Below, in pieces: positions 1 through 64,000 of a DNA stretch of 64,000 nucleotides. This DNA comes from an uncultured Bacteroidota bacterium. Its GTDB lineage: Bacteria > Bacteroidota > Bacteroidia > Bacteroidales > P3. The stretch covers positions 124,001-188,000 of the forward strand of contig CACYSB010000006.1 in assembly GCA_902777005.1 (NCBI GenBank), given 5' to 3'. Within the stretch, counting starts at the first letter, position 1. Every line of letters begins with the position of its first letter. The notes under the pieces are model-generated. The model searched no databases. It saw only the letters and a program-made list of their open reading frames with translations, and was not told where the DNA came from. Both the position numbers and the translations under genes were made by a program.

Positions 1-1191
1 ACCGCCCTCACCTCGCTCGACATCGAGATTGTCAGCGAGACCGCCGAAGGCATGACCCTGAAGGTGCCCACCTGTAAGGCCGACGTCACCCGCGAGTGCG
101 ACATCGTGGAGGAAATCATGCGCATCTACGGCTACAACAACATCCATATCGGCGACACCGTCAACAGCTGCCTCTCCTACGGCAAGAAGCCCAACCCGCG
201 CAAGCTGAAGAACGCCGTCAGCGACTACCTCACCGACAACGGCTTCAGCGAGATTATGAACAACTCGCTGACCAAGAGCGAGTATTATGACGAGAACCCC
301 GACTTCCCGGCCGACCGCTGCATCCCCATCATCAACCCCCTCTCCAAGGAACTCAACGTCATGCGTCAGACGCTGCTCTACAGCGGCCTCGAGTGCATCG
401 CCCGCAATATCAACTTCCGCATCCTCGACCAGAAGCTCTATGAGTTCGGCAGAGGCTATCAGAAGGCGCTAACCGAAAAAACCGAATCACCAGAAATTCG
501 GATTGATTCGGATAATTCGGTTAGAGATTTGCCGGTGACAAAGAGGTTCTCTGAGACTGAGCACGTCAGCATCTTCATGACCGGCAACATGACGCCCGAG
601 AGCTGGAAGATGAAGCCTGCCGAGACCGACTTCTTCTACCTCAAGGCCTACGTCATGGACATCCTGCACCGCATGCGCGTCAACATGGGCCGCGTGGAGA
701 TGGTGCCGACGCAGTACAAGTTCTTCGCTGAAGGCCTCGACATCATCCAGCGCGACAGCAAGAAGCTGCTGGGCACCCTCGGCCGCATCGGCCGCGAGAC
801 GCTGAAGAAGATGGACATCAAGCAGCCCGTCTTCTATGCCGACCTCAACTGGACGCTACTCCTCAAGCAGTACCCCACCAAGGAGGTGCTCTATCAGGAG
901 GTGGCCAAGTTCCCCGAGGTGCGCCGCGACCTGGCCCTCATCCTGCGCAAGGACGTCACCTTCGCCCAGGTCGAGCAGGCCGCCCTGCAATGCGAGAAGA
1001 AGCTGCTCAAGAGCGTCAGCCTCTTCGACGTCTACGAGGGCAAAGGCATCACCGAAGGCTTCAAGTCCTACGCCGTCAGCTTCATCCTGCAGGACAAGGA
1101 CAAGACCCTCAACGACAAACAGATTGAGTCCACTATGGCCAAAATCCAGAAGACCCTCGAGACCCAGCTGGGCGCGAAGATCCGTGGATAA
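1..1191 (+). CDS. pheT: Phenylalanyl-tRNA synthetase beta subunit, C-terminal part
   Basis: The frame is open from base 1, so the gene starts upstream of the window; about 396 residues are visible. PheT is the beta chain of the (alpha-beta)2 enzyme that charges tRNA-Phe. The visible part begins in the B5/core region (VTRECDIVEEIMRIYGYNN) and ends with a ferredoxin-fold anticodon-binding domain, about the last 95 residues, starting near KFPEVRRDLALIL and containing SLFDVYEGKGI. A terminator follows the stop codon. The odd part is a short AT-rich stretch at about 465-535, coding for a charged, family-untypical segment (TEKTESPEIRIDSD). It coincides with a 56-bp palindrome, listed separately. 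Confidence 0.96.
   Translation, partial: TALTSLDIEIVSETAEGMTLKVPTCKADVTRECDIVEEIMRIYGYNNIHIGDTVNSCLSYGKKPNPRKLKNAVSDYLTDNGFSEIMNNSLTKSEYYDENPDFPADRCIPIINPLSKELNVMRQTLLYSGLECIARNINFRILDQKLYEFGRGYQKALTEKTESPEIRIDSDNSVRDLPVTKRFSETEHVSIFMTGNMTPESWKMKPAETDFFYLKAYVMDILHRMRVNMGRVEMVPTQYKFFAEGLDIIQRDSKKLLGTLGRIGRETLKKMDIKQPVFYADLNWTLLLKQYPTKEVLYQEVAKFPEVRRDLALILRKDVTFAQVEQAALQCEKKLLKSVSLFDVYEGKGITEGFKSYAVSFILQDKDKTLNDKQIESTMAKIQKTLETQLGAKIRG
469..524. repeat. Palindromic insert within pheT coding sequence
   Basis: A 56-bp interrupted palindrome. The outer arms are CTAACCGAA (469-477) and TTCGGTTAG (516-524). The inner arms are CCGAATCA (482-489) and TGATTCGG (504-511). A 14-nt loop lies between them and 4-nt spacers between outer and inner arms. 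Overall, 21-nt arms match with three mismatches. The reading frame stays open. The segment is AT-rich while the surrounding pheT is GC-rich, which suggests an inserted element tolerated by the protein. Confidence 0.75.
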
Positions 1192-1213
1192 CAGGTCAAC
1201 ACAATATGTACGA

Positions 1214-1250
1214 GGCCCGCGACATCCGTCGCGGGCCCCATTTTGTTTTT
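1214..1250 (+). terminator. Intrinsic terminator after pheT
   Basis: GGCCCGCGAC (1214-1223) and GTCGCGGGCC (1228-1237) form a perfect 10-bp stem with a 4-nt loop. A T-rich tail follows (1241-1250). It lies just past the pheT stop. Confidence 0.9.
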
Positions 1251-1298
1251 ATTGCCCCTGTCGCACCATTGCAAAACCATGTTTTAATTTTGAAACAG

Positions 1299-1480
1299 CC
1301 TGGCGACACTCATTTTAGCCGTTTTCAAAATCATTTGGGCCTAGCGACATCCATTTTGGCCGTTTTTAAAATCAATTGGCCCTGGCGACACTCATTTTTG
1401 CCGTTTTCAAAATCGATTGGGCCTGGCGACACTCATTTTGGCCATTTTCAAAATCAATTGGGCCTTGCGACACTCATTTT
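1299..1480. repeat. 41-bp tandem repeat, about 4.4 copies
   Basis: Units begin with CCTGGCGACACTCATTTT at 1299, 1340, 1381, 1422 and (partial) 1463, an exact 41-bp period with a few substitutions. Each unit contains ATTTTG...CAAAAT, which could form a small hairpin. The units are adjacent, with no unique spacers, so this is not a CRISPR array. The long open frame through it is fortuitous. The repeat fills the gap between the pheT terminator and the AT-rich HNH gene. Confidence 0.9.
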
Positions 1481-1554
1481 AACTGTGTGTAGTCATATTT
1501 CTTTCGTTGTAATAAAGATGAAAATGAATGTGGTAGTGCTGACTGAAATATTTA

Positions 1555-1586
1555 TTTCTATAATTGAGGAAAAATATGTATTTTTG
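1555..1586 (+). promoter_or_regulatory. Bacteroidetes-type promoter for the HNH gene
   Basis: The -7 box is TATTTTTG (1579-1586). A weak -33 match, TTTC (1555-1558), lies 20 bp upstream. The box ends 22 bp before the HNH start codon. Confidence 0.5.
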
Positions 1587-1608
1587 CACTCCATAATATA
1601 GTAACAAA

Positions 1609-2262
1609 ATGGAATTCAGTTTGACAAAAAAGGAACCAATAGCAGATAAAGACATTATTGATGAAATAAAATCAGTAATGTCCAGACTTGGTAAAACAAC
1701 ACTTACAATTAAAGAATTTGATGCGTATGCAAAAATAAATAGCTCTACTGTAACAAGACGGTTTGGAAAATGGAATACAGTAATAAAATCTGTTGGTGGA
1801 GAATTAAATAATACGTTTTACTCCGAAGAAGAATTAATGGAAAATATTAAGAATGCTTGGTTGAAAAAAGGAACACAGCCAACACGTCGAGATATGGACA
1901 GTAAAGAATACTCGACAATTACTTCGGGTACATATTTGCGTCATTACAAAACATGGTATGGGGCATTAGAAGAATTTGTAAAATATATCTCGCGAGACGA
2001 GAATAATGTGATAAAAGAAGATCAATCAACAAAAAATAATCACATTATACATAAAACAAAACGTGACCCAAGTGATAGACTGAAAGTGCAAGTTTTAATG
2101 AGAGATGGAAATCGTTGTAGAATATGTGGGGTTGAGTGCAGTGGCGGTTTGCATAATATCCATTTTGACCATATTGTTCCATGGTCAAAAGGGGGTGAGA
2201 CGGTATTAGATAATTTGCAGGTACTCTGTTCTGCTTGTAATGAAGCAAAAGGTAACGTGTAA
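1609..2262 (+). CDS. HNH endonuclease with homing-endonuclease-type repeats
   Basis: 217 residues. Two copies of the short helical DNA-binding repeat seen in HNH homing endonucleases lie at about 17-64 and 72-126, each ending in a Trp/Gly-rich turn (FGKWNTVIKSVGG; YKTWYGALEEF). An HNH nuclease domain follows (about 155-217): CxxC at 170/173, FDHIVP with His188, Asn202, and CxxC at 207/210. The gene is AT-rich in a GC-rich neighbourhood, begins after the 41-bp repeat, and ends just before a normal-composition gene, so it was probably acquired. It could be a free-standing homing-type nuclease or a small defence nuclease. No methylase or partner is adjacent. Confidence 0.85.
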   Translation: MEFSLTKKEPIADKDIIDEIKSVMSRLGKTTLTIKEFDAYAKINSSTVTRRFGKWNTVIKSVGGELNNTFYSEEELMENIKNAWLKKGTQPTRRDMDSKEYSTITSGTYLRHYKTWYGALEEFVKYISRDENNVIKEDQSTKNNHIIHKTKRDPSDRLKVQVLMRDGNRCRICGVECSGGLHNIHFDHIVPWSKGGETVLDNLQVLCSACNEAKGNV

Positions 2263-2276
2263 GTGATTTAAGTTGC

Positions 2277-2783
2277 ATGCAAGGCTTGGAACAATACGAC
2301 GTGAAGCTGCTGCTGGCGCTGGTGAAGAGTGTCGAGGGAAGGACCGACTTCTTCAAGGTGCTGGTGGAGGGACCGCACCCCGAGCTGGCGGCTTTCAGCA
2401 ACGCCATACGTGGCGACGACGACGCTATGGTGTGGCTCTTCAAGCATGACTTCGCCTGGCTGGCGATATTGAGCAACGCCTGCGACGGCGACGAGAAGGC
2501 ACAGGAGTGGGTGCAGCGCAACCTCACCAAGGTGAACATGATGTACGCCCTTGCGGCGCGCCGCAACATCCCCGCCGTCAAGTGGCTCCTCTCGCACCGC
2601 CTCGAGATATTCCTCATGCTGGCCCGCGAGACGGAGAAGTTCCTCGACTACCAGGACAAGGAATATGCCTGGCCTTACGTGATGCACTTCGGCGGCCACC
2701 ACCGAGCCATCGAGGAGCTACAAGAATGGAAAGAACAAAAAACAGACAACAATGATACAGAAGAAAGACAACAGCAGGTCTAA
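2277..2783 (+). CDS. Hypothetical helical protein
   Basis: 168 residues, no recognised catalytic motif. The sequence is rich in predicted helices, with ankyrin-like wording (AARRNIPAVKWLLSHR), but no clean repeat period. The C-terminus is charged and low-complexity (Glu/Gln/Asp). It starts 14 bp after the HNH stop and overlaps the 5' end of the pseudouridine synthase gene by 32 bp in another frame, so the two are probably co-transcribed. Base composition is typical of the chromosome, unlike the HNH gene. Function unknown. Confidence 0.7.
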   Translation: MQGLEQYDVKLLLALVKSVEGRTDFFKVLVEGPHPELAAFSNAIRGDDDAMVWLFKHDFAWLAILSNACDGDEKAQEWVQRNLTKVNMMYALAARRNIPAVKWLLSHRLEIFLMLARETEKFLDYQDKEYAWPYVMHFGGHHRAIEELQEWKEQKTDNNDTEERQQQV

Positions 2784-3780
2784 ATCTCCCGCCTCCGGCG
2801 AAATCCATAAATCCAGGAAGCCAGCAACCGTGGATTCGCGCGAACCTGGCAGAAAGAAATCTCCCGCCTCCGGCGAAATCCATAAATCTAGTAAATCCAC
2901 TAAAGATGGATCTATAGATTACCGCGCAGCGGGGAGAAGGAAAACATCCGCCTCCGGCGAGATCCATAAATCCAGTAAATCCGCAAAGTCTGGATCTATG
3001 GATTTCCGCGCAGCGGGGAGAAAGAAAACTACTCCGCAGAAACCCAAGGAACCCCATGCCGAAGGTGCCATGCGCCTGAACAAGTATATCGCCCATGCGG
3101 GCATCTGCTCTCGCCGCGAGGCCGACGAGCTCATCGCCGCCGGCAGCGTGAAGGTCAACGGCAAGGTGGTCACCGAGATGGGCTACCAGGTGATGCCGGG
3201 CGACGAGGTGCAGTACGGCGGCGAGAAGCTCCGCAGCGAGCGCCTGCGCTACTTCCTCCTCAACAAGCCCAAAGGCTTCATCACCACCACCGACGACCCG
3301 CAGGAGCGCCGCACGGTGATGATGCTCATGGACGGCTGCTGCGCCGAGCGCATCTATCCCGTCGGCCGCCTCGACCGCGCCACCACAGGCCTGCTTCTCT
3401 TCACCAACGACGGCGAGCTGGCCAAGCGCCTCACGCACCCCAGCACGCAGGTCTATAAGATATACCAGGTGGAGCTCAACAAGCCCGTCACCAAGGAGGA
3501 TATGAAGAAGCTCCTCGAAGGCATCGAGTTGGAGGACGGCCCCATGCATGTCGATGATATACAGTATGCCGCCGTCGGCAAGACCATCGACAAGCGCATT
3601 GTAGGCGTCGAGCTGCACAGCGGCCGCAACCGCATCGTGCGCCGCCTGTTTGAGGCTCTCGGCTACGAGGTGCACAAGCTCGACCGCACCACCTTCGCAG
3701 GTCTCACCAAGAAAGACCTCCCTCGCGGCCGCTGGCGTGAACTGACGGAGAAAGAGGTGGGCTTCCTGAAGATGATATGA
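2752..3780 (+). CDS. RsuA/RluB-family rRNA pseudouridine synthase with repeat-built N-terminal extension
   Basis: 342 residues. From Met107 this is a standard enzyme: an S4 RNA-binding domain (107-152, MRLNKYIAHAGICSRREAD), then the pseudouridine synthase domain with GRLDRATTGLLLF, where Asp208 is the catalytic aspartate. Such enzymes isomerise a uridine in 16S or 23S rRNA; which one cannot be decided here. The first 106 residues are a Lys/Ser-rich extension made of three copies of a motif containing SGEIHKS, encoded by palindromic DNA repeats. Basic N-terminal tails are common in Bacteroidetes RluB. A tail made of tandem palindromes is not something I know of. Met107 is an alternative start. 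Confidence 0.9.
   Translation: MIQKKDNSRSKSPASGEIHKSRKPATVDSREPGRKKSPASGEIHKSSKSTKDGSIDYRAAGRRKTSASGEIHKSSKSAKSGSMDFRAAGRKKTTPQKPKEPHAEGAMRLNKYIAHAGICSRREADELIAAGSVKVNGKVVTEMGYQVMPGDEVQYGGEKLRSERLRYFLLNKPKGFITTTDDPQERRTVMMLMDGCCAERIYPVGRLDRATTGLLLFTNDGELAKRLTHPSTQVYKIYQVELNKPVTKEDMKKLLEGIELEDGPMHVDDIQYAAVGKTIDKRIVGVELHSGRNRIVRRLFEALGYEVHKLDRTTFAGLTKKDLPRGRWRELTEKEVGFLKMI
2785..3020. repeat. Three in-frame tandem palindromic units in the RsuA-family gene
   Basis: The shared core GCCTCCGG occurs at 2791, 2866 and 2950, so spacings are 75 and 84 bp, both multiples of three. Within a unit, GGCGAAATCCATAAATCC on the left mirrors TGGATCTATGGATTTCCGC on the right. Unit three is the clearest (2950-3020). 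A 32-bp copy of the left half recurs inverted in lplA at 28622-28653 with three mismatches. Confidence 0.85.
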
Positions 3781-3784
3781 GGAA

Positions 3785-3868
3785 GCCTCGGAGAGGCATA
3801 CTATCAGTAACCCCGCACGAAGTGTGGGGTGGGTGAGGGAGAGTCCTGTATGCGTGCCGAAGGCACGC
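3785..3868. repeat. REP hairpin cluster upstream of RAYT (A-B-C)
   Basis: Three hairpins with 3-nt loops: A, GCCTCGGAGAGGC (3785-3797); B, CCCCGCACGAAGTGTGGGG (3811-3829); C, GCGTGCCGAAGGCACGC (3852-3868). Each has an inverted counterpart downstream of the transposase. Confidence 0.85.
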
Positions 3869-3890
3869 GCCCTCAAAACAACATAATGCA

Positions 3891-4340
3891 ATGAGTTACA
3901 TCCAATCCATATACCATCTTGTCTTCCGTACATACCGGAGCGAGAAGACTATCAACGTCGAACATGAGCGAGAGTTGTATGGTGTTATCCTCAGTCAGTC
4001 GGAGAACCAGAAAGCTAAGATATATCGGATTGGAGGGATGCCTGACCATGTTCATATTCTTGTCTCGCTGCCCGCCACACTCTCTGTGGCACAGTATGTA
4101 CAGGCCGTCAAGACTTTTACTAGCAAATGGCTGCGTGAGAGTCTGTCGTTCCCGGCATGGAGAGGGTGGGGGCATGAATATGCCGCCATATCGTATTGTG
4201 TCCGTGACAAAGATATAATAGTAAATTATATCAAAGGACAGAAGGAGCACCATAAAAGGGTGTCGTTTCAGGAGGAGTACAGGGCATTCCTTGAGGAGAA
4301 CGGCGTGACGATACGGGAGGAGTATTTCCTGAAAGACTGA
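3891..4340 (+). CDS. REP-associated tyrosine transposase (RAYT, IS200/Y1 superfamily)
   Basis: 149 residues, the usual size of a Y1 single-strand transposase. The HUH motif is PDHVHIL (His53, His55) and the probable nucleophile is Tyr113 in VNYIKGQKEHH. It opens with the family-typical SYIQSIYHLVFRT. It cuts and joins single-stranded DNA at hairpins, and its relatives mobilise REP sequences. It sits between two clusters of REP-like hairpins in opposite orientation, so gene and repeats look like a REP-RAYT unit. There is no accessory TnpB and no obvious decay. Confidence 0.92.
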   Translation: MSYIQSIYHLVFRTYRSEKTINVEHERELYGVILSQSENQKAKIYRIGGMPDHVHILVSLPATLSVAQYVQAVKTFTSKWLRESLSFPAWRGWGHEYAAISYCVRDKDIIVNYIKGQKEHHKRVSFQEEYRAFLEENGVTIREEYFLKD

Positions 4341-4351
4341 TGTTTGAGAGC

Positions 4352-4539
4352 GCGTGCCTCCGGCACGCCTGAAATGATAGAGGACGGTGGCACATACACA
4401 GCGTGCTCCCCCCACACTGCGCCTTGGCGGGCTTGTGGGGTTATTGAGGGCGCGTGCCTCCGGCACGCTGGTATCGGTTACTTCGAGTGATAGCCCCACA
4501 CTGACGTGCGGGGTTATTGAGAGTAAGCCTCTCCGAGGC
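4352..4539. repeat. REP hairpin cluster downstream of RAYT (C'-B'-C''-B''-A')
   Basis: C' GCGTGCCTCCGGCACGC at 4352-4368, repeated as C'' at 4452-4468. B' at 4410-4440 is CCCCACA...TGTGGGG with a longer inner hairpin. B'' is CCCCACACTGACGTGCGGGG (4494-4513). A' is GCCTCTCCGAGGC (4527-4539). A' is the exact reverse complement of A, and B'' is nearly that of B. TTATTGAG follows both B' and B''. The cluster runs into the last codon of the convergent methyltransferase gene. Confidence 0.85.
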
Positions 4540-5252
4540 TATTCCCCTATTAGGAACACGGTGTTTCTCTTGTGTAGGTTCACCTTCTCGCGCTCTTTTT
4601 GCCATTTGGCGGCGGAGAGAGATTGGATGTACTGCGTCGGCAGCGTGAGGTCGGTGGCCACGCATATCATGGTTTGCGGCTGGAGGACAGTGCTTAGGGC
4701 CTCGAGCATCTGGTTGTTGCGATAGGGCGCCTCTATGAATATCTGTGTCTGGTGCTCGCGGTGGAGGCGCTCCTCCAAGTGTTTTATGGTGGTGGCGCGA
4801 CGGCTCTTGTCCACAGGCAGATAGCCCACGAAGGCGAACGACTGGCCGTTGAAGCCCGAGGCCATCAACGCCAGCATGAGCGACGAGGGGCCTACGAGCG
4901 GAACAATCTCTATGCCACGCCGTTGTGCCACGCGTGTTATCATCGCACCCGGGTCGGCCACGCAGGGCAGCCCCGCCTCGCTCAGCAAACCGATGTTCTC
5001 GCCGCGCTCTATGGCGTCGAGGTAGCCCACGATGTCTTCCTGCGACGTGTGCTCGTTAAGTTCCAGAAATACAGTGTCGTCGATTGCGTGCGGATAGCCG
5101 GCTTTCTTGAGGAATCGGCGCGCCGTTCGCAGCTCCTCAACGATAAAGGTGCGGCACGAGACCAGCATCTCGCCATTGGCGGCGGGTAGGGAAGATGCAA
5201 TGTCCTCGGCTCCAATAGGTACGGGGAATAGTATCAGTCGTCCTTTAGTCAT
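4539..5252 (-). CDS. SAM-dependent methyltransferase, RsmI-like (tetrapyrrole methylase fold)
   Basis: 237 residues of the family that includes RsmI, the 16S rRNA cytidine-2'-O-methyltransferase. The SAM-binding signature is LLSEAGLPCVADPG, followed by VPLVGPSSLMLALMASG and GYLPVDKSRR. Bacteroidetes often carry this shorter variant next to, or in place of, canonical RsmI, so the exact rRNA target is uncertain. It is transcribed away from the HtrA gene; the shared upstream region holds a large phased palindrome. Its stop codon abuts the REP cluster. Confidence 0.85.
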   Translation of the reverse strand: MTKGRLILFPVPIGAEDIASSLPAANGEMLVSCRTFIVEELRTARRFLKKAGYPHAIDDTVFLELNEHTSQEDIVGYLDAIERGENIGLLSEAGLPCVADPGAMITRVAQRRGIEIVPLVGPSSLMLALMASGFNGQSFAFVGYLPVDKSRRATTIKHLEERLHREHQTQIFIEAPYRNNQMLEALSTVLQPQTMICVATDLTLPTQYIQSLSAAKWQKEREKVNLHKRNTVFLIGE

Positions 5253-5302
5253 GCATTGTTAACGCCACAGGTTTTTTTTTATTGTCCGCCGCGGCCCTTT
5301 TT

Positions 5303-5406
5303 CCATGTAGCCGCTCCGTACCCGCTCCGTAGTCGCTCCGACTGTTTAACGGTTTTTGTCGGAGAAAGGTCGGAGAGGAGTCGGTTAGGGTGCGGAGCGG
5401 CTATGG
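5303..5406. repeat. 11-mer-phased palindrome E1
   Basis: Nine tandem 11-mers (5307-5405) arranged around a dyad. The first three are GTAGCCGCTCC, GTACCCGCTCC and GTAGTCGCTCC; the last is GAGCGGCTATG. Outer arms CCATGTAGCCGCTCCG and GCGGAGCGGCTATGG pair. It lies between two divergent genes. Confidence 0.8.
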
Positions 5407-5491
5407 ACTGGCACGGTTTTTGCTGTCATATTTTCGTGCTGGATGGCAATAAAAAATGAATAAATCTGTTATTGAAAATAAAGTCAAGAGT

Positions 5492-6622
5492 ATGAAAAAG
5501 TCGTTTGTATTGGTCATGGTTGGTGTGACCATGATGGTTCATGCCTGTGCCCAGCAGCCCAAAGAGGCTGTTGCTGATGTTAAAGTGATACCTCAAGAAC
5601 AAGCTGTGAACAGGCTTGAAATTAGAGATTTTACCGATGTTGCTTCGGCGACGATAGACGGAGTGGTGCACATCAAGACCGAGATGACGCAGATGACGCC
5701 GCTCTACCAGTCGTTTTTTGGGTTTATTATTCCGCAAGGTGTTCAGCGTCAGGTGTACAGCGCCTATGGCTCGGGTGTCATCATCACCAGCGATGGCTAC
5801 ATCCTGACCAACAACCATGTGGTGCAGGATGCCGAACGTATCAGCGTGACACTCAACGACCGACGCGAACTTCCGGCACGCCTTGTCGGCAACGACCCTG
5901 CCACCGACTTGGCTGTGATAAAGATTGAAGCCGAAGGACTTACCTATATTCCCTTTGGCAACAGCGACCTGGTGAAGGTTGGCGAGCCGGTGTTGGCCAT
6001 CGGCAACCCCTTCAACCTCACCTCCACGGTCACATCGGGCATCATCAGCGCCAAGGCGCGCAACATGCATATCATAGACAATCCACGTAGTAATGAGACG
6101 CCGTTAGAGTCTTTCTTGCAGACAGATGCGGCTGTTAATTCAGGTAACAGTGGAGGTGCTCTTGTCAACTCGCAGGCCCAGCTGATTGGCATCGTTACAG
6201 CCATAGCGTCGGGCAATGGCAACTACATCGGCTACTCGTTTGCCATACCCAGCAACCTCGCCGTCAAGGTGGCGGGCGACCTGCAGCGCTACGGCTATGT
6301 ACAGAGGGGTTACCTTGGTGTGCAAGTTGGTGAGGTTGATGCCACTATGGCTAGACAGGCCGGTGCGCGCGACATCAAAGGCCTCTATGTGGCCAAGGTG
6401 GTGAAGGACTGTGCCGCCGACCGTGCCGGAATGATGCAAGGCGATATAATACTGCGAGTTGCGGGCAAGGAGGTGAATACCTTTGCCGAAATGATGGAGG
6501 AGCTTGGCCTCTTCAGTCCTGGCGACGAAGTTGAGGTCGACTATGAGCGCAATGGTCGCACGGAGACTACTAAAGTGATACTTTTAAACTCGCAAGGCAA
6601 TACGCGTATAATCAATAAGTGA
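5492..6622 (+). CDS. HtrA/DegP-like periplasmic serine protease with one PDZ domain
   Basis: 376 residues from the chosen ATG, which begins a lipoprotein-like signal (MKKSF...MMVHAC, Cys19); an upstream in-frame ATG at 5456 adds only 12 hydrophilic residues. The trypsin-like domain (about 50-260) has the catalytic triad His109 (TNNHVV), Asp139 (ATDLAVI) and Ser220 (GNSGGAL). A single PDZ domain follows (about 272-365). Many Bacteroidetes HtrA proteins have two PDZ domains, so this is a DegS-like short form. It degrades or senses misfolded envelope proteins. Its stop codon lies inside the first heptamer array. Confidence 0.92.
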   Translation: MKKSFVLVMVGVTMMVHACAQQPKEAVADVKVIPQEQAVNRLEIRDFTDVASATIDGVVHIKTEMTQMTPLYQSFFGFIIPQGVQRQVYSAYGSGVIITSDGYILTNNHVVQDAERISVTLNDRRELPARLVGNDPATDLAVIKIEAEGLTYIPFGNSDLVKVGEPVLAIGNPFNLTSTVTSGIISAKARNMHIIDNPRSNETPLESFLQTDAAVNSGNSGGALVNSQAQLIGIVTAIASGNGNYIGYSFAIPSNLAVKVAGDLQRYGYVQRGYLGVQVGEVDATMARQAGARDIKGLYVAKVVKDCAADRAGMMQGDIILRVAGKEVNTFAEMMEELGLFSPGDEVEVDYERNGRTETTKVILLNSQGNTRIINK

Positions 6623-6646
6623 TGAGTGATGAATGATGAGTGATGA
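6619..6646. repeat. Heptamer array (GTGATGA)4
   Basis: Four tandem 7-mers, three GTGATGA and one ATGATGA. The array overlaps the HtrA stop and supplies the start codon of the four-helix-bundle gene. An inverted array follows at 7037. Confidence 0.85.
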
Positions 6647-7025
6647 ATTAAATGATAAAAGGGTGACGGATTCGATTATCCAAGACAAGAGTATCAAGTT
6701 TGCGATACGCATTGTAAAGTTATACAAGTACCTAAAGGAGGAAAAAAACGAGTATGTCTTATCGAAGCAACTTGTTAGAAGTGGTACAAGTGTAGGAGCA
6801 AATGTCAGTGAGGCTCAACGAGCACAAAGCAAAGCCGATTTCTCTGCTAAAATGTATATTGCATTGAAAGAAGCAGAGGAGTCTGCGTATTGGATTCTTT
6901 TGTTGAGAGAGTCGGGCTTCCTCACTGATAAAGAGTTTGATAGTATCGGTTTGGATTGTGAAGAACTTATAAAAATACTTATATCAATTACTAAAACAAC
7001 TGCGCCAAGAAAAGACTTGAAGTAA
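6633..7025 (+). CDS. Four-helix-bundle protein (23S rRNA intervening-sequence protein family)
   Basis: 130 residues. The family signature is clear: FAIRIVKLYKYL, QLVRSGTSVGANVSEAQRAQS, then AKMYIALKEAEESAYWILLLRESG. Members are encoded in intervening sequences of some bacterial 23S rRNAs and are structurally related to bAvd proteins of diversity-generating retroelements; their general role is unknown. The ATG lies inside a heptamer array, so the first residues (MMSDELND) are repeat-derived and the true start could be later. The gene is bracketed by inverted 28-bp heptamer arrays and separates HtrA from the MATE gene. Its composition is more AT-rich than its neighbours. Confidence 0.88.
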   Translation: MMSDELNDKRVTDSIIQDKSIKFAIRIVKLYKYLKEEKNEYVLSKQLVRSGTSVGANVSEAQRAQSKADFSAKMYIALKEAEESAYWILLLRESGFLTDKEFDSIGLDCEELIKILISITKTTAPRKDLK

Positions 7026-7036
7026 TGGGGAAACGC

Positions 7037-7066
7037 TCATCACTCATCACTCATCATTCATCACTC
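7037..7066. repeat. Heptamer array (TCATCAC)4, inverted relative to 6619
   Basis: Four tandem 7-mers, three TCATCAC and one TCATCAT, complementary to the array at 6619-6646. It lies just upstream of the MATE start. Confidence 0.85.
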
Positions 7067-7084
7067 GAAAGCAAGTATGTAGAG

Positions 7085-8413
7085 ATGACCCAGCGGCCAG
7101 TGAAGCTGCTGGTGTGCAAGATGGCTGTGCCGACCATTATAGCGATGGTTACCACGGCGCTCTACAATGTCGTCGATGCGGCCTTCATTGGGCGTCTTAG
7201 CACCGAGGGCACCGCAGCCATCGGTGTGTCGTTTGCCTACATGACGTTCATCCAGGCACTTGGCTTCTTTTTCGGACATGGCAGCGGCAACTATATCAGC
7301 CGCGCCCTAGGTGCCAAGGATACGGGCTCGGCTTCGGTGGTGGCGAGTGTGGGTTTTGTAACCCCTTTCCTTTTGGGTACGCTGGCTGCAATAGTCTGTT
7401 TGCCAAATCTTTCTGCGCTGAGTCGCCTGCTCGGTGCACCGGCCGAGGTGGTGCCGTATGCCAACGACTACCTGCGCTATATCGTTGGTGCCACTCCTTT
7501 CATGATGTCGGCTCTGACGCTGAACAATCAGTTGCGCCTACAGGGCAATGCTCGCTTCGGCATGGTAGGCATTGTCAGTGGTGCAATCCTTAATATAGCC
7601 CTCGACCCGCTGTTCATCTTCACCCTCGGCATGGGTGTCAGAGGTGCGTCGCTGGCCACCGCCGTAAGCCAGCTGTTTGCCTGGTGCCTGCTGCTTGGCG
7701 GCACCTTCAGGCCGGAGAGTCTGCACATACGTCTGCGCGACTTTAAGCCTTCGTGGCGAGTTTATTACGAGATATTCAGGGGTGGCCTGCCGTCGCTCTT
7801 CCGTCAAGTCTTCAACTGTGCTGCCGCCGTGAGCCTCAACTACTGCGCCGCCCTCTATGCCGCCCCCGGGCAAGAGGCGAGTGCTGTGGCTGCTTTCGCT
7901 GTCGTCACGCGCATCATGATGTTCGCCTTCAGCGTGGTGCTTGGCTTCTGCCAAGGGTTCCAGCCCGTCTGCGGCTACAACTACGGCGCGCGGAAATACG
8001 ACCGTGTGCGTGAATCGTGGCTCTTCACTTCCAGCGTCGCCACGGCCTTCCTTCTGGTTATCTCCGCGGTAGGCTTGATCTTTTCGCCACAGATAGTTGC
8101 ACTCTTCCGTGCCGAAGACCCTGCACTCATAGAAATCGGTGCCGTCACCCTCCGTTGGCAATGCGCCGCCTTCCCGTTGGTGGGGCTTTTCACCGCAACG
8201 GGCATGCTCTTCCAGAACATACGCATGACCTTCCCTGCGACGTTGCTAAGTGTCTGTCGCAATGGTCTGTTCTTCCTGCCTGCACTACTGTTGTTGCCGA
8301 TATGGCTCGACATGCGGGGGGTGCAGATGGCGCAGGCCGTGGCCGACCTGCTGACATTCGTGCTCGCGGTGCCTTACGCAGTGTGGATTAACCGAAAATT
8401 GAAAATGATATGA
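7085..8413 (+). CDS. MATE family efflux transporter
   Basis: 442 residues from ATG 7085. The frame opens at 7025, but the extra 20 residues come mostly from the heptamer array, and MTQRPVKLLVCKMAVPTI is the usual MATE beginning. About 12 hydrophobic helices in two six-helix halves are visible, with the N-lobe motif ALYNVVDAAFIGRLS and the C-lobe GFCQGFQPVCGYNYGA. It expels cationic drugs or metabolites using a Na+ or H+ gradient; the substrate is not predictable. A terminator follows directly. Confidence 0.93.
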   Translation: MTQRPVKLLVCKMAVPTIIAMVTTALYNVVDAAFIGRLSTEGTAAIGVSFAYMTFIQALGFFFGHGSGNYISRALGAKDTGSASVVASVGFVTPFLLGTLAAIVCLPNLSALSRLLGAPAEVVPYANDYLRYIVGATPFMMSALTLNNQLRLQGNARFGMVGIVSGAILNIALDPLFIFTLGMGVRGASLATAVSQLFAWCLLLGGTFRPESLHIRLRDFKPSWRVYYEIFRGGLPSLFRQVFNCAAAVSLNYCAALYAAPGQEASAVAAFAVVTRIMMFAFSVVLGFCQGFQPVCGYNYGARKYDRVRESWLFTSSVATAFLLVISAVGLIFSPQIVALFRAEDPALIEIGAVTLRWQCAAFPLVGLFTATGMLFQNIRMTFPATLLSVCRNGLFFLPALLLLPIWLDMRGVQMAQAVADLLTFVLAVPYAVWINRKLKMI

Positions 8414-8420
8414 AATAAGA

Positions 8421-8443
8421 AGTCCGCATGTCGGACTTTTTTT
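8421..8443 (+). terminator. Terminator after the MATE gene
   Basis: AGTCCG (8421-8426) and CGGACT (8432-8437) form a stem with a 5-nt loop, followed by a run of seven T. Confidence 0.85.
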
Positions 8444-8444
8444 G

Positions 8445-8452
8445 TATCTTTG
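8445..8452 (+). promoter_or_regulatory. sufB promoter -7 box
   Basis: TATCTTTG followed by CA, the Bacteroidetes -7 consensus, 30 bp before the sufB ATG. It abuts the preceding terminator, so the -33 region lies within the hairpin sequence. Confidence 0.75.
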
Positions 8453-8481
8453 CATTTTTAAATATAGATATATTTATTGTC

Positions 8482-9923
<1,442 letters not shown>

Positions 9924-9927
<4 letters not shown>

Positions 9928-10460
9928 AGAAACTGACGACAGAGGAGATGGGGCGCATGAGCGTCGAAGAGTTCCGCGCGAGCGAGAAGCTGCCGCTGAC
10001 GGTGGTGCTCGACAACGTGAGGAGCCTGAATAATATCGGCTCGGTGTTCCGCACCAGCGACGCCTTCCGCGTGGAGCATATAGCCCTCTGCGGCATCACC
10101 GCGACACCGCCGCACCGCGAGATACACAAGACGGCTCTCGGCGCCGAAGAAAGCGTGGAGTGGAGCTACTGCGAAGATACCGCCGAGTGCGTGCGTGGGC
10201 TCAAAGAGAAAGGCTACCGTGTCTATGCTGTCGAGTTGGCGCACGACAGTCTTAAGCTCGGCACCGACGAAGTTGCCACCGACAAGCCTGTGGCCATTGT
10301 CTTCGGCAACGAGATAGATGGCGTGCAGGAGGAGGTGATGGAGCTCTGCGATGGCTATTTGGAGATACCACAGGCTGGTACAAAGCACTCGCTCAATGTC
10401 AGTTGTGCTGCTGCCATAGTGATATGGGAACTGTTTAAGCAGTTAAGAATTAAGAATTAA
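9924..10460 (+). CDS. TrmH/SpoU-family RNA 2'-O-methyltransferase
   Basis: 178 residues, a minimal SPOUT methyltransferase. Motif 1 is [14 protein letters not shown], motif 2 is [14 protein letters not shown], motif 3 is [15 protein letters not shown]. It methylates a ribose 2'-OH in tRNA or rRNA using SAM; the target cannot be told. It is coupled to sufB by an ATGA overlap. Its last residues (LRIKN) are encoded by a heptamer array. Confidence 0.9.
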
Positions 10461-10470
10461 GAGTTATGAC
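10443..10470. repeat. Heptamer array (TTAAGAA), about 4 copies
   Basis: TTAAGAA, TTAAGAA, TTAAGAG, TTATGAC. It contains the stop of the SpoU-type gene and the start of the next one. Confidence 0.7.
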
Positions 10471-10822
10471 CAAAGAAGAGAGAATGGATAAAGCCCGAGC
10501 CCTCCATAAGCAGGGTTGCAACTGCTGCCAGTCGGTGGTGATGGCATACGCCGACAAGCTGCCTATAAAGCCGGAAGATGCTATGAATGTTGCCGCTCCC
10601 TTCGGTCGCGGCCTCGCCGGCACCCGCGAGGTATGCGGCTGTGTCAGCGGTATGGCCATGGTGTGTGGCCTCACGGGACACACGGCCGACGTGCGCCCGC
10701 TGATAGAGAAGTTCCGCACCGAAGAGGGCGATATCGTCTGTGGCCGCCTCCTGGCCGCCGGCAAGAAGCCCTGCGGCGAGATGGTGGCCGACGCCGCCGG
10801 CATTTTATCAGACATATTATGA
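10466..10822 (+). CDS. C_GCAxxG_C_C family redox-type protein
   Basis: 118 residues with eight cysteines (18, 20, 21, 57, 59, 67, 92, 103). The pattern CQSVVMAYAD ... GRGLAGTREVCGCVSGMAMVCGL fits the C_GCAxxG_C_C family, small cysteine-rich proteins of unknown function thought to bind metal or take part in redox chemistry. The ATG is inside a heptamer array and the 3' end overlaps the HD gene by 4 bp, so the genes are probably translated together. Confidence 0.8.
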   Translation: MTKEERMDKARALHKQGCNCCQSVVMAYADKLPIKPEDAMNVAAPFGRGLAGTREVCGCVSGMAMVCGLTGHTADVRPLIEKFRTEEGDIVCGRLLAAGKKPCGEMVADAAGILSDIL

Positions 10823-11934
10823 CTAAACGCAAGATAATCAACGACCCCGTGTATGATGGCTTCCTCTCGGTGGAAGACCCCGTGATACTGCGTGTCATCG
10901 AGCACCCTTACTTCCAGCGGCAGCGACGCATCAAGCAGCTGGGCTTGACCTACTTGGTATACCCCGGCGCCATGCACACGCGCTTCAGCCACATGCTCGG
11001 CGCACTGAACCTGATGAAGCGGGCGCTGGATGTGCTGAAACTGAAGGGTGTGGAGATAACCGACGAGGAATGCCGCGGTGCCAAGCTGGCCATACTGCTG
11101 CACGACATCGGTCACGGACCCTTCTCGCACACGAGCGAAAGGGTGCTGGTGGACGTGCCGCACGAGGAGATCACGTTGCTGATGATGCAGCGCATCAACG
11201 AAGAGATTGGAGGCGCGCTGGATACCGCCATCGCCATATTCTCAAACACTTACCACAAACACTTCCTGCATCAGCTGGTGAGCAGCCAGCTGGATATGGA
11301 CCGCCTCGACTACCTGGGGCGCGACTCCTTCTTCACCGGCGTGAGCGAGGGCATTGTCGGCACCGACCGCATCATCTCGATGCTCAACGTGCACGACGAT
11401 GAGCTGGTCGTTGACGAGAAGGGCATCTATAGCGTCGAGAAGTTCATCATCAGCCGCCGCCTAATGTACTGGCAGGTGTATATGCACAAGACCGTCATCG
11501 CCGCCGACCAGCTGATGCTCAGCATACTGCGTCGTGCCCGTGAGCTTGACCTCTCGCCCTTCACCTTCAGTCTTTCGCCTTTCGAGCTCGACCGCTTCGC
11601 CGAGGTCGACGACGACGACATCATGGTGGCAGTGAAGCACTGGCAACACTCTGACGATGAGACGCTCAGCACTCTCTGCCGCAACCTCGTCAACCGTCGC
11701 CTGCCGGCCATCCGCATCAGCAACACGCCGTTTCGGGATGTCGAGTGCGACTACTTCAACGGTACCGGCGAGCTGCACAACCGCTCCTACGACTTCAACG
11801 ACCAGGAGATAAAGGTGCTCTACAAAGATGGCCGTTGCCTGCCAATCAGTGAGGCCAGCGACCAGCTCGACCGCCACTTCCTCGAGAAGCAGGTGACCAA
11901 GTATTTCCACTTCTTTCCCAAGGAGAACGCATAG
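10819..11934 (+). CDS. HD-domain phosphohydrolase (dGTPase-like)
   Basis: 371 residues from ATG 10819. The frame is open further upstream, but that part lies on top of the preceding gene. Metal-binding HD motifs are HTRFSHMLGAL and LLHDIGHGPFSHTSE, then LDMDRLDYLGRDSF, as in the YwfO/dGTPase-like group that removes triphosphate from dNTPs or acts on related nucleotides. The exact substrate is unknown. A strong terminator follows. Confidence 0.9.
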   Translation: MTKRKIINDPVYDGFLSVEDPVILRVIEHPYFQRQRRIKQLGLTYLVYPGAMHTRFSHMLGALNLMKRALDVLKLKGVEITDEECRGAKLAILLHDIGHGPFSHTSERVLVDVPHEEITLLMMQRINEEIGGALDTAIAIFSNTYHKHFLHQLVSSQLDMDRLDYLGRDSFFTGVSEGIVGTDRIISMLNVHDDELVVDEKGIYSVEKFIISRRLMYWQVYMHKTVIAADQLMLSILRRARELDLSPFTFSLSPFELDRFAEVDDDDIMVAVKHWQHSDDETLSTLCRNLVNRRLPAIRISNTPFRDVECDYFNGTGELHNRSYDFNDQEIKVLYKDGRCLPISEASDQLDRHFLEKQVTKYFHFFPKENA

Positions 11935-11960
11935 TCCGCAGCGTGCTGCATGACCGTCAT

Positions 11961-11985
11961 AAAGCGTGCCTTGCACGCTTTTTTT
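11961..11985 (+). terminator. Terminator after the HD gene
   Basis: AAAGCGTGC (11961-11969) and GCACGCTTT (11973-11981) form a 9-bp stem with a 3-nt loop, followed by T residues. Confidence 0.9.
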
Positions 11986-12003
11986 ATGCCATCCCCCCTG
12001 GAT

Positions 12004-12102
12004 TTTCGACGATAGTATAACTATACATATACGATACTTCAACTATATCTATCGTCGAAGTATCGTCGAAATATCGTTGAAGTGTTGTTGAAATGACGAC
12101 TA
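12004..12102. repeat. 11-mer-phased palindrome E2
   Basis: Nine consecutive 11-mers. The first four end in ATA (TTTCGACGATA, GTATAACTATA and so on); the next four end in GA (TCTATCGTCGA, AGTATCGTCGA, AATATCGTTGA, AGTGTTGTTGA). TTCGACGATAG (12005-12015) pairs with CTATCGTCGAA (12049-12059), and ACGATACTTC (12031-12040) with GAAGTATCGT (12058-12067). AT-rich sequence without other features continues to about 12220. Confidence 0.75.
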
Positions 12103-12223
12103 AAATGCAGGGTTGAGGTGAGTTATGGGAAGTGGGTGAAGACTGTTAGTGTTCTTATAATTCTCGCGTGCGAACATAATAAATCAGTCGTTTCGGCGTT
12201 AAAGGTGGAAAAACTTCCGAAAT

Positions 12224-13567
12224 ATGAAGGTTCATTTTATTGCCATAGGCGGTTCGGCGATGCATAATCTGGCCATCGCGCTGTGCCAGAAAGGGATTAC
12301 CGTCACGGGGAGTGACGACGAGATATTCGACCCGGCGCGCGGTCGGCTGGAGAAGTACGGCTTGCTGCCGGAGAGTTTCGGTTGGCACCCGGAGAGGATA
12401 ACCAAAGACTTGGATGCTGTTGTGCTGGGCATGCATGCACGTATCGACAACCCCGAGTTGCTGCGGGCGCAGGAGCTGGGGCTGAAGATATATTCTTACC
12501 CTGAATATCTCTACGAGCAGAGCAAGGACAAGCTGCGCATAGTGGTGGGCGGCTCGCATGGCAAGACTACCACTACCGCCATGATATTGCACGTGCTGGC
12601 GCATTGCGGCATCGAGGCCGACTATATGGTGGGCGCACAGCTCAAGGGCTTTGAGGTGATGGTGCGCTTGAGCCACACCGCCAAGGTGATGGTCATCGAG
12701 GGTGACGAGTACCTGACCTCGCCCATCGACCGTAGGCCTAAGTTCCACCTCTACAAGCCCAACGTGGCTATCATCACCGGCATCGAGTGGGACCATATCA
12801 ACGTCTTCCCGACGTTCGACATCTACCGCGAGCAGTTCAGCAAGTTCATAGACCTCATCGAGCCCAAGGGTGCGCTCATATACTGCGACGAGGACAAGGA
12901 GGTGCACCGCGTGGCCATTGAGAACCGGCGCACCGACATACAGAAGCTGCCGTATGTGTGCCCCGAGCATAGGGTGGTGGATGGTGTGACCGAACTCGGT
13001 CACACCAAGCTGCGCATCTTCGGCCACCACAACCTACTCAACCTTACCGCTGCACGGCTGGCTTGCCGTCAGGTGGGCGTCAGCGACGAGCAGTTCGACG
13101 AGGCCATCAGCACCTTTGAGGGGGCCTCGAAGCGTCTGGAGCTCGTTAAGAAGAACGATAGCTGCGCCGTCTATAAGGACTTCGCCCATGCGCCCTCCAA
13201 GCTGCGCGCCACCATCCACGCTATGCGCGAGCAGTACCCAGACCGCCGGCTGGTGGCCTGCATGGAGCTGCACACCTTCAGCTCGCTGACGCAGGAGTTC
13301 CTGAAGCAGTACGCCCACTCGATGGACGAGGCCGACGTGCGCTATGTCTATTTCAGCCAGCACGCCCTGCAGCTCAAGAAGCTGCCGCCCCTCGACCCCG
13401 AGGAGGTCCGCCGTGCTTTTGGCGGTGATGTGGAGGTCTTCACCGACAGCGCCGCAATGGTGGCCAAGGTGAAGGCTATGGAATGGAAGAACGCCAATCT
13501 GCTGATGATGAGCAGCGGCAACTTCGACGGTATTGACTTTGCGCAGCTGGCCGACGAGATAATTTAA
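12224..13567 (+). CDS. mpl: UDP-N-acetylmuramate:L-Ala-gamma-D-Glu-meso-DAP ligase
   Basis: 447 residues, Mur ligase fold. The N-terminal Rossmann domain starts MKVHFIAIGGSAMHNLA. The ATP-binding loop is GGSHGKTTTTAM, and VIEGDEYLTS and NVAIITGIEWDHINVF are the central-domain motifs. FGHHNLLNLTAAR and KDFAHAPSK follow. Mpl attaches the recycled murein tripeptide to UDP-MurNAc in peptidoglycan recycling, so the wall is of the meso-diaminopimelate type. MurC is the alternative, but the D-E-Y-L stretch and length favour Mpl. A perfect 20-bp inverted repeat follows the stop. Confidence 0.92.
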   Translation: MKVHFIAIGGSAMHNLAIALCQKGITVTGSDDEIFDPARGRLEKYGLLPESFGWHPERITKDLDAVVLGMHARIDNPELLRAQELGLKIYSYPEYLYEQSKDKLRIVVGGSHGKTTTTAMILHVLAHCGIEADYMVGAQLKGFEVMVRLSHTAKVMVIEGDEYLTSPIDRRPKFHLYKPNVAIITGIEWDHINVFPTFDIYREQFSKFIDLIEPKGALIYCDEDKEVHRVAIENRRTDIQKLPYVCPEHRVVDGVTELGHTKLRIFGHHNLLNLTAARLACRQVGVSDEQFDEAISTFEGASKRLELVKKNDSCAVYKDFAHAPSKLRATIHAMREQYPDRRLVACMELHTFSSLTQEFLKQYAHSMDEADVRYVYFSQHALQLKKLPPLDPEEVRRAFGGDVEVFTDSAAMVAKVKAMEWKNANLLMMSSGNFDGIDFAQLADEII

Positions 13568-13571
13568 ACCT

Positions 13572-13646
13572 CAATCAGATTGTAAAAGATTTGAAAAGAA
13601 TTTCGATTGCGTAGCTTTTCTTTTACAATCTTTTACAATCTGATTG
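13572..13646. repeat. Perfect 20-bp inverted repeat hairpin
   Basis: CAATCAGATTGTAAAAGATT (13572-13591) and its exact complement AATCTTTTACAATCTGATTG (13627-13646) enclose 35 nt, with GAAAAG and CTTTTC as a possible inner stem. It fills the gap between mpl and the next gene. Confidence 0.85.
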
Positions 13647-13669
13647 AAACAACTAAATATGATAGAAAT

Positions 13670-14032
13670 ATGACGAATTTTGAAATAGGCGACAAAGTGA
13701 AATTCCTCAACTCCGTGGGAGGGGGAATTGTAAAAAAGATACAGGGCGGACAGGTGTTCGTCGAGGACGAGAGCGGCTTCGACATGCCGTTTGCACCCAA
13801 CGAGCTGATACGCATGGCCGAGCAGCAGGGCGTCGGCAAGGTCTTTAATGACGAAACCATCGGCCAGAGCGCCGAACAGAAGGCCAAGCAGGAGCACCGC
13901 GAGCCCACGCAGCTGGAGCTGATAGAAGAGAACCGCAAGCTACGCAGCCAGAACGCCAACCTGCAGGACCAGATAAAGCAGCTCAAGAGCCAGGTGCTGA
14001 GCCTGCAGAGGACCATCGCCCGCATATCGTAA
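13670..14032 (+). CDS. DUF2027-like N-terminal domain protein with coiled coil
   Basis: 120 residues from ATG 13670. The frame is open from 13607, but that part lies in the inverted repeat. The N-terminus (IGDKVKFLNSVGGGIVKKI, then VEDESGFDMPFAPNELI) resembles the SH3-like start of Bacteroidetes DUF2027/Smr proteins. The Smr nuclease domain is absent; instead residues 80-118 form a heptad coiled coil (LIEENRKLRSQNANLQDQI). Function unknown; perhaps a derived partner or fragment. Confidence 0.7.
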   Translation: MTNFEIGDKVKFLNSVGGGIVKKIQGGQVFVEDESGFDMPFAPNELIRMAEQQGVGKVFNDETIGQSAEQKAKQEHREPTQLELIEENRKLRSQNANLQDQIKQLKSQVLSLQRTIARIS

Positions 14033-14063
14033 TTGTACGGATGCTTCTATAATCGTTAATGAT

Positions 14064-14549
14064 ATGAAAAAAGCAATCTTGACACTCGTCGTGCTGTGCG
14101 GTATCAGTTTCGGTGCCGCGGCGCAAAGCGTGGACACAACAGAGACGGGTGTTCGGATGATAGACGTGGATTTACAACGTCCCAGTGTGGTATTCAAGGG
14201 TACCGTGATTGATAGCACAAATGGAGGTGCCATACCATTTGCCAAGGTAAATGTGCGCGACCGATGCTATATATACTGGGTTGATACAACTGACATCAAC
14301 GGGAACTTTGAGATATCAATGCAAACTGGAATATATGACATCGAGGTGGCATACACTGGCTTTGAACATTATTGGCAGCGTGTTAAAGTAACCAATGCGA
14401 AGCCATACACGATAAAACTGCAACCCAAGCGTCATGTCTTCCCTGGGGTTAAAATAGTGGAGACCGATTGGGACAAAGACGTTGAGATTGAAGCAAATGC
14501 TCCAACTCAAAAAATGGAAATCAATGGAGTGAAGATTTCCGTAAGATAA
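14064..14549 (+). CDS. Secreted carboxypeptidase-regulatory-like domain protein
   Basis: 161 residues. The signal peptide is MKKAILTLVVLCGISFGAAAQ. The rest is one carboxypeptidase-regulatory-like beta-sandwich: VFKGTVIDSTNGGAIPFAKV, DINGNFEISMQTGIYDIEVAYTG compressed into the usual pattern, then YTIKLQP. In Bacteroidetes this domain is normally the N-terminal part of TonB-dependent receptors; here it stands alone. Probably periplasmic, role unknown. It is somewhat more AT-rich than its neighbours. Confidence 0.75.
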   Translation: MKKAILTLVVLCGISFGAAAQSVDTTETGVRMIDVDLQRPSVVFKGTVIDSTNGGAIPFAKVNVRDRCYIYWVDTTDINGNFEISMQTGIYDIEVAYTGFEHYWQRVKVTNAKPYTIKLQPKRHVFPGVKIVETDWDKDVEIEANAPTQKMEINGVKISVR

Positions 14550-14597
14550 CCCCCTTGTAATTAGAGGCCGTTATGATTTTGTAAAAATAAACAAGCA

Positions 14598-15740
14598 ATG
14601 AGCAGACAGATACATATAGGCAACTTGACGCTGGGCGGTGGCGCACCCGTCCGCGTGCAGAGCATGACGAATACCGACACGATGGACACCCGCGCCACCG
14701 TGGAGCAGGCGCTCTGCATGGTGGAGGCGGGGTGTGAGCTGGTGCGCATCACGGCACCCGACGTGAAGGCTGCCGAGAACCTCGGCCGCATCAAGGAGGA
14801 ACTCCTCAAGCGCGGCTGCGAGGTGCCGCTGGTGGCCGACATCCACTTCAACCCCCGTGCCGCAGAGGTGGCCGCCACGCTGGTGGAGAAGGTACGCGTC
14901 AACCCGGGCAACTACACCGACCGCAATACCGGTAAGCTGGAGTTTACCGAACAGGAATACAACGACGAGCTGAAGAGGATAGGGGAGAGGATGTCCACCC
15001 TGATAGACATCTGCAAGGCGCACCACACCGCCATGCGCATCGGCACCAACCACGGTTCGCTCTCCGAGCGCATCATGAGCCGCTACGGCAACACGCCTGA
15101 AGGCATGGCGCAGAGTGCCATCGAGTTCGCCCGCGTATGCGAGGAGCAGGACTACCACGACCTCGTCTTCTCCATGAAGGCCAGCAACGTGAAGGTGATG
15201 GTGGATAGCACACGCCTCTTCGTGCAGAAGATGCATGCCCTCGGCATGGATTACCCGATACACCTCGGCGTCACCGAGGCGGGCGACGGCATGCAGGGAC
15301 GGCTCAAGTCTGCCGCCGGTATCGGCGCCCTGCTGCTCGACGGCATAGGCGACACCGTGCGCGTCAGCATCACCGAGGACCCCGAGGCCGAGATGCCAAT
15401 CGCCTACGACATCCTGCAGGCCGTCGGCGCCCGCATCACGCAGCCCGAGTACATCGCCTGCCCCTCGTGCGGACGCACGCAGTACGACATACAGCGCGCC
15501 TTGAAGGAGATAAAGGAGAAGACCCGCCATCTGGTGGGCGTGAAGATAGGCGTGATGGGCTGCATAGTCAACGGACCCGGCGAGATGGCCGACGCCGACT
15601 ACGGCTACGTCGGCTCCGGCCACGGGAAGATCACCCTCTACAAAGGCAAAGAAATCGTCAAGCGCGACATCGACCAGCATGATGCTGTGGACGAACTGGT
15701 GGCTTTCATAGAAAAAGACCGTAAACTCAATAATCAATAA
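14598..15740 (+). CDS. ispG: 4-hydroxy-3-methylbut-2-enyl diphosphate synthase, compact form
   Basis: 380 residues. IspG converts MEcPP to HMBPP in the non-mevalonate isoprenoid pathway using a [4Fe-4S] cluster. A TIM barrel (1-275) is followed directly by the cluster domain with Cys288, Cys291 and Cys322 and the catalytic Glu329 in NGPGE. The wording (VRVQSMTNTDTMDT, GTNHGSLSERIMSRYG, GCIVNGPGEMADADYGYVG) matches the long plant/Chlamydia/Bacteroidetes type, which normally has an extra domain of some 200-300 residues between the two. That insert is missing here. Confidence 0.93.
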   Translation: MSRQIHIGNLTLGGGAPVRVQSMTNTDTMDTRATVEQALCMVEAGCELVRITAPDVKAAENLGRIKEELLKRGCEVPLVADIHFNPRAAEVAATLVEKVRVNPGNYTDRNTGKLEFTEQEYNDELKRIGERMSTLIDICKAHHTAMRIGTNHGSLSERIMSRYGNTPEGMAQSAIEFARVCEEQDYHDLVFSMKASNVKVMVDSTRLFVQKMHALGMDYPIHLGVTEAGDGMQGRLKSAAGIGALLLDGIGDTVRVSITEDPEAEMPIAYDILQAVGARITQPEYIACPSCGRTQYDIQRALKEIKEKTRHLVGVKIGVMGCIVNGPGEMADADYGYVGSGHGKITLYKGKEIVKRDIDQHDAVDELVAFIEKDRKLNNQ

Positions 15741-15760
15741 CATATAAAACAGAACTCATC

Positions 15761-16549
15761 ATGAAGTGGAGTTACATTCTATTTATGCCTGCTGCGGTGT
15801 CATTGTTCTGGGCAATGTACACGCTGCTCTTTAAGCGTCGTCTGAATGTGGCGCAGGCGCTGTTGTCAATTATGTTGGTGCTGCTTTCGGTGGCAATGAT
15901 GATGCTTGCAGTCTATTTCCGTGGTCATAGCGGCGTGCTGTTTTTGTATGACTATATCTTTGAGTGCCTGACTATCGTTAGTCTTGCAATCTTTTACATC
16001 GGCATTTGTGCCCTTACCGAACCGCGCGGTGTCAAAGTGCGTCAACGAGCCGTAATGGTTGTTCCGATTCTTTTCATTACCGGTCTAACTATCGGAGGCT
16101 ATAGTCTCGGATGGCGCGAATACGACCGCATGTGCCGCAATATCGTCGAGGGTAATGTGGCATATATTCCTGGAGATATCGACTACAATTTCATGCTTTT
16201 CTGGGACCACTGGTTCTTCCCGCTGCTGCTGCTTGTATATGGCTCAGTGCTGCTATTTATCGGAACGCGTAAAGTATGGGTTTACAAGCAGCGTTTCAAC
16301 AGCTACTACGCCGAAAACCTCAACGAGCGTCCCATCGACTGCCGTATGCTAGTCATCTTGGCATGGCTGTTCCTGCCACTCGGCGTGCTGACATTTTGGG
16401 CTATCGATTTCCGCCCTTACTATTATAAATACTGGCTAATTGTGCTGTCTGTGGCCATAACGGTTGTGCAGTGGATTATCGGCCGCTTCATTAACCACCT
16501 CGACCACGATGCAATATTCCTTGCAGAGTATATTCGTAGAAAGTATTAG
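15761..16549 (+). CDS. Multi-pass membrane protein, sensor-like
   Basis: 262 residues with about six to seven hydrophobic helices and a loop near residues 127-150. No enzymatic motif. The layout (MKWSYILFMPAAVSLFWAMY, long TM series, short basic C-terminus EYIRRKY) resembles the membrane-sensor half of Bacteroidales AraC-type regulators, but the DNA-binding domain is absent and the protein ends after the last helix. It could be a stand-alone sensor or a truncated regulator. It ends 1 bp before the convergent rarA. Confidence 0.65.
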   Translation: MKWSYILFMPAAVSLFWAMYTLLFKRRLNVAQALLSIMLVLLSVAMMMLAVYFRGHSGVLFLYDYIFECLTIVSLAIFYIGICALTEPRGVKVRQRAVMVVPILFITGLTIGGYSLGWREYDRMCRNIVEGNVAYIPGDIDYNFMLFWDHWFFPLLLLVYGSVLLFIGTRKVWVYKQRFNSYYAENLNERPIDCRMLVILAWLFLPLGVLTFWAIDFRPYYYKYWLIVLSVAITVVQWIIGRFINHLDHDAIFLAEYIRRKY

Positions 16550-16550
16550 A

Positions 16551-17810
16551 CTAGTACCCGTACTTCTGTCCCCAGCGTTGGCGCAGGCTGTTGCGGGTCT
16601 CCTGTTCGCGAGGAGTGGTTCCGGGTTCATAGAACTTGGTACCCTCTAATCCCTGTGGCAGGTACTCCTGCTCTGCAAATCCGCCGAGGGCAGTGCCGCC
16701 ATTGTAGTCGTGGGCATATTTGTACCCGTCACCGTAGCCCATGTTTTTCATCAGCTTCGTTGGGGCGTTGCGTATGTGCAGCGGCACCGGCAAGTCGCCC
16801 GTGCGCTTGATGGCCATCTCGGCGTTGTTCAGCGCCATATAGGTGGCGTTGCTCTTGGCCGAGCAGGCCAGGTAGCAGGCGCATTGCGACAGGTTGATGC
16901 GGCACTCGGGGTAGCCAATCTTGCTCACCGCGTCGAAGGTGGCATTGGCCAGCAGCAGTGCGTTGGGGTTGGCGTTGCCTATGTCTTCGCTGGCGAAGAT
17001 AAGCATGCGGCGGGCGATAAACAGTGGATCCTCGCCGCCGGCAATCATACGCGCCAGCCAGTAGACCGCCCCGTTGGGGTCGCTACCGCGCATGCTCTTT
17101 ATAAAGGCCGAGATGATGTCATAGTGCATCTCGCCCCCTTTGTCGTAGTAGGCCAGGTTCTGCTGTATGACTGACGTGACTGTTTGGTTGTCAATGACGC
17201 GTGCACCACGGTTCACAACCAATTCCACGGCATTGAGCAGCTTCCTTGCGTCGCCGCCGCTGATGCGCATAAGTGCCTCATCCTCCTTTATCTCCACGGT
17301 TATGCCCTGTGAGGCATAGTATCGCAGAGCCGATGCTATCAGCTGGCGCATATCCACCTCGTCGAACTCCTTAAGCACATACACCTGGCAGCGGGAGAGT
17401 AGGGCAGAGATGACCTCGAACGATGGGTTCTCGGTAGTGGCGCCTATCAGTGTGATGGTGCCGCGCTCCACGGCGCCGAGCAGCGAGTCCTGCTGAGCCT
17501 TGTTGAAACGGTGTATTTCGTCAATGAAGAGTATGGCGCCTTCTTCCTCTTGTGCGGCATTGATTACCTCGCGCACCTCCTTCACACCGCTGCTTATGGC
17601 GCTGAGCGTGTGGAAAGGCCGGTGCAGCGTGTTGCTGATAATCATGGCCAGCGTCGTCTTGCCGATACCAGGAGGCCCCCAGAAGATCATGCTGGGGATG
17701 TTGCCACTCTCTATCAATGTGCGAAGAACAGCACCTTGTCCGATAAGGTGCTGTTGTCCGATATAATCATCCAGGCTCTTCGGCCTCAGTATTTCTGCCA
17801 GCGGTGTCAT
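16551..17810 (-). CDS. rarA: Replication-associated recombination protein A
   Basis: 419 residues from the ATG at 17810, which overlaps the queA stop by 4 bp; the frame opens further upstream inside queA. AAA+ clamp-loader-like ATPase with Walker [13 protein letters not shown], Walker [11 protein letters not shown], sensor [10 protein letters not shown], and the C-terminal MgsA-type tetramerisation region ([18 protein letters not shown]). It acts at stalled replication forks. Confidence 0.95.
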
Positions 17811-18862
17811 ACAATCAGCATCGCATCGCCGTAGGTCGAGAAGCGGTATTTCTCCTTGATGGCGGTCTGGTAGGCTTGCATGGCCAGTTCGGGACCGAGG
17901 AAGGCGCTCACCATGATGAACTGGGTGCTCATCGGATGGTGGAAGTTCGTCACCATCATGTCGGCAATGGTAAACTCGTATGGCGGGAAGATGAACTTGT
18001 TGGTCCATCCGTCGTAAGGGAATATCTTGCCGGGTATGGTTACGGCGCTCTCCAGTGCCCGCATCGTCGTGGTACCTACGGCACACACATGCTTGCCGTT
18101 GTTTTTAGCGGTCTCAATGGCGTTGCAGGTCTCTTCGCTCAGGTGCATCTCCTCGGCGTCAGCACGGTGTTTCGAGAGGTCTTCAACCTCAATGGCCTTG
18201 AACTCACCCATGCCGCAGTGCACCGTCAGCTCTTTCCAAAGCACATCTTTAATTTCCATTCGTTTCAGTAGCTCGCGGCTGAAATGCAGGCCTGCTATAG
18301 GCGCTGCGGTGCTGCCTTCCACCTTGGCGTAGATGGTCTGATAGTCCTCTGCGTCTTTCTTCTCGATGTCGCGCAGACGGCGCAGCTCGTCGGGCAGAGG
18401 CGTGCGGCCCATGCCTTTTACTATTTTGATGAACTCGCTGTGCGGACCATCGAAGAGGAAGCGTATCGTGCGTCCACGACTCGTGGTGTTGTCCACCACC
18501 TCGGCTACCAGAGCGTCGTTGGTGCCGAAATAAAGTTTATTGCCTATACGTATCTTGCGTGCAGGATCCACGATGACATCCCAAAGGCACATGTCCTCGT
18601 TCAACTCGCGCAGCAGCAACACCTCGATTCTTGCACCGGTCTTCTCTTTCTCACCTTCCAGCAGAGCGGGAAACACTTTGGTGTTGTTGGCCACCACCAC
18701 GTCGCCTTCGTCCACGTAGTTTATGAACTCCTTGAAGACACGGTGCTCTATCTCACCGTTGTCGCGGTGTACCACCATCATGCGCGCTTCGTCGCGGTTG
18801 CGCACTGGTTTCTCGGCAATAAGTTCTTTGGGCAGGTTGAACCTGAACTGTGACAATTTCAT
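17807..18862 (-). CDS. queA: tRNA preQ1 ribosyltransferase-isomerase
   Basis: 351 residues from Met at 18862 ([19 protein letters not shown]); an ATG 21 bp upstream is less likely. QueA transfers the ribosyl part of SAM to preQ1 in tRNA to make epoxyqueuosine. Family landmarks are [40 protein letters not shown] and [11 protein letters not shown]. It is coupled to rarA. Confidence 0.96.
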
Positions 18863-18903
18863 GCTCCTAATCTCTTTTTTCAAGCCTATAACGACACCTG
18901 TTT

Positions 18904-20142
18904 TTATTTATTGTGTCCTTTTGTGAAAAAAAATCTTAGCATGTTCACAGCAGGTGCTGTCAGGCGTGCCGCAATCGGTACCCAGGCCAATGCCACCAGG
19001 CCCCACCATCCCCCGATGTCAGCCACCTGCTCCATCCAGGCTCCTCCACAACAGGCCATAACTATGCCGATGAAAATGGCATAGACTATCGACAGGAGGA
19101 ACCGCACGCCGAAGTTCACCGAGCTGCGGAACTGCGGGTCGGCAACCTTCTTCTTCATAATCAAATGCGTGGGTATGAAGGGTAGGGGATAGCACACCAG
19201 GCAGAACAGCAGTATCCACCGCACCATCGGTACCAGCACAGCTGCGGCGACAATACAGCCAATCAGCAGTATTCCCAGTAGCGGCCTCCATGGCGTCTTT
19301 TTAATCTCTAACCCGTAACCTGTAACCCTTACCCCCTTTTCATAGTCCGCCGTAATCTTCTGCCTCATCAGGAAGCGGTTCCATGCCGTGTTCCTCAGTC
19401 CTTCGCGGCGGCGGTACTCGGGGTTCAGGCTCTTGCAGAGAGCCATAATCTCATCATAATGCTCTTCATCGCGCACGTCGTGCATCAACGGCGACAGCGC
19501 CTCGCGCAGCGCCTCACGCATCTCGTTGAGTGCAACCGGCTCATCCTCACGGTATTTCTCCATGAAAGGCTGTACCGGTATCGGTTTGCCGATGTTGACC
19601 ACCAGATTGCTGTAGGGTCGCTCATAGTCGTCGAAGTCGATGCCCGTGGGCACTATGTACAGCGGATAGTCGCCCAGTGCCAGCTGTGTTTCGCCGGCAA
19701 TGCGGAACATGCCCTTGCCCATCGGCAGCAGGTGGTGGCGGTTGTTGTGGCGCCCTTCAGCCATGAGGCACAGCGGGTAGCCGTCAAGCAGCACATCGCG
19801 GCAGCGGTCGAAGATCTCCTGGTTCTGCCCAAGCTGGTCCTTGCCGTCGCGTATGCGGTACACGGGCATTATCTTCAGGAAGGTGAGTATGGTGCGGAAC
19901 ACAGGCTTCTTGAATATGTCGGCACGCGCCAGGAACACCGGCGGCTTCGGGGCGAAGCAAAGCACAGCCAGCGGCTCCATCAGCGCCTGCTGGTGGCACG
20001 GGGCAATGATATAGGCGCCGTCCTTTGGCAGATTCTCCTTTCCGCGTACCACGAAACTGTTGTAGTGGCATCGGCAGCCGAACTGTACCAATGGACTTAG
20101 TGCATTGTACAATAAATCGTTATCCTGAATTGCCTTTGACAT
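18904..20142 (-). CDS. 1-acyl-glycerol-3-phosphate acyltransferase-like membrane protein
   Basis: 412 residues from Met at 20142. The N-terminal half is a PlsC-type acyltransferase: [14 protein letters not shown] (block I, with Glu where Asp is usual), [29 protein letters not shown], and [13 protein letters not shown]. About four C-terminal hydrophobic helices follow residue 290. It probably acylates a glycerolipid at the inner membrane. Residues encoded by a heptamer array ([12 protein letters not shown]) join the two halves. A Bacteroidetes -7 box lies just upstream. Confidence 0.85.
19308..19335. repeat. Heptamer array (GTAACCC) inside the acyltransferase gene
   Basis: CTAACCC, GTAACCT, GTAACCC, TTACCCC. 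Translated on the minus strand as part of [10 protein letters not shown] related GGTTACG array is at 57930. Confidence 0.7.
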
Positions 20143-20163
20143 AATCTGCTTTTTTATTCCGTG

Positions 20164-20171
20164 CAAATATA
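20164..20171 (-). promoter_or_regulatory. -7 box for the acyltransferase gene
   Basis: On the minus strand TATATTTG followed by CAC, 22 bp before the start codon. No good -33 match was seen. Confidence 0.6.
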
Positions 20172-20239
20172 CGAAAAAATATCATTTAACGTTAAAACAT
20201 ACAGTTAAAAAACTAACACAAAAACATAACACAGAAGAT

Positions 20240-21616
20240 ATGACCTCATTCGCAGACCTTTCGGCATGGACCTGGCTCATCCAGTTCTTCATCATCGTGG
20301 TGGCACTGCTTGTTGCCAACCTCGTGCGTTGCAATGTGCCACTCTTCAGGCGCAGCCTGCTTCCGTCGGCATTGCTCGCTGGACTCCTAATACTGTGCCT
20401 CAAGCCCCTCGGCTTCTTCTCGGCGTTGGTCGACAAGCACGCCATGGAGATTGTAACCTATCACGCTCTCGGCCTCGGTTTCGTGGCTATGGCGCTCAAG
20501 AACAAGAAGATTAAGAGTGCAACTTCTACACTTAAAGTCGTTGAGACCGGCGCCGTCACCGCCAGCACCTACATCCTGCAGGGGCTCGTGGGACTCATCA
20601 TCACCGTGCCTCTCTTTCTTTTTGGTAAGCAACTCTTCTATGCCTCCGGACTCCTGCTTCCCATGGGCTACGGCCAGGGGCCCGGACAGGCACTTAACTT
20701 CGGCGTCACCTTCGCCTCGTGGGCCGAGGGACAGGGGCTCGTCTTCCACGGCTCCGACTTTGGCCTCAGCATCGCCGCCACAGGCTTCATCGTCGGCAGC
20801 CTCGTGGGTGTCATCTACATGAATGTCCTGCGCCGCAAGGGCAAACTCAAAGTGCGCGAGAAGGCGGAGGCTGAGCAATATACCCTCGCAGACTACGAGT
20901 CCAAGGGCGAGATTCCCCACTCCGAGTCCATCGACAAGCTCACCGTACAGCTCAGCCTCGTGCTGCTTGTCTATGGCCTTGTGTTCCTCCTCATGTACGG
21001 CATCCAGCAGCTTGATCTCGGCCAGTTTGGCGTCAAGACCCTCAAACCTCTCGTCTGGGGCTTTAACTTCCTCTGGGGCACACTCATCGGCGTCCTCGTA
21101 CGCTGGCTCATCGGCCGCCTGCGCAAGAGCAACCTCATGCAGCGCGAATACATCAACAACTTCATGCTCGACCGCATCGCCGGCACCTGCTTCGACGTCA
21201 TGATCGTCGCCGGCACCGCCGCCATCGACTTCAACAACCTCCGCGGCCTCTGGCTGCCGCTCATCCTCGTCTGCACTGTCGGCGCGCTGGCCACCTTCTT
21301 CTATGTGCTGCGCTGCTGCCGCAAGCTCTACCCAGACTATCAGTACGAAGGCTTCTTCTCCATGTTCGGCATGCTCACCGGCACAGCCTCCAACGGCATG
21401 ATACTGCTGCGCGAGATAGACCCCCGTTTCGAGACCCCCGCAGCCAACAACCTGGTGTTGCAGACCATCCCCGCCCTTGCCTTCGGCTTTCCGGTGCTGC
21501 TGCTCATGGGTTTCGCTCCCCAGAGCCTCGCCAACACCCTAATCACCATGGGTATCATGGTGGCGGCACTGCTGCTCTTCGGCCTCTTTATTTTCCGTCG
21601 TACAAAGAAAAAATGA
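20240..21616 (+). CDS. Sodium/glutamate symporter family (GltS-like)
   Basis: 458 residues, about ten to twelve hydrophobic helices. The Gly-rich MGYGQGPGQALNFGVTFASW re-entrant motif and a second one with NGMILLREIDPRFETPAANN fit the GltS fold of two inverted five-helix repeats. It imports glutamate or a related anion with Na+. The hydrophilic loop near 205-240 is typical. The stop overlaps the next frame, so the two genes are likely an operon. Confidence 0.85.
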   Translation: MTSFADLSAWTWLIQFFIIVVALLVANLVRCNVPLFRRSLLPSALLAGLLILCLKPLGFFSALVDKHAMEIVTYHALGLGFVAMALKNKKIKSATSTLKVVETGAVTASTYILQGLVGLIITVPLFLFGKQLFYASGLLLPMGYGQGPGQALNFGVTFASWAEGQGLVFHGSDFGLSIAATGFIVGSLVGVIYMNVLRRKGKLKVREKAEAEQYTLADYESKGEIPHSESIDKLTVQLSLVLLVYGLVFLLMYGIQQLDLGQFGVKTLKPLVWGFNFLWGTLIGVLVRWLIGRLRKSNLMQREYINNFMLDRIAGTCFDVMIVAGTAAIDFNNLRGLWLPLILVCTVGALATFFYVLRCCRKLYPDYQYEGFFSMFGMLTGTASNGMILLREIDPRFETPAANNLVLQTIPALAFGFPVLLLMGFAPQSLANTLITMGIMVAALLLFGLFIFRRTKKK

Positions 21617-21621
21617 ATACC

Positions 21622-22962
21622 ATGAAAAAACTGTTTGTCACCTCTTTGGCATTAGCCATCGCACTGGCTTCGGTGGCTCAAGATGAAACACGTCATGTGC
21701 GCCAGGGCTGGACCTTCGGAGTGCTACCCAGCGTGGCCTATGACGCCGACCTCGGCCTCCAGTACGGCGCGCTGACCAACATCTACTACTTCGGCGACGG
21801 CTCCACCTATCCCGAGTACCTCCACTCCTTCTACGCCGAAGCGGCCTACACCACCAAGCACTTCGGCATCTTCCGCTTCGCCTACGACTCCAAGCACCTG
21901 ATACCCGGCCACCGTCTCAGCGTCGACCTCACCTATCTGCCCGACCAGATGTGCGACTTTTACGGCTTCAACGGCTACCAGTCTGAATACATCGCCGCCT
22001 ATGCCAACCAGAAGGATCCGGCCTACATCTCGCGCGCCTACTACAAGTATCGCCGCGACCTCTTCCGCTTCAGCGCCGACCTTCAGGGTGAAATCGGCCG
22101 CCCATGGTACTGGAACGCCGGTATCGGCCTGCTTCACTTCGCCGTGGGCCCCGTCAACATCGACCGCCTCAACTCGTTCACCAAGAAAGAGGAGAACAAG
22201 CTGCCCGACACCGTGTCGCTCTTCGGCTACTACACGGCCCTCGGCCACATCGGCAACACCGAGGCTTCCGGCGGATGGCACCCCTACCTTCACGGCGGCG
22301 TAACCTTCGACACCCGCGACCGGCAGCAGAACCCCACACGCGGCATCCACGCCGATGCCTTTGTCACCTACTACGCTGGCCTCGGCGACATGAGCGCCTA
22401 CAACAACCTCAAGCTCAACCTCGGCTTCCGCCAATACCTCTCGCTCTACACCGACCGCCTGATCCTCGCCTACCGCATAGGCACACAGCTCAACCTCGCA
22501 GGCAACAGCCCCTTCTACCTCAACACCTACCTCAACCAGCTCTACATGCAGCGCGTGGTCTATGAGGGGCTCGGCGGCGCCAACTCCGTACGCGGCATCA
22601 TGCGCAACCGCATCCTCGCCCCGGGCGTGGCCTTCGCCAACGTCGAGCTCCGCACACGCATCTTCAGCCTCAAGCTTGGCAAGAATATGTTCTACGTCGG
22701 CCTCAACCCCTTCGTCGACGCAGGCATGGTGGTGCAACCCTACGGCCGCGTGCCGCACAATCCGCACATGGTGGCCGCGACGACAGGCGACGAAGCCAAT
22801 AGCGCCGACCGGCTCTATACTCCGCACCTCGGCGGCGGCCTCGGTCTCAAGGTGGCCATGAACGACAATTTCGTCCTCTCCGTTGACTGGGCCACCGCCT
22901 TCGACCATCAGGACAACTCCAAGTTCAGCAACCTCTACATCAAAATGGGATACATGTTCTAA
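21622..22962 (+). CDS. Omp85/BamA-like outer membrane barrel without POTRA domains
   Basis: 446 residues. The signal peptide is MKKLFVTSLALAIALASVAQ; an in-frame ATG 9 bp upstream is possible. The remainder is a 16-strand-type surface-antigen barrel: PSVAYDADLGLQYGALTNIY at the start, FDTRDRQQNPTRGIHADAFV, YEGLGGANSVRGIMRNRILA (the region of the Omp85 VRGF-like motif) and a terminal aromatic, YIKMGYMF. No POTRA domains, so it is not BamA itself. Probably a translocator or patatin-like partner; function unknown. Confidence 0.83.
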   Translation: MKKLFVTSLALAIALASVAQDETRHVRQGWTFGVLPSVAYDADLGLQYGALTNIYYFGDGSTYPEYLHSFYAEAAYTTKHFGIFRFAYDSKHLIPGHRLSVDLTYLPDQMCDFYGFNGYQSEYIAAYANQKDPAYISRAYYKYRRDLFRFSADLQGEIGRPWYWNAGIGLLHFAVGPVNIDRLNSFTKKEENKLPDTVSLFGYYTALGHIGNTEASGGWHPYLHGGVTFDTRDRQQNPTRGIHADAFVTYYAGLGDMSAYNNLKLNLGFRQYLSLYTDRLILAYRIGTQLNLAGNSPFYLNTYLNQLYMQRVVYEGLGGANSVRGIMRNRILAPGVAFANVELRTRIFSLKLGKNMFYVGLNPFVDAGMVVQPYGRVPHNPHMVAATTGDEANSADRLYTPHLGGGLGLKVAMNDNFVLSVDWATAFDHQDNSKFSNLYIKMGYMF

Positions 22963-22995
22963 CCCGCACGTCTGAGGGCTCACCGCCACCCAGCC

Positions 22996-23105
22996 GTATC
23001 CTCTCCGTTACTTCTACGGTTGTTCACCGGTTGTTCTACGGTATTAATCCGTTAAACAACCGGTGAACAGTCGTAGAACAGACGGAGGGACTACATGGAG
23101 GATAC
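22996..23105. repeat. 11-mer-phased palindrome E3
   Basis: Outer GTATCC (22996-23001) and GGATAC (23100-23105). Inner tandem 11-mers from 23016: ACGGTTGTTCA, CCGGTTGTTCT, ACGGTATTAAT, then the mirrored CCGTTAAACAA, CCGGTGAACAG. It fills the gap before the transglycosylase gene and is related to E4 and E5. Confidence 0.88.
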
Positions 23106-23180
23106 GGGGGGGTGACGCTTCGTTTGGAGTTTTTTTTATTTTTTTTACAATAAATATATTGGAGAGGCGTTATTTAATGC

Positions 23181-24458
23181 ATGAAATTACTGAAAGTACT
23201 GTCGCTCGCCATCATCGCCGCCCTCTCCACGGTGGGCCTTGTGTCTGCGCAGGAGCCTGACCATCAGTCTGCAACACGGGATGCCGAACTGATGACGAGG
23301 CGCTACGCCGAGAGTTACGACAGTCTGCTGAACACTTACTATCTGCGCCGCCATGCGCACCGCTCGCTGAGGAGTCACACGGAGTTCTCGCAGGAGGCTT
23401 TCGACGCCCTGCCCGACAGTGTGCTGATGAGCAGGCTCCATGCCTTGCACACGGTGATACCTATGACCTATAACGCCGAGGTGCGTTCTTTCATACGATT
23501 CTATCTCAAGCACATGTCGACCCGCCTCGACGTGATGCTGACGCTGTGTGAATACTACCACCCCATGTTCGAGAATGCCCTTGACCGCTACGGCGTGCCC
23601 GAGGAGCTGAAGTACCTGACTATCGTGGAGAGCGCCATGAACCCGCAGGCGACGTCGCGCGTGGGTGCTGCCGGACTGTGGCAGTTCATGTACTCTACGG
23701 GTAAGCTCTATGACCTGGAGGTCAACTCCGTGGTCGACGAGCGCCGCGACCCGTACAAGAGCACCGTGGCGGCGGCGCGGCATCTGAAGGACTTGTACAA
23801 GGTGTTCGGCGACTGGCAGCTGGCCATTGCGGCCTATAACTGTGGCTCTGGCAACGTGAACAAGGCCATTGCCCGTAGTGGCGGCAAGCGCAACTTTTGG
23901 GAGATATACTACAATCTGCCGCGTGAAACTCGCGGTTATGTGCCGGCTTTTATTGCGGTGGTCTATGTGATGAACTACTACGAGCTGCATGGCCTGCGTC
24001 CCGGCAAGGTGAACCTGCCCATACGCAGCGACACGCTGATGGTGCACCGCGATGTGCTGATGACATACGTAGCCGACGCTGTGGGCATGGAGATGGACGA
24101 GCTGCGGACGCTGAACCCGCAGTACCGCGCCGACTATATACCGGCTTCGTCGCAGCCTTATTCGCTCTGTCTGCCTACGGCCAAGATGGAGCCTTTCTTG
24201 ATGGCACAGGACAGCATCTACGCACACACCGTGGACAGCCTTGAACGCCGTCCGATTAAGATTGAGCCACAGGTTGCAAAGGGCAGGAAAGGCAAGGGAG
24301 CGACCACCGGCGGCGGTGGCAAGTACTACACCGTGAAAAAGGGCGACACACTCTACAAGGTGGCCTCCAAGCACGGCCTTACGGTGCAGAAACTGAAGAG
24401 CCTCAACGGATTGAAGAGCGACAACATACGTGTCGGACAGAAACTGAAGGTAAGGTGA
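23181..24458 (+). CDS. mltD: Membrane-bound lytic murein transglycosylase D-like
   Basis: 425 residues. The signal peptide is about 1-23 (ending VSAQ). The SLT lysozyme-like domain has catalytic Glu150 in [12 protein letters not shown], then GAAGLWQFM and [16 protein letters not shown]. One C-terminal LysM domain (about 382-425, [20 protein letters not shown]). It cleaves peptidoglycan glycan strands. It overlaps the next gene by 4 bp, heading an envelope run. Confidence 0.93.
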
Positions 24459-24745
24459 AATTAAATAAGGATATACTGAAAATCAAGGGTCTGAAATACA
24501 TCGTGGCAACGGCGGTGTTTGTGGCTGTGATTGCTTTCATCGACGAATACAGCTTGCGGGTCAGTGCACGGCTGCACCGTCAGGTGAGGGAATTGCATGC
24601 CGAGGAGCAGGCTCTCAAGGATGCCATTGTGGCAGACAGCGCGGCCAACGCCGAGCTGAAGGCCAGCCTCGACGTCAAGGAACACTACGGACGCGAAAAC
24701 TACTATATGAAACGTGCCGACGAAGATATATTTGTGATTAAATGA
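24455..24745 (+). CDS. FtsB/DivIC-like septum formation initiator protein
   Basis: 96 residues: one transmembrane helix (about 13-30), a coiled coil (about 38-75, [19 protein letters not shown]) and a short tail with the family-typical [17 protein letters not shown] pattern. FtsB-type proteins join the FtsQLB divisome complex. It overlaps both neighbours by 4 bp, so it is translationally coupled between two cell-wall hydrolases. Confidence 0.85.
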
Positions 24746-25341
24746 AACGCTTGTCGCTCATATTGATGGCTGCTCTGACACTCACTTCGTGCGAGAGTGT
24801 GAAGTCGTTTATGGAGCGCGACCTTGAGGAGGAGGACTTCATCATTGGCCAGCTGTACGTCGACGAGCTCGTCAACGAGACTCCAGTGATAGCCACACCG
24901 GTGCAGGCCAGGCCTCAACGTCAGGCCGACGGCACGGAGTGTAACAACGCCTTGGGCCTTAAGTGCAACAGCGACGACAATGCCACCCTCTACGAGACGG
25001 TGAACTCGTGGCTCGGCGTGCCGTACAAGTATGGAGGCACCGACCGCGACGGCATCGACTGCTCGGCCTTCGTGGGCACGGTGTACAAGAAGGTGTACGG
25101 CAAGTCGCTACGCCGCACGGCCAACGACATGCTGCGCGACGTCGAGCTGATAGGCAAGGGCCAGCTGCGTGAGGGTGACCTGCTGTTCTTCACCAACAGC
25201 AAGGGGAAGGTGTCGCATGTGGGCATATACCTCAAGGACGGTCTTTTTGCACACGCCTCCACGTCGGCGGGCGTATGCGTGAGTCGCACCGACGACAGCT
25301 ACTGGAGCAAGCATTTCTACAAAGGTGGAAGAGTAAAATAA
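24742..25341 (+). CDS. NlpC/P60 family lipoprotein peptidase
   Basis: 199 residues. Lipoprotein signal with Cys17 (MAALTLTSC). NlpC/P60 domain (about 80-199) with Cys107 in DGIDCSAF, His159 in KVSHVGIYL and His171 in LFAHAST. It cleaves stem-peptide bonds in peptidoglycan. Coupled to the FtsB-like gene. Confidence 0.92.
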   Translation: MKRLSLILMAALTLTSCESVKSFMERDLEEEDFIIGQLYVDELVNETPVIATPVQARPQRQADGTECNNALGLKCNSDDNATLYETVNSWLGVPYKYGGTDRDGIDCSAFVGTVYKKVYGKSLRRTANDMLRDVELIGKGQLREGDLLFFTNSKGKVSHVGIYLKDGLFAHASTSAGVCVSRTDDSYWSKHFYKGGRVK

Positions 25342-25354
25342 TAATATAAAAGTT

Positions 25355-25858
25355 ATGAAAAAAGTTTTTTTATTACTGGTTTGTTTTGTTGGCACACTGC
25401 TTTTCAGCAGTTGTCTCACTTTGGCTCCGACGAGCATCTCACGCATGGCCTCGCTCGACGGCTACAAGTACTTCTACGTGACGCCCACGGCAGAACGCAA
25501 TTCTGTAAAGGGTGAGACTTATGGCAACAAGGGTTATGTATATGGTTCGACGAAATCGAACAGCGTTAACCCCGCCGACCATATCGCCGGTTACATGATG
25601 AACCGCGGATATGTGCGGGTGCCTGAGGTGAAGCAGCAGAATGCCGCTCAGACGATGATTATCAATTACGGCGATGGCAATTCGCGTGAGGGCTTCTGGG
25701 ATAATCGGGCTGTTGAGGTGACAATACAGATACTGAACGGCGAAACCAATGAGCTGATATGCGTTTGCCGTGCTGACGACAAGGGCAGCGACGAGGCAAA
25801 AGCCATCAGCCGCGCCATCACCAAATGTCTGGACGAGATATTCCTGGCGCGTCCTTAA
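25355..25858 (+). CDS. Hypothetical lipoprotein
   Basis: 167 residues. The lipobox is LLFSSC (Cys20). The mature part is a compact alpha/beta domain (HIAGYMMNRGYVRVPE, MIINYGDGNSREGFW, VEVTIQILNGETNELIC) resembling small DUF4136-type lipoproteins. No catalytic motif. It lies at the end of the envelope run, 13 bp after the NlpC gene. Confidence 0.75.
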   Translation: MKKVFLLLVCFVGTLLFSSCLTLAPTSISRMASLDGYKYFYVTPTAERNSVKGETYGNKGYVYGSTKSNSVNPADHIAGYMMNRGYVRVPEVKQQNAAQTMIINYGDGNSREGFWDNRAVEVTIQILNGETNELICVCRADDKGSDEAKAISRAITKCLDEIFLARP

Positions 25859-25887
25859 TGTGAAACATAAAAAAAGAGACAATAATT

Positions 25888-27138
25888 ATGAAAGTCAACC
25901 GCAGAAAAGAACTGTTCCCCAACGTCAGCGACGAGCAGTGGAACGACTGGAAATGGCAGGTGAAGAACCGCATTGAGACATACGAAGAACTGAGCAAGTA
26001 CTTCACTTTCGCACCCGAAGAGGCTGAAGGTATCAAGAAGGCACTGGCCAAGTTCCGTATGGCTATCACACCTTACTACCTCTCTTTGATTGACCCCAAT
26101 GACCCGTACGATCCCATCCGCCGTCAGGCCATACCCGCAGGCCCCGAGTGCAACATAGCCCCCGCCGACCTCAACGATCCTCTGCATGAGGACGAGGACT
26201 CGCCCGCTCCCGGCCTTACCCATCGCTATCCGGACCGTGTGCTGTTCCTCATCACTGATATGTGCTCCATGTACTGCCGCCATTGCACCCGCCGCCGTTT
26301 CGCCGGTCAGAAGGACGACGAGAGCCCCAGCGAACGCATCGAGAAGTGCCTGGCTTACATCGAGAAGACACCCCAGGTGCGCGACGTACTGCTCAGCGGT
26401 GGCGACGCCCTGATGGTCAGCGACCAGAAACTTGAATACATCATCGGCCGTCTGCGCAAGATACCGCATGTTGAGATTGTCCGCATCGGCAGCCGCACCC
26501 CCGTGGTTTGCCCGCAGCGCATCACCCCTGAGCTGTGCGACATGCTGAAGAAGTACCATCCTATCTGGCTCAACACCCACTTCAACCACCCCAACGAGTT
26601 CACACCCGAGGCCGAGCAGGCTCTCGCCCGTCTGGCCAACGCCGGTATACCTCTGGGCAACCAGACCGTGCTGCTGCGCGGCGTGAACGACTGCGTCCAC
26701 GTGATGAAGAAACTGATGCACGAGCTGGTGCGCAACCGTGTGCGTCCGTACTATATCTACCAGTGCGACCTCTCCATGGGTCTTGAGCACTTCCGTACCC
26801 CGGTCAGCAAGGGTATCGAGATTATTGAGAACCTCCGTGGCCACACGAGCGGCTATGCTGTGCCTACCTTCGTGGTTGACGCCCCCGGCGGCGGCGGCAA
26901 GACTCCAGTGATGCCCCAGTATGTCATCTCGCAGAGCCCTGACAAAGTCATCCTGCGCAACTTCGAGGGTGTCATCACCACATACACCGAGCCTCGCGAG
27001 TACCACGAGGAGTGCCACTGCGAGGCCTGCGAGGCAAAGCGCCGCGTGGACGAAGGCGTGGCCTCCCTGCTTGAGACCGACCGCATGGCTCTTGAGCCCA
27101 GCCACCTGATGCGCCACGAGAGAAACAAGAAGAAATAA
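25888..27138 (+). CDS. kamA: Lysine 2,3-aminomutase
   Basis: 416 residues, radical SAM enzyme. The cluster motif is CSMYCRHC (Cys126, 130, 133). A PLP-binding region near PGGGGKTP is followed by the Cys-rich C-terminus YHEECHCEACEAKRR. It turns L-lysine into beta-lysine, the first step of lysine fermentation or of beta-lysine osmolyte formation. The other kam/kdd genes are not in the window. The KamA versus EpmB choice rests on length and the C-terminal cysteines. Confidence 0.93.
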   Translation: MKVNRRKELFPNVSDEQWNDWKWQVKNRIETYEELSKYFTFAPEEAEGIKKALAKFRMAITPYYLSLIDPNDPYDPIRRQAIPAGPECNIAPADLNDPLHEDEDSPAPGLTHRYPDRVLFLITDMCSMYCRHCTRRRFAGQKDDESPSERIEKCLAYIEKTPQVRDVLLSGGDALMVSDQKLEYIIGRLRKIPHVEIVRIGSRTPVVCPQRITPELCDMLKKYHPIWLNTHFNHPNEFTPEAEQALARLANAGIPLGNQTVLLRGVNDCVHVMKKLMHELVRNRVRPYYIYQCDLSMGLEHFRTPVSKGIEIIENLRGHTSGYAVPTFVVDAPGGGGKTPVMPQYVISQSPDKVILRNFEGVITTYTEPREYHEECHCEACEAKRRVDEGVASLLETDRMALEPSHLMRHERNKKK

Positions 27139-27145
27139 TATTCTG

Positions 27146-27241
27146 GTGTGAAAGGATTAAGAGGAGTGGAAAGGAATGGGAGGACATATGTACGGAGACG
27201 TACTATTGTCCTTTCATTCCTTTTTGTTCCTTTTATCACAC
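27146..27241. repeat. 96-bp imperfect palindrome over the porQ start
   Basis: The ends are GTGTGA (27146-27151) and TCACAC (27236-27241). Purine-rich GGAAAGGAATGGGAGGAC on the left mirrors GTCCTTTCATTCCTTTT on the right. The centre is GTACG-gaga-CGTAC. The arms contain AGGA repeated every 9-10 bp. The coding frame of porQ passes through it. Confidence 0.75.
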
Positions 27242-28245
27242 TTGCATTTCTCATACTGCCACACTCTTCAAATGCCCAGATAGCAGGCCTCAATGCATTG
27301 CCGATGCTCACACGTAGCAGTGTGGCCCGTACTAATGCGCTCGGCATGAGGTATATGCCGCTGTACTCGAACGACATCACCGTAGGCTTGGACAACCCGT
27401 CGCTGCTCACAAGCGGCATGAGGAGTTCGGCGATGCTGTCGTACTACAGCATGTTTGTGGGTGGCAATATGGGGTCATTGGCCTATGCTCACAACTTCAA
27501 CCGTATTGGTACGGTGCTCTTCGGCTTCCATTTCAACAGCTACGGCAAGTTCGAGGAGTATGACGAGTATGAGAACCATATCGGTGACTTCTATGCCGCC
27601 GACTACGCGTTGAGTGTGGGGTGGGGTATGTGGGCTGACAGCAATTTCAGCATTGGCGCCAACTTCAAGCCTGTACTGTCGCAGTATGCCGAATACCGCG
27701 CTGTTGCATTGACAATTGATGTGGCGGGCAGCTATGTTAGCGACAACCGTCGTTTTGCCGCAACAATTATGGCTAACAATATCGGAGCACAGGTTGTTAC
27801 CTTCGACCAGACTGTGGAGAAGGTTCCTTTTGAGTTGTCGGCAGCAGTGTCGTACAAGTTGCGCAAGGCACCGTTCCGTTTTTTCTTTGCAGCCACGGAG
27901 CTGCAACGGTGGAATCTACGCTACAATGACAAGCTGAACCCTACGTCGCAGACCGATGCTTTCACTGGCGAAGTGATCACAGAAAAGCCTTTTGTGGGCT
28001 TCATGGACAACCTGATGCGTCACACTGTTTTCGGCGTTGAATTAAACCTTGGCACAGTCCTGTTTGCCCGTGTGGGCTACAGGTATCGTCAGATGGTGGA
28101 AATGAAGGGTGCCGATGCCCTCAACCTTAGTGGTTTTTCGTTCGGTATAGGGCTTCATGTTAAGAAATTCGAGTTCGGATATGCACGCAGCAACTACCAC
28201 TATGGCCAGGCTCCTAATTACTTTACGTTGAGTTATCGTTTCTAA
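27148..28245 (+). CDS. porQ: Type IX secretion system protein PorQ
   Basis: 365 residues from a GTG start; no ATG precedes the signal sequence (TIVLSFLFVPFITLAFLIL...SNAQ). The start region lies in a palindrome, so the true start is uncertain. The mature protein is an outer-membrane barrel of the PorQ/PorV-like group: SSVARTNALGMRYMPLYSND, GMRSSAMLSYYSMFVGG, ending FTLSYRF. PorQ takes part in type IX secretion in Bacteroidetes. Its substrates include proteins such as that at 53578. The stop overlaps the lplA ATG by 1 bp. Confidence 0.88.
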   Translation: MKGLRGVERNGRTYVRRRTIVLSFLFVPFITLAFLILPHSSNAQIAGLNALPMLTRSSVARTNALGMRYMPLYSNDITVGLDNPSLLTSGMRSSAMLSYYSMFVGGNMGSLAYAHNFNRIGTVLFGFHFNSYGKFEEYDEYENHIGDFYAADYALSVGWGMWADSNFSIGANFKPVLSQYAEYRAVALTIDVAGSYVSDNRRFAATIMANNIGAQVVTFDQTVEKVPFELSAAVSYKLRKAPFRFFFAATELQRWNLRYNDKLNPTSQTDAFTGEVITEKPFVGFMDNLMRHTVFGVELNLGTVLFARVGYRYRQMVEMKGADALNLSGFSFGIGLHVKKFEFGYARSNYHYGQAPNYFTLSYRF

Positions 28246-29231
28246 TGGATTTGCAGTTCATTGTTTCTAACCAGACGGAGCCCTATTGGAACATCGCCGT
28301 CGAGAATTATCTTGTTGAGTACGCCCATACCGTTACTTTGTATCTTTGGCGCAACCGTCGCACAGTGGTGATAGGGCAGAACCAGAATCCTTACAGCGAA
28401 GTGAACGTGGAGGCTCTTGAAGCTGACGGCGGCTACCTCATGCGCCGTAAGACCGGCGGCGGCGCCGTGTACCACGACGACGGCAACCTCAACTTCTCGT
28501 TCGTCGTCCCCAAGGCCATATATGCCCAGCATCGCCAGTTCAGCGTCATACAGCGCGCTGTGGGGAGCTTCGGCTTGCATACAGAACTCTCCGGCCGCAA
28601 CGACATACTTGTTGATTGTAATGGATTTATGGATTACGCCGAAGGTGGGAGATCAATGCGCAAGTTTAGCGGCAACGCTTTCAGTAAAGGCCGCATCAAC
28701 GACCTGCACCACGGCACAATCCTCATCAAGGGCAATATGGACGACCTTGCGCGCTACCTCAAGCCCAAGCCCACCAAGTTGCAGAAGCACGGAGTGGCCT
28801 CGGTGCGCAGCCGAGTGGTCAACCTTGCTGAGCTAAACCCTGAGATTACCGCCGATAGCATCGCACCGCGCCTGCACGATGCCTTTGTGAAAGAATATGG
28901 AGGAGAGTGTGTAGAGGTTGCTTTCTCCGAAATAATTGCACGTGATGAGGTGCGTGCTTTGTATGAGCAGTTCGCCTCCGACGAATGGAAGTATGGCCGC
29001 TGGCGTACCTTCACCGCTCAGCGTACCGCCCAGTTTGACTGGGGTGGGGTAGAACTCGCCCTCACTGTCGACGAGTCCCGCGGCATCATCACCGACGTCC
29101 AGATAGCCTCCGACGCCCTCGACCTCGCCGCCCTCGACGATGCCCGCCTCCTCCTCACCGACGCCTCAACACAACAGCGCCCCCAAACTGAGAGCGCTGT
29201 CATCAATGATATTCTGTCGTTGGTGTATTAA
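28245..29231 (+). CDS. lplA: Lipoate-protein ligase A
   Basis: 328 residues. LplA activates lipoate with ATP and attaches it to E2 and H proteins. Landmarks are MRRKTGGGAVYHDDGNLNFS, SGRNDILVD, RKFSGNAF with the catalytic Lys140, and HHGTILI. Between DILVD and RKFSG sits an unusual insert, about residues 125-138 (CNGFMDYAEGGRSM), encoded by a copy of the repeat found in the RsuA-family gene. The small C-terminal domain is present. It fits functionally with lpd at the end of the window. Confidence 0.93.
   Translation: MDLQFIVSNQTEPYWNIAVENYLVEYAHTVTLYLWRNRRTVVIGQNQNPYSEVNVEALEADGGYLMRRKTGGGAVYHDDGNLNFSFVVPKAIYAQHRQFSVIQRAVGSFGLHTELSGRNDILVDCNGFMDYAEGGRSMRKFSGNAFSKGRINDLHHGTILIKGNMDDLARYLKPKPTKLQKHGVASVRSRVVNLAELNPEITADSIAPRLHDAFVKEYGGECVEVAFSEIIARDEVRALYEQFASDEWKYGRWRTFTAQRTAQFDWGGVELALTVDESRGIITDVQIASDALDLAALDDARLLLTDASTQQRPQTESAVINDILSLVY
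28622..28653. repeat. Dispersed repeat copy inside lplA
   Basis: Thirty-two bases match the reverse complement of 2784-2815 with three mismatches (for instance TGGATTTATGGATT is identical). It encodes an insert absent from ordinary LplA, right before the catalytic RKFSG. Confidence 0.85.
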
Positions 29232-29234
29232 CCT

Positions 29235-30749
29235 TTATAGTTTAGCTTTGAGGTAAGCGGGCAGTTGGTCGATGCTGACGCGCTCCTGCTGCATGGTGTC
29301 GCGGTGACGGACGGTGACGGCGTTGTCGCTAAGTGTGTCGTTATCCACGGTGATGCAGAAGGGGGTGCCGATGGCGTCTTGACGGCGGTAGCGGCGGCCG
29401 ATGGCGTCTTTCTCGTCATACTGCACCATCATGTCGGGCATGAGTATGTGCTGTATCTCGCGGGCCTTCTCGGGGAGGCCATCTTTCTTGACCAGCGGCA
29501 GTACGGCGGCTTTGTAGGGGGCCAGCTTGGTGGGAAGGCTGAGCACCACGCGGGTGCTGCCGTCCTCGAGGGTCTCCTCCTTGAGCGAGTGGCTGAAGAT
29601 GGCGAGGAAGGTGCGGTCGACACCGATGGAGGTCTCGATGACGTATGGCGTGTAGCTCTCGTTGAGCTCGGGGTCGAAGTACTGTAGTTTCTTGCCGCTG
29701 AACTCGCTGTGGCGCGAGAGATCGAAGTCGGTGCGGCTGTGGATGCCCTCGAGCTCCTTGAAGCCGAAGGGGAACTTAAACTCGATATCAGTGGCGGCGT
29801 TGGCGTAGTGGGCCAGCTTCTCGTGGTCGTGGTAGCGGTAGCAGTCGGCCGGTATGCCGAGGGCCAGGTGCCACTGCAGGCGCTCCTCTTTCCAGTGCTT
29901 GAACCACTCCAGCTCCGTTCCGGGACGCACAAAGAACTGCATCTCCATCTGCTCAAACTCGCGCATGCGGAAGATGAACTGGCGGGCTACAATCTCGTTG
30001 CGGAAGGCCTTGCCTATCTGAGCAATGCCGAAGGGAATCTTCATGCGGCCGCTCTTCTGCACGTTGAGGAAGTTGACGAAGATGCCCTGTGCCGTTTCGG
30101 GACGGAGGTAGAGGGTGTCGCTGTCGTCGATGACGGAGCCCATCTTTGTGGCGAACATCAGGTTGAACTGGCGCACATCGGTCCAGTTGCGGGTGCCACT
30201 GATGGGGCATACAATCTCCAGGTCGAGTATGAGTTGCTTGAGGCCGTCAAGGTCGTTGCGGTTCATGCAGTCGGCGTAGCGCTCGTGTATCTCGTCAATC
30301 TTCTTTTGGTGCTCGAGGACGCGGGCGTTGGTGGTGACAAACTGCTGGCGGTCGAAGGCGTCGCCGAAGCGCTTGTGTGCCTTATCGCACTCCTTCTCAA
30401 TTTTCTCCTCGATCTTGGCGATATGGTCCTCAATGAGCACGTCGGCGCGGTAGCGCTTCTTGCTGTCCTTGTTATCGATGAGAGGGTCGTTGAAGGCATC
30501 CACATGGCCGCTGGCCTTCCAGATGCGGGGGTGCATGAAGATGGCGCTGTCCAGACCCACGATGTTCTCGTGCATCTGCACCATAGCCTTCCACCAGTAC
30601 TGTTTTATATTATTCTTCAGCTCGACGCCCATCTGGCCGTAGTCGTAGACGGCGGCAAGGCCGTCGTAGATCTCGCTGCTCGGGAAGATGAAGCCATATT
30701 CTTTGGCGTGAGCCACCACTTTCTTGAAGAATTCGTCTTGGTTTGCCAT
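29235..30749 (-). CDS. glyS: Glycyl-tRNA synthetase, single-chain (eukaryote/archaea-like) type
   Basis: 504 residues, class II synthetase of the alpha2 form. Motif regions are CPISGTRNWTDVRQFNLMF, LRPETAQGIFVNF, FGIAQIGKAFRNEI and GVDRTFLAIFSH. The anticodon-binding domain ends the protein. It charges tRNA-Gly. Upstream on the same strand is a promoter and a probable structured RNA. Confidence 0.96.
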   Translation of the reverse strand: MANQDEFFKKVVAHAKEYGFIFPSSEIYDGLAAVYDYGQMGVELKNNIKQYWWKAMVQMHENIVGLDSAIFMHPRIWKASGHVDAFNDPLIDNKDSKKRYRADVLIEDHIAKIEEKIEKECDKAHKRFGDAFDRQQFVTTNARVLEHQKKIDEIHERYADCMNRNDLDGLKQLILDLEIVCPISGTRNWTDVRQFNLMFATKMGSVIDDSDTLYLRPETAQGIFVNFLNVQKSGRMKIPFGIAQIGKAFRNEIVARQFIFRMREFEQMEMQFFVRPGTELEWFKHWKEERLQWHLALGIPADCYRYHDHEKLAHYANAATDIEFKFPFGFKELEGIHSRTDFDLSRHSEFSGKKLQYFDPELNESYTPYVIETSIGVDRTFLAIFSHSLKEETLEDGSTRVVLSLPTKLAPYKAAVLPLVKKDGLPEKAREIQHILMPDMMVQYDEKDAIGRRYRRQDAIGTPFCITVDNDTLSDNAVTVRHRDTMQQERVSIDQLPAYLKAKL

Positions 30750-30818
30750 ATATTATAGTTCTTTATTCTAATAATTCCATAACGCACATATGATTGTAAT
30801 ATTGTGTACACGTAGAAT

Positions 30819-31000
30819 AAAAAAATGCCGTAGCCCCGACGACCGAGCGCAACACAGTAGTACCAGCCTCCCACTTGAATCCGTATTGTATACGTCTGTT
30901 GTCCGCTTGTTGTTCGGTGCTGCCACCTCGCCATAACGCCTACATAGCACCCTACCGGCCGTACACTCTTCTGTTTTCACCCTATGATTAAATAGAAAAT
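30819..31000 (-). ncRNA. Candidate small structured RNA upstream of glyS
   Basis: On the minus strand a good promoter (31007-31038) is followed by about 180 nt ending in a run of seven U (30819-30825). GCCGGTAG (complement of 30952-30959) pairs with CTACGGC (complement of 30827-30833) as a closing helix just before the U run. Inside, GGUGCU pairs with AGCACC, and CGUAU-aca-AUACG forms a small hairpin. No convincing ORF. It could be a free-standing RNA (a 6S/Bacteroidales-1-like role is possible) or a glyS leader with attenuator; the family is not recognised. The rest of 30750-31178 shows nothing else. Confidence 0.5.
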
Positions 31001-31006
31001 GCAACA

Positions 31007-31038
31007 CAAAAGTAATCACATTACATGAGAGAACCAAA
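31007..31038 (-). promoter_or_regulatory. Promoter for the small RNA/glyS unit
   Basis: On the minus strand TTTG (31035-31038), 20-bp spacer, TACTTTTG (31007-31014): a full match to the Bacteroidetes promoter layout. Confidence 0.7.
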
Positions 31039-31178
31039 TTTTGGTGCTCTCTTTTCTACTCGGTGTTGCACTTGTGACAGAAATTCGGGCTAAGCCGATA
31101 CCATTCCTCCACCAACGCTGTTTGGTGCTGCCGGGGCGCACAAAGGACTCTTCGGGCGTACTGTCAAGGTGGATTTTG

Positions 31179-32384
31179 TCAATCGTTTAGCGCCAGGCCG
31201 CCGAGTGAGGTCTCTTTGTAAAGGCTGGGGAGGTCTTTGCCGGTGAGTTTCATGGTCTTTACGACTTTGTCGAAGGATATGATGTGCTGGCCGTCGCTCA
31301 TCATGGCGTAGATGTTGATGTCCAATGCACGGAGTGCAGCCATTGCGTTGCGCTCAATGCAGGGTATCTGCACCAGGCCGCAGAGTGGATCGCAGGTGAG
31401 GCCCAGGTTGTGCTCCATGGCCATCTCTGCAGCATACTCTATCTGTTTAGGGCTTCCTCCAAAGAGTTGGTTGCTGGCGACGGCGGCCATAACACAGGCG
31501 CTGCCCACCTCTCCCTGGCAGCCCACCTCGGCGCCGCTGATGGAGGCGTTGGTTTTGATGACGTTGGCGAAGAGGCCGGCGGTGGCCATAGCCCGCAGTA
31601 TCTCGCGGTCGGAAAAGCCGTGGTTCTTCTTTAGATGGTAGAGTACTGCAGGTAGCACACCGCTGGAGCCGCAGGTGGGGGCTGTGACGATACGGGCGCC
31701 GCAGGCGTTCTGCTCGCTGGTGGCCAACGCATAGGCGATGACTAACGCGCGACTTTGCAGCGAAGGCTTAAAGGCAGATGCTCTGATGAAGTACTGGTGT
31801 GCTTTGGAGCGCAGGTGGAGACCGCCGGCAATGACGCGGTCGTCCTGCAAGCCTTCCTCGATGGTATGCTGCATCTGCTGCCACATCTCTTCGAGGTAGA
31901 ACCACAGGCTTCCATCCTCACAATGCTCCACATACTCCCAGAACGAGAGGCCCTCTTTTTCAATATACACCATGATGTCCTTCATGGTGTTGTGTGGATA
32001 TACTTCGCCTTCGGGGGTGATGCCCATAGGCACTTCGCCATCCTCTGTGGCCAGATAGCCACCGCCGATGCTGTAGACGAGCCATTGATCGATGGTTTTA
32101 CCGTCGGCATCCAACGCTTCGAAAAGCATGCCGTTGGGATGGAACGGCTTGACGATATCGGCGCGCCATACAATCTCCACTTCCTTGGGCGCCAATCCAC
32201 GGGTGATTGCCATATCGGTATGGTGCCCTTTGCCTGTGGCAGCGAGGGAGCCGTAGAGGGTGACGCGGTAGCGTGTAGCCTTCTTGGTGCGTGTGGCGAA
32301 CATCTCTGCCGCCCGGTTAGGCCCCATGGTGTGGCTGCTGCTGGGGCCATAGCCAGCTTTGTATATCTTTTTTATCGTTTCCAT
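31179..32384 (-). CDS. sdaA: L-serine ammonia-lyase, iron-sulfur dependent
   Basis: 401 residues, with the beta and alpha parts in one chain. The start is YKAGYGPSSSHTMGPNRAAE. The alpha part has APTCGSSGVLPAVLYHL, and the cluster cysteines are in CDPLCGLVQIPCIERNA. It deaminates serine to pyruvate, feeding amino-acid fermentation. A short degenerate heptamer run separates it from the export operon upstream. Confidence 0.95.
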   Translation of the reverse strand: METIKKIYKAGYGPSSSHTMGPNRAAEMFATRTKKATRYRVTLYGSLAATGKGHHTDMAITRGLAPKEVEIVWRADIVKPFHPNGMLFEALDADGKTIDQWLVYSIGGGYLATEDGEVPMGITPEGEVYPHNTMKDIMVYIEKEGLSFWEYVEHCEDGSLWFYLEEMWQQMQHTIEEGLQDDRVIAGGLHLRSKAHQYFIRASAFKPSLQSRALVIAYALATSEQNACGARIVTAPTCGSSGVLPAVLYHLKKNHGFSDREILRAMATAGLFANVIKTNASISGAEVGCQGEVGSACVMAAVASNQLFGGSPKQIEYAAEMAMEHNLGLTCDPLCGLVQIPCIERNAMAALRALDINIYAMMSDGQHIISFDKVVKTMKLTGKDLPSLYKETSLGGLALND

Positions 32385-32394
32385 GATTTTAATC

Positions 32395-32415
32395 TTTACA
32401 GTTTACTGTTTAGGG
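32395..32415. repeat. Short heptamer run (TTTACAG)3
   Basis: TTTACAG, TTTACTG, TTTAGGG between the sdaA start and the permease stop. Degenerate, so weaker than the other arrays. Confidence 0.4.
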
Positions 32416-32450
32416 TAGGAGAGCGTTAAGGTCAAGGTTAACGTTAATGT

Positions 32451-33662
32451 CTATTCGTAGCGTAGCGCCTGTATTGGGTCGAGTTCGGCGGCACGTCGTG
32501 CAGGGTACCAGCCGAAGAAGATGCCGACGAGAGTGCATACGAGGAAAGAGGTGAGTATGGCTGAGCCGTTGAGCACGAAGGGCAGTTGCTCGATAAAAGC
32601 CGATGCAATGGCATAGATGGCGAGGCCGGAGAGTATACCTATTAGTCCGCCGGCGAGACTAAGCACCACGCTTTCGCTTAGAAACTGCATGAGGATGTTG
32701 CTGCGACGTGCACCGAGGGCTTTGCGCAGGCCTATCTCACGGGTGCGCTCGGTGACGGTGACGTACATGATGTTCATTATGCCCACTCCGCCGACAACAA
32801 GGGAGATGCCGGCAATGAGCGACAGGATGAGCACCACGATGTTCAGCACGCCGGAGAGCTGATCCATTGTCTCACTCTGCACTTCAATCTCAAAGTCATC
32901 CTCGTCTTCTGGCTGTAGACCGTGGTATATGCGAAGTATCTGACGTACTTCCTCGACGGCGTGGTCGTTGTCGGAAGATTGGGCGGCAGCCATTGAGATT
33001 TGGTCAATGTCTGTTTTGCCAAGCAGGCGTTTCTGCAATGTGGTGTAGGGAATGATGATCAGGTTGTTGAAGTCGTAGTTGAATTGTTTTTCGCGGGGTT
33101 GCAATATGCCTATGACAAGCAGCGGCACATTACCACAGCGGATGGTCTGTCCCAAAGGTTCCTCACCGTCGCTGAATAGTTTTTCTGCAACCGTCTGTCC
33201 GATGAGGCATACTTTGGCTATGGAGCGCACATCACCTTCGTCAAACATTGCTCCGCGTGCGACATTCATGCCGTTCAGTTCAAGGCAATGTTCGTTGCCG
33301 CCGGCAACCATGGCGCTGTGGCTGTTGTTACCGTAGACAATAGGTGATGTGGTGTTCAGGTCTGGAGATAAATACTTTATCGTGTGGCAGTTGTCGCGTA
33401 GTGCTATGTAGTCGCTCTCGTCGAGTCTGTGCACTATACGCCAAGAGCCGCCGTCGCGTTCCCATTTCTCGCGCACATTGATGACGTTGGTGCCGATTGA
33501 CGAGAAGACGTTATCCATGTAGTGGGTGAGACTGCTTCCCAGGCTCATCATGATGATGACTGACGAGATGCCTATAATGATGCCCAGCATGGTTAGAAAG
33601 GTGCGCGTGCGGTTGCGCATCAGTGCTCGGAGGGCCAGTTTTATTGTGTCGAGGAGGAGCAT
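32451..33662 (-). CDS. MacB-type ABC transporter permease
   Basis: 403 residues, FtsX/MacB fold: one N-terminal helix (LTMLGIIIGISSVIIMM), a periplasmic domain (about 45-275), then three C-terminal helices with ERTREIGLRKALGARRSNI. Together with the ATPase, adaptor and TolC genes upstream it forms a tripartite exporter of peptides, antibiotics or lipids. It is the last gene of the operon. Confidence 0.92.
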   Translation of the reverse strand: MLLLDTIKLALRALMRNRTRTFLTMLGIIIGISSVIIMMSLGSSLTHYMDNVFSSIGTNVINVREKWERDGGSWRIVHRLDESDYIALRDNCHTIKYLSPDLNTTSPIVYGNNSHSAMVAGGNEHCLELNGMNVARGAMFDEGDVRSIAKVCLIGQTVAEKLFSDGEEPLGQTIRCGNVPLLVIGILQPREKQFNYDFNNLIIIPYTTLQKRLLGKTDIDQISMAAAQSSDNDHAVEEVRQILRIYHGLQPEDEDDFEIEVQSETMDQLSGVLNIVVLILSLIAGISLVVGGVGIMNIMYVTVTERTREIGLRKALGARRSNILMQFLSESVVLSLAGGLIGILSGLAIYAIASAFIEQLPFVLNGSAILTSFLVCTLVGIFFGWYPARRAAELDPIQALRYE

Positions 33663-33668
33663 GCTTGA

Positions 33669-33696
33669 ACAGTTAGAAGTTATGTGTTAATTGTTC
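33669..33696. repeat. Degenerate heptamer run (xxxGTTA)
   Basis: ACAGTTA, GAAGTTA, TGTGTTA, ATTGTTC at the junction of the ATPase and permease genes. Phase is clear, sequence is not. Confidence 0.35.
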
Positions 33697-34395
33697 CTCG
33701 GCTGAGATTGGTGTGTTTGGGCGGTCTTCTACTATGCGGCCGTCTCGGAGGCGTATGATGCGTGTGGTGAAGGCGGCAATATCGGGCTCATGGGTTACGA
33801 AGACTATGGTTTTGCCTTGTGAGTTGAGGTGTTGGAATATGGACATGATTTCGTAGCTGGTGCGTGTGTCGAGATTGCCGGTGGCTTCGTCGGCAAGGAT
33901 GAGGACGGGGTCGGTGGCTAATGCACGGGCAATGGCTACACGTTGTTGCTGGCCACCGGAGAGCTGTGCCGAGGTGTGTTCCATCCGGTTCTCCAATCCT
34001 ACCATGCGAAGGGAGTCCATGGCCCTTTGGCGCCGTTCTCGTGCACCGATATGTCGGTTGTAGAAAAGCGGCAGCTCCACGTTTTCCAGTGCTGTGGTAC
34101 GTGGCAGTAGGTTATAGTTCTGGAAGACGAATCCTATCTTGCGGTTGCGGATGGAGGCCAGCTGGTCGTCGTCCATCAGCTGCACATCCTCGCCGTCGAG
34201 CCGGTAGATTCCGGACGTGGGGGTGTCCAGGCAGCCGAGTAGGTTGAGGAGTGTCGATTTGCCGCTGCCTGAGGTACCCATGATGCTGACGAACTCGCCT
34301 GGAGCGATGCTGAAGCTAACGTCGTTGAGCGCATGTACGGTCTCGCTGCCGACCTGAAAGTCACGATGCAGATGCTCTATGTCTATGATGTTCAT
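33673..34395 (-). CDS. ABC transporter ATP-binding protein (MacB/LolD type)
   Basis: 240 residues from Met at 34395 ([13 protein letters not shown]); the frame runs 48 bp further into the adaptor gene. Walker [17 protein letters not shown]-loop [11 protein letters not shown], signature [16 protein letters not shown], Walker [14 protein letters not shown]-loop FVTHE. It energises the adjacent permease. Confidence 0.95.
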
Positions 34396-34414
34396 TCTTG
34401 CTTGACTGTCAACA

Positions 34415-35569
34415 TTAGAACATCGACTCTTTTCGGGCAGCACGCTGGCTTATCACGTCTACAAGGCTACTGACCACAGTGTCGCCTTCGGCCACACCGC
34501 TTGTGACAATGGCGCTCACCTTGGTGCGTGCACCGAGAGTTACTTCTACTTGCTGCAGGTGTTTTCCTTTTTTTAGCCACAGGTAGTTGTGTTCTTTGTT
34601 TCGCTCAACGGTGTCTAAGGTGTAGCCTTCTTGAGTCATTGAAGCAATCATTTCTGCATCAGGGTTTATCTGTGTGGCATAGTAGGGGATTTTAAGGCCG
34701 GAGGCTCGTTGCGCGACGATGGTGACGCTGGCTGTCATCCCGGGAAAGAGTTTCTCGTCCGGGTTGTGGGCGTTGATTATGACGACATAGGTGACTACGT
34801 TGTTGTTGGTCTGCGGCTCCATGCGTATCTGCGATACTACTCCGTGGAACTCGTCGTCCGGGTAGGCGTCTACTTTGAAGTTTACCTCCTCTCCTGTGTG
34901 CACCAATCCGATGTCGGCCTCGTCGACGCGCGCTTCCACCTGCATCTCGGTCATATTCATTGCTATGGTGAAGAGGTTGGGAACACTGTAGGCACCCTGC
35001 ACGGTCTGTCCCTCTTCCACTTGCTTGCTGATTATGATGCCGTCGATGGGAGAATATATCTCGGCATAACGCAGCTGGGTGACGGCGTTGTCGTAGTTGG
35101 CCTTCGCAGTGATGAGGTGGTTCTTGGCCTGCTCAAGCTGGGCTTCTGCCTGGTCGTATTCCTGCTGTGTGGCAGCCTTGCTGTTGTAAAGTGTCTTTAT
35201 GCGGTCGTAGTCTTTCTGTGCCAGGTCACGCTGGCTGGTGGCCACCGACATGTTGGCGCGGTTCACGTTGACCTGCTCCTGTAGAAGCGATTTGTCAAGC
35301 TCGGCCAGCAGGTCGCCTTTCTTCACGATGCTGTTGTAGTCGACATATAGTTTTTTCACTATGCCGCTCACCTGTGTGCCCACAGTCACCTTGTAGACAG
35401 GCTGCACCACTCCTGTGGCTGTTACGGTCTGTATGATTTCTCCCATGGCGACAGTTTCGGTATCAATCAGGTAGCGGCTGCCTTTCTTGCCTCCCAATAG
35501 TGCCAGAAGTATAACAATGACAATGATGCCGGCCAGCACCCATAGCCATATATGTTTTCTCTTTTTCAT
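34415..35569 (-). CDS. Periplasmic adaptor (MacA/HlyD family)
   Basis: 384 residues. One N-terminal helix (IWLWVLAGIIVIVILLAL), lipoyl/barrel-sandwich segments (TGVVQPVYKVTVGTQVSGIV; YSPIDGIIISKQVEEGQTV) around a coiled-coil hairpin (about 100-165), then a beta-barrel and a membrane-proximal domain. It bridges the MacB-type transporter and TolC. It starts 1 bp after the TolC stop. Confidence 0.93.
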   Translation of the reverse strand: MKKRKHIWLWVLAGIIVIVILLALLGGKKGSRYLIDTETVAMGEIIQTVTATGVVQPVYKVTVGTQVSGIVKKLYVDYNSIVKKGDLLAELDKSLLQEQVNVNRANMSVATSQRDLAQKDYDRIKTLYNSKAATQQEYDQAEAQLEQAKNHLITAKANYDNAVTQLRYAEIYSPIDGIIISKQVEEGQTVQGAYSVPNLFTIAMNMTEMQVEARVDEADIGLVHTGEEVNFKVDAYPDDEFHGVVSQIRMEPQTNNNVVTYVVIINAHNPDEKLFPGMTASVTIVAQRASGLKIPYYATQINPDAEMIASMTQEGYTLDTVERNKEHNYLWLKKGKHLQQVEVTLGARTKVSAIVTSGVAEGDTVVSSLVDVISQRAARKESMF

Positions 35570-35570
35570 A

Positions 35571-36863
35571 TTAGAGTTTTATTTCTTTCCCGGTATAGAT
35601 ATCCAGTTGTTTCTCTGCCAGCAGGAAGCTGTACTTGCTCTGCAGGTAGTCGTTCAGTGCCGAGAGGTAGCGGTCCTGCTGCTGCAGCATCTCGACGGTG
35701 GTGATGGCTCCTTCGTTGTATTTCACAAGGTAGACTTCGTAGCTGGCTTTGTAGGCTTCGCAGAGGGCTTCGGCTGAACGAAAGCGGTTGTGCGCCTGTC
35801 GCATGTCTAAGTACATCTCGTCCACCTTGTCCTCAAGGTCTATCTGTGTCTGCTCGTTTTCCAGCTCGGCCTGTTGCAGGGCAATCTTGCTCCGCTTGAG
35901 TTGTGTGAGCGAAGCGCCATGGTTCAGCAGCGGTATGTTGACTCCTACCGTTAGCGATGTGTTCAGCCCTCCTTTTATGTTGGTTACCGGGTTGTCGCTT
36001 ACTATGGTGCCTTCATTGTATGACGTGCCGGCGCTCAGGTTCACTGTGGGCAGGAATGCGCTCTCTGCTATCCCCACGTTGTAACGTGCTATGTTCACAT
36101 TCATCTCGCTTATCTCCCAGTCGGGCATGTTCCTTCTGGCCTCTGCCATGATGCTGTCGCGCGGTGCTATGTTGAAGTCGGCGGCTCGCATCGTGTCGTC
36201 CCTCATCACCACTTCTATCACTTTGTCACTCTCCAGGCACATCAGTGCCGCCAACGTGTTTCGGTTGTCCTCTATCGTGAGCAGGATGTTGCTGAGTTCA
36301 TTCTGCGAGGCTATGTAATTGGCCTCAAGCAGCTTATAGTCGCTCTCCAGTATGCGTCCTACCCCGTATTTTATCTCCCCCTCCTCCCGCTGTTGCCGGT
36401 TGGTGTTGATAACCTCCTGCTGGTAGGCTTCTTTCTCATGGTTCATCAGTATGGTGAGATAGGCCGTGATTATCTGCATCCCCACGCTGTTTTCCATCTG
36501 GCGTACCCTCAGCGCACTTTGTTCGGCGCCGACTTTGCTCTGGCGGTATGTATTCAGTGTGTTCAGCCCGCTGAATAGTGTCACACTGCCGTTGATGCCA
36601 TATATCCCGCTACGCCGTGTATCGTTGTCGCGGCTCAGGTCTTGTGTGGCCGATGCATTCACCGACGGCAGAAAGTGTAGTCTCGCACCCGTGAGCGTGG
36701 CTTCTGCTGCCTTCTGGTCTAATGCCGCATTCCTCACCTGTAGGTTATGCTCCATTGCATACCGCAGGCAGCCCTCGAGCCTCATCCTCACCGTATCCTG
36801 CCCCCTCGCCCCCATAATGCCCATTAGCCCTATAATGCCTATAAAAACTATCTTCTTACTCAT
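35571..36863 (-). CDS. TolC family outer membrane efflux protein
   Basis: 430 residues. Signal peptide about 1-21 (MSKKIVFIGIIGLMGIMGARG), then the two-repeat TolC architecture of long coiled coils (LRYAMEHNLQVRNAALDQKA; the second repeat begins RRNMPDWEISEMNVNIARYN). The outer-membrane exit duct of the ABC exporter. Its ATG is contained in the first unit of an 18-copy heptamer array. Confidence 0.92.
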   Translation of the reverse strand: MSKKIVFIGIIGLMGIMGARGQDTVRMRLEGCLRYAMEHNLQVRNAALDQKAAEATLTGARLHFLPSVNASATQDLSRDNDTRRSGIYGINGSVTLFSGLNTLNTYRQSKVGAEQSALRVRQMENSVGMQIITAYLTILMNHEKEAYQQEVINTNRQQREEGEIKYGVGRILESDYKLLEANYIASQNELSNILLTIEDNRNTLAALMCLESDKVIEVVMRDDTMRAADFNIAPRDSIMAEARRNMPDWEISEMNVNIARYNVGIAESAFLPTVNLSAGTSYNEGTIVSDNPVTNIKGGLNTSLTVGVNIPLLNHGASLTQLKRSKIALQQAELENEQTQIDLEDKVDEMYLDMRQAHNRFRSAEALCEAYKASYEVYLVKYNEGAITTVEMLQQQDRYLSALNDYLQSKYSFLLAEKQLDIYTGKEIKL

Positions 36864-36986
36864 AACTCATAATTCATAACTCACAACTCATAATTCATAA
36901 CTCATAACTCATAAATCATAATTCATAATTCATAACTCATAACTCATAACTCATAACTCATAAATCATAAATCATAAATCATAACT
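36861..36986. repeat. Heptamer array (CATAACT)18
   Basis: Eighteen uninterrupted 7-mers, mostly CATAACT with CATAATT and CATAAAT variants. It supplies the ATG of the tolC-like gene and the last codons and stop of the histidine kinase gene. Confidence 0.93.
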
Positions 36987-38459
36987 CTTCTTCCTCAGCT
37001 CTATGCGGAAACAGCTCCCCTGGCCGGGAACGCTGTATTTCAGGTACAGGCGCCCTCGGTGGTACTGGTTTATTATCCGTCGCGCCAGCGCCAGCCCCAA
37101 CCCCCAGCCGCGCGTCTTCGTCGTGAACCCGCTGTCGAAGATGTGTTTCTGCACCGCCGTCGTCATCCCGCGTCCTGTGTCGCTGATGTCTATGTATATC
37201 CTTCTCGCATCCTGCGACGCCACCAACGTGATGTCGCCCGCCCCGTCCATCGCATCTATCGCGTTCTTGCAGATATTCTCCACCACCCATTGGAACAGAT
37301 AGCTGTTCAGCGGCGCGACGAACACCTCTCCCTCCGGTATTGTCACGTTGAACCTTACCTTCCTCGGCGCCCGGCTCTGCAGGTACTCCACCGCCGCCAT
37401 CGTGGCCTCGCGCACGTCGCTCTCTTTAAGCTCCGGTGTCGAGCCTATCTTCGAAAATCGCTGTGTTATGGTGTCCAACCGCCGCACGTCCTTCTCCACC
37501 TCCGCCGCATACTCTTCGCTGAACTCTTTTCCTCGCAGGTATTCCACCCATCCGCTCAGCGAGCTCAACGGCGTGCCCAGCTGGTGCGCCGTCTCCTTGG
37601 CCAAGCCCACCCAGATGCGGTTCTGCTCCGCCGTGCGCGCCGTGCGGAACAGGTAGTAGCTCACCACCACCAGCACGAAGGCGATGAAGAAGTAGAACAG
37701 CGGCAGCCAGCGCAGCGAGCGCAGCAGCGGTGTCGACGAATAATACACGTATGCCGCATGGCCGTCGGGTAGCGTAATCTCTATCGGGTCGTTGTTGAAC
37801 TCTTCGACATATCTCTCTCCCTTCGCCTTCAACCGCTCCTCCTCGATGTTGCCGTAGGCCAGCACCTTCGTGCGGCTGCTGTCGACAATCACCACCGGCA
37901 CCAGCACGGAGTTCTGCGTGATGTCCGCCAGGAAGCTCATGGTGAAGCCCGCCAGCACCTCGCGCAGCTGCGTGTAGTATTCCGACTCCTTGTAGTAGAG
38001 CGTCATAGGCATACCCCAGATGCGGTAGCTGAAGGGCGGATTCTTCGAGTATTCTTCCAGCAGCGCGCCCTCCAGTTTCTGTCCGGCAAGCTCCTGTGGC
38101 ACAGTGATGATGCTGTCGCGAGCACGTGTTATGATTATCGGTGTGTGGCTGCTGTCGACGATATAGTTGACGTAGGCGAGGCTGAACTTGAGGTCCGTGC
38201 TCAGGTCCGGGTCGTTGAACGACTGCAGGATGTCGGTGTAGAGCCGCATCTTGCGGTGCTCGTCGAGGGTGGCCTGCTGGAAGAACTGGGCGGTGGCGGC
38301 AGCCATCTGGTTGCGCTGCCCTATGGCCGACGCCCACAGGCGCACCTTGGCCTCCTCGCTCTCGCGCACCTGTTGCGCCACACGCTGCACCTGCCACAAC
38401 GCCAACAGTGCCAGCGCAATGGTCAGTGAGAGCACTATCAGTTTCAGCCTCTGTTTCAT
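36972..38459 (-). CDS. Sensor histidine kinase
   Basis: 495 residues from Met at 38459. Two transmembrane helices (about 6-24 and 252-272) flank a periplasmic domain. The dimerisation box is KETAHQLGTPLSSL with phospho-acceptor His292. N-box VVENICKNAIDAM, G1 DTGRGM, G2 GWGLGLALARRII. No response regulator is adjacent, so it is orphan within the window. It overlaps the LolE-like gene by 4 bp. The last residues are encoded by the heptamer array. Confidence 0.93.
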   Translation of the reverse strand: MKQRLKLIVLSLTIALALLALWQVQRVAQQVRESEEAKVRLWASAIGQRNQMAAATAQFFQQATLDEHRKMRLYTDILQSFNDPDLSTDLKFSLAYVNYIVDSSHTPIIITRARDSIITVPQELAGQKLEGALLEEYSKNPPFSYRIWGMPMTLYYKESEYYTQLREVLAGFTMSFLADITQNSVLVPVVIVDSSRTKVLAYGNIEEERLKAKGERYVEEFNNDPIEITLPDGHAAYVYYSSTPLLRSLRWLPLFYFFIAFVLVVVSYYLFRTARTAEQNRIWVGLAKETAHQLGTPLSSLSGWVEYLRGKEFSEEYAAEVEKDVRRLDTITQRFSKIGSTPELKESDVREATMAAVEYLQSRAPRKVRFNVTIPEGEVFVAPLNSYLFQWVVENICKNAIDAMDGAGDITLVASQDARRIYIDISDTGRGMTTAVQKHIFDSGFTTKTRGWGLGLALARRIINQYHRGRLYLKYSVPGQGSCFRIELRKKSYDL

Positions 38460-39667
38460 TCGCTTCTCATTGTTTTTGCAGGGCTCACCTTGCTGATATA
38501 CGCCGCCGGCAGCAGCAGCGCCGCCACGCACACCGCCAGCGTCCCCACGCTTACCGCCACATACACCCACGGGTCTATCTCCACCGGCACGTATGCCATC
38601 GAGTAACTCTCGGGGTCCAGCGTCAGCAGGCGCCAGTGGTTCTGCGCCAGACTCAGCGCCAGCGCCACACCGTCGCCTATGGCCACTCCCGTGGCTATCA
38701 GCCCCGAGGCCTTAAGCATGAAGATGCGGCGCACCGCTCCGTTGCAGGCCCCGAGGGCTTTCAGCAGCCCTATGGTGGTGCCCTTTTCGAATATCATTAT
38801 CAGCAGCGCCGACACAATGGCCACGGCGCTCACCAGGCACATGATGGTCAGTATCAGCGCTATGTTGGCGTTCAGCAGGTCCAGCCACGAGAACAGCGCC
38901 GGGTGTTGCTCCACAATGGTGCGCAGCCGCAGGTCGTAGGGCAGTTCAGCGGCCACGCGGCGCGCCGTCGCCTCCAGCTCGTCGAAGTCGTCCACCAGCA
39001 GCTCGTAGCCGCCCACGAGGCTGTCGCCCCAGCTCTCGATGCGCTGCACCTGCCGCAGGTCGCCCACCACATAGAGCTCGTCCATCTCGGCGAGGTCCGT
39101 GTTGTAGATGCCGCACACCGTGAATGCCCGGGAGCGATAGTTGTCGCCGCTCCAGAAATAGGTGCGCATCTTGTCGTCTACCTTGAGTCCAAGCTTGCTT
39201 CCTATCGTGCTAGAAATGAGCACGTCGTTTGTCTCCGACGGCAGTTGCCCCTCCACCAGGCACGAGTGGTAGAAGCTCGTGTCATATCCTTCGCCCACGC
39301 CGCGGAACATGATTCCGTAGATCTGCTCCTCGGTCTTCACCATGCCGCCCTTGGTGGCGAAGCACTGCACGTGGCGCACTCCCGGCACGCTGCGCAGGGC
39401 CTCCAGCAGGGTGCTGTCAACCGCCACCGGCGTGTCGCTGTAGGTGTCGCTCGTCGTGAAGCTGCTCACCGTCAGGTGGCTGCCGAACCCCGCCACCTTG
39501 TCGCGGATGTCGGCCTGGAAGCCGCGCAGTATGCTCACGGCCATCACCATCACCACCACACCGAGGGCGATGCCTACGACGGCGATAGATGACAAAGGCC
39601 CCGAGAAGCCGCCTTCGCGGCCTCTACGGGGCATAAACCGTCGGGCTATAAACCGTTCAAATGACAA
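38456..39667 (-). CDS. LolC/LolE-like ABC permease (FtsX fold)
   Basis: 403 residues: MSFERFIARRFM start, helix SSIAVVGIALGVVVMVMAVS, large periplasmic domain, then three helices with FEKGTTIGLLKALGACNGAV. This is the layout of lipoprotein-release permeases, but the matching ATPase (LolD) is not here. Coupled to the histidine kinase by an ATGA overlap. Confidence 0.9.
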   Translation of the reverse strand: MSFERFIARRFMPRRGREGGFSGPLSSIAVVGIALGVVVMVMAVSILRGFQADIRDKVAGFGSHLTVSSFTTSDTYSDTPVAVDSTLLEALRSVPGVRHVQCFATKGGMVKTEEQIYGIMFRGVGEGYDTSFYHSCLVEGQLPSETNDVLISSTIGSKLGLKVDDKMRTYFWSGDNYRSRAFTVCGIYNTDLAEMDELYVVGDLRQVQRIESWGDSLVGGYELLVDDFDELEATARRVAAELPYDLRLRTIVEQHPALFSWLDLLNANIALILTIMCLVSAVAIVSALLIMIFEKGTTIGLLKALGACNGAVRRIFMLKASGLIATGVAIGDGVALALSLAQNHWRLLTLDPESYSMAYVPVEIDPWVYVAVSVGTLAVCVAALLLPAAYISKVSPAKTMRSE

Positions 39668-39701
39668 GGTCGCGACTGAATAGGAGCAACTGTGTCATTT
39701 A

Positions 39702-40463
39702 TTAGAACGCCGTTACGATGCCCATGAAGTCCTTGGCCTTCAGCGAGGCGCCGCCTATGAGGCCGCCGTCGATGTCGGGGCAGGCGAAGAGCTCCTTGGC
39801 GTTGCTGGGCTTGCAGCTGCCACCGTAGAGGATGCTTATCTCGTCGGCCACCTCCTTGCCGTACTTCTCCACCAGCAGCGAGCGTATGTAGGCGTGGATC
39901 TCCTGCGCCTGCTCCGGTGTGGCCGTCTTGCCGGTGCCGATGGCCCACACGGGCTCGTAGGCGATGATGATATTCTTGATGTTCTCGGCGTCGAGGTGGA
40001 ACAGCCCCTTCTCGACCTGGGTCTTCACCACCTCGAACTGGCGGTTGGCCTCGCGCTCCTCGAGCACCTCGCCCACGCACACTATCGGCGTCAGTCCGTG
40101 CTCCAGCAGCTTGTCCACCTTGGCGGCGACCAAAGCGTCCGTCTCGCCGTAGTAGGCGCGGCGCTCCGAATGGCCCACGATGCAGTAGTCAATCTCGCAG
40201 CTCTCCAGCATGGCGGCGCTCACCTCGCCGGTATAGGCGCCCTTCTCCTGGTCGCTCACGTTCTGTGCGCCGACGGCGAAGTAGCTGTCGTTGGCATAGT
40301 CGCTGGCCATCTCGATATACGGGAACGGCGGGCAGACTATGACCTTCTCGTCCCGCGGCAGTTCAACATTCTCCAGTTCGCTCATCAGCTCGTCGAGCAG
40401 CTCATCGGCCTCCGTGAAGGTGAGGTTCATCTTCCAGTTGCCGGCAACAATCTTCTTTCTCAT
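39702..40463 (-). CDS. tpiA: Triosephosphate isomerase
   Basis: 253 residues. Substrate-binding Lys11 in GNWKMN, electrophile His98 in [12 protein letters not shown], catalytic base Glu170 in [12 protein letters not shown], and phosphate loop [10 protein letters not shown]. It interconverts dihydroxyacetone phosphate and glyceraldehyde 3-phosphate in glycolysis. Confidence 0.98.
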
Positions 40464-40605
40464 AATGTGGTATTGTTTTTTATGGTTATTGACAATAAAT
40501 TATACTTTATAACGAAGACCCACTCCTTATATTGTGCCGCCCTGCATTTTTTCCTCGCCGATTACAGCGCCGCCGCTTATTTTCCCCTCCATCGTGCACC
40601 ATCCA

Positions 40606-40741
40606 CACACTATCCTCTCCGTCTCTGGCCCGACAGATTACCGCTTGTTTACCGGTTGTTTTACGGTTATAAACCGTTAAACAACCGGTAAACAACCGTA
40701 GAACATACGGAGAAGGTACGGCGGGATAGGGTGGGGGTGTG
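40606..40741. repeat. 11-mer-phased palindrome E4
   Basis: Eight tandem 11-mers from 40640: ACCGCTTGTTT, ACCGGTTGTTT, TACGGTTATAA, then mirrored ACCGTTAAACA, ACCGGTAAACA, ACCGTAGAACA. Outer parts CACACTATCC and GGATAGGGTG also mirror. It occupies much of the 390-bp gap between tpiA and arcC; the remainder holds only the arcC promoter. Confidence 0.9.
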
Positions 40742-40784
40742 AATAAATTGTTATGTTTGTGGTGTGTAATTTGTTTTTATTTAG

Positions 40785-40792
40785 TATATTTG
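40785..40792 (+). promoter_or_regulatory. arcC promoter -7 box
   Basis: TATATTTG followed by CA, 61 bp before the arcC ATG. No well-spaced -33 box was seen. Confidence 0.6.
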
Positions 40793-40853
40793 CATTTTCC
40801 ACAAAGGCGTGGGAAGCGGTATATTGTACTGAAAACTAACAAAATAGATAGAA

Positions 40854-41789
40854 ATGAGAAAACTTGCAGTGGTGGCTTTTGGCGGCAATGCTCTGCTTCG
40901 CAGCGGCCAGAAAGGCACCTACCAGGAACAGATAGAGAATGTTGAAAACACATGCGAAAGTTTGTGCGCCCTGCTGAAACGCGGCTACAACGTGGTCATC
41001 GGCCACGGCAACGGCCCCCAGGTGGGCAATGTGATGCTGCAGCACGAGGCTGGCAAGCTGGCTGGCGTCGAGGCCATGCCGATGGACTTCTGCGTCGCCG
41101 AGACGCAGGGCTCGATAGCCTACCTCATCGAGATGGGCTTGCGCAACGTGATGGCCCGCAACGACATACAACGCGATGTCGTCACGCTGGTCACCCAGGT
41201 GGCCGTCAACAAGCTTGACCCCATGTTCCAGAACCCCACCAAGCCCGTAGGCCCGTACTACACCAAGGAACAGGCCGACGAGTTCGCCCGCGAGACGGGT
41301 GCCAAGTACAAGGAAGACCCCAAGGGTAACGGCTGGCGCAAGGTTGTTGCATCGCCCAAGCCCGTGCGTATCAATAACATCAAGATAGTGAAGCAGCTTG
41401 CTACGGCAGGCCACATTGTGGTCACCGTGGGCGGTGGCGGCATCCCCGTGGTGGAGGAGAGCGACTACGTGCGCGGCGTCGAGGCTGTCATCGACAAGGA
41501 CCTCGCCAGCGCTCTCTGCGCTGTTGAGATCGGTGCCGACGAGTTCTACATCCTCACCGATGTGCCCAAGGTATACATCAACTTCCGCAAGGAGAACGAG
41601 CAGGCGCTGGACACCATCACCATCGCCCAGGCCAAGCAGTACCTCGAAGAGGGTCAGTTCGCCGAAGGTAGCATGGCCCCGAAGGTGAGGGCTGCCATCA
41701 TGTTCGTGGAGCACGGCGGCAAGGAGTGCATCATCACCGAGGCCGGCCAGTTGGACAACCCCAACTGCGGAACGCGCATTGTGAAATAA
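40854..41789 (+). CDS. arcC: Carbamate kinase
   Basis: 311 residues, amino acid kinase fold: VVAFGGNALLRSGQKGT at the start, VIGHGNGPQVGNV, GGGGIPVV, and LTDVPKVYINF. It makes ATP from carbamoyl phosphate and ADP. With the nearby ornithine carbamoyltransferase it completes citrulline catabolism. No arginine deiminase gene is in the window. Confidence 0.97.
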   Translation: MRKLAVVAFGGNALLRSGQKGTYQEQIENVENTCESLCALLKRGYNVVIGHGNGPQVGNVMLQHEAGKLAGVEAMPMDFCVAETQGSIAYLIEMGLRNVMARNDIQRDVVTLVTQVAVNKLDPMFQNPTKPVGPYYTKEQADEFARETGAKYKEDPKGNGWRKVVASPKPVRINNIKIVKQLATAGHIVVTVGGGGIPVVEESDYVRGVEAVIDKDLASALCAVEIGADEFYILTDVPKVYINFRKENEQALDTITIAQAKQYLEEGQFAEGSMAPKVRAAIMFVEHGGKECIITEAGQLDNPNCGTRIVK

Positions 41790-41801
41790 AATAGACAAAC
41801 C

Positions 41802-42209
41802 ATGGCATCGCCGTTAGGTCAGATTACCAGATCGCCCCAGTTTAAGCCCTTCATGAAGAATATGGCCCTGATGGCCGTTGTGCTTACGCTGGTCGCATTG
41901 GTGCTGAAACTGCGTGGCGTGCAGGTGGGTGACACCTTGCTCATCGTTGGTATGGGTACGCTGTCTATCGTGGCATTATTCCTCGGATGGCTATTCCCGT
42001 GTCCCGATGAAAGAGGCAGTGGGTTATGGAAATTTGCTATGACGCTCACCGGCTTCTCACTGACAGTGGTCATCATCGGTCTGCTGTTCCGGCTGATGCA
42101 TTGGCCGGGTGGCAGCACTATGCTGATTGCCGGTGCTGTGGCATTTGTTGTCAGTGCTATTGTTTGGCTGCTGTATTTCCGCAACCGCAAGAATTTCTAT
42201 GAAAATTAA
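41802..42209 (+). CDS. Small membrane protein, GldL-like N-terminal region
   Basis: 135 residues with four hydrophobic helices. The stretch LLFRLMHWPGGSTMLIAGA resembles the membrane part of GldL, the type IX/gliding motor protein, but the cytoplasmic region of GldL is absent and the gene sits between arcC and arcB. Widespread small proteins of this kind are uncharacterised. Confidence 0.65.
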   Translation: MASPLGQITRSPQFKPFMKNMALMAVVLTLVALVLKLRGVQVGDTLLIVGMGTLSIVALFLGWLFPCPDERGSGLWKFAMTLTGFSLTVVIIGLLFRLMHWPGGSTMLIAGAVAFVVSAIVWLLYFRNRKNFYEN

Positions 42210-42233
42210 TTTACAATTTAAAACAATAAAGAA

Positions 42234-43235
42234 ATGGCTTACAATTTAAGAAACCGCAACTTTCTGAAGATCCTCGACTTCTCGCCGAAGGAGCTTAACT
42301 ATCTGCTTGACCTGGCCCGCGACCTGAAGCGCGCCAAATATGCCGGCACAGAGCAGCAGCATCTGAAGGGCAAGAACATCGCCCTTATCTTCGAGAAGAC
42401 CTCTACCCGTACCCGCTGCGCCTTCGAGGTTGGCGCAAAGGACCAGGGTGCCCACGTGACCTATCTGGGTCCCACCGGCAGCCAGATCGGCATCAAGGAG
42501 AGCATGAAGGACACCGCCCGCGTGCTGGGTCGCATGTTCGACGGCATCGAGTACCGTGGCTTCGACCAGGCCACCGTCGAGGAGCTGGCCGAATACGCCG
42601 GCGTCCCCGTGTGGAACGGTCTCACCGCCGAGGCTCACCCCACTCAGATTCTGGCCGACTTCCTCACCATCCAGGAGCATACCGACAAGCCCCTCAACCA
42701 GGTGAAGTTCGCCTATATCGGCGATGCCCGCTACAACATGGGTAACAGCCTGATGGTTGGTGGCGTGAAGATGGGTATGGATATCCGCATCATCGCCCCC
42801 AAGAAACTGCAGCCCGCCAAGGAGCTCGTCAAGAAGTGCCAGGAAATCGCCAAGGAGACCGGCGCCAAGCTGACCGTCACCGACGACGTCGAGAAGGGCG
42901 TGAAGGGCCTCGACTTCATCTACACCGACATCTGGGTGTCGATGGGCGAACCCGACAGCGTGTGGAAAGAGCGCATCAAGATGCTGATGCCCTATCAGGT
43001 CAACGCTGCCCTGATGAAAAAGACCGGCAACCCGAAGTGCAAGTTCATGCACTGCCTGCCCGCCTACCACAACCTGGAGACCAAGGCCGGCCGCGATGTG
43101 CACGAGAAATTCGGTCTGAACGGTATCGAGGTGACCGAGGAGGTCTTCGAGAGCGAGAACAGCATTGTCTTCGACGAGGCTGAGAACCGTATGCACACTA
43201 TTAAAGCCGTCATGGTTGCTACATTGGGTGACTAA
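42234..43235 (+). CDS. arcB: Ornithine carbamoyltransferase
   Basis: 333 residues. Carbamoyl-phosphate site STRTR (57-61), then [32 protein letters not shown] and the ornithine-site MHCLPAYH. It is the ordinary enzyme, not the acetyl- or succinyl-ornithine type of some Bacteroidetes. The arcC neighbour suggests the catabolic direction (citrulline to ornithine plus carbamoyl phosphate); argF function cannot be excluded. Confidence 0.95.
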
Positions 43236-43237
43236 TC

Positions 43238-44428
43238 ATGTGGTTTACTAATCTGTTTACAGGTAGTGGAGTGGCCAGCACAGTGTTGATGCTGGCCATC
43301 TCCATCTTTGCAGGCTTGCTTTTGGGCAAGCTGAAGGTGAAGGGTATCACGCTGGGCATCACGTGGGTGCTGTTTGTCGGCATTGCGCTGAGTGCCTTCG
43401 GCGTGAGCCTCAACCACGACATGCTGCATATCGTAAAGGAGTTCGGACTGATACTCTTCGTCACTGCAGTAGGCATGCAGGTGGGCCCCGGATTCTTCCG
43501 CAGCTTCAAGAAGGGAGGCTTGGCGATGAACGGAATGGCTCTGGTCAATGTGGCCCTCGGCGTGGTTATGACGGTGATTATAGCCAAGCTGGCCAACCAG
43601 GAGCTGACCGATATGGCCGGTGTATATACCGGCGCCATCACCAATACCCCCGGTCTCTCGGCAGCGCAGCAGGCTGTGAACGACCTCGGTATAGAGGGCG
43701 CTTCCGACCGATTGGCAGCAGGCTATGCTGTGGCCTATCCGCTGGCTGTGGTCGGCATGATTGTAACATGCATACTGCTTCGTCCGCTCTGCCGCATTGA
43801 CCTGAAGAAAGAGCCCGCCACCGACGAATCGACGCCGGCAGCGGCAGCCAAGCAGGCCACACCGACCTCGCAGCGCCACAAGATAAACCTTGTGCCTATC
43901 TTTGTTTTCATAGCCCTCGGTATCTTCCTGGGCTCCATACCTATTCCTGTGGGTATGAAGGCGCCTGTCAAATTAGGTCTTGCCGGCGGCCCGCTGGTGG
44001 TATCGCTCATCGGTAGCTGGCTGGGAGTGAAGAAGGGGTGGTTCACTACCGAATTCACCGACAGCCACGGTGTGTGGATGCTGCGCGAAGTGGGCATTGC
44101 CCTCTTCTTGGCAGGAGTTGGCCTTGGAGCTGGCGGCAAGTTCGTGGAGACCGTGCAGGAGCACTATATGTGGGTAGTCTACGGTGTCATCATCACCATG
44201 GTGCCGCCGATACTTGTAGGACTGTTCGGCCGTCTGGTGCTGAAGATGAACTACTATACCCTCATGGGCTTCATAGGTGGCAGCCATACCGACCCGCCGA
44301 CGCTGGCTTTCGCCAACACTGTGGCTCCCGAGGGTTGCAAGTTGCCCAACACCGGCTATGCGACGGTGTATCCTCTGACGATGTTCCTCCGTATTTTTAC
44401 GGCACAACTATTGGTACTGATAGCATGA
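43238..44428 (+). CDS. AspT/YidE-type exchanger lacking TrkA_C domains
   Basis: 396 residues, about ten to eleven helices in two halves, with paired motifs GVYTGAITNTPGLSAAQQAV and MGFIGGSHTDPPTLAFAN. This is the aspartate:alanine exchanger (AAEx) family. Usual members are about 550 residues with two TrkA_C domains in the central loop; here the loop is about 30 residues rich in Ala, Thr and Pro (ATDESTPAAAAKQATP). After arcB it may exchange an amino acid such as ornithine, but that is a guess from position. Confidence 0.82.
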   Translation: MWFTNLFTGSGVASTVLMLAISIFAGLLLGKLKVKGITLGITWVLFVGIALSAFGVSLNHDMLHIVKEFGLILFVTAVGMQVGPGFFRSFKKGGLAMNGMALVNVALGVVMTVIIAKLANQELTDMAGVYTGAITNTPGLSAAQQAVNDLGIEGASDRLAAGYAVAYPLAVVGMIVTCILLRPLCRIDLKKEPATDESTPAAAAKQATPTSQRHKINLVPIFVFIALGIFLGSIPIPVGMKAPVKLGLAGGPLVVSLIGSWLGVKKGWFTTEFTDSHGVWMLREVGIALFLAGVGLGAGGKFVETVQEHYMWVVYGVIITMVPPILVGLFGRLVLKMNYYTLMGFIGGSHTDPPTLAFANTVAPEGCKLPNTGYATVYPLTMFLRIFTAQLLVLIA

Positions 44429-45696
44429 AGAAGAAAGTGATTATAATGGCAGCGGCGCTAATGGCGTCGCTGCCATTTGTCTGTGCACAGGACAGCATAA
44501 GGATTAAGCCTTACGGCTTTGTGCGCAACTACCTTACGTTCGACTCGCGCAAGACTTACACCGTCGTTGGCGGGGAGTACAACATGATACCGTTCGACAT
44601 AGACACTGTCGACGGTGTGGACCTCAACGACGTGCCGTCGATGCAGTTGCAGGCGCTGACGTCGCGCTTCGGTGTTGATATCATAGGCCCGAAACTGGGC
44701 CGCTGGAGTAGCAGCGGGAAGCTGGAGGGTGACTTTGGCGGCTTCGGCACCAACAACACGGTGCTGCGCTTGCGTCTGGCATATGTCAGGCTTACGTGTG
44801 GCGGCAGTGAGCTGGTGGTGGGACAGGATTGGCATCCGTTGAGCGGCAGCATCATGCCCGAGGTGCTGGGTATGGCCGCCGGAGCGCCGTTCCGTCCGCA
44901 CAGTCGTACACCGCAGGTGCGTGCCACGCACTACTGGGGATCGCTGGGCTTCAGCGCCGCATTACTGTGGCAGTTGCAATATATGAACAACGGTCCAAAG
45001 GATGCCGGAGACCCTACGAGCACAGCCAGTATAGGCTTCGCTAATAACGCACTGTGGCCCGAAGCTTTCCTCGGCGCCAACCTCAAGACAGGGGGACTGT
45101 ATGTGCAGTTGGGCGTCGACGCGCAGTTGCTGCGTCCCCGCACGCATGCTGTGGTGGGCGGAGTGACCAAGAAGGTTGACGAAACGATGGCTTCGATTAC
45201 GCCTACACTCTATGCACAGTATGTCGAGGATATATGGAGCATCAAGTTCCGCACCATGCTGGCACAGAACACAAGCCATCTAAATCAACTGGTAGGGTAT
45301 GCTGTCACGGGTGTCAACGAAGACGGCTCGTGGAACTACAGCCCCATGCAGGCCACCATCAGTTACCTCAACATCGCCTATGGCAAGAAGGTGCGCTGCA
45401 ACCTATTCCTGGGCTACATGAAGAACCTTGGGGCAGTAGAGCGCCTGCACGACTTCGGTGGCGGTAATTACCGTATCTATATGAAAGTCGGAGAGGCGTT
45501 CACCAGCTTGAACAGCATATGGCGTGTTGCGCCGAGCATAAGCTACAACGTAAAGGCCTTCAACATAGGGCTCGAATACGAGGTGACAGCATGTACATAT
45601 GGCGACTTGGGCGAGAGAGGGCAGATTCTGCTTAACGACCGTCTGCGAAATGTCGTAGACCACCGTATCTGCGCTATGATGAAATACAACTTCTGA
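44425..45696 (+). CDS. Porin-like outer membrane protein
   Basis: 423 residues from ATG 44425, overlapping the exchanger stop (ATGA); the frame opens far upstream inside the exchanger gene. Signal peptide KKVIIMAAALMASLPFVCAQ, then alternating beta-strand sequence (IKPYGFVRNYLTFDS, LRLRLAYVRLTCGGSELVVG, HPLSGSIMPEVLG) and a terminal Phe (MMKYNF), the pattern of DcaP-like trimeric porins. It probably admits the substrate of the preceding transporter. Confidence 0.78.
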   Translation: MKKKVIIMAAALMASLPFVCAQDSIRIKPYGFVRNYLTFDSRKTYTVVGGEYNMIPFDIDTVDGVDLNDVPSMQLQALTSRFGVDIIGPKLGRWSSSGKLEGDFGGFGTNNTVLRLRLAYVRLTCGGSELVVGQDWHPLSGSIMPEVLGMAAGAPFRPHSRTPQVRATHYWGSLGFSAALLWQLQYMNNGPKDAGDPTSTASIGFANNALWPEAFLGANLKTGGLYVQLGVDAQLLRPRTHAVVGGVTKKVDETMASITPTLYAQYVEDIWSIKFRTMLAQNTSHLNQLVGYAVTGVNEDGSWNYSPMQATISYLNIAYGKKVRCNLFLGYMKNLGAVERLHDFGGGNYRIYMKVGEAFTSLNSIWRVAPSISYNVKAFNIGLEYEVTACTYGDLGERGQILLNDRLRNVVDHRICAMMKYNF

Positions 45697-45700
45697 ATAC

Positions 45701-45733
45701 AAAGAGCCCCGCTGATTGGCGGGGCTCTTTTTT
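45701..45733. terminator. Bidirectional terminator
   Basis: AAAGAGCCCCGC (45701-45712) and GCGGGGCTCTTT (45719-45730), a 12-bp stem with 6-nt loop and a T run on the plus side. It separates convergent genes. Confidence 0.92.
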
Positions 45734-45796
45734 ATACCATCTGTTCGATGTTACAGACGAGCGATACCTATACCATCTGTTCGATGTTCCAGACGA
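45733..45796. repeat. Direct duplication at the 3' end of the PII-like gene
   Basis: Twenty-eight bases at 45733-45760 recur at 45769-45796 with one mismatch (both begin TATACCATCTGTTCGATGTT). The offset is 36 bp. The second copy holds the stop codon; the first lies beyond it. Confidence 0.85.
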
Positions 45797-46061
45797 AGGC
45801 CCGTATACCGACCTCCTCGTTCCGCTTGTCGAGTTTGCGGACGGAGAGCAGCAACTCATCGACCTTCTCGTCGGGGACGACGGTCAGTATGGCGTTGTTC
45901 ATCTCGGGCCACGTGTGGGTGCCGCGGTGTGGGTCGCCGCCCTCGTTTCCGCGCCCCTGCACGTCCTCCCACTGCGTGAAGCCGCGGATGCCAAGGGTGT
46001 CCAACATATATTCGACTCGCTCGTTGTTGGCCTGGTTGTATACTATCATTACACTTTTCAT
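45768..46061 (-). CDS. PII-like small protein linked to the RND pump
   Basis: 97 residues of ferredoxin-like/PII-like fold: VMIVYNQANNERVEYML, then a Gly-rich loop (QGRGNEGGDPHRGTHTWP) in the place of a T-loop, then NAILTVVPDEKVDELL. It follows the RND gene by 16 bp in the same direction and is probably a small regulatory partner of the pump; similar proteins accompany RND systems in Bacteroidetes. Ligand unknown. Confidence 0.75.
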   Translation of the reverse strand: MKSVMIVYNQANNERVEYMLDTLGIRGFTQWEDVQGRGNEGGDPHRGTHTWPEMNNAILTVVPDEKVDELLLSVRKLDKRNEEVGIRAFVWNIEQMV

Positions 46062-46077
46062 AACTGTCAGTTTTCTA

Positions 46078-49000
46078 TTAGTTCTTTTCGTTCTGATTGA
46101 GATCGATGTTCATGAATACGAATTTGCGGCGCTCTCTCTCTTTCTTCTCTATCTCGCCCCGGCGGTTGAAGACGCCGTAGAGCACTGGCACCACTATCAG
46201 TGTGACGAAGGTGGAGACTGTGAGGCCTCCAATGACGACCAGTCCCATCGTAGTCCACATCTCCGAGCCTTCCGAGTTCGAGGTGGCCATCGGTATCATG
46301 CCGAGTATGGTGGTGAAGGCCGTCATCAGCACTGGCCGCAGGCGGCTCTGGCCGCTCATGGCGATAGCTTCGTTGAGGGCGACACCACGCTCACGCATCA
46401 GGTTGATGTAGTCGACAAGCACTATTCCGTTCTTCACCACGATGCCGATAAGGAGCACGAGGCCGAGGAGGCCTATCATGTCTATGTTGTTGCCTGTGAA
46501 GAACATCATCAGTACCACGCCGCTGATGGCGAAGGGTATGGAGAACATGATGATGAAGGGCTTGCTGAACGACTCGAACTGCGAGGCCATTACGATGTAT
46601 ACGAGCATGATGATGAGCAAGCCTAGCATAAGCATATCGCGTGTGGAATCCTGCTGGTCTTTGTAGTTGCCAGCCAATGCTATATGTATTTCCTGCGGTA
46701 CCTCCATCTGGTCAATCTCTTTCTGTACGCTTTGGGCCAGTTCCTGTAGCGAGGTGTTGAAGGGCATCACCGTCAGTGTCAGGTAGCGCTGGCGGTTCTT
46801 GCGCTCGATGGTCGGCGGGCACCAGTATTCCTCCACTTTTCCCAGCTCCTCGAGCTTGATTATCTTGCCTGTCGGGGTGGGGATGGAGAGCTGCTCTATG
46901 TCGGTAATGCTGGAGCGGTACTCTTCGCGCAGGCGTACCACAATATTGTACTCCTCGCCGTCTTCTTTGAGGAAGCCGGCCGCCATTCCGTTTACGCGGT
47001 TGCGCACATACATTGCCACAGTGGAGCCGTTGAGACCGTGGAGGGCCAGCTTCTGCTTGTCGAAGGTTATCTTGAGCTCTGCACGGTCTTCGTCTCGCGA
47101 GATCTTGGTATCGCGGGCTCCGGCCACATTCTGTTCCACCCGCTTCTTGAGTTGCTGGGTGAAGGCGGTTGTCTGGTCGAAGTCGTAGCCGTAGATCTCA
47201 ACAGCAAGGGAGTTGTTGCTTCCGCCGCCCATCATGCCGCCTTGGTTCACCTGGAATGTCACTATCTCGGGGTACTCCGCAAAGCAGCGGCGCAGTTTCT
47301 CCTGCATTTGGAAGATTGTCTCGTCGCGCACATACTTCTTGGTGCACCGCACCGTCATCGATATCTTGTTGTTGGTGGTGCTGTTGAAGAGTGCGGCGAA
47401 ACCAGCGTCATCATTTGAGCCTGCCGAGGTGGAGACCACCAGCACCTCTTTGCCGAGGATCCGATATATGTCGTCCTCCATGTGGCGGGCAGTTTTGAGT
47501 GTTTCCTCAATGCGGGTGCCGCGCTGAAGTTCGGCGCTGATGCTTATCTGGCCGTTATCCTGTTCTTTCATGAAGTCCATACCTATCTTGCCGCTAATGA
47601 CCGGCAGCAGGGTGACAATGAAGAACGCCAGCGCGATGAGCATCGTGATGCGTTTGTGACCCAAGCACCAACGCAGCACGTTGGCGTATGCCACGTCTAC
47701 GGCATTGAAAGCACGTATGACGGTGCGGTTATATATGTTGCGCTCTTTCTTGCGGTTGTATTCCTCTTCGTCCTCTTTCTTGAAGAAGAAGGGGCGCTCC
47801 TTGAGCAGTTTCGATGAGAGCATAGGAATAAGTGTGATAGCCGCCGTTGTGGAGACACATACCACGATGGTGACAATCCAGCCCAGCTCCTTCATGAAGA
47901 TACCCATCATGCCGGGCAGCATGGTGAGCGGCACGAACACCGCCACAAGCACCAGCGTGGTGGCAATGACTGACGTCCACACCTCGTTGGTGGCGCAGAT
48001 GGCCGCCTCGCGCGGATTCTCGCCACGGTCGATATGTTTGGATATGTTCTCAAGCACCACGATGGCGTCGTCGACAACCATTCCGATGGCCACCGTCAGC
48101 GATGCCAGCGAGATGATGTTCAGCGAGCTGTCGGCAAGCAGCAGGTAGATGAACGAGGTGACGAGCGATATGGGTATCGTCAGCGCGATAATCACCGTCG
48201 AGCGCCAGTTGCCCAGGAACACGAGCACCACCAGCACCACAAACAGCAGAGCGTAGAAGATACTCTCGGTCAGGCCGTTGATGGCGTTGATGATTTCCTC
48301 CGAACCGTCGCGGATAAGGGTGAACTCGATGTCGGGCGGCAGCGTCTTCCGTATTTGCTCCATCTCGGCTTTCACCTGTCGGGCAATAGCCACTGTGTTG
48401 GCGCCGGTCTGTTTGGATATGATTATGCGTGCGCCATCGTGGCGGTTGATCTTCTCGTCGAGCGAGAGGTCCTTGATGGTATCGCGCACCGTGGCGAGGT
48501 CGCGCACGAAGACCTGCTTGCCTGTCATCGTGGTTGTCACAGCTATGTCGGCAATCTCGGAACTCTCGATGTATTCGCCCTTGACGCGCATCTGATACTG
48601 CTCCTTGCCCATCTTTACGGTGCCGCTGGCCAGGTCGAGGTTGTTGGCGCTGATGGCGTTGCCCACCTGCTCCAGACTGATGCCGTAGGCGTCCAGCTGC
48701 TTCGGGTCGAGGTCTATGTATACGTAGCGTTGCGGGGCGCCGCTGACGGTGATGTTGCCGATGCCGTCTATGCGGTTAAGCTCGTTGACTACGTTGTCCT
48801 CCAGTATGCGGTCCATTCCTGAATAGCTCTCCCTGGCTGTGAATCCGTATACCATGATAGGCATTGCCGATGAGTTCAGCTTCAGTATCATCGGGCGGCT
48901 CACTCCGTCGGGCAGGTTGTCGAACAGCAGGTCCACGTATGAGCGTATGTCGTTCAGGGCTTCGTCGATGTCTGATCCCCACTCGAACTCGAGGGTGACA

Positions 49001-49269
49001 ACGGAGATGTTGTCGCGTGAGTTTGACGTGATGTTCTTAAGTCCGTCCACCGAGTTGAGTGAGTTCTCGACTATCTTGGTGATGTTGGTCTCGATGTCGC
49101 TGGCGTTGGCGCCTGCGTAGGTGGTCATCACGGTGACGTATGGCGGGTCCATCTCGGGCATCTGGTCGATTGGCAGGCGCGAGAGGGAGAACAGGCCCAG
49201 CACGATGACGGCCACGAATATCAAGCCCGTCGTGATGGGCTTGTTGATTGCTGTCTTGTAAATAGCCAT
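46078..49269 (-). CDS. RND efflux transporter, AcrB/HAE1 type
   Basis: 1063 residues with the full twelve-helix, two-repeat RND structure. N-terminal MAIYKTAINKPITTGLIFVA, proton-relay Asp pair in VAIGMVVDDAIVVLENI, Lys in LLIGIVVKNGIVLVDYINL, large periplasmic loops. It pumps hydrophobic or amphiphilic compounds across the envelope with proton motive force, together with the adaptor and TolC proteins encoded upstream. Confidence 0.96.
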   Translation of the reverse strand: MAIYKTAINKPITTGLIFVAVIVLGLFSLSRLPIDQMPEMDPPYVTVMTTYAGANASDIETNITKIVENSLNSVDGLKNITSNSRDNISVVTLEFEWGSDIDEALNDIRSYVDLLFDNLPDGVSRPMILKLNSSAMPIMVYGFTARESYSGMDRILEDNVVNELNRIDGIGNITVSGAPQRYVYIDLDPKQLDAYGISLEQVGNAISANNLDLASGTVKMGKEQYQMRVKGEYIESSEIADIAVTTTMTGKQVFVRDLATVRDTIKDLSLDEKINRHDGARIIISKQTGANTVAIARQVKAEMEQIRKTLPPDIEFTLIRDGSEEIINAINGLTESIFYALLFVVLVVLVFLGNWRSTVIIALTIPISLVTSFIYLLLADSSLNIISLASLTVAIGMVVDDAIVVLENISKHIDRGENPREAAICATNEVWTSVIATTLVLVAVFVPLTMLPGMMGIFMKELGWIVTIVVCVSTTAAITLIPMLSSKLLKERPFFFKKEDEEEYNRKKERNIYNRTVIRAFNAVDVAYANVLRWCLGHKRITMLIALAFFIVTLLPVISGKIGMDFMKEQDNGQISISAELQRGTRIEETLKTARHMEDDIYRILGKEVLVVSTSAGSNDDAGFAALFNSTTNNKISMTVRCTKKYVRDETIFQMQEKLRRCFAEYPEIVTFQVNQGGMMGGGSNNSLAVEIYGYDFDQTTAFTQQLKKRVEQNVAGARDTKISRDEDRAELKITFDKQKLALHGLNGSTVAMYVRNRVNGMAAGFLKEDGEEYNIVVRLREEYRSSITDIEQLSIPTPTGKIIKLEELGKVEEYWCPPTIERKNRQRYLTLTVMPFNTSLQELAQSVQKEIDQMEVPQEIHIALAGNYKDQQDSTRDMLMLGLLIIMLVYIVMASQFESFSKPFIIMFSIPFAISGVVLMMFFTGNNIDMIGLLGLVLLIGIVVKNGIVLVDYINLMRERGVALNEAIAMSGQSRLRPVLMTAFTTILGMIPMATSNSEGSEMWTTMGLVVIGGLTVSTFVTLIVVPVLYGVFNRRGEIEKKERERRKFVFMNIDLNQNEKN

Positions 49270-49284
49270 TTCCTTAGCTTATTT

Positions 49285-49375
49285 CAATTCTCAATTCTCA
49301 ATTCTCAATTCTCAATTCCCAATTCTCAATTCTCAATTCTCAATTCTCAATTCTCAATTCTCAATTCTCAATTTT
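49285..49375. repeat. Heptamer array (CAATTCT)13
   Basis: Thirteen uninterrupted 7-mers, all CAATTCT except one CAATTCC and the last CAATTTT. It lies between the adaptor and RND genes and supplies the adaptor stop codon. The same unit recurs at 56824, 60805 and 60904. Confidence 0.95.
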
Positions 49376-50402
49376 CAACTATCTCCAGTTTGTCACCGTC
49401 AACTAAACGTGCCTGTCCGGTCACCACCAGCTGGTCGCCGGCCTTCATGGCGCCATCTTCGATGGGCAGCACCTCGATGCGGTCGTCGAAACGCTGGCCC
49501 AGCGTAACGGCCACGCGGCGGGCCGTACCGCCGTCGTTCACGAACACGTAGCGGTCATTGGAGCCCGTGAGCTTAAGCACGCTCTGGTAGGGTACCACGA
49601 TGGCGTCCACCTCGCCCACAGCCAGACGGGTGCGCACATACATGCCGGGCCGTATCTTCTCGCTGTTGTTGGGTATGTTAAGCTTGGCCTGGAAGGTGTG
49701 GCTCTGCGGGTCCACCGTAGGGTATACTATCTCTATCGTGGCGGGGAACACCTCGCCCGGGTAGATGTCGCTTTCAACCTCCACTTTCATGCCCTGTTTC
49801 ACCTTGGGGAAGTATGTCTCCGGTATGTTGATGATGGCTTTCAGACGGTTTATCTGCGTCAGCGTCAGTATCGGTGCTCCGGTGTACATCTCGCCGTCCT
49901 CGAAGTTCTTGGCGCTGATGACGCCGGCGAACTGGGCCTTCACAAAGGTGTTCTCGTTCTGGAAACGCTCGGTCTCCACCAGCTGGTCGTATCCGGCCTT
50001 GGTCTGGTCGTAGACCTGCTGGCTCACCGAGCCCGTGGCTTTCAGGGCCGTCACGCGGTCGAGCTCGGTCTTCGTGCTGGCCAGGTTGATGCGCGTGGTG
50101 TTGAGCTGAGTCTGGTCCATGCGCACCAGCATCGCGCCTTTCTGCACACGCGAGCCCACCTCGACGTATATGTGCTCGATGTGGCCCGTGATGCTGGGCG
50201 ATATGTTCATGGTCTCGTAGCCCTCCAGCGTGGAGCTCAGTTCCAGCGTCTTGGATATGCGCTCGCTCTCCAGCGTGAGCACCTTCACCTTCTCGGCCTC
50301 TTTCTTGGTTGTCGTCGCGGCCTTCTCGCCGCCTTTGCCGCCGCAGGCCACGAGGCTCGCGGCAGCAGCAATAATCATTACTGTACGGATTGCTTTATTC
50401 AT
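49368..50402 (-). CDS. RND periplasmic adaptor (AcrA type)
   Basis: 344 residues. Lipoprotein signal AAAASLVACGG (Cys20). Barrel-sandwich halves (NISPSITGHIEHIYVEVGSR; FVKAQFAGVISAKNFEDGE) flank a coiled-coil hairpin, then a beta-barrel domain and a C-terminal KLTGSNDRYVFVND domain. It connects AcrB and TolC. Confidence 0.94.
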   Translation of the reverse strand: MNKAIRTVMIIAAAASLVACGGKGGEKAATTTKKEAEKVKVLTLESERISKTLELSSTLEGYETMNISPSITGHIEHIYVEVGSRVQKGAMLVRMDQTQLNTTRINLASTKTELDRVTALKATGSVSQQVYDQTKAGYDQLVETERFQNENTFVKAQFAGVISAKNFEDGEMYTGAPILTLTQINRLKAIINIPETYFPKVKQGMKVEVESDIYPGEVFPATIEIVYPTVDPQSHTFQAKLNIPNNSEKIRPGMYVRTRLAVGEVDAIVVPYQSVLKLTGSNDRYVFVNDGGTARRVAVTLGQRFDDRIEVLPIEDGAMKAGDQLVVTGQARLVDGDKLEIVEN

Positions 50403-50430
50403 GATGCTTTGTCTCTTTTGTTCTTGACGC

Positions 50431-51729
50431 TTAATTGTTCAACAGGTTTTCGAGGGCTATCTGTGCGCTCACCACGTTCATCACAGCCTGTATGTAGTTG
50501 CTCTGGGCGGTGATGATGTCGGTGCTGGCGGTGGTCACCTCCAGGCTGCTGGCGCGGCCGTAGCGGTACTTCTCCGTCACGTTGGCGAAGACGCGCTGCG
50601 TCACCTCGAGGTTGCGGCTCTGTATGTCGTAGGTCTCCAGGGCCGATGCCAGGTCGTAGCTCAGCTGGTTGTACTGTACGCGGAGTCCGTCCTCGGCCTG
50701 GCGGCGGCTGTTGACGCTCTCCTCGTAGGCTATCTTGGCGCTCTTGATGCCTGCTATGCGGGTGCCGGAGGTCAGCAGCGGTATGCTGACGCTGGCGCCC
50801 ACCATGTTGGGCGGCGTCATGTTCATACCCTCCTCGCCGAAGTAGACCTTCTTGCTGTACTGGTAGTAGGCCGACAGGGTGGGGGAGAAGTCCATCCAGG
50901 CCATCGTGACCTGCTTCTTTGCGAGCTTCTCGCTCTGTTCCAGCAGCTGGTAGTTGTAGTTGCGTGTGATGTCGAAGTTCTGCCCGAGCAGGCGTGCAGC
51001 CTCGTCGATGTCCAGTATTTCGTCCAGCGGCGTTGTCAGCTGTACGTCGGCGTTCACGTCGGCACCCAGCTGCAGCAGCATGGTGTTGCGCAGGGCCGCC
51101 AGCGAGCGGCGTGTGCTGTTGATGCTGCTGCGCAGCGAAGCCACCTGCACCTGAAGCTTGTCGGCATCCACCTGTTCGGCGGCGCCCACGTCGACGGCGC
51201 TCTGGCTGGTCGCCGCCAGCCGCTCGAGGTTGGCCAGGCTCGAGTCAAGCAGGCCCACGGTCTGCTGCATCACCAGTATGCTCACGTAGACGTTCTTCAC
51301 GTTGGCGCGCGTCGTCTGTTCAGTCTGGCTGCGCGTGATGTCGCTCATCTCGACGGCGATGTCCTGCATCATGGTGCCTACCACCATGGCGCCGTTGAGC
51401 GCCATCGAGGCAGTCACGCTGAAGTTGCCGTTGGGGTCCATAGGTATCTTGATGGACATCAGGCCGGAGCCCATCTTCATCTCGTAGCCCAGCATGTTCT
51501 GGTAGTCGAAGCCTGCCTTCACGCTCGGCAGCATCGAGCTCAGCGTCTTCCAGCGGTCGGCCTCAGCTTTCTTCACGTCGAGGGTGGCGTTCTGCATCGC
51601 CGCGTTGTGCTCCACGGCATAGCGCTGCGCCTCGTCGAGGCTAAGCCTCATCGTCCGACCCTCCTGCGCCGAAGCGTAGGAGACGCCTGCCGTAACGACC
51701 AAGGCCACAATCACTCTTTTCAGTATCAT
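50431..51729 (-). CDS. TolC family outer membrane protein of the RND pump
   Basis: 432 residues from Met at 51729 (MILKRVIVALVVTAGVSYASAQ signal); the frame extends 27 bp upstream. TolC coiled-coil architecture in two halves (LSLDEAQRYAVEHNAAMQNA; second half near YNYQLLEQSEKLAKKQVT). The exit duct of the tripartite pump. Confidence 0.92.
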   Translation of the reverse strand: MILKRVIVALVVTAGVSYASAQEGRTMRLSLDEAQRYAVEHNAAMQNATLDVKKAEADRWKTLSSMLPSVKAGFDYQNMLGYEMKMGSGLMSIKIPMDPNGNFSVTASMALNGAMVVGTMMQDIAVEMSDITRSQTEQTTRANVKNVYVSILVMQQTVGLLDSSLANLERLAATSQSAVDVGAAEQVDADKLQVQVASLRSSINSTRRSLAALRNTMLLQLGADVNADVQLTTPLDEILDIDEAARLLGQNFDITRNYNYQLLEQSEKLAKKQVTMAWMDFSPTLSAYYQYSKKVYFGEEGMNMTPPNMVGASVSIPLLTSGTRIAGIKSAKIAYEESVNSRRQAEDGLRVQYNQLSYDLASALETYDIQSRNLEVTQRVFANVTEKYRYGRASSLEVTTASTDIITAQSNYIQAVMNVVSAQIALENLLNN

Positions 51730-51752
51730 ATCGGTATTGTTTTTGTTTTCTT

Positions 51753-52394
51753 TCAATAATTAGGAATATCCAATTCTTCCATCACCTTGCGGAAACGTGG
51801 CTCCGACTGCTCGTAGCGCTCGATGGTCTCGATGGTCATAAGACCGCGCAAGTATGTGAAACATATCTCGTTCAGACGGCGGGCATGGGCCTTGGGGTCG
51901 TCTACGGCCGAGATGCGGTGCTGCTGTATCAGGTCGCAGAGGAAGTCCACAGCCACCTCGATGTCGGCGTCCGGACGCAGGTAGTTGTGGCTTCTGACGT
52001 ATTCCATGCCGTGCTCCATCATAGTGTGAAGGGTCTCCGTGTGGAGGCGGAAGAAACGGTCGTGGATGTCGGGGTAGTAGCGTTCGGCCTCCTCGATGAG
52101 GCGGTGATAGCGGTGGTTGGTGTCGGCACCGACGCGGAGCATGTACATGGCCACCAGCAAAGGCTCGTCCACCTTGCTGTGCGCCTTGCGGTGCAGGTCG
52201 TTGATCTGGTCGTGCACACGCATCAGGCATTCTGCCAGCAGCTCCTCCTTGTTGGCGAAGGTCTCGTAGAGTGTGCGTTTCGACATGTGCATGGCCTGGG
52301 CGATATCGTCCATTGTCACTCCGCGACAGCCGCGCGTGTTGAACATCTGCAACGCCGTCTCAACGATTTTTTCCCTGTTCTCTTCGTTTGCCAT
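51753..52394 (-). CDS. TetR/AcrR family transcriptional regulator
   Basis: 213 residues. The N-terminal helix-turn-helix is FNTRGCRGVTMDDIAQAMHM SKRTLYETFANKEE (residues 18-51), the rest a helical ligand-binding domain. First gene of the pump operon, so it probably represses the operon and itself until a pump substrate binds. A clear promoter precedes it. Confidence 0.94.
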   Translation of the reverse strand: MANEENREKIVETALQMFNTRGCRGVTMDDIAQAMHMSKRTLYETFANKEELLAECLMRVHDQINDLHRKAHSKVDEPLLVAMYMLRVGADTNHRYHRLIEEAERYYPDIHDRFFRLHTETLHTMMEHGMEYVRSHNYLRPDADIEVAVDFLCDLIQQHRISAVDDPKAHARRLNEICFTYLRGLMTIETIERYEQSEPRFRKVMEELDIPNY

Positions 52395-52466
52395 CTGGCT
52401 CTATCTTCTTGTTATCAAAACAATAACGCGCTTTGCGCCGCTCTTTCGTGAGCGCAAAAAACGGTG

Positions 52467-52474
52467 CAAAGATA
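52467..52474 (-). promoter_or_regulatory. Promoter of the tetR-pump operon
   Basis: On the minus strand TATCTTTG followed by CAC, 72 bp before the tetR start and immediately after the yajC terminator. Confidence 0.75.
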
Positions 52475-52482
52475 CAATAAAA

Positions 52483-52515
52483 ACTCCGAAAACTGAAATA
52501 GTTTTCGGAGTTTTT
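52483..52515. terminator. Terminator after yajC
   Basis: ACTCCGAAAACT (52483-52494) and AGTTTTCGGAGT (52500-52511), a 12-bp stem with 5-nt loop and T runs on both strands. Confidence 0.9.
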
Positions 52516-52538
52516 GTTGTTAAATAATCTTAATGATT

Positions 52539-52820
52539 CTATTTCCTCGTGGGCACAGGCTGCAGCGTGGCTATCTGCACCTTCATCTTCACTCCCGGGG
52601 CGGCCTCGACCACGGCATAGGCGCCGTCGCGGCTCACGAACTTCACGTGGATGCCGCCGGCGGTCATCAGCTCGTCGCCGGCCTTCAGGCTGTCGCGGTA
52701 GGCTGCCTCCTTCTTGGCCTTGTCGTTCTGCGGCTTGATGAGGAAGAAATAGAACACGACAATCATCGCCACTACCATGATGGCTGTCTTCCAGCCGTTT
52801 GCAATGTCTAATAGTACCAT
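52539..52820 (-). CDS. yajC: Preprotein translocase subunit YajC
   Basis: 93 residues: one helix (TAIMVVAMIVVFYFFLIKPQ) followed by the family signature KPQNDKAKKEAAYRDSLKAG and DELMTAGGIHVKFVSRD. YajC associates with SecDF at the Sec translocon. It stands alone here. Confidence 0.92.
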   Translation of the reverse strand: MVLLDIANGWKTAIMVVAMIVVFYFFLIKPQNDKAKKEAAYRDSLKAGDELMTAGGIHVKFVSRDGAYAVVEAAPGVKMKVQIATLQPVPTRK

Positions 52821-52900
52821 ATCTTTGCTTTTTATTGTTTTCTTGAATTATTTTAACGCCCATCCCGCAATATTATTGTATGAAAATATAAAAAACTACC

Positions 52901-52929
52901 AAAAAAAGCCTCCCCGCGGTGGGGAGGCT
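52901..52929 (-). terminator. Minus-strand terminator or attenuator upstream of yajC
   Basis: AGCCTCCCC (52907-52915) and GGGGAGGCT (52921-52929) form a 9-bp stem with a 5-nt loop; seven A (52901-52907) give a U run on the minus strand. No gene is recognised to its right, so it may end a short RNA or attenuate yajC. Confidence 0.65.
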
Positions 52930-53041
52930 CCAACTTTGTATAATTATCCGTTTGATTTTTATAAATGTGACAGTTGTGACAGTTCAAAATAGAGCGACAG
53001 GACAGCCCATCCGTAATGGCAACGGTGTAACAAGGACATGC

Positions 53042-53118
53042 ATTCGCCATTTCGACCATCCTTCAACCATCGTTCGACCATCCTTTAACCATTAGTAATG
53101 GTAAAACTATGGTTAAGT
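53042..53118. repeat. 11-mer-phased palindrome E6
   Basis: Tandem 11-mers CGACCATCCTT (53053), CAACCATCGTT, CGACCATCCTT, TAACCATTAGT, then AATGGTAAAAC and TATGGTTAAGT on the other side of the dyad (CCATTAGTAATGG). It is a divergent member. The 750-bp gap between yajC and the type IX cargo gene otherwise holds the terminator, promoter and RNA listed here; 53119-53239 shows nothing recognisable. Confidence 0.65.
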
Positions 53119-53239
53119 TATTTTAGAAATATGTTTGAAATACCCCATGAATGACGAGTCAACGACGACCACAGCATAAAGACACTCTCCTGCGAGGTGA
53201 ACGACAAATAACAAATGCCCACGATTTTTCATGAATTTT

Positions 53240-53270
53240 TTTGTCAGTTTAAAAACTATTCGTATCTTTG
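53240..53270 (+). promoter_or_regulatory. Promoter of the leader RNA/type IX cargo gene
   Basis: TTTG (53240-53243), 19-bp spacer, TATCTTTG (53263-53270), then CA: a complete Bacteroidetes promoter. Confidence 0.85.
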
Positions 53271-53275
53271 CACCG

Positions 53276-53520
53276 TCATTCGTTAGGGATGACAGACATA
53301 TAAATAAGACGTTGTAGACGTTTTATCTGCGGCGCGTAGAATCTCGCAAATTCGAATGCCATAGCAAGATAAAGCTTTTGCCAACGTCCAATGTTGCGTC
53401 TATACATTATCTGTATATTCGTTAGCGTGGACTTCGGCGTTGTTTATTCTCTATGACAGGCATGCGAGAGCCTTACGCGCGGGATAAGTAACGAAAGTTA
53501 GATGTCCGCGCTTCTTTTTT
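53276..53520 (+). ncRNA. Structured leader or free-standing RNA candidate
   Basis: About 245 nt without ORF between a strong promoter and a T run. A first domain is closed by GACGTTG (53308-53314) with CAACGTC (53382-53388) and TTTATCT (53322-53328) with AGATAAA (53367-53373). A second is GCGTGGAC (53425-53432) with GTCCGCGC (53504-53511), followed by TTCTTTTTT, a terminator. TTCGTTA (53418-53424) and TAACGAA (53489-53495) also pair; that helix crosses the terminator stem, so it is a pseudoknot or an alternative fold. Family not recognised. Confidence 0.6.
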
Positions 53521-53577
53521 ATGTGTTTATTGAACTGAAGTTTTAACCTTTTAAACAATAAACAACATGAAGAAAAA

Positions 53578-55752
53578 TTGGTCGCCGCCTTAATGGTGAT
53601 AGGGCAAAATGTCTTTGCCTATGATTTCTCAGCAGTGTCTCCTTCGGGGCATACTTTGTATTACAAAATAATTGATTCCGTGAATCATTATGTCATGCTT
53701 ACCTATCCTAACGATGAACAAAATATTGATGTTGATTATAATACTACCGCGGCAATGCTCTGGAATCCCAATACCATACCATCTGGAGCGTTGAACTTAC
53801 CAGATACTGTAAGCCATGGTGGAATAACATATACCGTTAGAGCTGTCGGAAATTATGCTTTCGCTAGATGTCCAATCTATTCAGTCTCCATGCCAAATAC
53901 AATAGATAGCTTATGTCCCAATGCTTTTGAGAATTGCCAATATTTAACAAATGTGACATGGTCCAATACGTTGAGATATATTGGTAATTATGCTTTGAGC
54001 AGATGTTATTTGGGCGATGTGGTACTACCATCGTCTGTCCGAGTGCTAGACTGGTATGCAATGAGTTATTCCAACATCACTAGTATTACATTGAATGATT
54101 CTATTCAAAAACTTGGGGAATCGTGCTTGGCTGGCAATCCTTTTACATCATTATTTATCCCTGCGTCCGTAAGAGATTGTTCCAATCCATGCTGGGAATG
54201 GGGTGGAAATAATCTCTCCTCAATAGTAGTTGACCCCAATAATCCATATTACGACAGTCGGGACAATTGCAATGCCATTATCAATACTGCAAATAATTCA
54301 TTGTTTACGGGTTGCAACTACACTATAGTTCCCAATGGTGTTATCAGTGTTGGGGGGTTAGCCGGTTGTTATTTCGAAACACTTGCGTTGCCAAGTTCTG
54401 TTTTGGAAATAAATTTCATGGGTTGCTATATTAATAAACTTGTGATTAACTCACCCGTAATAAGTATTGGATGGAGATTTTTTGGAAATATTGATACTAT
54501 TCAATTTCTTACGGAGACACCTCCTACTCATATTATTGGATACATTGACGAAATGATGACTGAAATCCCCGTTATCGTACCCTGCAATACTTTGTCTGCC
54601 TATCAATCATCTTCGGGATGGAATTATTTTACCAATATCAGCGAAATTGGCACTCCGCAGATTATGGTATATGCCGAGCATGGTACCGCAGAGGTGGTAA
54701 CTTTACCCACCTGCGGCAACGATACGGCCACCGTCAGTGCAACCACCACCGAGGGAAACTATCATTTTGTTGGCTGGAGCGACGGCAGTACGCAGAACCC
54801 TTACACCCTTGTGCTGACAGGCAATACTACACTTACTGCTATCTTCGCCATCGATAGCGTGTTGGTCAGAGCCACCCCCGCCAATCCCCTCAAGGGTGCG
54901 GTAATGGGCGGTGGCGTGGTTCCTATCAACAGCACGACGACGCTTACTGCTATTCCCTCGGGCAGCAACGTCTTCCTCACCTGGAGCAACGGCGTGACGG
55001 ACAACCCATATACGCTCACCGCCACCTCCGACACAACGCTGCAGGCCTACTTCACTCTGCCGGACACCCTTATCTTCCGCGACACCATCAACCACTATAT
55101 CCACGATACCACTTTCGTCAACAACTATGTGCACGACACGATGATACAGTTCGTGAACCAGTACATTCACGACACAACCTATATCAACAACTACATCCAC
55201 GACACAACGATACTGTATATGAACCAGTACGTCCATGATACTACCTATATCAACAACTATATTCACGATACCGTCAGGATAACCACACAGTTGCTCGACA
55301 CAACGATAGTGAATGTCTATTACTATGATACCGTTTATATCACCACTCATCACTACGACACTATATATTTTGCCGACACACTGGTGTTCTATGATACAAC
55401 GTCGGTGACGCATTATGTGTTTGACTCTACATGGGTGTATGACTCGGTGTGGGTGTTTGATTCTGTTTACGTAACGGATACAGTATACTTCTTCGACACG
55501 GTTTATATTGAAGTTCCTGTACAGGGTATTGACGGTGTGGAAATAGTAAATGTAAAAGTGTACACACATCTCAACAGGATTACTGTTGAAGGTGCACAAG
55601 GAATGGCTGTAAGGCTGTACGATGTCAACGGCCGATTGTTGGCAACCAAGGTGGGGGATTCCGAAATGACGAATTTCTATGTTCAGGCTTCCGGCGCCTA
55701 CCTTGTCAGAGTCAACGACTATCCAGCCCGCCGTGTGGTGGTGATAATGTAA
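53578..55752 (+). CDS. Type IX-secreted surface protein: leucine-rich repeats, InlB-type repeats, C-terminal sorting domain
   Basis: About 724 residues. BspA-type leucine-rich repeats (about 60-330; FARCPIYSVSMPNTIDSLCP is one), two InlB B-like repeats (about 345-485; HFVGWSDGSTQNPYTL and FLTWSNGVTDNPYTL), a low-complexity linker repeating YIHDTTYINN (about 490-650), then a type IX sorting domain (about 655-724; VRLYDVNGRLLATKV, GAYLVRVND). It should be exported and surface-anchored. The signal peptide is split: ATG at 53567 reads MKKNWSPP then stop, while this frame continues LVAALMVIGQNVFA. One A missing from the A5 run at 53573-53577 explains it. The listed start is a TTG. Confidence 0.85.
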   Translation: MVAALMVIGQNVFAYDFSAVSPSGHTLYYKIIDSVNHYVMLTYPNDEQNIDVDYNTTAAMLWNPNTIPSGALNLPDTVSHGGITYTVRAVGNYAFARCPIYSVSMPNTIDSLCPNAFENCQYLTNVTWSNTLRYIGNYALSRCYLGDVVLPSSVRVLDWYAMSYSNITSITLNDSIQKLGESCLAGNPFTSLFIPASVRDCSNPCWEWGGNNLSSIVVDPNNPYYDSRDNCNAIINTANNSLFTGCNYTIVPNGVISVGGLAGCYFETLALPSSVLEINFMGCYINKLVINSPVISIGWRFFGNIDTIQFLTETPPTHIIGYIDEMMTEIPVIVPCNTLSAYQSSSGWNYFTNISEIGTPQIMVYAEHGTAEVVTLPTCGNDTATVSATTTEGNYHFVGWSDGSTQNPYTLVLTGNTTLTAIFAIDSVLVRATPANPLKGAVMGGGVVPINSTTTLTAIPSGSNVFLTWSNGVTDNPYTLTATSDTTLQAYFTLPDTLIFRDTINHYIHDTTFVNNYVHDTMIQFVNQYIHDTTYINNYIHDTTILYMNQYVHDTTYINNYIHDTVRITTQLLDTTIVNVYYYDTVYITTHHYDTIYFADTLVFYDTTSVTHYVFDSTWVYDSVWVFDSVYVTDTVYFFDTVYIEVPVQGIDGVEIVNVKVYTHLNRITVEGAQGMAVRLYDVNGRLLATKVGDSEMTNFYVQASGAYLVRVNDYPARRVVVIM

Positions 55753-55771
55753 CGCCGTGAACTAAAGAAGG

Positions 55772-55882
55772 CCCCGCCATGGCGGGGTATTGTGCAAACG
55801 TTAAAGTTTGGTTAAAAAACAATCTTCCGCTCAAAAGGCCTTATATTATATGCACCCACTTCCTGAAACAGGAGGTGGGTGC
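55772..55882. terminator. Two hairpins after the type IX cargo gene
   Basis: A perfect palindrome CCCCGCCATGGCGGGG (55772-55787), and a 14-bp hairpin with GCACCCAC (55852-55859), TCCTG, loop AAA, CAGGA, GTGGGTGC (55875-55882), followed by GTTCTTTG. Both are probably transcription barriers; the second has a weak U run. Confidence 0.6.
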
Positions 55883-55906
55883 GTTCTTTGACATGTTGTT
55901 TTTTTC

Positions 55907-55936
55907 TTTGGGATTAAAAAAAAGTTCGTATCTTTG
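55907..55936 (+). promoter_or_regulatory. aguBA promoter
   Basis: TTTG (55907-55910), 18-bp spacer, TATCTTTG (55929-55936), then CA, 22 bp before the aguB ATG. Confidence 0.8.
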
Positions 55937-55958
55937 CAGTCCAAAACCTACGTAGAGA

Positions 55959-56825
55959 ATGAACAAAGTGAAAGTGGGCGTAGCGCAGATGAGCTGCGTC
56001 GAGGACAAGGCGCAAAACATTGAGCGCTACACAGAAAAGGTGCGCGAGCTGGCCGCAGGAGGCGCACAAATCATTTGCTTACAGGAGCTGTTCGCGTCGC
56101 TCTATTTCTGCGACGAGGAGCGCTACGAGAACTTTAATCTGGCGGAGCCGATACCGGAAGGGCCCACGACCAAGCACTTCATGGCGCTGGCCAAGGAATT
56201 GGGCGTAGTGCTGATATGCTCGATGTTCGAGAAACGCGCCGAGGGCCTCTACCACAACACGACAGCTGTGATCGACGCCGACGGCAGCTATCTGGGCAAG
56301 TACCGCAAGATGCATATCCCGGATGACCCTGGCTACTACGAGAAGTTCTACTTCACCCCGGGCGACTTGGGCTACAAGGTGTTCAAGACCAAGTTCGCCA
56401 CCGTGGGCGTGCTGATATGCTGGGACCAGTGGTACCCGGAGGCAAGCCGCATCACGGCGCTCAAGGGCGCACAGATACTGTTCTACCCCACGGCCATAGG
56501 CTGGGATGTGCGGCAGAAGGAGAAGGACAACCGCGAGCAGTATGCCGCCTGGCAGACCATCCAGCGCAGCCACGCTGTGGCCAACGGGGTGCCGGTGGTC
56601 AGTGTGAACCGCACTGGATTGGAGGGCGGTATGCAGTTCTGGGGCGGCTCGTTTGTGACCAACGCCTTCGGGCGCGTGCTCTGGCAGGCACCGCACTACG
56701 ATGAAGCGCTGCACATCCAGACGCTCGACCTGGACGAGACCGACCACTACCGCCGCCACTGGCCCTACCTGCGCGACCGCCGCATTGACAGCTATGAACC
56801 TATCCTCAACCGTTATATAGACTAA
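55959..56825 (+). CDS. aguB: N-carbamoylputrescine amidase
   Basis: 288 residues, nitrilase superfamily. Catalytic Glu in ICLQELFAS, Lys in KYRKMHIPDDPGYYEKFYF, Cys in GVLICWDQWYPEA. The PDDPGYYEKFYF wording is typical of AguB. It converts N-carbamoylputrescine to putrescine, CO2 and ammonia, the step after AguA, encoded next. Confidence 0.96.
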   Translation: MNKVKVGVAQMSCVEDKAQNIERYTEKVRELAAGGAQIICLQELFASLYFCDEERYENFNLAEPIPEGPTTKHFMALAKELGVVLICSMFEKRAEGLYHNTTAVIDADGSYLGKYRKMHIPDDPGYYEKFYFTPGDLGYKVFKTKFATVGVLICWDQWYPEASRITALKGAQILFYPTAIGWDVRQKEKDNREQYAAWQTIQRSHAVANGVPVVSVNRTGLEGGMQFWGGSFVTNAFGRVLWQAPHYDEALHIQTLDLDETDHYRRHWPYLRDRRIDSYEPILNRYID

Positions 56826-56858
56826 TTCTCAATTATCAATTCTCAATTTTCAATTTCC
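56824..56858. repeat. Heptamer array (AATTCTC)5
   Basis: AATTCTC, AATTATC, AATTCTC, AATTTTC, AATTTCC between the aguB stop and the aguA start. Same family as 49285. Confidence 0.85.
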
Positions 56859-56861
56859 GAA

Positions 56862-57935
56862 ATGACTCCAAAGGAACAAGGCTACTATATGCCCGCCGAG
56901 TGGGCAAAGCATGAGGCCACGTGGCTCACGTACCCGAAGAACCCTGACTCGTGGCCGGGAAAGATTGAGACCATATACCCGTCGTACCACCTCTTTGTGA
57001 AGACCCTCGCCGAGGGCGAGCAGGTGCACATCAACGTGGACGACGAGCAGATGCTGGCGCATGTGCACCGCGAACTTGAGGCTATAGGCACCAATATGGG
57101 CAACATCTGCCTGCATGTGATACCGAGCAACGACGCCTGGTGCCGCGACCACGGTCCGGCGTTCCTGCTCAACCGCAATATGGCGGACCACGACCGGCAG
57201 GGAGTGAACTGCCATATTGCGAAGCGCGCCATTGTCAACTGGAACCACAACGCATGGGGCGGCAAGTACCCCTACGAACTCGACACGCAGGTGCCGGTGC
57301 GCATCCACGACCTGATGCCCGAGATGGCGCTCTTCGAGCCCGGCATCGTGATGGAGGGTGGCTCGATAGACGTCAACGGCTGTGGCGACCTGCTGACCAC
57401 CACCTCGTGCCTGCTCAACCCTAACCGCAATCCCCAACTCGGACAGGACCAGATTGAAGAGTACCTGCGCGGCTACTACGGTGTGGACAATATCATCTGG
57501 CTCGGCGACGGCATCGTGGGCGACGACACCGACGGCCATGTCGACGACCTGAGCCGCTTTGTGAGTGAGGACACTATCATCACTGCGGTGGAAGAGGATA
57601 TGTGGGACGAGAACTACGAGCCGCTGCAGAAGAACCTCAAGATGCTGAACCGTTGCCGCCTGGCCAACGGCAAGCAGCCCACCATCGTGGAGCTGCCGAT
57701 GCCCGACGTGGTCTTCTACGACGGCCAGCGCCTGCCGGCATCCTACGCCAACTTCTACATTGCCAACGGCAAGGTGATATTCCCCACATACCGTTGCCTG
57801 ACCGACAACGAGGCGGCCTACATCCTGGAAGCCTGCTTCCCGGACCGCGAGGTGATAGGCATAGACTCTACCGACATCATCTGGGGCTTGGGGTCCTTCC
57901 ACTGCCTCAGCCAGCAAATGCCTATTATAGGTTAA
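56862..57935 (+). CDS. aguA: Agmatine deiminase
   Basis: 357 residues, guanidino-group modifying fold. MPAEWAKHEATWLTYP at the start, NDAWCRDHGPAFL, WLGDGIVGDDTDGHVDDLSR, and the catalytic Cys in GLGSFHCLSQQMP. It turns agmatine into N-carbamoylputrescine and ammonia. With aguB it forms a putrescine pathway from arginine. The stop codon is in a heptamer array. Confidence 0.96.
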   Translation: MTPKEQGYYMPAEWAKHEATWLTYPKNPDSWPGKIETIYPSYHLFVKTLAEGEQVHINVDDEQMLAHVHRELEAIGTNMGNICLHVIPSNDAWCRDHGPAFLLNRNMADHDRQGVNCHIAKRAIVNWNHNAWGGKYPYELDTQVPVRIHDLMPEMALFEPGIVMEGGSIDVNGCGDLLTTTSCLLNPNRNPQLGQDQIEEYLRGYYGVDNIIWLGDGIVGDDTDGHVDDLSRFVSEDTIITAVEEDMWDENYEPLQKNLKMLNRCRLANGKQPTIVELPMPDVVFYDGQRLPASYANFYIANGKVIFPTYRCLTDNEAAYILEACFPDREVIGIDSTDIIWGLGSFHCLSQQMPIIG

Positions 57936-57978
57936 AGGTTACGGGTTACAGGTTACGGGTTAAAGAATAAAGAATCAT
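57930..57978. repeat. Heptamer array (GGTTACG), 7 copies
   Basis: GGTTAAA, GGTTACG, GGTTACA, GGTTACG, GGTTAAA, GAATAAA, GAATCAT. It runs from the aguA stop to the next ATG. Confidence 0.88.
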
Positions 57979-59560
57979 GTCTATCAAGTCTATTCTATCT
58001 ATTGTTTCTATTATCTCTATCGTTACTGTAGCTAGCGCGCAGAAACCTTTTATCCCCGACACTGTGACCGCGGGGCAGGCGAGGGTGGACGAAGTGATGA
58101 AGCTCATCGACGGCAACTACACCGAAGGGCCGGATATGGACAAGATGAGCACCGAGGCCATCAATGCGATGCTCAAGGCTCTCGACCCGCACAGCGTCTA
58201 TATCGCCGCCAAGGACGTCGAGCGCGCCAACGAGGGGCTGCAGGGCAACTTCGAAGGGGTTGGCATATCGTTCCAGATAGTCAGCGATACCATTGTGGTG
58301 CAGTCGGTTATCGAGGGCGGCCCCAGTGAGAAGGTGGGCCTGATGGTTGGCGACAAACTGCTGCGCATCGACGGTGAAGTTGCCACCGGCGACACCATAA
58401 ACAACAACTTCGTCTTCAAGCGTCTGCGCGGCAAGAAAGGCACCGAGGTGGTGATAGAGGTGCTGCGCGACGGCACCGTATACCCGTTTCATATCATACG
58501 CGACAAGGTGCCCATCTACTCGATAGACACTTACTTCATGGCTGACGACAGCGTTGGCTACATACGCCTAACGCGTTTCGCCCGCACCTCGGTGGATGAG
58601 TTCCGCAAGGCCCTCAAGGCGTTGAAGAAGCAGGGTATGACTGCCTTGATGCTCGACCTGCGCGGCAATACCGGCGGTTTTCTGGATATCGCCAACAGTA
58701 TGGCCAACGAGTTCCTTGAGCGCGGGCAGCTGATAGTGTACACGCAAGGTCGCAAGTCGCCCCGCCACAACTATACCGCCAACGGACGCGGCAACTGGCG
58801 CGAGGGGCGCCTCGTGGTGATGATAGACGAAGGCTCCGCCAGCGCCAGCGAGATTGTCAGCGGTGCTGTGCAGGATTGGGACCGCGGTACCTTGGTGGGG
58901 CGCCGCTCATACGGCAAGGGCTTGGTGCAGCGCATGTTCCCCCTGCAGGACGGCGGGCAGATACGTCTCACAACGGCGCGCTATTATACACCATCGGGAC
59001 GTTGCATACAGCGCCCTTATGACGAAGGGACGGATGCCTACCGGCAGGATGTCAACGAACGTTACCGTCACGGTGAGCTTGTCAATGCTGACTCCATACA
59101 TTTCGCCGACAGCCTCAAGTACACTACGGCACACGGCCGCACTGTATACGGTGGGGGCGGTGTAATGCCCGATATCTTTGTGCCCATGGACACAATGAGG
59201 CTTAGCGACTTCTACATTTCGCTGCGAGGAAAAGGTATTCTCAACACGTTCCCCATGCAGTGGGCCGACCAGCACCGTCGCGACCCGAAGGTCAAGGACT
59301 TCGACACTTACTTGGCGAACTACGAATCATTCGGCCTCGACAGTATTCTGGAGGCAGTGGCTGTTGAGAAAGGTGTGGTGCGCGATGCTGAGAAGGAAGC
59401 CTCGCAGCCCGAGCGCACGGCGCACAGCGACCGCTACATGCGGCTCATGCTCAAAGCACAAATAGCCCGTAACCTCTTCGGCATCGAGTATTACTACAAG
59501 GTGATGAAAGAGGTCGACGACGGCTATCAGCGTGCGCTGGAAGCTATCAGAAAAGGCTGA
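57977..59560 (+). CDS. C-terminal processing peptidase (S41 family)
   Basis: 527 residues. Signal peptide about 1-22 (ending VASAQ). PDZ domain about 85-170. S41 catalytic region: GSASASE (286-292) with the nucleophile serine and Lys314 in RRSYGKGLVQRMF. A helical C-terminal part follows. It trims C-termini of periplasmic proteins and can control cell-wall enzymes. The ATG overlaps the last heptamer. Confidence 0.94.
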   Translation: MSIKSILSIVSIISIVTVASAQKPFIPDTVTAGQARVDEVMKLIDGNYTEGPDMDKMSTEAINAMLKALDPHSVYIAAKDVERANEGLQGNFEGVGISFQIVSDTIVVQSVIEGGPSEKVGLMVGDKLLRIDGEVATGDTINNNFVFKRLRGKKGTEVVIEVLRDGTVYPFHIIRDKVPIYSIDTYFMADDSVGYIRLTRFARTSVDEFRKALKALKKQGMTALMLDLRGNTGGFLDIANSMANEFLERGQLIVYTQGRKSPRHNYTANGRGNWREGRLVVMIDEGSASASEIVSGAVQDWDRGTLVGRRSYGKGLVQRMFPLQDGGQIRLTTARYYTPSGRCIQRPYDEGTDAYRQDVNERYRHGELVNADSIHFADSLKYTTAHGRTVYGGGGVMPDIFVPMDTMRLSDFYISLRGKGILNTFPMQWADQHRRDPKVKDFDTYLANYESFGLDSILEAVAVEKGVVRDAEKEASQPERTAHSDRYMRLMLKAQIARNLFGIEYYYKVMKEVDDGYQRALEAIRKG

Positions 59561-59565
59561 CGCCC

Positions 59566-59811
59566 TTAGAGTGTAATCTTCTCAATCTTGGCTCTTGCCT
59601 CGAGAACGGCTTTGTAGTCGTTCATGGCGCGCAGCTGCAGGTCGTATATGCTGCGGGGGCAGTCGGGTGTGAAGGTCAGCTTGCCGCCGTCCCACAGCTT
59701 AAGCACCGCCTCAAGGTTCTCCTTGCGGTTCAGCAGATGATAGTATTCGGCTTTCATTCTGTCTTTGTAGTCGCTCGAAAGCATCAGCGAGGTGATGGTC
59801 TGTAAGTCCAT
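59566..59811 (-). CDS. Small protein resembling crAss001_48-related family
   Basis: 81 residues, helical: LMLSSDYKDRMKAEYYHLLN, then WDGGKLTFTPDCPRSIYDLQ and RAMNDYKAVLEARAKI. The pattern (DYK-R-KAEY, W-G-L-F-P-CP, L-AM--Y---L--RA-IE) is that of small proteins common in crAss-like and other Bacteroidetes phages. No other phage gene is nearby. It lies downstream of alaS on the same strand. Confidence 0.65.
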   Translation of the reverse strand: MDLQTITSLMLSSDYKDRMKAEYYHLLNRKENLEAVLKLWDGGKLTFTPDCPRSIYDLQLRAMNDYKAVLEARAKIEKITL

Positions 59812-59841
59812 GATATTTATTGTTAAGGGTTGTTATAAACG

Positions 59842-62460
59842 TTATTTGATAAGGTCTTTGGCCAAATTGAGGGCTTTGTCGAGGCCGTCAGGATTCTTGC
59901 CGCCTGCAGTGGCAAAGAACGGCTGTCCGCCGCCGCCGCCCTGTATCTCCTTGCCGAGTGTGCGCACCATCTGGCCTGCGTTGAGGCCGGCAGCGATGCG
60001 GTTGTCGCCAAGTACAATGAGCAGAGCAGGCTTGCCGGCGGTGACGCTGCCCAGCACCACTGCCATATCGGGGTTCTCGTTGCGGAGCGCTATGAGGGCA
60101 TCTTTGAGCGTAGTAACGTCACTGTCCATACGTTCCACGAGAATGGGTGAGGAGTGAAGCTTTTCGGCGACAGCACGTGCCACACCGGCGGCTTTCTCTT
60201 TCTGTAGCTGCTCCACGGTGGCCTTAAGGGATGTGTTGTCCTCCTGCAGTTTGGCGATGGAGGCTCCAAGGTCTTTGGTGCCCTTGAACATTTCGGTGAG
60301 AGCCATGATTTGCTCTTGCTGCTCGTCGGCATAGCGCTCGGCAGCGGCTGCCGTCACGGCCTCTATGCGGCGCATACCGGCGGCAATGGCGCCTTCGCTG
60401 ACAATGCGGAAGCTACCGATCATGCCGGTGTTCTGCACATGCGTACCGCCGCAGAACTCAATGCTGGGGCCGTACTTCACCACGCGCACCTTGTCGCCGT
60501 ATTTCTCGCCGAAGAGGGCCATTGCGCCCAGTTTCTGTGCTTCGGCGATAGGCATTGCGCGGTGCTCCTCCAGAGGCAGGCACTGGCGTATCATGATATT
60601 CACACGGCGCTCCACGTCGCGTATCTCTTCGTGACTAAGCTTGGCGAAGTGGCTGAAGTCGAAGCGCAGGCGCTGCGGGTCCACGCTTGAGCCTTTTTGC
60701 TCCACATGGTCGCCGAGCACCTGGCGCAGAGCGTAGTGCATAAGGTGGGTGGCCGAGTGGTTGCAGGCTGTGGCCTGACGCTTGTCGGCATCCACGGATG
60801 CTTTGAATTGAGAATTGAGAATTGAGGATTGAGAATTGATAACAGTGAACTCTTCTGCATCAACGATGTGGACGATGAGTCCGTTCTCCTTCTTGGTACT
60901 GATAACTCTCAATTCTAAATTCTCAATTTTCAATTTTCCCGTATCGCCAGCCTGGCCGCCGCTCTCGCCGTAGAAGGGGGTGCGGTCGAACACCAGCTGG
61001 TAGAACTCTTTGTCTTTGGCTTTCACCCTACGGTAGCGGGCAATGCGCACATCAGCCTCAAGGACGTCGTAGCCGACGAACTCCTCCTCCACACCAGGCA
61101 GCAGCTCCTGCCAGTCGTCGCTCTCCACCTTTGCGGCACCGCGGCTGCGCTCTTTCTGCTCGGCGAGACCGCGGTTGAAGCCCTCCATGTCGACGCTGAG
61201 GCCTTTTTCCGAGGCTATCAGCTGGGTGAGGTCTATGGGGAAGCCATATGTGTCGAACAGCTCGAATGCAAAGGCGCCGTCGACAACCTTGTCCTTGCAC
61301 TTGGCGGCGTAATCCTCGAAACGCTTGATGCCGCCTGCGAGGGTGCGCAGGAATGCCTGTTCCTCCTCGAGTATGATGCGCTGTATCAGCTCCTGCTGCT
61401 TCTTGAGCTCGGGGAACTGGTGGCCCATCTGGCCCACGAGGGTGGGTACAAGCGTATTGATGAAAGGCTCGGTGAAGCCGAGGAAGGTATAGCCGTAACG
61501 CACTGCGCGGCGAAGGATGCGGCGTATCACATATCCGGCCTTGACGTTGCTGGGCAGCTGGCCGTCGGCAATGCTGAAACTCACGGCACGCAGGTGGTCG
61601 GCGCAGACGCGCATGGCGATGTCAGCCTCCTCGTTCTCGCCGTAGCGCTTGCCACACTTGGCGGCAATCTCCTGAATCAGCGGCTGGAACACGTCGGTGT
61701 CGTAGTTGGAGCGCTTGCCCTGCATCACCATGCAGAGGCGCTCGAAGCCCATGCCGGTGTCGATGTGCTTGGCCTTCAGCGGCTCCAGGCTGCCGTCGGC
61801 TTTGCGGTTGAACTGCATGAACACCAGGTTCCATATCTCGATGACCTGCGGGTTGTCCTTGTTCACCAACTCCTTGCCCGGAACCTTGGCCTTCTCCTCG
61901 TCGGGGCGTATGTCCACATGTATCTCCGAGCAGGGACCGCAGGGACCTTGGTCGCCCATCTCCCAGAAGTTATCCTTCTTGGATCCGCGCAGAATGCGGT
62001 CCTCGCTGATGTGCTCCTTCCAGAAGTTGTAGGCCTCCATGTCCATCTCCAGACCCTCCTTCTCGTCGCCGCCGAAGACGGTGACGTAGAGCCAGTCCTT
62101 GTTTATCTTCATCACCTCGGTGAGAAACTCCCAGCCGTAGGCGATGGCCTCCTTCTTGAAGTAGTCGCCGAAGCTCCAGTTGCCCAGCATCTCGAACATC
62201 GTGTGATGGTAGGTGTCGTGCCCCACCTCTTCCAGGTCGTTGTGCTTGCCGCTGACGCGCAGGCACTTCTGGCTGTCGGTGGCGCGGGGCCACTGGCGCT
62301 GCTGGTTGCCAAGGAAAATGTCCTTGAACTGGTTCATGCCGGCGTTGGTGAACATCAGCGTCGGGTCGTTCTTGATGACCATCGGTGCACTCGGCACCAC
62401 ATGGTGGCCCTTGCTTTCAAAATAGTCTAAAAAGGCTTTGCGTATTTCGTTGCTTGTCAT
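59842..62460 (-). CDS. alaS: Alanyl-tRNA synthetase
   Basis: 872 residues. Catalytic domain from MTSNEIRKAFLDYFESKGH, then the editing domain with NHSATHLMH and CGGTHV zinc-binding motifs and the C-Ala domain ending GGGGQPFFATAGGKNPDG. It charges and proofreads tRNA-Ala. Between GDTGK and KASVDADKRQ, where the beta-barrel linker is normally compact, two heptamer arrays of opposite orientation are translated (KIENLELR; INSQSSILNSQF) around the conserved VISTKKENGLIVHIV strand. Confidence 0.97.
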   Translation of the reverse strand: MTSNEIRKAFLDYFESKGHHVVPSAPMVIKNDPTLMFTNAGMNQFKDIFLGNQQRQWPRATDSQKCLRVSGKHNDLEEVGHDTYHHTMFEMLGNWSFGDYFKKEAIAYGWEFLTEVMKINKDWLYVTVFGGDEKEGLEMDMEAYNFWKEHISEDRILRGSKKDNFWEMGDQGPCGPCSEIHVDIRPDEEKAKVPGKELVNKDNPQVIEIWNLVFMQFNRKADGSLEPLKAKHIDTGMGFERLCMVMQGKRSNYDTDVFQPLIQEIAAKCGKRYGENEEADIAMRVCADHLRAVSFSIADGQLPSNVKAGYVIRRILRRAVRYGYTFLGFTEPFINTLVPTLVGQMGHQFPELKKQQELIQRIILEEEQAFLRTLAGGIKRFEDYAAKCKDKVVDGAFAFELFDTYGFPIDLTQLIASEKGLSVDMEGFNRGLAEQKERSRGAAKVESDDWQELLPGVEEEFVGYDVLEADVRIARYRRVKAKDKEFYQLVFDRTPFYGESGGQAGDTGKLKIENLELRVISTKKENGLIVHIVDAEEFTVINSQSSILNSQFKASVDADKRQATACNHSATHLMHYALRQVLGDHVEQKGSSVDPQRLRFDFSHFAKLSHEEIRDVERRVNIMIRQCLPLEEHRAMPIAEAQKLGAMALFGEKYGDKVRVVKYGPSIEFCGGTHVQNTGMIGSFRIVSEGAIAAGMRRIEAVTAAAAERYADEQQEQIMALTEMFKGTKDLGASIAKLQEDNTSLKATVEQLQKEKAAGVARAVAEKLHSSPILVERMDSDVTTLKDALIALRNENPDMAVVLGSVTAGKPALLIVLGDNRIAAGLNAGQMVRTLGKEIQGGGGGQPFFATAGGKNPDGLDKALNLAKDLIK
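60805..60839. repeat. Heptamer array (GAATTGA)5 inside alaS
   Basis: GAATTGA four times and GGATTGA once. Translated on the minus strand as INSQSSILNSQF. Inverted relative to 60904. Confidence 0.88.
60904..60938. repeat. Heptamer array (AATTCTC)5 inside alaS
   Basis: AACTCTC, AATTCTA, AATTCTC, AATTTTC, AATTTTC. Translated as KIENLELR. Opposite to the array at 60805, with 64 bp between. Confidence 0.8.
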
Positions 62461-62468
62461 ATCGTTTG

Positions 62469-62828
62469 TTAGAATTCGTCACGTTCAACCATAAGTATGC
62501 CGTTCTGCGGCACTATGAAGTATTTCTTGCCGTCGTACTTGAGCTCCACGGCGTTCTTGAGCATGAAGATGGCCATGTCGCCCGGCCGCACCTGCAGCGG
62601 CAGGTACTTCGGCTCTCCGTCCGACGGCTTCCAGCTCTCGTCGCCGTCGGAGGAGGGCAGGGGATAGCCGGGGCCGCACTTCACTATGTAGCCCGTCTGA
62701 ATTTCCTCCTTCTCCTGATAGCCGGCAGGCAGCAGCAGACCGCCCTTGGTCTTGTGAGTGGCCACAGCGGGCTCCACCAGCACGCGGTCGCCAATCACTA
62801 TCAGCTTGTCAATGTTTGCGTTCTGCAT
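62469..62828 (-). CDS. GroES-like co-chaperonin family protein
   Basis: 119 residues. Cpn10 fold features: IGDRVLVEPAVATHKTKGGLLLP, a mobile-loop-like GYQEKEEIQTGYIVKCGPG, and PGDMAIFMLKNAVELKYDGK with VPQNGILMVER. It is longer than GroES and has no GroEL next to it, so it is a divergent paralogue of unknown partner. A good -7 box precedes it. Confidence 0.82.
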   Translation of the reverse strand: MQNANIDKLIVIGDRVLVEPAVATHKTKGGLLLPAGYQEKEEIQTGYIVKCGPGYPLPSSDGDESWKPSDGEPKYLPLQVRPGDMAIFMLKNAVELKYDGKKYFIVPQNGILMVERDEF

Positions 62829-62851
62829 TATATATTAGTCTAATTGAATTG

Positions 62852-62859
62852 CAAAGATA
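62852..62859 (-). promoter_or_regulatory. Promoter of the GroES-like/alaS unit
   Basis: On the minus strand TATCTTTG then CAATTC, 23 bp before the start codon. Confidence 0.7.
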
Positions 62860-62913
62860 CAAAAAAAAATAGAAGTCGTGAAACGTTAATAAGGATTTTT
62901 CAATGGTACCTCT

Positions 62914-63024
62914 CTATACCCTCTTCGACTGTTCACCTGTTGTTTGCCGGTTGTTCTACGGTTTATTATAGTTAAACAACCGGTGAACAACCGTAGAACA
63001 AGCGTGGAACAGACGGAGAGGATA
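62914..63024. repeat. 11-mer-phased palindrome E5
   Basis: Nine tandem 11-mers from 62926: CGACTGTTCAC, CTGTTGTTTGC, CGGTTGTTCTA, CGGTTTATTAT, then mirrored AGTTAAACAAC, CGGTGAACAAC, CGTAGAACAAG, and ending CGGAGAGGATA. It lies between two divergent promoters and is related to E3 and E4. Confidence 0.9.
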
Positions 63025-63077
63025 CGATGTTGTGGCGGTTGAACGATGTGATGCGGACGTTTTTTTTGAAGAATAAT

Positions 63078-63108
63078 TTTGCCGTATTGGGAAAAAAGTG
63101 TATCTTTG
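63078..63108 (+). promoter_or_regulatory. lpd promoter
   Basis: TTTG (63078-63081), 19-bp spacer, TATCTTTG (63101-63108), then CA, 41 bp before the lpd ATG. Confidence 0.85.
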
Positions 63109-63149
63109 CATTTTGTAAATATACATATAAAATACAGAACTTACAGATT

Positions 63150-64000
63150 ATGAGATACGATTTGATTGTGATAGGCAGCGGCCCGGGAGGCTATGTGGCT
63201 GCCGTGAAAGGTGCCCAGCTGGGCCTTAAGACCGCCGTTGTGGAGCGCGAGAACCTTGGTGGCATCTGCCTCAACTGGGGCTGCATACCCACCAAGGCCC
63301 TGATGAAGAGCGCTCAGGCCTACAACTATGCCAAGCATGCCGCCAACTACGGCGTGAAGGTGGACAGCGTGGAGGCCGACCTCAACGCCATGGTCGACCG
63401 CAGCCGCGGTGTTGCTGCCACGATGAACAAGGGCGTGGAGTTCCTGCTGAAGAAGGCCGGCGTGGATGTCATCATGGGCACCGCCAAGGTGAAGCCTAAC
63501 CACATAGTGGAGGTGGACGGCGCGGAGTATGAGGCAGACCACATCATCATCGCCACCGGCGCCCGCAGCCGTGTGATGCCCGCCATGCCGCAGGACGGCA
63601 AGCGCATCATCGGCTACCGCGAGGCTATGACACTGCGCGAGCAGCCCAAGAGTATGCTGGTGTGCGGCAGCGGCGCCATCGGCTCTGAGTTCGCCTATTT
63701 CTACCAGAGCATAGGAACTCAGGTGACGCTGGTTGAGTTCATGCCGCAGATACTGCCCAACGAAGACGAGGAGGTGGCAGCGCAGATGAGCCGCAGCTTC
63801 CGCAAGATGGGCATGAAGGTGATGCCCAGCTGCTCGGTTGAGAAAGTGGACATCGACGGCGACATCTGCCACGTGACTGTCAAGGACCTGAAAAAGAACA
63901 CCGAGACGGTGGTCGACGTGGACGTGGTGCTCAGCGCCGTCGGCGTTGTGACCAACCTGGAGAACCTTGGCCTCGACGAGACTGGCATCAAATACGAGCG
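63150..64000 (+). CDS. lpd: Dihydrolipoyl dehydrogenase, N-terminal part
   Basis: About 283 residues are visible; the gene continues beyond the window. FAD-binding GSGPGGYVAAVKGAQLGL, redox disulfide in GGICLNWGCIPTKAL, FAD motif IIATGARSRVMP, NAD-binding CGSGAIGSEFAYFYQSIGT. E3 subunit of 2-oxoacid dehydrogenases or the glycine cleavage system, reoxidising lipoyl groups that LplA installs. Confidence 0.96.
   Translation, partial: MRYDLIVIGSGPGGYVAAVKGAQLGLKTAVVERENLGGICLNWGCIPTKALMKSAQAYNYAKHAANYGVKVDSVEADLNAMVDRSRGVAATMNKGVEFLLKKAGVDVIMGTAKVKPNHIVEVDGAEYEADHIIIATGARSRVMPAMPQDGKRIIGYREAMTLREQPKSMLVCGSGAIGSEFAYFYQSIGTQVTLVEFMPQILPNEDEEVAAQMSRSFRKMGMKVMPSCSVEKVDIDGDICHVTVKDLKKNTETVVDVDVVLSAVGVVTNLENLGLDETGIKYE

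Follow-up and report, generated by a model that had tools for sequence, protein, structure and literature searches.

Phased palindromes in the window

The locus at positions 40606 to 40741 of the 64,000-nucleotide window, by which we mean the whole stretch of DNA analysed here, holds an 11-bp-phased palindrome (E4) in the gap between divergent genes upstream of a carbamate kinase gene (40854 to 41789, + strand), with a promoter box, TATATTTG (40785 to 40792, + strand), predicted from sequence approximately 116 bp to the right of the element centre. Two elements of the same kind were confirmed at the positions proposed in an earlier note on this DNA: E3 (22996 to 23105), upstream of a gene at 23181 to 24458, and E5 (62914 to 63024), which is flanked by two divergent promoters with predicted TATCTTTG boxes to its right (63101 to 63108, + strand) and to its left (62852 to 62859, - strand). 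Three further elements of the window also pass the lag-11 test applied to these three, namely E1 (5307 to 5403), a weak model match from the same family composed mostly of outer units (CTCCGTACCCG); E2 (12004 to 12094), a palindrome from a different unit family (TATCGTCGAAG); and E6 (53045 to 53130), an array or palindrome of a third unit family (TTCGACCATCC) with a predicted TATCTTTG box to its right (53263 to 53270, + strand). Separately, the window contains a 66-bp tandem repeat (55086-55268) inside a long ORF (53578 to 55752) and, at 1298-1481, 4.5 tandem copies of a 41-bp repeat.

Each of E3, E4 and E5 is a dyad in which the best self-match among lags of 5 to 20 falls at 11, with lag-11 arm identities of 0.60, 0.61 and 0.64, respectively; shuffled arms give 0.27-0.29 (p 0.0002 for each element). 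Across 128 arms from 64 copies in the genome that contains the window (G000), identity was 0.629 at lag 11 against 0.283 ± 0.006 in shuffled arms, 0.523 at lag 22 and 0.30 at lags 10 and 12, bearing out the exact 11-bp tandem period claimed in the earlier note, with an autocorrelation far above that of shuffled palindromes. In general, the elements are approximately 80-130 bp long and consist of 11-bp units in two opposed arms, with CG steps spaced 11 bp apart that continue unbroken across the centre (0.88-0.92 at central offsets versus a mean of 0.024 elsewhere). The recurrent GTATCC/GGATAC-type ends that had been noted are present, but they are outer, degenerating 11-mer units (CTCCGTAYCCY / RGGRTACGGAG) that vary between copies rather than fixed terminal repeats.

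The same note described palindromes in which each unit of one arm pairs with its matching unit in the other. The dyad holds at the level of the consensus, but in the window genome the two arms do not track each other unit by unit: 78.9% of 43 pairs form in the observed copies compared with 81.1 ± 0.6 when 3' letters are shuffled between copies, and all 500 shuffles paired at least as well as the observed copies, a comparison in which a slight downward bias is possible because copies were picked by similarity to one query. With observed pairing below shuffled pairing, the palindrome in this genome holds only at consensus level, and unit-by-unit covariation is absent, selection bias considered. 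In the sister genome G019 pairing is unit by unit (96.7% versus 94.4 ± 0.4 when shuffled), and the copies fold almost perfectly into hairpins whose three-base loops vary and in which changes in one arm are matched in the other, so that here the hairpin itself could matter. At core position 1/85, approximately 41 bp from the centre, 21 of 28 G019 copies (L320-L355) carry a C.C or G.G mismatch, an asymmetry that gives orientation to an otherwise near-perfect palindrome.

Copy number and placement upstream of promoters

The earlier note had made further copies elsewhere in the genome the test of a dispersed family, and such copies are numerous. A blastn search with E5 as query identified approximately 40 distinct places in the 2.3-Mb G000 assembly, and a covariance model, sequence-only and built from 30 copies, identified approximately 75 full-length places, each of them matched on both strands, since the consensus is identical to its reverse complement. 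Orthologues of the gene downstream of E3 occur in bacterium P3 and in Bacteroidales assemblies from rumen and hindgut metagenomes, of which some bear the label Candidatus Colimorpha; the host genus is a rumen/hindgut Bacteroidales genus that includes Ca. Colimorpha. These assemblies are metagenome bins with rough gene calls, and the promoter motif used throughout is a consensus.

The usual type of promoter box in Bacteroidetes is TAnnTTTG. Outward-facing boxes of this type are most frequent at distances of 100-150 bp from the centre of the element, where 67 face outward and 3 inward; 54 of the 64 elements have an outward-facing box within 40-260 bp, and 24 have one on both sides. By rough gene calls, 26 of these elements lie between divergent genes, 19 between tandem genes and 7 between convergent genes, with 12 unresolved; the genes downstream are housekeeping genes, including gyrA, gyrB, secA, dnaB, thrS, hisS, cysS, guaB, serC and carbamate kinase (arcC). 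Promoters show the same outward bias in two genomes with other unit families, G009 and G017. Very few 11-bp arrays fall within coding sequence (3/79).

The genus also carries 7-bp tandem arrays (56-67 per Mb across genus samples), which in the window (ACTCATA, TCAATTC, GAATTGA and others) are located at 36858-36987, 49284-49378, 56824-56855, 57925-57975, 60805-60839 and 60907-60935. Unlike the 11-bp arrays, the 7-bp arrays showed no promoter association in these samples. Heptameric intergenic repeats are likewise carried by Beggiatoaceae (PMC4679880).

Placement bears directly on the possibility that the elements act as RNA hairpins, whether as terminators, mRNA stabilisers or small structured RNAs. 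Folding of single-stranded DNA yields z values of -9.8, -8.1 and -6.4 for E3, E4 and E5 relative to dinucleotide shuffles; predicted stems (DNA parameters) are very stable, with z reaching -17, and the matched changes of G019 are compensatory. However, the elements precede promoters, and in half of the cases the adjacent genes are divergent; unit-by-unit covariation is found in G019 only. No Rfam 15 match was obtained in the window at the gathering threshold, and in the copies inspected, where the 3' arm is purine-rich, no T-run adjoins the stems. The promoter-upstream position, the divergent gene contexts and the lack of an adjoining T-run in those copies all speak against an intrinsic terminator. 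The transcript hairpin or terminator proposed earlier was therefore not borne out, and we consider any such RNA role highly improbable.

Helical register with the promoter

Supercoiled bacterial DNA in vivo has approximately 11 bp per turn (PMC8501960), a value that fits both the length of the units and their register with the promoter, measured here as the distance from the comb of CG steps (C of CG) to the promoter box. In the window genome these distances cluster at 88, 99, 110 and 121 bp (R(11)=0.381, n=77, permutation p about 1e-4) across spacers that are mutually non-homologous; the fit is best at a period closer to 12 than to 11, so that the exact pitch within the spacer is only loosely defined. 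A second species, G012, which carries another unit at mostly other sites, shows the same register (R=0.509, n=18, p=0.009) in a phase matching that of G000 (0.4 versus 0.3 bp). The phase in G019 also equals that of G000, most G019 sites being orthologous to G000 sites. Register was borderline in G009 (R=0.40, n=19, p=0.048) and not significant in G017 (n=10 promoters), and no register signal emerged when several families were pooled and aligned by the weak consensus described below (n=11). The comb-promoter register, together with the 11-bp helical repeat in vivo (PMC8501960), supports the earlier idea of a motif displayed along a single face of the helix.

Register could also be produced by curvature that is independent of sequence, as any helix-phased 11-mer would sum small bends and upstream curvature raises promoter activity. 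The agreement between pitch and in vivo helical repeat, the variability of the unit sequence and the promoter register are all consistent with this explanation. However, A-tracts of 4 or more are depleted in the elements (0.88 versus 2.87 per 96 bp in flanks), and curvature needs neither inverted arms, nor polarity, nor the genome-wide homogenisation described below; we regard it as very improbable.

Unit families across the genus

The density of 11-bp tandem arrays is 46-64 per Mb in 1.5 Mb of genus sequence and 78 per Mb in the window; approximately half of the 1.5 Mb comes from around one gene with a known element, which inflates its density. Periods of 10 and 12 bp are rarer than 11 in the genus sample, and periods of 13 and of 19-23 bp are absent. 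No 11-bp arrays were found in 255 kb from 16 other Bacteroidales families, and a scan for palindromes with a period returned the same contrast between the genus and the other families, with essentially nothing in shuffled sequence. As far as sampled, the elements are specific to one Bacteroidales genus.

Sister species carry 11-bp-phased palindromes composed of other units, representing at least 14 unit families. The 5' arm is pyrimidine-rich in 42/42 distinct palindromes, compared with 20/65 control palindromes, and circular alignment of the family units reveals a weak common 11-mer (right arm approximately YCGDAGAWGAR) with an information content of 3.24 bits versus 2.50 ± 0.12 when positions are permuted. 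The constants across species are the 11-bp period, the pyrimidine-rich 5' arm and the promoter-upstream site. Several unit families may be found within one genome, as with E2 and E6 in the window and again in G014 and G016, a coexistence that fits poorly with one strictly sequence-specific protein and argues for loose specificity.

Orthologous sites, concerted change and core replacement

In approximately 20 species the E3 gene is preceded, at -126 to -300, by an 11-bp-phased palindrome, the unit sequence of which takes many forms (e.g. TTCTTATATCG, TTACGGTAGTA, TACCAACTCCC and TTCTTCGATTG). Other species have no array at this site or have direct-only 11-bp arrays (L249, L263, L268), and the latter, having no inverted partner, indicate that the tandem period can occur where no palindrome is present. 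Arrays occupy the carbamate kinase (E4) site in approximately 6/30 species, where they belong to different families, and the pyrK site likewise in approximately 6/30, while about 5-6/24 G012 elements adjoin genes that have elements in G000. Given the high density of arrays, such occupancy is only moderately above expectation, and we make no claim of genus-wide conservation of position; strong conservation of position is evident in two cases alone, the G000/G019 pair and the E3 site.

G019 is the nearest sister sharing the unit family of the window genome, and 31 of its 36 sampled elements occupy G000 element positions, with both flanks homologous in 29. Core identity between the two genomes is 0.807 for orthologous copies and 0.792 for non-orthologous copies, with 11-bp indels seen between orthologues, while identity within a genome is 0.901 in G019 and 0.762 in G000, which suggests that homogenisation is recent in G019 and has decayed in G000.

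Such patterns invite comparison with neutral minisatellites, in which replication slippage and hairpin-templated repair would create tandem inverted 11-mers, to be lost everywhere except in the untranscribed gap ahead of promoters. The 11-bp indels, the direct-only arrays, the scarcity of arrays in coding sequence and the abundance of 7-bp tandem arrays in the genus all agree with this explanation. Neutral slippage does not, however, predict a promoter register, a uniform arm polarity or the homogenisation of unlinked copies throughout a genome; the 7-bp arrays show no association with promoters, and slippage alone does not account for a preference for 11 bp over 10 or 12, both of which are rare. 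We therefore view a minisatellite origin as improbable.

Evidence for the replacement of cores in place comes from one site. At the E4 site, G008 and G023 have flanks that are approximately 90% identical and cores that are completely different, a perfect TTCTTCAGTAG hairpin in G023 being nested within retained CCGTAGGGG outer units. Spread to new sites is apparent in G012, where at least 40 copies are 91-100% identical to the query copy. The G012 copies examined (L360-L387) use a few alternative outer hexamers and middle units that are combined differently on the two arms, with an apex of CGC/GCG, CGG/GCG or CGC/CCG; the combination CGG/CCG does not occur, a pattern suggestive of recombination of arms between copies. 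Beyond the 11-mers, G009 copies (L457, L460, L461, L462) share an outer end, TACCAACTCCGTATC or its complement, with GGTACTAATTATCAGG next in some; this conserved end may represent the true border of a mobile unit.

The main rival to the explanation that we favour, a rather unlikely one in our estimation, is that the elements are non-autonomous palindromes resembling MITEs or REPs, dispersed without benefit to the host by a putative enzyme that targets DNA upstream of promoters. Their register could then result from integration on one face of the helix beside bound RNA polymerase, by analogy with integrases tethered to transcription complexes. Consistent with such elements are the near-identical G012 copies, which lie at mostly new sites and, although young, are already in register; the polarity conferred on G019 palindromes by their asymmetric mismatch; the core of G023 replaced inside older outer units; and the conserved outer end in G009. 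Against this, the 31/36 positions common to G000 and G019 were kept despite sequence turnover, the 11-bp pitch is common to unrelated unit families, and neither fixed terminal repeats nor target-site duplications were recognised when boundaries were inspected by eye. Furthermore, the array carriers G016 (100% complete) and G014 (97%) are without Y1 transposase genes.

Comparison with known repeat families

The probable mobility of these elements places them near small dispersed palindromes, of which REP sequences are 20-40 bp long, tagged with GTAG/CGTC, linked to RAYT and found for the most part downstream of genes, where the neighbouring ORFs are unidirectional or convergent (PMC3733652). 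In common with REP/BIME and RAYT palindromes (PMC3733652, PMC3116915), the elements described here are short, intergenic and dispersed in tens to hundreds of copies with marked species specificity, but they are approximately 80-130 bp long, contain tandem 11-mers in each arm and are located upstream of promoters, mostly between divergent genes. The placement of REPs is contradicted by the gene contexts and outward promoters reported above (26 divergent, 19 tandem and 7 convergent; 67 outward versus 3 inward), inspection of aligned copies found no constant tag at the foot of the hairpin, and Y1_Tnp occurs once in G000 and is absent from G014 and G016. The elements thus differ from REPs, as the earlier note had supposed, in every REP feature tested (length and tag, placement, and Y1_Tnp). 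The single Y1_Tnp (RAYT-like) gene of G000 lies in the window (3891-4340, domain 3903-4241); approximately 1 kb upstream (2851-3029) are two copies of an 84-bp tandem repeat and a 32-bp inverted repeat, not 11-bp-phased, which are possibly that gene's own REP set.

Within the Bacteroidales, BrickBuilt of P. gingivalis consists of 23-nt direct repeats between a leader and a tail, with small terminal inverted repeats, in 19 copies (PMC4596501). It too is an intergenic, dispersed element with internal tandem repeats; the present elements differ in their 11-bp units, opposed arms and turnover of units between species, and no leader or tail was recognised in them. Membership of this family is contradicted by the unit length, 11 bp as opposed to 23 nt, and by the absence of 19-23 bp periods from the genus samples.

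Tandem 11-bp direct repeats, each bound by one protein per helical turn in head-to-tail order, are familiar from PhoB boxes and from ParR/parC, where the recognition sequence is fixed and the sites are few. The elements share tandem 11-bp units with such arrays and differ in that their units turn over and their arms are opposed. Foldback and Galileo elements of Drosophila are much larger, and to our knowledge have no promoter register. As far as the published accounts consulted describe them, they are eukaryotic transposons with a transposase-coding relative, and share long, internally repetitive inverted repeats with the elements reported here (PMC3573991, PMC4168063). A lineage repeat of Prevotella intermedia is also intergenic, from the Bacteroidales and present in approximately 180 copies, but is a 188-bp incomplete repeat of one sequence, and is set apart from our elements by its description only (PMC4755523). 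The open-access literature yielded no description of 11-bp-phased palindromes upstream of promoters, and the combination of 11-bp units, a fixed layout and promoter-side position, and a sequence that varies between species has no match in that literature.

Proposed mechanism and implications

In this work we propose that the elements are mobile, self-renewing DNA sequences that act upstream of promoters as helix-face combs, an explanation to which, with function and maintaining enzyme both putative, we give an even chance. One 11-bp unit would occupy each helical turn in vivo and the arrays would form two opposed arms, so that promoters to the left and to the right would both be presented with the same face of the unit, at a distance that just leaves room for RNA polymerase. 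The sequence of the unit would be free to change within a weak pattern, with pitch, polarity and promoter register kept. A putative enzyme would copy the hairpin core into existing and new sites upstream of promoters, and this copying within a genome would lead the elements of each species to converge on units of their own, with many sites retained. In the leading version of this scheme, a putative protein would bind cooperatively and head-to-tail, one unit per turn along one face, and once bound is predicted to alter promoter activity or to insulate neighbouring promoters.

More tentatively, and with somewhat less than even confidence, we suggest that these elements constitute a new class defined by its geometry, that of self-copying palindromic combs in register with promoters, whose units are replaced in concert in each species. 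If this is true, they would provide a bacterial case of rapidly evolving DNA sites with a conserved architecture, and the genus would possess, at many of its housekeeping promoters, an element recognised through pitch and orientation instead of sequence, which ordinary sequence searches would consequently miss across species. The elements would offer a natural system for the study of concerted sequence change among dispersed sites and of palindrome-core copying in place, as well as of DNA effects that proceed by helical turns upstream of RNA polymerase on Bacteroidota promoters.
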